IMG/VR virus record: IMGVR_UViG_3300034104_006939
Coordinates: 1-21,607 of that record
DNA length: 21,607 bases
Source: a virus
Strand: one strand, 5' to 3'
The position numbers and the translations under genes were made by a program. Positions 1 through 21,607 of the stretch are shown here, in pieces (position 1 is the first letter of the stretch; each line of letters starts with the position of its first letter). Under the pieces are notes generated by a model. It worked only from the letters and a program-made list of their open reading frames with translations, was not told the DNA's origin and did no database searches.

Positions 1-571
1 AAAGACCTGTGGGTGGGGGAGAATTTAAATCCGTGTCTTGCGGAGCTGAATTATGTATTGTGTTTACAGCACTGTAATCATAAATGGATCCCACACGTTG
101 TGATAAATTTTTAAAATAATTGCAAGCGGATTCACATTGTCTCATTAAATCGGCAATTTTTTCTAAGAAATCTTTATCTTTATCTATGGGCAAATTGCGA
201 TTAAAATTGCGTTTTGGATCATATTGCTTCAATCGTTCTGAAAGATTATCTGTTTTTTTAAACGTATCTTCTACTTCTCTCTTAAGAGTATCTTTTACAT
301 CAAAAGGCAGCTGATCAATTTTTTTTCTGTAAAAAATTAAATGTTCTGTAGTAAGAGAAGGAGCATCCAATAAAAAATTTTTCATGAAGTCCCTAGAAGC
401 TCCTAATGTATCAGGATCTGTAGCTATTTTTTTCCAAAGATAAGCTAAATTTATTTCTGCTGAAAAATCTTCCAATAAATTGCAGAGATCTGTGTTATCC
501 CTTATAAAATCAGAATTATCACCTATTGCAATAGATTCTATGAATTCAGGAAATCCAGTATTAACTATCAT
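1..571 (-). CDS. Uncharacterised protein in the baseplate gene cluster (3' end outside window)
   Basis: This minus-strand reading frame opens at an ATG at 571 and stays open to position 1, so at least 190 residues are encoded and the C-terminus lies outside the window. The start is 6 bases after the stop of the hub-like gene, with AGGA a few bases upstream. The protein begins MIVNTGFPEFIESIAIG and is hydrophilic and mostly helical in character. Charged stretches are rich in Lys, Asp and Glu (for example DTLKREVEDTFKK), and the last visible residues are Pro-rich. There is no signal peptide or membrane segment. I do not recognise the family. Its place directly behind gp53-like and gp27-like baseplate genes, on the same strand, suggests a further tail or baseplate structural or assembly protein. 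That role is inferred from position only. Confidence 0.75.
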   Translation of the reverse strand, partial: MIVNTGFPEFIESIAIGDNSDFIRDNTDLCNLLEDFSAEINLAYLWKKIATDPDTLGASRDFMKNFLLDAPSLTTEHLIFYRKKIDQLPFDVKDTLKREVEDTFKKTDNLSERLKQYDPKRNFNRNLPIDKDKDFLEKIADLMRQCESACNYFKNLSQRVGSIYDYSAVNTIHNSAPQDTDLNSPPPTGL

Positions 572-577
572 AAATCA

Positions 578-2089
578 TTATCCTTTCAAAAGATTTTGTA
601 TATTATCAGCTTTTACACTAGTGTTTGTATCTAATAATTTATATGGTTTTATAGTTTCTATTTTGTTAATATAAGCGTTTTCTACGAAAATGTGTTTGAC
701 TGATGTAATGAGGTGTCTGCCTAAGTTATTAAGATCAAAATTTCTATCTGCATCAATATTTTTATCAAATTTTAACACATCTACGAAGGTAGCAGACTTT
801 CTTGCGGTTGATCCCCTTGTTTTATAAATGTATGTATAATTCAAATTTAATAAATTTGATAATTTTTTAATCTCAAATTGTCTTTCATTCATTTCAGGAG
901 GCAAAGACGATGTCACTGTTTTCCAAACATTTGACATATGCCCGGTACTTTGCGGCATAATAAAATTTTGTTGTAAATTATATGATGAAAACAACGGTTT
1001 AAATGGTTCGACAAAGCATTTATTATATTTTTCTATGATTGCATCTGGTGCTAATGCTTGGGTATTATATAAAAATGCGCCATGTGCTCTTGAATATGAC
1101 GAAATAGCTTCTTTTGTGAAAAATTTTAATATTAAAGATGCATCTGGTGATTCAACATACGATTCTTGAATATTTGAGTCTGATCCACCTAACCCAAATA
1201 AAATAATATCCGAATATATCTTAGATAAATGATTATAATCTATATTAGATTGTGTTTCTTTGTATGTACCTTCCCCTGCATTTGGTTGTCTGCCGAATCT
1301 TAATTCACCTTTACAAAATAATTCATTATTAGTAAACAAAGTTTTATATGATATCAAAATAAATTTTTTTTGTATTCTATCATATCTGAGAATGCATGGG
1401 CTATCATTGTGTACATGAAACTGCATCGCATAATTTAAAACGGCAATATATGGTACTGGACCGGCTGGTGTTATATCTATGTTTATACAACCGTCTTGTT
1501 CTAAAAATTCCTTACCTGATGAGTCCGTTAAAAATATACCCTGATCCATCTCTGTACATACTTCAGATAATATATCTTTTATCCACCTACCTGTTGGCTT
1601 TGTATTAAACGTATTTTCTGAAAGGTACGAACCAGCCCCACCTCCATTAAAAAAAGATTCTGTTAATTTATATTCTTTTGCTTCGACTAATTTTAATCTT
1701 TTGCAAATTGAATTTTCATAATTTATATCGACACAATCAGTGATAATAAATTCAAATTTTAAAACAAAATCATCATTAGTTAAAGGCAATATAGCATCTT
1801 CATTTGAAGCTGGTAATATTGTTAATATTAACATATCTCTACCATTGCCTAGATATGTATATTCTTTGTCAAAAAATGATGCATCATTTTTAACTATCAT
1901 CTCTGCTGTATGAAATGGATGATGTATGTTATCTACTATTTCAATATAACGGAATGCATTTCCTTTTAGCATTGTTGCATTGCCCGAATCATCTAATGCC
2001 ACTAATGAAGCACAAACAAAATAATCACTACCATTATATTGGTATTTAAATTGTTCATGATTACTGCTTATGTAATTAGATATTGGCAT
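578..2089 (-). CDS. Baseplate hub protein, T4 gp27-like (putative)
   Basis: The 503-residue protein has the character of a contractile-tail hub subunit. Near residues 45-90 a segment (RYIEIVDNIHHPFHTAEMIV and following, then GNGRDMLILTI) resembles the first beta-barrel domain of gp27/gpD-type hubs, where binding residues precede a beta strand. Around residues 130-180, LKLVEAKEYKLTESF followed by a Gly-rich loop and a GRWIKDILSEV helix resembles the conserved linker of these proteins. In T4 the gp27 trimer is the centre of the baseplate, joining the tube to the gp5 spike. The length is above T4 gp27 (391 residues). The gene starts 2 bases after the gp53-like stop, so it is probably translated with it. 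The assignment rests on domain-level resemblance and on context; a generic baseplate protein is the alternative. Confidence 0.6.
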   Translation of the reverse strand: MPISNYISSNHEQFKYQYNGSDYFVCASLVALDDSGNATMLKGNAFRYIEIVDNIHHPFHTAEMIVKNDASFFDKEYTYLGNGRDMLILTILPASNEDAILPLTNDDFVLKFEFIITDCVDINYENSICKRLKLVEAKEYKLTESFFNGGGAGSYLSENTFNTKPTGRWIKDILSEVCTEMDQGIFLTDSSGKEFLEQDGCINIDITPAGPVPYIAVLNYAMQFHVHNDSPCILRYDRIQKKFILISYKTLFTNNELFCKGELRFGRQPNAGEGTYKETQSNIDYNHLSKIYSDIILFGLGGSDSNIQESYVESPDASLILKFFTKEAISSYSRAHGAFLYNTQALAPDAIIEKYNKCFVEPFKPLFSSYNLQQNFIMPQSTGHMSNVWKTVTSSLPPEMNERQFEIKKLSNLLNLNYTYIYKTRGSTARKSATFVDVLKFDKNIDADRNFDLNNLGRHLITSVKHIFVENAYINKIETIKPYKLLDTNTSVKADNIQNLLKG

Positions 2090-2091
2090 GT

Positions 2092-2442
2092 TTATTCTCT
2101 ATTTTTTAATGAAGCCAAAACAGAAGATATATATTCTTTTTTAATGACCTTAATTACTGATCCTGGTGTTAACAATTTTAAAGAATTTTGAATATTATTA
2201 CACAGCAATAACAACCACCATAGGTGTATTGTTCCATACACATTGTGACTTATTGTGGTAAGTGGCAATAAATCAGGCACATTATAATAATCAAATACAC
2301 TATCATCTATATTTTCGGACAAAGTAACTTTTTTTCCTATATTATAAAAATAATATGAATCACCATTTTCATTTGTATCTCTATACATATTGAAAATGTT
2401 TTCGTAATATTCTTTTGGATGTGATAAGTTTATTTGCTCCAT
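2092..2442 (-). CDS. Baseplate wedge protein, T4 gp53-like (putative)
   Basis: This is a small protein of 116 residues. Its centre (PLTTISHNVYGTIHLWWLLL, followed by CNNIQN and LLTPGSVIKV) matches the pattern of gp53-family wedge proteins: a Tyr-Gly-Thr turn, then a Trp-rich helix, Asn, and a LysM-like strand. In T4, gp53 clamps neighbouring wedges around the hub. T4 gp53 is longer (196 residues), so this is a compact version. ATTAGGATAATATG gives a plausible Shine-Dalgarno (AGGA) just before the ATG. The start is 1 base from the stop of the upstream gene and the end is 2 bases before the hub gene, placing it in one baseplate operon. The family call is from motif recognition. Confidence 0.7.
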   Translation of the reverse strand: MEQINLSHPKEYYENIFNMYRDTNENGDSYYFYNIGKKVTLSENIDDSVFDYYNVPDLLPLTTISHNVYGTIHLWWLLLLCNNIQNSLKLLTPGSVIKVIKKEYISSVLASLKNRE

Positions 2443-2443
2443 A

Positions 2444-3829
2444 TTATCCTAATATTGCGCCACCCGATGACACCGGTGCATTAATTGGTAACCTTGTTGT
2501 TGTTGCTGCTTCTGCAGCAACTTTTGCCGCTGCTGCAGCTTGTTTTTTTGCAAATTCTTCTTGTTGTCTTGATTTCTCTAAAGCATTTTTTGCAAATTGT
2601 TCTTTTTGTAATTCTTCTTCTGACTTTCCTCTATAGCCTGTCGAATTACTGGGTGGGGGTATGTATTTTCCTTCCATTAACATAGCTTTTTCATACATAT
2701 TTGCATCATATTTAAGTAATGATGTAAATGTAATTGTTATATTGTAAGCTTCGGGATAAATGACCCCAGCATGCAAACTTTTAGTACCGACATGAGTTGT
2801 TTTGAAGTCCGAAACATAACAAAAAGGCAAATTAACTTTACCAGGAATCAAAATATCGTATATGCGCGAAGGATCCACAGCAATCAAATCTTTGCGATGA
2901 GGCATATTATTCAAACCAAATAATTTAATAAACTTTGTGTTTTTTTCCGTTTCAAAACTATTTACAATATTATAAAGTGGAAATGAAATGGTTACTGATG
3001 GTTGACCTACGCTATTAAAATCATAAAATTGAGGCATCTGAATATATGCGCCGGGGGATAATAACGCCGGCAGTTGTGACAATTTTTGTAAATTCTTACC
3101 TGCGTTACCTGTATCTAAATTAAACAGGCCCGCAGAAAATTGAAGATATTCATTGGAATCAGAAAATTGATTTGATAAAGATAAAAATTCATCATCTAAA
3201 TACGGAAAAATAAATTTATTTCTTGTTGGCGATACGGTATATAAATGATCATATAATTTCTTCAATTTTTCATTATGCCAAGACATGCTGCTTTCATTTA
3301 ACCCAGTATTAGATTTAAATTTTTCAATAAGAGTTTTAGCCTTTTGTGCTGCACTAGAAGATGAAATTTTTTGTGCTGCCTTATCTGCACCTTCTGAAAA
3401 TGTTTTTGCCCATTCTGGTGATATTATATCATTGAATGATCCGCCCAATGTTTGAACTGTAGCTGCAATTGCATTGCCTGCGATATTGCCTGTTTTCTTT
3501 AAAGCATCTATACCTATAGTAAACGATGCTTTTAAATTTTGAACTAGGGGTGATGTACTTATGTTATATTCAGTAGCAATTAAATTTGGTACATTTTCTA
3601 TTATTGAATTTTTATTCTCGGATAAAGTCCAAATATAATCTTTTAAAATATTGAATTCTTCAGAAATTGTTTTTCTTTCAATGGGGGTTAATGTTGCGGG
3701 TTTAGGCTCTGCTATTTGAATAGATGGTGTTTGTTGTGGTTCTCTGCTGCCTAAATTTTCGCGCATTTGTCTTTTTTCTGGTGGTCCTGTGGGTATTACC
3801 CCGAAAGGTCCGTCTGTCTCAATTGCCAT
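2444..3829 (-). CDS. Tail tube-associated baseplate protein, gp48/gp54-type tube initiator (putative)
   Basis: This 461-residue protein has three visible parts. Residues 1-160 are low in order, with a Pro/Gln-rich start and Ala/Lys helices. The middle and C-terminal part (about 200-400) is beta-rich. Its segment IYDILIPGKVNLPFCYVSDF followed by GVIYPEAYNITITFTSLL resembles the tube-fold C-terminal domain of T4 gp48/gp54, which caps the baseplate and nucleates the tube. The last 60 residues are Ala/Lys/Gln-rich, probably a long helix or coiled coil ending in a Gly-rich tail. The ATG overlaps the tape-measure stop by one base (TAATG), implying translational coupling, and the gene precedes gp53- and gp27-like genes. 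The exact counterpart (gp48 or gp54) cannot be decided by eye. Confidence 0.5.
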   Translation of the reverse strand: MAIETDGPFGVIPTGPPEKRQMRENLGSREPQQTPSIQIAEPKPATLTPIERKTISEEFNILKDYIWTLSENKNSIIENVPNLIATEYNISTSPLVQNLKASFTIGIDALKKTGNIAGNAIAATVQTLGGSFNDIISPEWAKTFSEGADKAAQKISSSSAAQKAKTLIEKFKSNTGLNESSMSWHNEKLKKLYDHLYTVSPTRNKFIFPYLDDEFLSLSNQFSDSNEYLQFSAGLFNLDTGNAGKNLQKLSQLPALLSPGAYIQMPQFYDFNSVGQPSVTISFPLYNIVNSFETEKNTKFIKLFGLNNMPHRKDLIAVDPSRIYDILIPGKVNLPFCYVSDFKTTHVGTKSLHAGVIYPEAYNITITFTSLLKYDANMYEKAMLMEGKYIPPPSNSTGYRGKSEEELQKEQFAKNALEKSRQQEEFAKKQAAAAAKVAAEAATTTRLPINAPVSSGGAILG

Positions 3830-5829
3830 TACAATCTACCTCCCATTAAATTTGTTGATGATACTGTACTATTTAAAAAATTTCTTCTCGAATCTGAAAC
3901 ATTTAATTTTAATTTTATGTCATTATCTAAAGGCATTTGAACATTATTAGTTTGTGATGATCCGGTTTTTTTTGCAATTACTTGTAATAATTCTGTTTGT
4001 TCAGCTAATATTAGATTTTGAACATTCATTAATTTTATATCTTCTGCAGATGGCGTTATATTAGGCTGAATAACAATAGGTTTTGGTGTTTCTACTGTTG
4101 TTGTAGGTTTTTTTACTTCGGGTAAATTATTAAAATCCGTTGGTGTTAATTTTGCAATTTCTTTGGTGGCTGCAGGTGTCATCATTATACCATCATTTCC
4201 TTTTGCTATCTTGGGATATTTTGATGCTATTTTAGCTTTATCTACTAATAATTTTTGGTTTTCTGTAAATTTTAATTCTTCTTGATATTTTAATTTTTCT
4301 TGTTTATTTTGTTCTTCAGACAGCTTTTTAGCCTGGTCATTTATATTAGGCATTTCAATTTTTTTCTTGCTACTAAAAAAATTCTTAAATGATGACCATA
4401 AATCTTTCAACCAGGTCCATGCGCCAGTTAGCATATTTGCTACCCAATCATACATTCCATTAAATGTATCTTTTATACCTTCCCATATTTTGCCGGGCAA
4501 AGTTTTATTAACTTCAAATTGTGCCTCTTCTTCAGGAGTTCTTGTTATATCTCTCCAAGCTTGCCACACACCCAATCCAATAGATATTGCAGTACCGACT
4601 CCGGGGAAACAAGAAGCAATTGCGGAGGCAATTTCTATTAAAGACCCAAAATAATCACCTTTTGAAAAACGATCATAAGCAAAATATGCTCCTAAAATTC
4701 CACCCAGTATAGGCAATCGCTTAGCTAAAAATTTTAAACTCTTTCCACCGAATCCTAATAGTTTAGATAAAATACCTTCCTTGCCGCCTTTTGCTAGAGC
4801 TTCGACTCCCTTAGTAGCTACTTTAGCTACATCATCAGATGCTTGTGTAAAGGGTATTTTTAAATTACCAAATATTGTGGGCATTTTTTCAGTTAAAAAT
4901 TTAAATGGCCATTGAACTATAGTAATTACCTTTTCTTTCATTAAATTCACAATATCCATTGTGGTTTTGCCTCCCATTAATTTTATTTTTGCTAATAAGT
5001 CTATAGTACCTTGCCACGGCGCAATTTTATCTGTAAAAAAATGTGATAGTAAAGATAGAATAGGTGACGCAGCAAATAACATTGCTCCCAATCCCTTCAC
5101 AACATTGTAAAATCCGCGTATTGCTCTGATTAAAGATCCTATAATAGGTATTGTTTCTAATAAATTGAGAAATCCAGAGTCAGACTTTTTTTCGTCTTTC
5201 TTTTTTTCGTCTTTCTTTTTTTTATTTTCTTTTGAATTATATGTCAAATTGTCTGGTTCAAATAAATCTTTTTCTTTTGTTTCTTTTTCTGTCTTTAATT
5301 TATTTTTTTCAGATGCGGCTAATATTTTTGAAATAGCACTAACTTTCATTACAGAATTAAAAATCTTTGCTATAGATGCATATCTACCTTTTTCCGGACT
5401 TGTTAATGATATATCATTGTTTTTTTCTTCTTTTTCGCTTTCTATTTTTTGAACGACATTTTCTTTATTTTTTGTCTGAATTATTTTTGAAATAGCACTA
5501 ACTTTCATTACAGAATTAAAAATCTTTGCTATAGATGCATATCTACCTTTTTCTGGGCCCGTTAATGCTGCTATATTCGTTTTTTCATCTCTTGGTATTA
5601 AATTACCGCCTATTACTTTTAATGCTTCTTTAATATCATTAAAAGTTTTAGAAAGCTCTGCTATAGCCGACCCAGTTTGGTTTGTGGCTTGTATAGCAGC
5701 TGCAGTGTTAGCCATGGTACTGGCTGTTGTTCTGGCATATTCAGTGATTACATTCTTTAAGGATGTATTCGTTGATGTTAGTTGCTTTAATTCATTTAAA
5801 AGACGTTGTGTGAGGTCTTCTTTTGCCAT
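3829..5829 (-). CDS. Tape measure protein (putative)
   Basis: The 666-residue protein has the build of a tail tape measure. An N-terminal helical part (1-80, Thr/Ala/Asn-rich) is followed by a duplicated segment (PEKGRYASIAKIFNSVMKVS at about 92 and again at 145). A highly charged Lys/Glu/Asp stretch (about 175-218) comes next, then hydrophobic helices (about 221-265 and 370-430, including ASCFPGVGTAISIGLGVW, typical of tape-measure membrane-active regions), and a Gln/Lys-rich C-terminal coil. It lies between two assembly-protein genes and the tube-initiator gene, where a tape measure is expected. It is somewhat longer than T4 gp29 (590). The start has an ATTAAATA box 6 bases upstream, a possible late promoter. 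The exact repeat suggests a recent lengthening. Confidence 0.75.
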   Translation of the reverse strand: MAKEDLTQRLLNELKQLTSTNTSLKNVITEYARTTASTMANTAAAIQATNQTGSAIAELSKTFNDIKEALKVIGGNLIPRDEKTNIAALTGPEKGRYASIAKIFNSVMKVSAISKIIQTKNKENVVQKIESEKEEKNNDISLTSPEKGRYASIAKIFNSVMKVSAISKILAASEKNKLKTEKETKEKDLFEPDNLTYNSKENKKKKDEKKKDEKKSDSGFLNLLETIPIIGSLIRAIRGFYNVVKGLGAMLFAASPILSLLSHFFTDKIAPWQGTIDLLAKIKLMGGKTTMDIVNLMKEKVITIVQWPFKFLTEKMPTIFGNLKIPFTQASDDVAKVATKGVEALAKGGKEGILSKLLGFGGKSLKFLAKRLPILGGILGAYFAYDRFSKGDYFGSLIEIASAIASCFPGVGTAISIGLGVWQAWRDITRTPEEEAQFEVNKTLPGKIWEGIKDTFNGMYDWVANMLTGAWTWLKDLWSSFKNFFSSKKKIEMPNINDQAKKLSEEQNKQEKLKYQEELKFTENQKLLVDKAKIASKYPKIAKGNDGIMMTPAATKEIAKLTPTDFNNLPEVKKPTTTVETPKPIVIQPNITPSAEDIKLMNVQNLILAEQTELLQVIAKKTGSSQTNNVQMPLDNDIKLKLNVSDSRRNFLNSTVSSTNLMGGRL
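5185..5223 (-). repeat. Short tandem repeat with A7-A8 runs inside the tape-measure gene
   Basis: On the plus strand the 15-base unit CGTCTTTCTTTTTTT occurs twice in tandem (5193-5207 and 5208-5222) behind another T7 run. It encodes the repeated Lys-Lys-Asp-Glu-Lys peptide near residues 203-215 of the tape measure. Homopolymer runs of this kind are prone to polymerase slippage. Confidence 0.8.
5323..5553 (-). repeat. 72-bp exact direct repeat, 159-bp period, in the tape-measure gene
   Basis: The stretch 5323-5394 recurs base for base at 5482-5553. The offset is 159 bases, or exactly 53 codons, so the duplication keeps frame. It encodes about 24 residues present twice in the tape measure (GRYASIAKIFNSVMKVSAIS core). 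Identity without synonymous changes points to a recent duplication or ongoing homogenisation. Confidence 0.9.
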
Positions 5830-5835
5830 TGTAAT

Positions 5836-5843
5836 TATTTAAT
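5836..5843 (-). promoter_or_regulatory. Late-promoter-like box ATTAAATA before the tape-measure gene
   Basis: Read on the minus strand, ATTAAATA lies 6 bases before the ATG at 5829. It differs from TATAAATA in the first two bases. The same variant at the same spacing precedes the gene at 18307, which is why it is listed. Weak evidence alone. Confidence 0.3.
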
Positions 5844-5853
5844 GGCATGATCT

Positions 5854-6588
5854 TTAAACAAACAACCTTGCATCTAAAGTAAGTTTTACTCCTTCAACAG
5901 TGAGATATTCTTCTTCGGGATTTTTAAATTTTTCAGCAATTAATGTATTCAATTTTGTAATGATAGAGGCTGGTAATTGTTCTATTAATTTTAATCTATC
6001 TTCAATTGTCAGTAAAGACATATCCTGTTGGAGCTCCCCAATTTGAATTGTTTTTATATATTTTAATACTTCGAACACATACATTTCACCAATAATATTA
6101 GTTAAATCAATATTTGAAGCTTTTTTAATCTTTCCTAATTGCATTTTTGATACAACCTGATCTATAGCTATATTAGGAGCCTGTGCTGTTATCTTAAGTG
6201 GTCCTTCTTCAATAAAAAAATCTTCAAATGCTGAAGCTTCAACATTTAATTTTTTATCAATAAAAATTTTTGTATCAATTTGTTTATCTTCTGATTCTAA
6301 TAATTGTGAAGTAAATTTATTTCTTAGCGCAAAAGCTATAACAGGTTTATCTAATAATCTATAATTATTTTTTTCTAAGCTATTTTGATCAATAATTGCA
6401 TTGAAAATTACATTAAATTCCAATAAATTAAAAATTTCAGATGAAATACCTGATTTTAAAATTTCTTTCTGTTGTTGTAATGACAATGGTTTGAATGAAA
6501 CCGTCCGTTGCAACGAAGGTATAAAAACATTTACAGTATCTTCGAAGTTAATTTCATTTAATTTGCTTAGAATATCATTCAACCCCAT
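5854..6588 (-). CDS. Baseplate/tail assembly protein, T4 gp26/gp51-type (putative)
   Basis: The 244-residue protein begins with a helix, then a beta segment (DTVNVFIPSLQRTVSFKPLS) and QQQKEILKSG. This is the pattern of the T4_baseplate (gp26/gp51) family, where a short strand pair naming the target 'scale' is followed by a helical KEE-like region. The rest is helical with Ile/Lys/Leu, and a late strand pair (EYLTVEGVKLTLDARLFV) closes it. In T4 these proteins help assemble the baseplate hub. Here the gene sits between tube proteins and the tape measure, the place of tail assembly chaperones (lambda G/GT) in other tailed phages, so a tape-measure chaperone role is a reasonable inference. It lies 15 bases after the preceding gene, with no clear Shine-Dalgarno. 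Confidence 0.55.
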   Translation of the reverse strand: MGLNDILSKLNEINFEDTVNVFIPSLQRTVSFKPLSLQQQKEILKSGISSEIFNLLEFNVIFNAIIDQNSLEKNNYRLLDKPVIAFALRNKFTSQLLESEDKQIDTKIFIDKKLNVEASAFEDFFIEEGPLKITAQAPNIAIDQVVSKMQLGKIKKASNIDLTNIIGEMYVFEVLKYIKTIQIGELQQDMSLLTIEDRLKLIEQLPASIITKLNTLIAEKFKNPEEEYLTVEGVKLTLDARLFV

Positions 6589-6603
6589 GAAAATTATGTA
6601 TGG

Positions 6604-7440
6604 CTATAATGAAAAATTGCTATTGGTTTTCTTTTGTGCTTCTTCTTGCTTTTTAATTTCATTGTTTTGCAATGCAACATACATTCTAGCTTCATTAAAT
6701 GTCATAGACATAAAATGATCATATGATATATTGAGTTTTGTAATTAAATTAAATTGCAATTCATAAAAATTTTTTAAATTATCATTATATATTGTTTTTA
6801 TAAATTCAAATAATGAATTATTAAAAGGATTAAGTTTAAAATTTTTAAATGATTCCAATATATCAATATTAAAAATATTTTTATCTTCTATATATGATAT
6901 ATATTTTAAAATATATTCTTTAATATCATTATAAATGCTAGCTGGAATACTCTCATATAATGAGATTTTCTCATGATCAGTTAGATAATTTAAATCTAAG
7001 TCATTAATTTTTAAAATGCATTTAAGAAAAATGTCATCATTACTATCCAATAGAAAATTATTAGGAATTCCGATCTTGAATTTTAAATTTCCTATATTAA
7101 TTTCATTATAATCAATTTTTAAATTTTGTATATTCTTACAAATATCAAAAAGATTATATTTTATCTGTGTATTTTCTGCGAAAAATTCTATTACATTTCC
7201 TATAGAAGCAGATCTCATTTCTAATAGAATACAAAATTTATCTAAATTTGATAAATCAGAAGGTGATATATCTGTAAGATCATTAATGCATTGATCAAAA
7301 AATGATAACAAGTCATTATAACTGTTGTTTTGTAAAAATTTTAAAATATCTAAATAATAAAAATTATTAATTTCTTTAATTTTTACAAATTTCTGAGAAA
7401 CTGGTAAAAATAATGTAGTATAGAAATTAGATTTTATCAT
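6604..7440 (-). CDS. Baseplate/tail assembly protein, T4 gp26/gp51-type (putative), very AT-rich
   Basis: The 278-residue protein is almost wholly helical and very rich in Asn, Ile, Lys, Leu and Phe. Its N-terminus (TTLFLPVSQKFVKIKEINN) gives a strand pair followed by helices. Its C-terminus (SYDHFMSMTFNEARMYVALQ, then a KKQEEAQKK tail) matches the ending typical of gp26/gp51-type proteins, a 'MTxxEARxY' helix before a charged tail. The ATG overlaps the previous stop by one base (TAATG), indicating translational coupling with the tube-like gene. With the next gene it forms a pair of related-looking assembly proteins ahead of the tape measure. The base composition is even more AT-rich than its neighbours, which suggests weak constraint or rapid drift. 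Confidence 0.5.
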   Translation of the reverse strand: MIKSNFYTTLFLPVSQKFVKIKEINNFYYLDILKFLQNNSYNDLLSFFDQCINDLTDISPSDLSNLDKFCILLEMRSASIGNVIEFFAENTQIKYNLFDICKNIQNLKIDYNEINIGNLKFKIGIPNNFLLDSNDDIFLKCILKINDLDLNYLTDHEKISLYESIPASIYNDIKEYILKYISYIEDKNIFNIDILESFKNFKLNPFNNSLFEFIKTIYNDNLKNFYELQFNLITKLNISYDHFMSMTFNEARMYVALQNNEIKKQEEAQKKTNSNFSL

Positions 7441-8111
7441 TATACTAATTTATAATGATAATAATTATAAATCCATGTGGTATTCTTTGCAACTATCTTC
7501 TCATCATCATATTGCAAGCTTGAACCGTCTGCATTGAATGGCGTACAATCTATAAAATTGTGTATCTTTCGAATAGGTTTATCACTACCTTTAGTATATT
7601 GTACTACCTGTATATCCGCTTTTAACGATGGCTTACCCGGGATCATTGCGTTGCCTCTATAGCCACATGCAATAATCCAAGGTTTAATAAGACCGTCCAC
7701 AATATCTATATTTGTCTCCAATAAAGATATTGAAATTTCACGTTTGCCTCCGGAAGCGCGGTTTTTGATTACACTAGACTGCAAAAAACAATTATCTCCA
7801 TCCATTGAGATAGGACTCATCTCTAAAGATTCACCTGGTATATCAACACTCTGAGCAAAATAAAGTCCTAAACCTTCTTCAGTGGGATTAGTTCGTGCAC
7901 CTAAAAAATTTTCGAAATGTGAATATTTTGTTGCTTCGCGCAATTGCGAATGATCTGCAGTAAAAAAACGTGATATTTCATTAAAAAATTGAAATAAATC
8001 ACTCTTAGGTGCTATTCGTACCACCCATTGTGTTTGTAGGGGGACATCGGTCCCCCATACAGACAAATTATTTAAGAAATGTTCGCGAGATGAATATATA
8101 TTCTCTGCCAT
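7440..8111 (-). CDS. Tail tube-fold protein, gp19-like paralogue (putative)
   Basis: The 223-residue protein resembles phage tail tube proteins. A central strand set (FAQSVDIPGESLEMSPISMD) is followed by KREISISLLETNIDIVDGLI, a helix with PWIIACGYRG, and a final hairpin ending in a Trp/Tyr-rich strand (TTWIYNYYHYKLV). This order (PG-loop, beta, helix with W, beta hairpins) is the tube fold. The gene is 9 bases downstream of another tube-like gene and overlaps the next by one base. It could be a second tube subunit, a tube-to-baseplate adaptor or a tube terminator. TATAAATG at the start codon overlaps the ATG itself, so it cannot serve as a promoter for this gene. A GC-rich hairpin lies early in the coding region (8039-8056). 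Confidence 0.55.
   Translation of the reverse strand: MAENIYSSREHFLNNLSVWGTDVPLQTQWVVRIAPKSDLFQFFNEISRFFTADHSQLREATKYSHFENFLGARTNPTEEGLGLYFAQSVDIPGESLEMSPISMDGDNCFLQSSVIKNRASGGKREISISLLETNIDIVDGLIKPWIIACGYRGNAMIPGKPSLKADIQVVQYTKGSDKPIRKIHNFIDCTPFNADGSSLQYDDEKIVAKNTTWIYNYYHYKLV
8039..8056. other. GC-rich hairpin within the 5' part of a tube-like gene
   Basis: GGGGGAC and GTCCCCC form a perfect 7-bp inverted repeat around the 4-base loop ATCG. It lies roughly 55-73 bases after the start codon of the minus-strand gene, encoding residues about 19-25. No T run follows on either strand, so it is not a classical terminator. Such a GC block stands out in this AT-rich sequence. Confidence 0.6.
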
Positions 8112-8120
8112 TTATAATAG

Positions 8121-8723
8121 TTATGACAAGAATGCATTAATATTCGGGAATGCATTAGATAAGTTTGCTATAGCAAATTCACCGGGACGCTTTTCTTCGA
8201 AGAAGTGATAAGCAAACGTAACATCAAATGTTTTAACACCACCGGTACCTTCGGCAATTTCATATGACATTTCTCCAACATTACGGATTGAAGCACCAAA
8301 TAATGTATATTGCATTACAGGGTTGAGCTTCTTGTCTAACTGAAGAAGCTCAATATAATTAGTTCTATCCGGTGTATTGTAAGTACCTGTACTAGTTGCA
8401 TCATTAAACACAGCACGTGTTTCTGCAATTAAGCGTTCTCTAATGAGTGAATTAGCATCACAATAGAATGTTAATGAAAATGCATCGGATCCTGGATATG
8501 TTGCTATAGTAGGAATGTTGAAATTCATTCCCATATACTTAACTTGCTCGTTTTCAATGTTTCTGCCCGGTAATGTAGCTGTTTTTACGTAAACTAGCTC
8601 TTCTTCACCTAGAAACATTGTGCCAGTGCGGATCATCATCACGCGAAATAGATAGTCACGTGCGAAGTCCGCCACCGCTGCTCTGTCATAAAACCCTCTA
8701 ATTGTTTGTGTTGTGTCTGCCAT
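8121..8723 (-). CDS. Tail tube protein, T4 gp19-like
   Basis: The 200-residue protein has the size and order of gp19-type tube subunits. An N-terminal helix (YDRAAVADFARDYLFRVMMI) leads to a strand and the VKTATLPGRNIENEQVKYMG segment, the conserved Pro-Gly loop of tube proteins. It continues with FNIPTIATYPGSDAFSLTFY, a helical RERLIAETRAVF, and a C-terminal hairpin (GVKTFDVTFAYHFFEE). Hexamers of this protein form the inner tail tube. The gene follows the sheath gene by 25 bases, the usual sheath-tube order, and has its own late-promoter-like CATAAATA box 5 bases before the ATG, fitting a protein needed in large amounts. Of the tube-fold genes here, this is the best candidate for the major tube subunit. 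Confidence 0.75.
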   Translation of the reverse strand: MADTTQTIRGFYDRAAVADFARDYLFRVMMIRTGTMFLGEEELVYVKTATLPGRNIENEQVKYMGMNFNIPTIATYPGSDAFSLTFYCDANSLIRERLIAETRAVFNDATSTGTYNTPDRTNYIELLQLDKKLNPVMQYTLFGASIRNVGEMSYEIAEGTGGVKTFDVTFAYHFFEEKRPGEFAIANLSNAFPNINAFLS

Positions 8724-8728
8724 ATACT

Positions 8729-8736
8729 TATTTATG
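8729..8736 (-). promoter_or_regulatory. Late promoter CATAAATA of the tail tube gene
   Basis: On the minus strand CATAAATA (7 of 8 bases of TATAAATA) lies in the 25-base gap after the sheath gene. It is 5 bases before the ATG at 8723, predicting a leaderless transcript. Confidence 0.6.
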
Positions 8737-8748
8737 GGTTAATAATTA

Positions 8749-11367
8749 TTAGAGACGAGGACCACTTACCAATTCATTGAAGCTAGCACCGGTTCTGGTC
8801 GCGATAAAGTTAACTAAAATGAACTCAGATGCACGTACTGGTTTGATATAGATATCAACAACCAATTCATTATTATCAATTGAATCTGGTGTATTGTTTC
8901 TCTTATCAGATACAATCATGTAATCTGTTACACCTTCTGTAGACTTAGCAAAATTGAATACTGGGTTTAATGCATTCACGAGACGTGTGCGTGTAAATGT
9001 CGTATTGGGTTCAAATACGAAGTACTTAACAGTCTTCTTAGTAGCCTTTTCAAGATATAAGAACATTCTTCTTACATTAATACGGTCAAATGCACTCGGT
9101 TGACGTTGCATGGTCTTCTGACCAAAGATAGTAATGCCATCACCAGGGAAGAATGCCACAGGATTTACTGAAATCTTATACAATTGATCTCTTTCTTTTT
9201 GTTTAGGAGCTACTGCAAGTTCTAAAACATTACGTACACGTCCTCTAGTAAATCCAGCTGGTGCATACCATGGGTAGAAATTAGAGTCCGTATTAGCAAA
9301 ACTTGTTGCAGCAAAACTTGAGAATGGCACCCAAACATTTAATCCAGCTACAGCATCATAAATTTTTGCCCAGTTGCCGTAAGTACATGAATAATTCGAA
9401 TTAGCGAGTTCAAATAAATGTTTTAATGATGTATAGATATCGCGTGAGAATGAATTATTTGCATTGGGTAATACCTTACTATTCTCACCCTTAACAAAAA
9501 TTTGACGCAATGGATCGGCAATGAACATACAATCTTTGCGGGATTGTGAACAGAATGTATCAAATTTTTGGAAAATTGTGTTGTATAGTGCCCTTAAATC
9601 TTGTGTAACATCAACAGGTGACACATATTCACCAGTGGTCTTCAAAAGACTCAATCCAGTTGCAAAATTTTCTGATACTACTGTGTCATCAAAGTATGTT
9701 ACTTGGTTGGCGCAGCAAGTTGTAAAGATTGTTCCTAATCCACCCTCAACAACAATATCCAGATCAAATAATTCATCATTTTCTACTTTATAAAGCGCAT
9801 TTTCAATCTTAAGTGGTAGATTACCCATGTCTTTTGCTTTAATATCTAAACTCGTATACGGACCTGTTGCGTATAGAGCATCACTAGTATTAAAAGAAGC
9901 AGCTAAACCAACATAATCCAAGTAGTAACCGCCGAAACGTTTTCCTGTTGTGTTGTCGCTAGCTAGTGCTTTCACTGCTGAATTACTATATAAACGAACC
10001 TTTTTATTGGGTACACCTACAGCATTTAACCATGTATCACCGCCTCTATTAGTAATATAATCATTTACGATGATTTTAACGGCACGACTTTCTTTTTGTG
10101 GCGCTGAAATGAAATAAGAAACAGCTTCACCACCGTTTACATCTTGTATTTTACGATTGAAATCTAGTGAACCAATATGATTTCTCTCTAAGATATAATC
10201 CATCTTAATAGCATCAGGAGTGTAAATTGATCTACGGAGCTTATAGATACTGATTGATAATGTATCATCAAACTTTTCAGAAGTTGAATCGGGGAAGTTA
10301 TAGAATGTTCTTTCGAGATTATATGAAAGATTCGAATCGTCACGAACAATGCCGCCGTCAGAACCCCCCGAAAGAGAGAAATTCAATCTCTCTGAAGGAA
10401 TTTCTGTGAACCCAGTACCATATAACCCAACTGAAGGTGCTGTTTGTGTAATAGTATAAGCCTTTAATATACTATCATGGTCTGTAGTTGGCTCGGCATT
10501 TGTATTATCGGTAATAGCTGCATAGAATCCTTCTGCGTTTGATTCTGTTACTGTTTGTCCTTTATTCAAAAGAATGAGTCCTGCCTTGCCGAAATCTGCA
10601 ACAGACGTAATTAATGATACATCAGTGCTGGTAGTAGACCAGTTAAATGCGGTCCCTTCAATGACAGCATTATATTGATCAAGCGTCAATTCAAAGAATT
10701 TCGGCGCACCTAGTACGTAAGTACCCGCAGATACTGCAATGTTATTGGTTTTTGTTACTTCACCAGCAGAGAAGAAAGATGTACTAACATCTGTTAGTGC
10801 AGATACAGCAGCTATTGACGATGCTGTCAGGCCTTTAATTAAAGTATTATATTCAGCGTCGGTCAATTTTGCATAAGTTGTATCTGTAAATTGAATACCA
10901 TTAGCTGATACAAAAAGGAAATCAGTTGCATTAAATGATACAGACGTCACACTATCCACTGTTGTGGTGCCTAAGTTAAAAGCAGATGCGGCGATAGACT
11001 TTGTAACTCTCCATACTACTGTTGAATTGTTTGTTTCTAAAGTAACAACAGGATATACTAATGCACCGTAAGATGAACCGTAACCATATCCTGCACCAGG
11101 TCCGTAAGGAAGACGATTTACATAAAGTGATGCGTTTGAATCTGTTATAATTTGCTTTGCGGAATGATAAAAATAGCGCTCCGCAGGAGTTACAGGCGCA
11201 CCATATACTTGCTCTAAATCTTGAATAGAGGTGATTTGAATTATTTCATCTGTTGGTCCTCGTTGTGCAAATCCTGCTAGAAATACATTTGTACCGGTTG
11301 GTTGAAATGCTACTTGTGAAATGTCAACTTCACGAATTTCAACGCCGGGCGACTGAATAGTTCTCAT
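8749..11367 (-). CDS. Tail sheath protein, T4 gp18-like
   Basis: The N-terminus (MRTIQSPGVEIREVDIS) is the classic start of contractile-tail sheath proteins. The next region (GTNVFLAGFAQRGPTDEIIQ, then SIQDLEQVYG) is the conserved sheath core. A long variable insertion of beta-rich, Thr/Ser/Asn-rich sequence spans about residues 100-330. The C-terminal domain returns to the conserved pattern: INVRRMFLYLEKATKK, FVFEPNTTFTRTRLVN and PVRASEFILVNFIATRTG. With 872 residues it is larger than T4 gp18 (659), the excess lying in the exposed insertion domains. The sheath polymerises around the tube and contracts on infection. A perfect late promoter TATAAATA stands 8 bases before the ATG. Confidence 0.93.
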   Translation of the reverse strand: MRTIQSPGVEIREVDISQVAFQPTGTNVFLAGFAQRGPTDEIIQITSIQDLEQVYGAPVTPAERYFYHSAKQIITDSNASLYVNRLPYGPGAGYGYGSSYGALVYPVVTLETNNSTVVWRVTKSIAASAFNLGTTTVDSVTSVSFNATDFLFVSANGIQFTDTTYAKLTDAEYNTLIKGLTASSIAAVSALTDVSTSFFSAGEVTKTNNIAVSAGTYVLGAPKFFELTLDQYNAVIEGTAFNWSTTSTDVSLITSVADFGKAGLILLNKGQTVTESNAEGFYAAITDNTNAEPTTDHDSILKAYTITQTAPSVGLYGTGFTEIPSERLNFSLSGGSDGGIVRDDSNLSYNLERTFYNFPDSTSEKFDDTLSISIYKLRRSIYTPDAIKMDYILERNHIGSLDFNRKIQDVNGGEAVSYFISAPQKESRAVKIIVNDYITNRGGDTWLNAVGVPNKKVRLYSNSAVKALASDNTTGKRFGGYYLDYVGLAASFNTSDALYATGPYTSLDIKAKDMGNLPLKIENALYKVENDELFDLDIVVEGGLGTIFTTCCANQVTYFDDTVVSENFATGLSLLKTTGEYVSPVDVTQDLRALYNTIFQKFDTFCSQSRKDCMFIADPLRQIFVKGENSKVLPNANNSFSRDIYTSLKHLFELANSNYSCTYGNWAKIYDAVAGLNVWVPFSSFAATSFANTDSNFYPWYAPAGFTRGRVRNVLELAVAPKQKERDQLYKISVNPVAFFPGDGITIFGQKTMQRQPSAFDRINVRRMFLYLEKATKKTVKYFVFEPNTTFTRTRLVNALNPVFNFAKSTEGVTDYMIVSDKRNNTPDSIDNNELVVDIYIKPVRASEFILVNFIATRTGASFNELVSGPRL

Positions 11368-11375
11368 ATAGGACT

Positions 11376-11383
11376 TATTTATA
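11376..11383 (-). promoter_or_regulatory. T4-type late promoter TATAAATA of the sheath gene
   Basis: A perfect TATAAATA octamer on the minus strand is separated from the ATG at 11367 by 8 bases. T4 late transcription starts about 6 bases after the octamer, so the leader would be only 2-3 bases. No Shine-Dalgarno sequence lies in between. Confidence 0.8.
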
Positions 11384-11401
11384 CTTTTTTTGAGTCCTTT
11401 T

Positions 11402-11998
11402 TTATACTAGCAAGCAATATAGTTCTGAGAAAGCAAAAGTAAATGATGATTCAATTTCATTAGACTGTCTATATGTGTATGATATTCCATCTAAAGTTGT
11501 GGGAAATGCATTTTTATATATCCATTTTATGACATCATTATTAAATTCATCTTTAGCTACTATGGTAATATCTGTACTGTATTCGCCCAAAGAACCAACC
11601 GCTTCTGATATATCATTGCATCTTAATGAAGTTGCATAGGTCCCTTCTTGAGCTTCTCTTAAAGCATTTAACCATGTATATATGACCCAATAATTATTAA
11701 ACATATTATCAACAGTAAAGTTTACTTTCAGTGGATCATACTTTGGATGCGAATGAGATGTTATACTAAAAGGTGAACCGCTATATGCCAAGTCAACAGA
11801 AGGGACATTTATGGTAGGTACGATGGCACCATATATTGAAAAAGCCATTGTGTCTAATGAAATAGATGTACTTTTTCGTTCAAATCTCTTATTAATATTT
11901 CTCAATAACGGCGGTATATCAAAATACATCTGAAACTTATCACCTAAAGCTTTATTTAAAATAGCTTGATCATTAGAAGTTGTTTCATTTCCTATCAT
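11402..11998 (-). CDS. Tail tube-fold or tail completion protein (putative)
   Basis: The 198-residue protein looks like a third tube-fold protein. Residues about 45-75 (MAFSIYGAIVPTINVPSVDL and AYSGSPFSITSH) match the tube-protein loop and strand. KYDPLKVNFTVDNMFNNYWV followed by YTWLNALREAQEG matches the helix with a conserved Trp-Leu. The end (GISYTYRQSNEIESSFTFAF) is the closing hairpin. It lies between the nucleotidyltransferase and sheath genes, 2 bases from the former and 34 from the latter, apart from the other two tube-like genes. This suggests a specialised role such as tube or sheath terminator at the head end, or a baseplate tube adaptor. The fold call is by pattern; the role is inference. 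Confidence 0.5.
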   Translation of the reverse strand: MIGNETTSNDQAILNKALGDKFQMYFDIPPLLRNINKRFERKSTSISLDTMAFSIYGAIVPTINVPSVDLAYSGSPFSITSHSHPKYDPLKVNFTVDNMFNNYWVIYTWLNALREAQEGTYATSLRCNDISEAVGSLGEYSTDITIVAKDEFNNDVIKWIYKNAFPTTLDGISYTYRQSNEIESSFTFAFSELYCLLV

Positions 11999-12000
11999 AA

Positions 12001-13257
12001 TTATTCAATTGATGTTGTTTCTTTTGTATCCGCCCATTTCTTAGGCAAAAGAAAATTAGCCCTACTAAATTCTAATCGGTCTACAAACTTCACACCATTC
12101 TGATCTTGATCAAAAGCAACATAACCTTCCGGATTTGTTACTTTAATGTCGCCATTAGGCATTACTAAAAAGGTGCCCATAGCTGCACCTTGTAATATAG
12201 AATTATATTTTTGTATAAAAATATCTTTAATTTGTTTGACGTCTCTAATAAAATTAAATAAATGCAAAATAGTATCAGCATTCTTATCTAAGAGTTGCAG
12301 CGTTTGATTTTTTAAAGCAATTTTCGGTTCCTTTCGCTTCACTGATTCGATGTCTTTATCTAATCGCGCAGTCAACCATTGAATAAAATCATTTAATGAA
12401 TAACGAAGATCAGATAAAAACTCTCCTTCTTTGATTTTTGAATTCAAAAATATATTAATATAATCAGAAATTTTGTTTTCGAGGTAGGAAAAATTTATCA
12501 AATTAATATGTGATTCGGCGTTCTGTATTGTTCTTCGAATAAAATTTGTTTCTTCTTCTGTTAAGCTTATAGTACCTGCTTTATTATCGAATAAAGCATC
12601 TATAATATAGGCAGAACTAGATTTCAAATGTTCAACAGACACACCAAATTTTTTATTAACAAATCGTTGTTTGCCTTCTTCATCTATACTGGGGTCATAT
12701 TTTGTATGAAATGCTACGCCTATCTTGTAATTAGATATTTGTTTTGCTTCTGCAGAATCAATTGGGAATGTATAAAGGATAGTATTTGGTCTAAATCCAA
12801 TATACTCCTTACCTGAAATTACATATTTTTGAATAAGACCGGGCCAAAAAAGGAGATCACCTTGGTAAACACCATCAAAATTTGTTGATTTGAGTGCATT
12901 GAATGCATATATTAATTTATCAATTAACCCAGGTGCCTCATTGTGATTCTTTCTTATATCTGCTACACTATAAGAAAGTTTCGGATCATTACTAAATGCA
13001 CTTTTTGTTGATATAAAAAACTTGCCGTATGAGTCTCTACCGCATACGATTGCGGGCGCGCCATCAATTTTTACTGTCATGTTAATCTTTCTATCTGTAT
13101 TACTTTTTAACATATCCAATAAAACAGAAATATATTGCAATGTTTTAATTGCTCCTTCTTTTCCCTTCTTTAAAACTAATTCATCTAGATGAGTCAAATG
13201 CTTATTTGTGGTATCAGCATTCTCCATTAAAATAAAATAATCTTTAAAGCTTCTCAT
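12001..13257 (-). CDS. Ligase-like covalent nucleotidyltransferase with capsid-targeting-like N-terminus (putative)
   Basis: I take the ATG at 13257 as start (418 residues), because a GATAAATA late box lies 5 bases upstream and the N-terminus MRSFKDYFILME then parallels the T4 capsid-targeting sequence; an in-frame ATG at 13287 lies inside the terminase gene. Motifs of the DNA/RNA ligase and capping-enzyme superfamily follow in order: VKIDGAP (63-68, Lys63 the candidate nucleotide-binding lysine, KxDG), FDGVYQGDLLF (about 127-137, motif III-like), GFRPNTILYTFPID (about 153-167), then after a helical insert of nearly 200 residues PEGYVAFD (376-383, motif IV-like EG) and VKFVDR (389-394, motif V-like). 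The family would form a Lys-NMP intermediate and join or adenylylate nucleic acid ends. The substrate cannot be told. It follows the terminase with almost no gap. Confidence 0.65.
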   Translation of the reverse strand: MRSFKDYFILMENADTTNKHLTHLDELVLKKGKEGAIKTLQYISVLLDMLKSNTDRKINMTVKIDGAPAIVCGRDSYGKFFISTKSAFSNDPKLSYSVADIRKNHNEAPGLIDKLIYAFNALKSTNFDGVYQGDLLFWPGLIQKYVISGKEYIGFRPNTILYTFPIDSAEAKQISNYKIGVAFHTKYDPSIDEEGKQRFVNKKFGVSVEHLKSSSAYIIDALFDNKAGTISLTEEETNFIRRTIQNAESHINLINFSYLENKISDYINIFLNSKIKEGEFLSDLRYSLNDFIQWLTARLDKDIESVKRKEPKIALKNQTLQLLDKNADTILHLFNFIRDVKQIKDIFIQKYNSILQGAAMGTFLVMPNGDIKVTNPEGYVAFDQDQNGVKFVDRLEFSRANFLLPKKWADTKETTSIE

Positions 13258-13262
13258 GCTTC

Positions 13263-13270
13263 TATTTATC
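13263..13270 (-). promoter_or_regulatory. Late-promoter-like GATAAATA at the terminase stop / nucleotidyltransferase start
   Basis: On the minus strand GATAAATA (7 of 8 bases) begins inside the terminase stop codon (TGATAAATA) and ends 5 bases before the ATG at 13257. It supports that start over the upstream in-frame ATG at 13287. Confidence 0.5.
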
Positions 13271-14948
13271 ATTGCAGAGGTTTCCATCCAGATTGCATCA
13301 TATCATTTAAATCGTTATCAATATACATCTGATTACCAAACATGGTCGGTATTACATTATAGACACCACTGTCATTTTCATTCATATAAAATGAATTTGG
13401 ATTCTTTGTAGCACCCACACCCCAATCATAAGGTCTGATAGATGCTGGTTTGTTATTTTCATCTGTTGCTATCACCTCAAAATATTTCGAAATCAATTTT
13501 TCATGCAATATTAACAAAGCCCATCCTAATGACATCACTCTATCATCATGTTTGTCTTGTTTTGCCTTCCATGTTCCATTGGGCAAACGAACAAAATCTC
13601 TAAGCTCTTCTACCGTCTGCAAATCATTTATACGTACAGCATCAATAGTGTTAATCCAATATCTTTGATTAGTAACATTATCATATTTTGTATTTGTGTG
13701 GCAAACAACACCCAATGGCACTGTACTGCGATTTAATTCTTTGAATCCATATGATATTATATTTTCATAGAGATAATCTTTTCGTAAGTTATCAACTACC
13801 TGTGCACCGCATTTGTCTCTTTCAACTAGTAATAAAGGCGATCCCCATTGTTGCAATATCTCATGTAATTTACTAGTAAACTCAATAGGAGATATGGTAT
13901 TTGAGGTGTATACTGCGACCTGATTAATAGCTCTCAAATTTGTTAAATCAAGAATTTGAACCACTGTATTATCTTTGCCCACACCTTCAGCTACATCCAC
14001 ACCAGCAACATAAAGTTTTCCTTCTTTTGGCAGCTCCCATATTTTATAGGAGCCTTCCATATATACATATTCGGGTGACGACGCTTTAGTTCTTAAAGAA
14101 TCAAAGGTCGATGCATTAATTGATGATTCGCCCACTTCATCAAAAATACATTCAAATTCTCTTAAGAAATCTTCTGGTGATGCCAATGAACCTATTGTTT
14201 CTTTCTTCCATTTTTCATCACGACCAGGTACATCATACCATGGCACTTTCATATTCACCCAACTATTTTCATTTTTTACTGAGCCGTCATATAATTTAAA
14301 AAACAGCCCAGACGTATCTCTGGGCGTAGATGCCATAATAATTTTAGATTTTTTAGAATTTGAAATAATAGGATATACAGAAGCCCAAAAACTTTCTAAT
14401 AAATGCGGTTCAATCCAATCCGCTTCGTCGACAAATAATAAATTAGCAGAGCTACCGCGGCCTGCTGATCCCGTTGTTGTAGTAATGCCTATGCGAGATC
14501 CATTAGCTAGCTCCATAGACTCTTTACCATATTCTTTCACCCCCGGCTTAAGCCAATTAGGCAATTCTTCATACGCTAATCGTATTCTCTTAAAAATTTC
14601 TTTCGCAGTACTTTCTTTGTTTGCAACAATCAGAATATTTTGATGCTCATTAAAACAAGCCGTCCATAAACAATAGATAGTAGAGATAGTACTTTTACCA
14701 CTTTGTCTAGCAAATAATAACAATGAAAAGCGATTATCTCTCATCATGCGCAATGATTTTTTTTGATATGTATGAAGTGGTATTTTTATTTTTTCTCCAT
14801 CTGTGATTATATAAAAATAATTTTCTGCAAAATGTAAGATATTATCTTGGCATTTTTTAATTTCTTTAATCTCTTCAATGCCATAATCAAACTGTGCGTC
14901 GACAGTCGGCAAATTGGGATTATTCAAATAGACTTTTTGTCTTGCCAT
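13269..14948 (-). CDS. terL: Large terminase subunit, T4 gp17-like
   Basis: The start at 14948 (MARQKVYLNN) gives 559 residues; a further 24-residue in-frame extension upstream reads into the divergent gene and is unlikely. The N-terminal ATPase shows Walker A ARQSGKST (about 80-87), Walker B LLFVDEAD (170-177) and coupling motif ASTP (206-209). The C-terminal RNase H-fold nuclease shows GVDVAEG (Asp318), LLVERD (Glu376) and KHDDR (Asp468/469), the acidic residues that bind metal. Together they package concatemeric DNA into the prohead and cut it. The protein is shorter than T4 gp17 (610). No small terminase gene is evident beside it. It starts 18 bases from the divergent gene at 14967, and its stop overlaps a late-promoter-like box for the next gene. 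Confidence 0.95.
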   Translation of the reverse strand: MARQKVYLNNPNLPTVDAQFDYGIEEIKEIKKCQDNILHFAENYFYIITDGEKIKIPLHTYQKKSLRMMRDNRFSLLLFARQSGKSTISTIYCLWTACFNEHQNILIVANKESTAKEIFKRIRLAYEELPNWLKPGVKEYGKESMELANGSRIGITTTTGSAGRGSSANLLFVDEADWIEPHLLESFWASVYPIISNSKKSKIIMASTPRDTSGLFFKLYDGSVKNENSWVNMKVPWYDVPGRDEKWKKETIGSLASPEDFLREFECIFDEVGESSINASTFDSLRTKASSPEYVYMEGSYKIWELPKEGKLYVAGVDVAEGVGKDNTVVQILDLTNLRAINQVAVYTSNTISPIEFTSKLHEILQQWGSPLLLVERDKCGAQVVDNLRKDYLYENIISYGFKELNRSTVPLGVVCHTNTKYDNVTNQRYWINTIDAVRINDLQTVEELRDFVRLPNGTWKAKQDKHDDRVMSLGWALLILHEKLISKYFEVIATDENNKPASIRPYDWGVGATKNPNSFYMNENDSGVYNVIPTMFGNQMYIDNDLNDMMQSGWKPLQ

Positions 14949-14949
14949 G

Positions 14950-14957
14950 TATAAATA
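14950..14957 (+). promoter_or_regulatory. T4-type late promoter TATAAATA, distal start of the acidic protein
   Basis: A perfect octamer lies in the 18-base gap between two divergent start codons and ends 9 bases before the ATG at 14967. It faces away from the terminase. Confidence 0.75.
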
Positions 14958-14966
14958 GTTACCTAT

Positions 14967-15704
14967 ATGAACAAAAATGACACACCGACATTTCAGAAAG
15001 CCTCTGATAAGAAAATTCATCCATATATGACACCACCGACAGTTGCGGGTAAAAAAGGAGTAGCATCTATGGGAGTGCCAACACCAAAAGAAACTGATCT
15101 CTCAAAAAGAGAAGAAAGTTGCGACTCTTGTGAAAAAGTAGCAAAAGAAAGTATAAATACAAACAATATGAGTAAGTTTTTATTCGACAGACTATTTGAA
15201 GATGTAATGTCCGGTTCTGAATTTGGCGGCGGTGATGACGCTGCTGATTTGGGTATTGATGTTGGTGATGATATGGGCGGTGAAGATGTTGGTGGTGACC
15301 AAGTCACTATTACCCTCGACCGAGCAACCGCCGAGAAGCTTATTGGCCTTATCCAAGGAGCTATGGGTGGCGTTAGTGAAGAAGGTGAAGAAGAAGGTGA
15401 AGAAGAAGGTGAATTAGATGGCGAAGGCGGGGAAGAAGGAGAAGAAGAAGGTGAAGGCGCGATGGGTGAATCTATTGAAGTAGTAGCCGAACCAAAGCCA
15501 TTTGGAGCAAAGCCCGAAACACTTCAAAAACGAGACAATAAGGTTTCATCTAAGTATAAAGCAGCTGGTGGAAAAGCGCACACTGGCAGTGTTGCACCGC
15601 TTCAAGCCGAACCAAAACCACTCGGTGCTAAAGCTGATACCCTTCAAAGCAAAAGCAATAAAGTAGCTGGATTTAGTACAGCAGGAACAATCTTCGGTTC
15701 TTAA
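14967..15704 (+). CDS. Acidic repeat protein with two in-frame starts; prohead-core candidate
   Basis: The long form has 245 residues; a second in-frame ATG at 15168 would give 178. Each ATG has its own perfect TATAAATA late promoter 8-9 bases upstream. The 67-residue extension is basic/polar with a CDSC pair. The short form begins MSKFLFDRLFEDVMSG, an amphipathic aromatic segment containing LFE, like a prohead-protease (LxE) site. A Gly/Asp-rich part and a helix (VTITLDRATAEKLIGLIQGA) follow, then a long Glu/Gly run (about residues 137-165 of the long form). The end carries two 40-residue-spaced copies of EPKPxGAKxxTLQ. T4 gp67, a prohead core protein, is likewise short and very acidic, so a scaffold or internal head role is plausible, but no homology is shown. 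A strong terminator follows the stop. Confidence 0.85.
   Translation: MNKNDTPTFQKASDKKIHPYMTPPTVAGKKGVASMGVPTPKETDLSKREESCDSCEKVAKESINTNNMSKFLFDRLFEDVMSGSEFGGGDDAADLGIDVGDDMGGEDVGGDQVTITLDRATAEKLIGLIQGAMGGVSEEGEEEGEEEGELDGEGGEEGEEEGEGAMGESIEVVAEPKPFGAKPETLQKRDNKVSSKYKAAGGKAHTGSVAPLQAEPKPLGAKADTLQSKSNKVAGFSTAGTIFGS
15152..15159 (+). promoter_or_regulatory. Internal T4-type late promoter TATAAATA for the short form
   Basis: A perfect octamer inside the coding region ends 8 bases before the in-frame ATG at 15168 (AAACAATATGAG). The spacing matches that of the sheath promoter, which argues that this internal start is used. Confidence 0.75.
15378..15462 (+). repeat. GAA/GGT-rich low-complexity tract coding Glu-Gly
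   Basis: Repeated GAAGAAGGT-type units encode a run of Glu and Gly with one Leu-Asp interruption. The tract is purine-rich on the plus strand and likely variable in length by slippage; changes in multiples of three would keep frame. Confidence 0.75.
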
Positions 15705-15727
15705 TTTTAAAATTTTATAATATCTTT

Positions 15728-15760
15728 AAGAGACTCTATGAAAATAGAGTCTCTTTTTTT
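15728..15760 (+). terminator. Rho-independent terminator after the acidic-protein gene
   Basis: A perfect 12-bp stem (AAGAGACTCTAT against ATAGAGTCTCTT) closes a GAAA tetraloop and ends in seven T residues at 15754-15760. It lies 24 bases after the stop at 15704. On the minus strand no T run follows, so it works only for plus-strand transcription. A late promoter for the next gene begins 8 bases downstream. Confidence 0.9.
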
Positions 15761-15767
15761 GTTTAAA

Positions 15768-15775
15768 CATAAATA
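15768..15775 (+). promoter_or_regulatory. Late promoter CATAAATA of the 15781 operon
   Basis: CATAAATA (7 of 8 bases) follows the terminator and ends 5 bases before the ATG at 15781, predicting leaderless transcription of this gene and probably of the two genes behind it. Confidence 0.65.
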
Positions 15776-15780
15776 ATAAT

Positions 15781-16128
15781 ATGTTTCCTACTTTTAAGGA
15801 ATTCTTTTTTGAAAATAGAAAAGGCGAACGCAATCCTTTTCATACAAATGCATTTGCCGGTTTTGATGGCACAAAACCAAATATGACATATGCAGTAAAC
15901 AAAAGCGAAAATGAATTTGAAGAGGCTTTAAAAAATTTACGTTCAGGAGCAGCATCGTTCTTAGTTGTTACTCCTTTGTTTAAAAACTATCTTATAAAAA
16001 AATATCCTCAGCATAATTTCCCCACACAGGAAGGTGAAAAAGTGGCCTTAGGCAGATCGGGTTATTCAACAAATCAAATTTTTTTGTCAATGAATAATAC
16101 AGGTCAGTTTGTATTGACTAACAAATAA
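15781..16128 (+). CDS. Small protein with capsid-targeting-like N-terminus (candidate internal head protein)
   Basis: The 115-residue protein begins MFPTFKEFFFENRKG. The TFKEFxxxE segment matches the layout of the T4 internal-protein targeting sequence (MKTYQEFIAE), with F-F-E where T4 has I-A-E before the cleavage. The remainder is a small mixed alpha/beta protein with a helix (NEFEEALKNLRSGAASFLVV) and a C-terminal strand (FLSMNNTGQFVLTNK). Its size is close to T4 internal proteins IPI-IPIII. It has its own late promoter and shares an operon with the neck gene, which starts 1 base after its stop. The family is unknown to me; the packaged-protein idea is inference from the N-terminus and late expression. 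Confidence 0.8.
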   Translation: MFPTFKEFFFENRKGERNPFHTNAFAGFDGTKPNMTYAVNKSENEFEEALKNLRSGAASFLVVTPLFKNYLIKKYPQHNFPTQEGEKVALGRSGYSTNQIFLSMNNTGQFVLTNK

Positions 16129-16129
16129 T

Positions 16130-16930
16130 ATGTCTACTTATACATGCTATTATTCGGGGGCAGGAAACGGCAGTCTCTGCTATGAACTGTACGACAAAAC
16201 GCGCTTGCAGCCTGATATGCAATTAATTCAGAATTCTGTTGAAGAATCTATAAATCTTTTGGGTCAAAAAGTAGATTATTATATTAATACATACCAGCCT
16301 ATTAGTGCAGATAATTTATATGGGGAACAACCAACTATGGTGTATCATGGCCCTTATGTAATAAAGATGATTATTAATTTAAATGAGTCATCTTTAGCAT
16401 TATCAAAATTTGGTTTTAATGCCGAAGATGAAATAACTGCTTTCGTTTCTATACAAGGATACAAGAGAATATTTGCTGAGGATTGGATCTATATGAGTCT
16501 CGATCAACCAATAGAACCTAAAGCTGGTGACGTATTTTGTATGTCTGAGTATGGTAGTACTAGGCCACACGAGAGAGCAGGCAATTATTTTATCATTACT
16601 GAAAGGAGAGACCAAGATATATCTGATATTAATCCATTAGGGGGTCATTATACCTGGCGCATTAATGCTAAACGATTAGAGTATTCATTTCAGCCCGGTA
16701 TCTCTGGTGAATCTAAGAATGAACAAGTATATGACGATACATTTGCTGGATTGTTATCTACCGACATTACTGAAGACCCTCTCACTAATAATATTCCAGT
16801 CACATTCGTGGAAAGCTTAGTAGAAAATAATTTCCCTGATGAATTAGGTGATTATGTGGGCGATGCAGCTGATGCTATTGATGGTGGATCTGATATTTCA
16901 AACCCATTTGATGACGGAGGAGATTTTTAA
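16130..16930 (+). CDS. Neck protein, T4 gp14-like
   Basis: The 266-residue protein follows the pattern of T4 gp14 neck/head completion proteins. A helix with GQKVDYYINTYQPI comes first, then NLYGEQPTMVYHGPYVIKMI and a SKFGFNAEDEITAFVSIQGY segment. The 'PKAGDVFCMSEYG' loop, an FIITE strand and YTWRINAKRLEYSFQPGI complete it. This order (YGE, SKFG, RxGD, FEYS-like) is characteristic of gp14. In T4, gp13 and gp14 close the packaged head and dock the tail. The C-terminal 60 residues are acidic and probably flexible, ending in GGDF. The gene begins 1 base after the preceding stop and lacks its own promoter. No separate gp13 is seen nearby. Confidence 0.8.
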   Translation: MSTYTCYYSGAGNGSLCYELYDKTRLQPDMQLIQNSVEESINLLGQKVDYYINTYQPISADNLYGEQPTMVYHGPYVIKMIINLNESSLALSKFGFNAEDEITAFVSIQGYKRIFAEDWIYMSLDQPIEPKAGDVFCMSEYGSTRPHERAGNYFIITERRDQDISDINPLGGHYTWRINAKRLEYSFQPGISGESKNEQVYDDTFAGLLSTDITEDPLTNNIPVTFVESLVENNFPDELGDYVGDAADAIDGGSDISNPFDDGGDF

Positions 16931-16934
16931 TTTT

Positions 16935-17216
16935 ATGTCTATACCAGGATCAACACCCACACCAAGAAAAAGCTATCCAGGAAGTACAGATGAGGAAAGC
17001 AAACTTTATTTTGATATGTCTGTTAATAATACTTCTGTTTATGGGGGATTTTCGGTTGGGCCAGAAGAAGGTGAAGGTGGTGAAGGTGATCAAATAGTTC
17101 AACCCCCCTCGGTTGCATTCAATCAAATCAGAAACATTGTTATTAACAATGTTAATGATACTATGAACGATTTCATTCAACGTGATATTGACGTGGTACA
17201 AGGCGGAGACTTTTAA
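16935..17216 (+). CDS. Small acidic protein downstream of the neck gene, unknown function
   Basis: The ATG at 16935 gives 93 residues (MSIPGSTPTPRKSYPG); a GGAGGAG Shine-Dalgarno lies about 12 bases upstream, overlapping the end of the neck gene, and reading frames further upstream overlap the neck gene and are less likely. The N-terminus is Pro/Ser/Thr-rich, the middle is Glu/Gly-rich (EEGEGGEGDQ), and the C-terminal third is probably helical (QIRNIVINNVNDTMNDFIQR). It ends in GGDF, as the neck protein does. It is the last gene of a plus-strand operon; its stop lies 3 bases from that of the convergent fibre gene. I do not recognise the family. A small virion or neck-associated protein is the contextual guess. 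Confidence 0.75.
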   Translation: MSIPGSTPTPRKSYPGSTDEESKLYFDMSVNNTSVYGGFSVGPEEGEGGEGDQIVQPPSVAFNQIRNIVINNVNDTMNDFIQRDIDVVQGGDF

Positions 17217-17219
17217 TTA

Positions 17220-18275
17220 TTAAACAAAATTTTGACCAGCTGCAGTACCATACCATGTATTGCCGTCGATACTCATAAATGAATATATATCTGTAGCATT
17301 TGCGGTCGTCGTCATTGTTGGTGCACTTCCGGACCATTTAATTGTTTTTCCTGTAAATGTCCATGTAACTGTTTTACCCCCTGTTCCATCCTGAGTCAAT
17401 GACAAGAGGAATGAATTCACTCCAGTTGGAATATTTTGCAATGTAAAACTATTAATACTGTTATTAAGAGTAATAGAGAATACAGTACCCCCAGATAAAT
17501 CCAATGTTGCAACATTAGATACAATACTCGGCGATTGTGATGTCTCAGAATATGATTTTAATTTTATATAATTTGTATAAGAATTCCAATTACCGCTATT
17601 AGAGCTAACCGTTGTGTAAGTGCTTTGCCAATTGCTAGACAAAGCTTTTAAGTCATTGCCTTGATAGTTCCAATTACTGCTATTAGAGCTAACCGTTGTG
17701 TAAGTGCTTTGCCAATTTGCAGAAAGTAATGATACATCCGATCCACCTGTGCCACCAGACCCCCACAAAGAGCTGTTTGCATTAACTGTTGTGTAAGTGC
17801 TTTGCCAATTGCTCGACAAAGCTTTTAAGTCATTGCCTTGATAATTCCACGTAGTGGCACTATTAGCCTTTACAGTATTGTAAGTATTATTCCAATTACC
17901 ACTATTAGTACTAACTGTTGTGTAAGTGCTTTCCCAGTTAGAAGAAAGTGCTTTTAGATCATTACCCTGATATCCCCAATTACCACTGTTAGTACTAACT
18001 GTTGTGTAAGTGCTTTCCCAGCTAGATGATAAATTATATACAGCTATATATGCATTAGATATATCTGTTGAGTCGGGTGCAATACTTCCTACAATAGGAA
18101 AATTGCCATATAAAATACCGGAAGCGGACAAATTGCCATTTAAAATAAAATCGCCTTGAAAAGGATATGCGGGGGAAGCAATGGGATCATACGCACTATC
18201 TAGTAAACCAGCTGTAGATAATGTGTGGTGATTAGATCTGTGCAATTTATCATGAAATCGTGCATTACCGGACAT
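17220..18275 (-). CDS. Tail fibre-like protein with ~28-residue repeats
   Basis: The 351-residue protein has a short head (residues 1-70), then six copies of a W-[EQN]-[SN]-T-Y-[TN]-T-V unit, several linked by NYQGNDLKALSSN, a spacing of four heptads. The repeats probably form a trimeric shaft. The C-terminal domain (about 250-351) is beta-rich: VATLDLSGGTVFSITLNN, then KTVTWTFTGKTIKWSGSAP and SIDGNTWYGTAAGQNFV. Endings of this form are common in phage tail fibres and appendages. A receptor-binding or fibre-shaft role is likely. The gene is convergent with the neck operon and divergent from the lectin-like gene 31 bases away. A TGTAAATA box lies 6 bases before the ATG. No chaperone gene is recognised. 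Confidence 0.8.
   Translation of the reverse strand: MSGNARFHDKLHRSNHHTLSTAGLLDSAYDPIASPAYPFQGDFILNGNLSASGILYGNFPIVGSIAPDSTDISNAYIAVYNLSSSWESTYTTVSTNSGNWGYQGNDLKALSSNWESTYTTVSTNSGNWNNTYNTVKANSATTWNYQGNDLKALSSNWQSTYTTVNANSSLWGSGGTGGSDVSLLSANWQSTYTTVSSNSSNWNYQGNDLKALSSNWQSTYTTVSSNSGNWNSYTNYIKLKSYSETSQSPSIVSNVATLDLSGGTVFSITLNNSINSFTLQNIPTGVNSFLLSLTQDGTGGKTVTWTFTGKTIKWSGSAPTMTTTANATDIYSFMSIDGNTWYGTAAGQNFV
17585..18025 (-). repeat. In-frame repeats of the fibre shaft
   Basis: GTTGTGTAAGTGCTTT on the plus strand recurs at 17611, 17695, 17788, 17917 and 18001, with a diverged copy near 17876. Intervals are 84, 93, 129 and 84 bases, all multiples of three. High DNA identity between copies allows gain or loss of units by recombination. 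Confidence 0.85.
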
Positions 18276-18281
18276 TGAAAA

Positions 18282-18289
18282 TATTTACA
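18282..18289 (-). promoter_or_regulatory. Late-promoter-like TGTAAATA of the fibre gene
   Basis: On the minus strand TGTAAATA (7 of 8 bases) lies 6 bases before the ATG at 18275, in the 31-base divergent gap. Moderate support from spacing only. Confidence 0.4.
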
Positions 18290-18292
18290 CCT

Positions 18293-18300
18293 ATTAAATA
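18293..18300 (+). promoter_or_regulatory. Late-promoter-like ATTAAATA of the lectin-like gene
   Basis: ATTAAATA ends 6 bases before the ATG at 18307. It faces away from the fibre-gene box, and the two lie within the same 31-base gap. Confidence 0.35.
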
Positions 18301-18306
18301 CTTTTA

Positions 18307-18924
18307 ATGTCAACGGGAATGAATTTTACTTGTATTTCAGCTTTCGACGCATCGAAAGATATTATTTGGTCATTCTCTTACAAAATAGAAGATAGGCGTA
18401 CTGGTTTAGGAGGAGCTGGGTTTACGACATTTTTAAATTATCTTTCTGCACAAACGGGTGGTGGTAAAAATTATGGTATGGGTTACGGTCCGAGCTCTAC
18501 AGTTTTAAATGATGGAGTTGATGGTAATTTTTTAGTTGCGGGGTTTGACAATTCCGGATATTTTGGTACTTCCGCATATGGATTTTCTACCGGTTTAGCT
18601 GCTCCTAAATTTAATTCTTTGACTGTTAGAAAAGATACAACATTTGAATATCTTACTTCGCAAGAAATGACTAGTTTCTATATAAAAAATACAAACTGGC
18701 AAACATTAAGATTTCAATTGACAAATAAAGGCAATATTTTCAAAGTATTTTACTGTGATTCAGAATTTAATTATAAATTAGTATCTGAAGTACAAACCCT
18801 ATCTACTTTTTTAAGTCCTACTAAAATGTATATAGGGATGTCATATGCATCCCCTATACAAGGAGGCGATGATTTTAAATTGTCGATACGAGACTTTCAT
18901 TGCTACGGAAATCCTCTTCCTTAA
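18307..18924 (+). CDS. Beta-sandwich, lectin/concanavalin-like virion protein (putative)
   Basis: The 205-residue protein is almost all beta and Gly/aromatic-rich. The run of elements looks like an L-type lectin or laminin-G sandwich: ASKDIIWSFSYKIE at the start, GFTTFLNYLSA, FLVAGFDNSGYFG, SLTVRK, WQTLRFQLTNKGNIFKVFY, and MYIGMSYASP then FKLSIRDFHCYG at the end. Such domains bind glycans or act as beta adhesion modules on virions. There is no signal peptide. It sits next to the tail fibre gene, so a host-recognition accessory is a reasonable inference. The last 50 bases overlap the convergent gene at 18875. The fold call is by sequence pattern and not by a match to a named family. Confidence 0.65.
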   Translation: MSTGMNFTCISAFDASKDIIWSFSYKIEDRRTGLGGAGFTTFLNYLSAQTGGGKNYGMGYGPSSTVLNDGVDGNFLVAGFDNSGYFGTSAYGFSTGLAAPKFNSLTVRKDTTFEYLTSQEMTSFYIKNTNWQTLRFQLTNKGNIFKVFYCDSEFNYKLVSEVQTLSTFLSPTKMYIGMSYASPIQGGDDFKLSIRDFHCYGNPLP

Positions 18925-19168
18925 GAATTTCGAGATCATAGATGTACTCTTCTACCTTTACATCATGAATCATAGCTGGTGCACGTTCTACAATATATTT
19001 TTGAAAATCTAATGGTTTAATCCAATCATTCCTTTTATTCAAATCAATATTGTGTTCTTCTGCAGTCTTAGTAACAATATCCAAAGCTTCAATCAAACAA
19101 AGCCAACGTGCGTACGTTTCTACAGACATCTTGTGATCACCAATTGTTACTTCGATATTTTTATTCAT
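18875..19168 (-). CDS. Conserved-looking small protein of unknown function (97 residues)
   Basis: The protein begins MNKNIEVTIGDHKMSVETYA: a short strand pair, then a helix (RWLCLIEALDIVTKTAEEH), a basic/aromatic link (WIKPLDFQKYIVERAP) and a charged C-terminus. No membrane segment or known motif is seen. It starts 8 bases inside the end of the gene at 19161, the last step of a four-gene minus-strand cassette whose members overlap. The final 50 bases run antisense to the 3' end of the lectin-like gene. Its function is unknown. Confidence 0.7.
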   Translation of the reverse strand: MNKNIEVTIGDHKMSVETYARWLCLIEALDIVTKTAEEHNIDLNKRNDWIKPLDFQKYIVERAPAMIHDVKVEEYIYDLEILKEEDFRSNESLVSTI

Positions 19169-19568
19169 GTATATTTTTTAACAGGTTTCCTAATAAAAAG
19201 TAAATCAAATTATGATCAAAGCTTTTATTATAATCATGCACTATGATGTCTACAATTTTCTCTAATGCATTAAAGTATAGATTAATTTTTTTATTTGAAA
19301 CTTTCTTTTCTTCATCGGGTAAATTATCAATCAGATAACTCTCAATCGAAAGGTTCAAATTTGCTAATAGCTCATTATTAGATGATTTTTTAGAAAGACT
19401 ATAACCCTGTTGAAGTGCGCGATATGCATTATGTGATTGTTGTAAAGAAAATTTTTCAAATAACCCCAATAAATCTTGTTTTTTAATTCTTGCTTCATGT
19501 TGATGGGTTGGTGAAGAAATTTTTTCTTCTGCATTTTGCAATTCTTTTGAATTAAACGGCGTCTCCAT
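19161..19568 (-). CDS. Helical protein of unknown function (135 residues)
   Basis: The N-terminal 30 residues are polar (Glu/Ser/His). The rest is predicted mostly helical: KKQDLLGLFEKFSLQQSHNA, ELLANLNLSIESYLID and NALEKIVDIIVHDYNK, ending in a hydrophobic helix LIYFLLGNLLKNIHE that is probably packed and not membrane-spanning. The gene overlaps the preceding one by 17 bases and the following one by 8, so its translation is likely coupled. No motif is recognised. It may act with its cassette neighbours, but nothing in the sequence shows how. Confidence 0.7.
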   Translation of the reverse strand: METPFNSKELQNAEEKISSPTHQHEARIKKQDLLGLFEKFSLQQSHNAYRALQQGYSLSKKSSNNELLANLNLSIESYLIDNLPDEEKKVSNKKINLYFNALEKIVDIIVHDYNKSFDHNLIYFLLGNLLKNIHE

Positions 19569-19977
19569 TTTCTTTATAAATAATGTTAAAGGCTTCTGAT
19601 TTTTCTAATTTTACGGGTTCTGTTTGAAGAAATGTTTTGACATCGACATCAACACGAACATTTTTATTACAGTCCAGACACTTATATGAATTGTCTTCAT
19701 TTAATCTGATAGGAATAAAATTATCAATTGCTTTATCACAAGGGCACTTTACATTACAACCTTGCTTAGAATATTCTCTGAGAATATCAATTTGATTTTT
19801 TTCGTTTATAACATTTAAAATAGTATTCCAAATATTATAAAAAATAATCTGCAACATAGATAGGCAGAATAACCAACCTAAAAATGTTTTTATATCGTTA
19901 GCGAATAAAAAGGATATCGTGCCAGATATTAATAAAAGAACAATTACACCACGCAACATTCTTATATAATATTTCAA
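19552..19977 (-). CDS. Two-pass membrane protein with a Cys cluster (possible zinc ribbon)
   Basis: Two hydrophobic segments lie at about residues 10-27 (GVIVLLLISGTISFLFAN) and 32-53 (FLGWLFCLSMLQIIFYNIW). They are followed by a soluble tail with CNVKCPC (Cys74, 78, 80) and CLDC (Cys100, 103), a spacing compatible with a zinc-ribbon-like knuckle. The predicted topology leaves the Cys-rich tail on one side of the host membrane. The frame begins with TTG at 19977, overlapping the previous stop by four bases (TTGA); an ATG at 19959 would shorten the protein by six residues. Neither has a strong Shine-Dalgarno. The family is unknown. A role at the host membrane or in superinfection exclusion is possible but not supported by any motif. 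Confidence 0.7.
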   Translation of the reverse strand: MKYYIRMLRGVIVLLLISGTISFLFANDIKTFLGWLFCLSMLQIIFYNIWNTILNVINEKNQIDILREYSKQGCNVKCPCDKAIDNFIPIRLNEDNSYKCLDCNKNVRVDVDVKTFLQTEPVKLEKSEAFNIIYKENGDAV

Positions 19978-20348
19978 AATGATAATTTGTCAAGATACTT
20001 TATAATATCTTGTGCGAATATAGCATTAATTTTATTGATGCGCTCGATTAATTTTTGTGCGACTACTTTTTTTGATTCAGAAGCAGTATCTGAATTACTA
20101 TAATCACTTACTTTGTCAGATAGTGTTTTCAATTCTACAATATAATTTGCTATTTGCGGAATAATCACTGATGATTGGAATTGATGTGGTAATATTTTAG
20201 GTGTGCCTTCTACAGAGGGGATTTGCGTTTTTAAATCGGTGAGAGAGGAATCAGATGCATCAGGACCGATACCTGTTACATTACGATTAGCATCGGCAAT
20301 AGTACTATCTTCATTAAAAAAACGTCTTCTCACAAAATTATTTACCAT
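19974..20348 (-). CDS. Unknown protein (124 residues), head of a four-gene cassette
   Basis: The N-terminus MVNNFVRRRFFNEDSTIAD is aromatic and basic, ending in F-N-E, loosely like the capsid-targeting-like segments of other proteins here. Residues 20-60 are disordered (Asp/Ser/Thr/Pro). The C-terminal half is helical (QIANYIVELKTLSDKVSDYS and KLIERINKINAIFAQDIIKY), possibly a coiled coil. No late box is seen on this strand before the ATG, which is 18 bases from a divergent late gene. The next gene begins inside its stop. I do not recognise the family. Confidence 0.7.
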   Translation of the reverse strand: MVNNFVRRRFFNEDSTIADANRNVTGIGPDASDSSLTDLKTQIPSVEGTPKILPHQFQSSVIIPQIANYIVELKTLSDKVSDYSNSDTASESKKVVAQKLIERINKINAIFAQDIIKYLDKLSF

Positions 20349-20353
20349 TCTTG

Positions 20354-20361
20354 AATAAATA
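20354..20361 (+). promoter_or_regulatory. Late-promoter-like AATAAATA before the 20367 gene
   Basis: AATAAATA (7 of 8 bases) ends 5 bases before the ATG at 20367, inside an 18-base divergent gap. The same gap length and promoter position occur at 14949-14966. Confidence 0.45.
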
Positions 20362-20366
20362 AATGC

Positions 20367-20786
20367 ATGAGTAACTTATTTGAAAGTGCATTTAAAAAGG
20401 TTTTAAATGAAGATGATGGTGTAGAAATTTCAGATTCTGAAGCTATGGCATCAACTTTGGATAAGGGTACTGATGTGTCTGATTTTGATATTGAGGCTAG
20501 TACACAGCAAGCTTCAATTGCTGCAGCTCAAGCCAATGTTGCTATGGTAGAAAGGCTTCATGAATGGATTGGAAAAATATCTGAATTTACAAATTTTTTA
20601 AATGGCCAAGGACCTGATTCTATCCAATCACAACTATCAAAAGCACATGAAAAAAGTTTGTTTGGATCACTAAAGACATCAGAAACAAAAAAGATTGCAT
20701 TAGTTGCACGTGAGTTAGCAGGGTTTAAAGAAATCCTAAATGGTTATATTGCATCTTCTGGTGATCCTAAGTACAAAGGCGTTTAA
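20367..20786 (+). CDS. Small late protein with targeting-like N-terminus; candidate prohead core or internal protein
   Basis: The 139-residue protein begins MSNLFESAFKKVLNEDDGVE, an amphipathic helix ending in L-N-E, which fits the (L/I)-x-E consensus of the T4 prohead protease. An acidic Ser/Asp part (about 15-45) and a helical remainder follow (ASIAAAQANVAMVERLHEWI, KIALVARELAGFKEILNGYI). T4 core protein gp68 is of similar size (141), but no alignment is possible by eye. A late-promoter-like box precedes the gene. Its stop codon shares the bases TTAA with the stop of the convergent primase gene. The assembly role is inferred from N-terminus, acidity and promoter. Confidence 0.75.
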   Translation: MSNLFESAFKKVLNEDDGVEISDSEAMASTLDKGTDVSDFDIEASTQQASIAAAQANVAMVERLHEWIGKISEFTNFLNGQGPDSIQSQLSKAHEKSLFGSLKTSETKKIALVARELAGFKEILNGYIASSGDPKYKGV

Positions 20787-21607
20787 TACATCGCTTTTAA
20801 TCTTATCTCAGCAGCTAATCCCCCGTAAGAATTTTTCTTTATAAATTCTTTTGGAATTTCATTTATTTTTAATGAAATAGCTAGGTCATTGAAGTCTTTT
20901 ATTTTTTTACCGACATTCTCAGGCCATATAAAAATAGTCTCACCCTTTTTAGCTAAAATCTGACTTTTCTTTTTAGCGGCTTCATCAATCCATTGCGAAT
21001 CAAGTACCCAAATATAATCCTTCAATAATAATGAATTAATTTGGTCTTGTTGCTTTGTTGAAAATAATTTTTCTGATTCATCTTGAATACCCGCGACCGC
21101 TATTCCATTTTTTGTAAAACAGGAATTAAACGGTCCCTCAAAGATAAAAACCTCATTATCATCATTGATCTGATCAATATTAAACAATGTTTTTTCACTA
21201 TTAATTTTTGATATATAACGAGGTTTTAACTTATTATCCGCAGATAGGATGGTTCTTGTTTGATAATGCACTATCTTATTATTTTTATCAAAGAATGGAA
21301 CAACCAATCTATTCTTATGAACCGGATCTGTTAATGATATATAAAATGCTTTAGGGCGATTAATTGCCACATTTAATCGTCTAGCATGAATAAATTCCAA
21401 TGCTCTGATTACAACCGTTTCCTCTTTATAATATTCAACTTGTTGTTCGTCAAATAAATTTATGCAATCTTCTGGCAATGTTGCCGATTGTATAATCTCT
21501 TTCTTTTCTGTTGTAATATCATCTAATGATATGGTAGAGTAATTCTCTAACTCTTTTTTAATATCAAAAATTGACATACGCGTCACTTCTTGTATCCAAG
21601 AAAGTGG
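20783..21607 (-). CDS. DNA primase, TOPRIM catalytic part (5' end probably outside window)
   Basis: The catalytic core is seen from VVPFFDKNNKIVHYQTRTI (about residues 92-110, counted from the ATG at 21577), through FIFEGPFNS (Glu147, TOPRIM motif 1) and WVLDSQ (Asp193), to KKIKDFNDLA (Asp228). This fits DnaG/gp61-type primases that make RNA primers at the replication fork. From that ATG the protein would have 264 residues and lack the N-terminal CHC2 zinc-binding domain. However, the frame stays open through the last base of the window (PLSWIQEVTRMS...), and T4 gp61 has 342 residues, so the gene probably continues beyond it. A GTG at 21586 is another possible start. The second TOPRIM acidic position reads D-S-Q, not D-x-D. 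It is the only replication gene in view. Confidence 0.82.
   Translation of the reverse strand, partial: PLSWIQEVTRMSIFDIKKELENYSTISLDDITTEKKEIIQSATLPEDCINLFDEQQVEYYKEETVVIRALEFIHARRLNVAINRPKAFYISLTDPVHKNRLVVPFFDKNNKIVHYQTRTILSADNKLKPRYISKINSEKTLFNIDQINDDNEVFIFEGPFNSCFTKNGIAVAGIQDESEKLFSTKQQDQINSLLLKDYIWVLDSQWIDEAAKKKSQILAKKGETIFIWPENVGKKIKDFNDLAISLKINEIPKEFIKKNSYGGLAAEIRLKAMY

Follow-up and report, generated by a model that had tools for sequence, protein, structure and literature searches.

A DUF6267 protein encoded among T4-like phage late genes is a predicted RNA-ligase-type nucleotidyltransferase with a putative capsid-targeting peptide

The proteins IPI, IPII, IPIII and Alt of bacteriophage T4 are targeted to the capsid, processed by the prohead protease and injected. 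T4 makes its RNA ligase after infection and, to our knowledge, its RNA ligases are not packaged in the virion. The locus described here raises the question of whether a ligase-like enzyme may nevertheless travel in the head of a T4-like phage. The window, a viral contig of 21,607 nucleotides (21.6 kb) carrying T4-like late genes (terminase, sheath and tube), has no close relative among phage records, and PADLOC and Rfam searches of it returned nothing. An earlier note, made from the sequence alone, had described a possible virion-packaged ligase-like nucleotidyltransferase beside the terminase gene; on rechecking the sequence, the open reading frame, motifs, N-terminal peptide, late box and neighbours were all found where it had placed them (Table 1).

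Table 1. Positions of the DUF6267 gene, its predicted motifs and neighbouring features in the window
Feature	Positions	Strand	Evidence or remarks
DUF6267 (PF19782, PHROG 455) protein, 418 aa	12001..13257	-	Pfam E 5.2e-81; AlphaFold pLDDT 87.9, pTM 0.85
N-terminal peptide MRSFKDYFILME, predicted prohead-protease cut after E12 (LME/N13)	13222..13257	-	Also in most relatives outside the cyanophages and in neighbouring enzymes; disordered in model; T4 internal proteins
T4-type late-promoter box ATAAATA, 5 nt before ATG 13257	13263..13269	-	
Motif I, K63-I-D-G66 (predicted nucleotidyl-lysine)	13060..13071	-	K, D, G in 66/66
K85, motif Ia-like lysine	13003..13005	-	66/66; counterpart of T4 Rnl1 K119 by order and spacing
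Q132-G-D134, motif III-like, Asp replacing usual Glu	12856..12864	-	66/66; Asp invariant in short forms too
Helical insert, residues 234-355, between motif III region and motif IV	12193..12558	-	Much reduced in ~300-aa cyanophage forms
Motif IV, E377-G-Y-V380	12118..12129	-	E, G, V in 66/66; aligned to T4 Rnl1 E227-G-Y-V
Motif V lysine K390 (V389-K390)	12088..12090	-	66/66; 13 residues past E377, as E227-K240 in T4 Rnl1
Terminase large subunit, upstream neighbour, probable start 14948 (MARQKVYL)	13269..15020	-	Pfam Terminase_6N E 5e-14; tblastn
115-aa orphan protein, same peptide at start (MFPTFKEFFFEN), own late box 15769-15775	15781..16128	+	

The open reading frame runs on the minus strand from an ATG at 13257 to a stop codon at 12001-12003, and its 418-residue product begins MRSFKDYFILMENADTTNKHLTHLDE..., the N-terminal peptide reading MRSFKDYFILME followed by NADTT. 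Two further in-frame ATGs lie upstream, at 13287 and 13272. We rejected both as starts, since the two closest relatives (46-47% identity) can start only at the position matching 13257 and the late box sits downstream of both alternative ATGs; for the same reasons MRSFKDYFILME is most likely the real N-terminus. The adjoining gene does encode the large terminase subunit, as had been claimed.

ATAAATA is the core of the T4-type late promoter. It occurs eight times in the window, against 20 expected by chance, and in seven of the eight cases the gene's own ATG follows 5-9 nt later, namely at the sheath, tube and DUF6267 genes and at four short genes (boxes at 8729-8735, 11376-11382 and 13263-13269 on the minus strand and at 14951-14957, 15153-15159, 15769-15775 and 20355-20361 on the plus strand). 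The late-promoter-like box previously noted before the gene is thus placed as in the other late genes, and its sequence predicts late expression of the DUF6267 gene together with the sheath and tube genes. With so short a distance to the start codon, the late transcripts may have little or no leader; elsewhere in the window the box is depleted. A start reading MSKFLFD, within the open reading frame at 14967, is also preceded by its own late box.

The protein belongs to a widespread family. It scores 273 bits against the Pfam DUF6267 profile (cutoff 27), covers it at full length (positions 1-376 of 376) and is assigned to PHROG 455. By tblastn the family is present in 371 phage records with the window protein as query and in 468 with a relative as query, the best matches being at ~30-43% identity; most of the records are of Synechococcus and Prochlorococcus myophages, and phages of Pelagibacter, Methylophilales, Vibrio, Stenotrophomonas and Pseudoalteromonas are also represented. 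The proteins are usually annotated as hypothetical, the S-PM2 record labels its copy T4-like gene cluster 71, and the literature searched does not mention DUF6267. A testable function is offered here for this family, whose >400 phage records come for the most part from marine myoviruses that are abundant. Short forms of ~300 residues in cyanophages (L176-L213; L175 10655-11635) have lost most of a helical insert, keep all the motifs and lack the targeting peptide, and cyanophage DUF6267 genes adjoin replication genes. A 188-kb contig (NZ_RMVE01000006.1, L274) of the isolate assembly of the flavobacterium Nonlabens xiamenensis holds DUF6267, a tagged nucleotidyltransferase, RecA and a helicase of cyanophage type, and is probably a phage genome within that assembly.

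What chemistry might such a protein perform? Across an alignment of 66 homologues (33-46% identical to the window protein), K63, D65, G66, K85, Q132, G133, D134, F155, N158, T159, H184, T185, E377, G378, V380, K390 and R394 are invariant. The order of motifs I (KxDG), Ia (K), III-like (GD), IV (EGxV) and V (K) is that of covalent nucleotidyltransferases, as the earlier note had read it, and the superfamily motifs I, IV and V follow one another, conserved, in all 66. By position, and as checked in the sequence, the counterparts in T4 Rnl1 are K99, K119, E159, E227 and K240, its residues of motifs I, Ia, III, IV and V; at the place matching the motif III glutamate E159, the family has the invariant Asp134. 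In HHalign comparisons with 15 profiles T4 Rnl1 was best (E 0.03 over the full length, 0.0045 when only the C-terminal part was used), and VTNPEGYVAFDQDQNGVKF was paired with a T4 Rnl1 segment such that motifs IV and V each fell on their counterparts at an identical spacing of 13 residues. Deleting the insert made the ligase match no better beyond this motif IV-V segment. PDB sequence searches with the single protein and with the 66-row profile matched nothing relevant, and in the Pfam search the window protein significantly matched no ligase family, that of T4 Rnl1 (PF09511) included.

Structure prediction followed by fold comparison, as previously proposed, placed ligases at the head of the list with two models, although the best E value was 7e-3 and the TM-scores were low. 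The AlphaFold model of the long form, that of the window (pLDDT 87.9, pTM 0.85), is disordered only in residues 1-16 (pLDDT < 50) and at the extreme C-terminus. A helical insert does separate motifs III and IV, but at ~120 residues (234-355), within a spacing of 243, it is smaller than the ~200 residues originally estimated. In a Foldseek search of the PDB with this model, T4 Rnl1 came first and ~17 of the first 50 matches were ligases, none of them significant. The model of a cyanophage short form (~300 aa, pLDDT 91.2) gave nucleic-acid ligases as its first eight matches, led by T4 Rnl2 (E 7.4e-3, prob 0.75). All of these PDB matches lie above E 1e-3, with reported TM-scores of at most 0.27. 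Among BFVD models, each match with E<1e-3 was either a DUF6267-like protein or a fusion with a cytidyltransferase; past these, the first match bearing a name was a phage RNA ligase (E 5.9e-3, prob 0.85), and further ligases came after it. Past the motif V lysine K390 there are only 28 residues, in short helices, and thus no OB domain; for this reason the layout is RNA-ligase-like rather than that of a DNA ligase or a capping enzyme. We rejected DNA ligase and mRNA capping enzyme identities because the OB domain (motif VI) that should follow motif V is missing. Together, the invariant motifs, the top rank of ligases with both models and the alignment to Rnl1 over motifs IV-V support the nucleotidyltransferase class put forward in the earlier note, with no PDB match individually significant. 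They make a strong but not conclusive case that the window protein is an RNA-ligase-type covalent nucleotidyltransferase; we stop short of a conclusive assignment because of the low TM-scores. Ligation is the likeliest chemistry of the DUF6267 protein, not a proven one.

The second part of the question, whether the protein enters the head, turns on its first 12 residues. A parallel with the T4 peptide MKTYQEFIAE had been drawn, and IPII and IPIII indeed read exactly so, with MKTFKEF in IPI; MRSFKDYFILME is an N-terminus of the MxxFxxFxxE kind ending at (L/I)xE, two residues longer than the T4 form. In T4, a capsid-targeting sequence of ~10 residues loads foreign proteins, after which the prohead protease cleaves it off (PMC9958956, PMC10229621). 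Relatives of the window protein open with MYSFKQYLNEAKNTHLEH, MKFTEYLTEGK... or MQSFKQYLSE..., and its own clade with FKxYF...LxE. An MxxFxxYLxE tag begins most DUF6267 relatives outside the cyanophages, most of 27 further genome-collection matches keep the peptide, and in 62 of 76 relatives an aliphatic-x-E site stands directly before a conserved NxHLxH; several DUF6267 proteins are untagged or show the aromatic residues of the tag with LxE missing. Isolates whose DUF6267 is tagged include Methylophilales phage Melnitz and Stenotrophomonas phage DLP6, and the form in Pelagibacter phage HTVC008M is shorter (MYNDLLVED). Where another domain is fused N-terminally, the LxE site is kept at the joint (ELLTEAKANTHL, EIITETKANTHL and EMLSEVKANTHL). 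The strict motif opens 75 of 939 genes in 80 contigs and the window (3.75 +/- 1.9 with shuffled sequences), against 11 of 4483 internal Met positions, counts that are non-independent across related contigs and were made with a motif expression fixed after DUF6267 and some S-CREM2 N-termini had been seen. Judged from these sequences, the recurrence is not due to chance, and the peptide, disordered in the model, is conserved where fold and catalysis have no need of it.

The tag is shared with unrelated neighbouring enzymes. Among the other tagged genes are those for an adenylate kinase, a DNA methylase, a HAD nucleotidase (NT5C), a P-loop kinase (AAA_33/Zeta) and a HIGH-type nucleotidyltransferase (PF01467), joined under a looser form of the motif by a Pol-beta nucleotidyltransferase. 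A conserved protein of ~105 residues encoded near the terminase bears a T4-like tag (MKSFKSFLSESVNISGDFNGNLY / MKTFKQFMSESVNISGDFNGNLY; L095 24311-24628, which is S-SZBM1_191, and L246 39215-39535) and is undetected in virions. In S-CRM01 (L173 7221-11799), an untagged DUF6267 gene adjoins a run of tagged genes including a serine/threonine kinase (MISFDQFLSEKK); a protein kinase has been reported in S-CRM01 virions, as cited in PMC10665884.

Published cyanophage proteomes allow the tag to be compared with virion content. Mass spectrometry found gp6, gp12, gp13, gp14, gp136 and gp154 in S-CREM2 virions (PMC10665884). Five of these are tagged at the annotated start: gp6 (MKDFDSFLEE), gp13 (MKDLHSFLTE), gp136 (MQTFSMFFSE), the kinase gp14 (VKRFDAFLTE) and the nucleotidyltransferase gp154 (MKNFSSFLTE); in gp12 the peptide lies slightly inside the annotated start. 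The nucleotidyltransferase is also a virion protein of S-SM1 (PMC3037559), S-SZBM1 (PMC9146016) and S-SCSM1 (PMC9602691), with the tags MKKFSAFLNEA, MRFRQFIIEA and MKSFLQFLKEA, respectively. In S-CREM2, the products of five of the six motif genes were detected, compared with 45 of the 211 remaining genes (p 0.003), a partly circular comparison, as the motif was chosen with some S-CREM2 N-termini in view. Pooling three proteomes (S-SCSM1 in part) gave 7/11 against 113/577 (Fisher p 0.002); taken singly, S-SZBM1 and S-SCSM1 are cleaner but small tests, and neither showed a significant association. The small tagged proteins S-SZBM1_191, S-SZBM1_192 and a 106-aa protein of S-SCSM1 went undetected in virions. 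The S-CREM2 protein gp156 (L088 10013-10726), a homologue of the Pol-beta nucleotidyltransferase, was a detected virion protein with six peptides.

No tagged DUF6267 protein was found in any virion proteome located. The untagged proteins S-SZBM1_141 (MAKNTHLEH) and S-CREM2 gp87 (a homologue found by profile only) are absent from the virion proteomes of their phages, and in S-SCSM1 DUF6267 is not among the virion proteins beside the nucleotidyltransferase. Packaging is therefore not a property of the whole family, and the absence of the untagged forms fits with the tag being required. The virion packaging proposed earlier is thus supported, indirectly but strongly, as regards targeting, through the peptide shared with tagged proteins in S-CREM2, S-SM1, S-SZBM1 and S-SCSM1 virions, and does not extend to untagged DUF6267; by inference from sequence and proteome comparison, capsid targeting of the window protein is well supported. 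The authors of the published proteomes allow for carry-over of abundant enzymes, and whether the enzymes repeatedly found in cyanophage virions are cargo or contamination has been undecided; the shared tag argues for cargo, and an N-terminal MxxFxxFLxE suggests a simple rule for predicting head-carried phage enzymes.

The genes around DUF6267 in relatives bear on its possible substrate. The partner most often adjacent or fused to it is the HIGH-type, NMNAT/cytidylyltransferase-like nucleotidyltransferase, with fusions in 11 of 80 contigs and in both orders; a PDB phmmer search with this partner did not distinguish NMNAT from cytidylyltransferase. On one relative contig (L031), the genes for DUF6267, the P-loop kinase and the HAD protein form an uninterrupted run in which each is tagged, and in the closest relatives a Pol-beta nucleotidyltransferase is nearby (L007 5748-6692, L008 307-1197). 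The HAD family matches 5'-nucleotidases and the kinase Zeta/AAA_33, neither being specifically polynucleotide kinase-phosphatase. No kinase, HAD, Pol-beta or HIGH-type partner gene lies within the 21.6-kb window. DUF6267 is also fused behind a HIGH-type nucleotidyltransferase and a SET domain (L053 1325-4138), or behind a HIGH-type nucleotidyltransferase with a HAD-like DFDDT segment between them (L041 4104-7235). The original S-PM2 record has DUF6267 and the cytidyltransferase as two ORFs (gene clusters 71 and 190) and the deletion-mutant genome one 591-aa fusion (L004 7995-9774, L170 2995-4770); a difference in sequencing or frame seems to account for the split.

We propose that the window protein is a late-expressed, tag-packaged, cleaved and injected RNA-ligase-type enzyme that seals broken RNA or nicked nucleic acid, an explanation to which we give slightly better than an even chance. 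The gene would be transcribed late, from its T4-type promoter, along with the structural genes; the first 12 residues would serve as a capsid-targeting peptide and carry the protein into the prohead core; and the prohead protease would cut after LME, the protein starting at Asn13 being retained in the head. Ejected with the phage DNA, the mature protein would have Lys63 loaded with a nucleotide, most likely AMP, and would seal what is most likely its substrate early in infection, broken RNA (for example a cut tRNA) or nicked nucleic acid. Packaged with it, as end-processing partners, would be a P-loop kinase, a HAD phosphatase and two nucleotidyltransferases, one HIGH-type and one Pol-beta. 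We infer packaging, cleavage and injection from the tag and the published proteomes, the AMP chemistry from the motifs and the fold ranking, and the substrate from the layout and the neighbours in relatives; the partners would likewise be expected in the window phage, of which the window is a fragment.

A packaged covalent nucleotidyltransferase might instead modify a host protein, or serve NAD metabolism or NAD-dependent adenylylation with its NMNAT-like partner. That partner is, after all, the one most often adjacent to DUF6267 or fused on either side of it, and myophages are known to have NAD-centred conflict systems and effectors packaged in the virion (PMC9503650). We nevertheless think this unlikely: the top-ranked structural matches are to nucleic-acid ligases, motifs IV-V align with those of T4 Rnl1, and end repair suits the kinase, phosphatase and Pol-beta neighbours. 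It is quite doubtful, too, that the enzyme stays unpackaged and acts late in the producing cell, its peptide being vestigial or having another role in assembly: most non-cyanophage relatives, including most of the 27 further matches, keep the peptide, the joints of N-terminal fusions keep its LxE end, and the window gene sits behind a late box within the late structural cluster, even though the cyanophage protein lacks the peptide, goes undetected in S-CREM2 and S-SZBM1 virions and is encoded beside replication genes. The adjacent terminase and tail genes, with Asp in place of Glu at motif III, would suit a catalytically dead scaffold or core protein of the head; with all other catalytic positions invariant in the 66 sequences and in the shortened forms, such a protein is very improbable.

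The packaged, sealing enzyme that we favour has recognizable models, each with clear differences. With T4 Rnl1 (gp63) and Rnl2 (gp24.1), its top structural neighbours, the DUF6267 protein shares the order of motifs I, Ia, III, IV and V, a spacing of 13 from the motif IV Glu to the motif V Lys (as in Rnl1) and helices in place of an OB domain; unlike in those ligases, the helices form an insert ahead of motif IV instead of lying at the C-terminus, motif III has Asp, not Glu, an N-terminal HLxH is conserved, and there is no significant sequence match. IPI, IPII, IPIII and Alt likewise have an N-terminal peptide of ~10 residues resembling MKTYQEFIAE and ending in LxE or IxE before the mature protein, whereas the predicted cargo here is a ligase-like enzyme, and the tag occurs on many enzymes in marine phages. 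The cyanophage virion nucleotidyltransferase (T4-GC 190, 'cytidylyltransferase' or NMNAT) bears the same peptide, is detected in virions and is both neighbour and fusion partner of DUF6267, but its HIGH-superfamily fold is unrelated. Phage RNA-repair suites combine Rnl1 or Rnl2 with kinases (PNK), phosphatases and Pol-beta nucleotidyltransferases (RlaP) (PMC7824862); DUF6267 relatives similarly have kinase, phosphatase and Pol-beta nucleotidyltransferase genes close to that of a ligase-like protein, the difference being that these components are tagged and that the kinase and phosphatase families are not classical PNKP.

If the ligase reading is true, these phages arrive with ready-made repair enzymes, unlike T4. 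A wider proposal, which we advance tentatively and consider possible but short of probable, is that marine T4-like phages inject a capsid-borne end-healing and sealing kit, made up of the RNA-ligase-like DUF6267 protein, a kinase, a phosphatase and the Pol-beta and NMNAT-like nucleotidyltransferases, under a common cleavable tag of the T4 type. Broken tRNA or DNA ends could then be repaired before phage gene expression. We found no description of a tagged repair kit in a virion in the papers searched.

The window itself may hold further head proteins. The 115-aa orphan protein with the same N-terminal peptide (Table 1) is a second candidate for packaging. Short, mostly acidic orphan proteins are encoded at 15168-15704 (+), 20367-20786 (+) and 19974-20348 (-); their N-termini, aromatic or hydrophobic and ending in E or D, read MSKFLFDRLFED, MSNLFESAFKKVLNED and MVNNFVRRRFFNED, and by sequence these could possibly be head-core proteins or further packaged ones.
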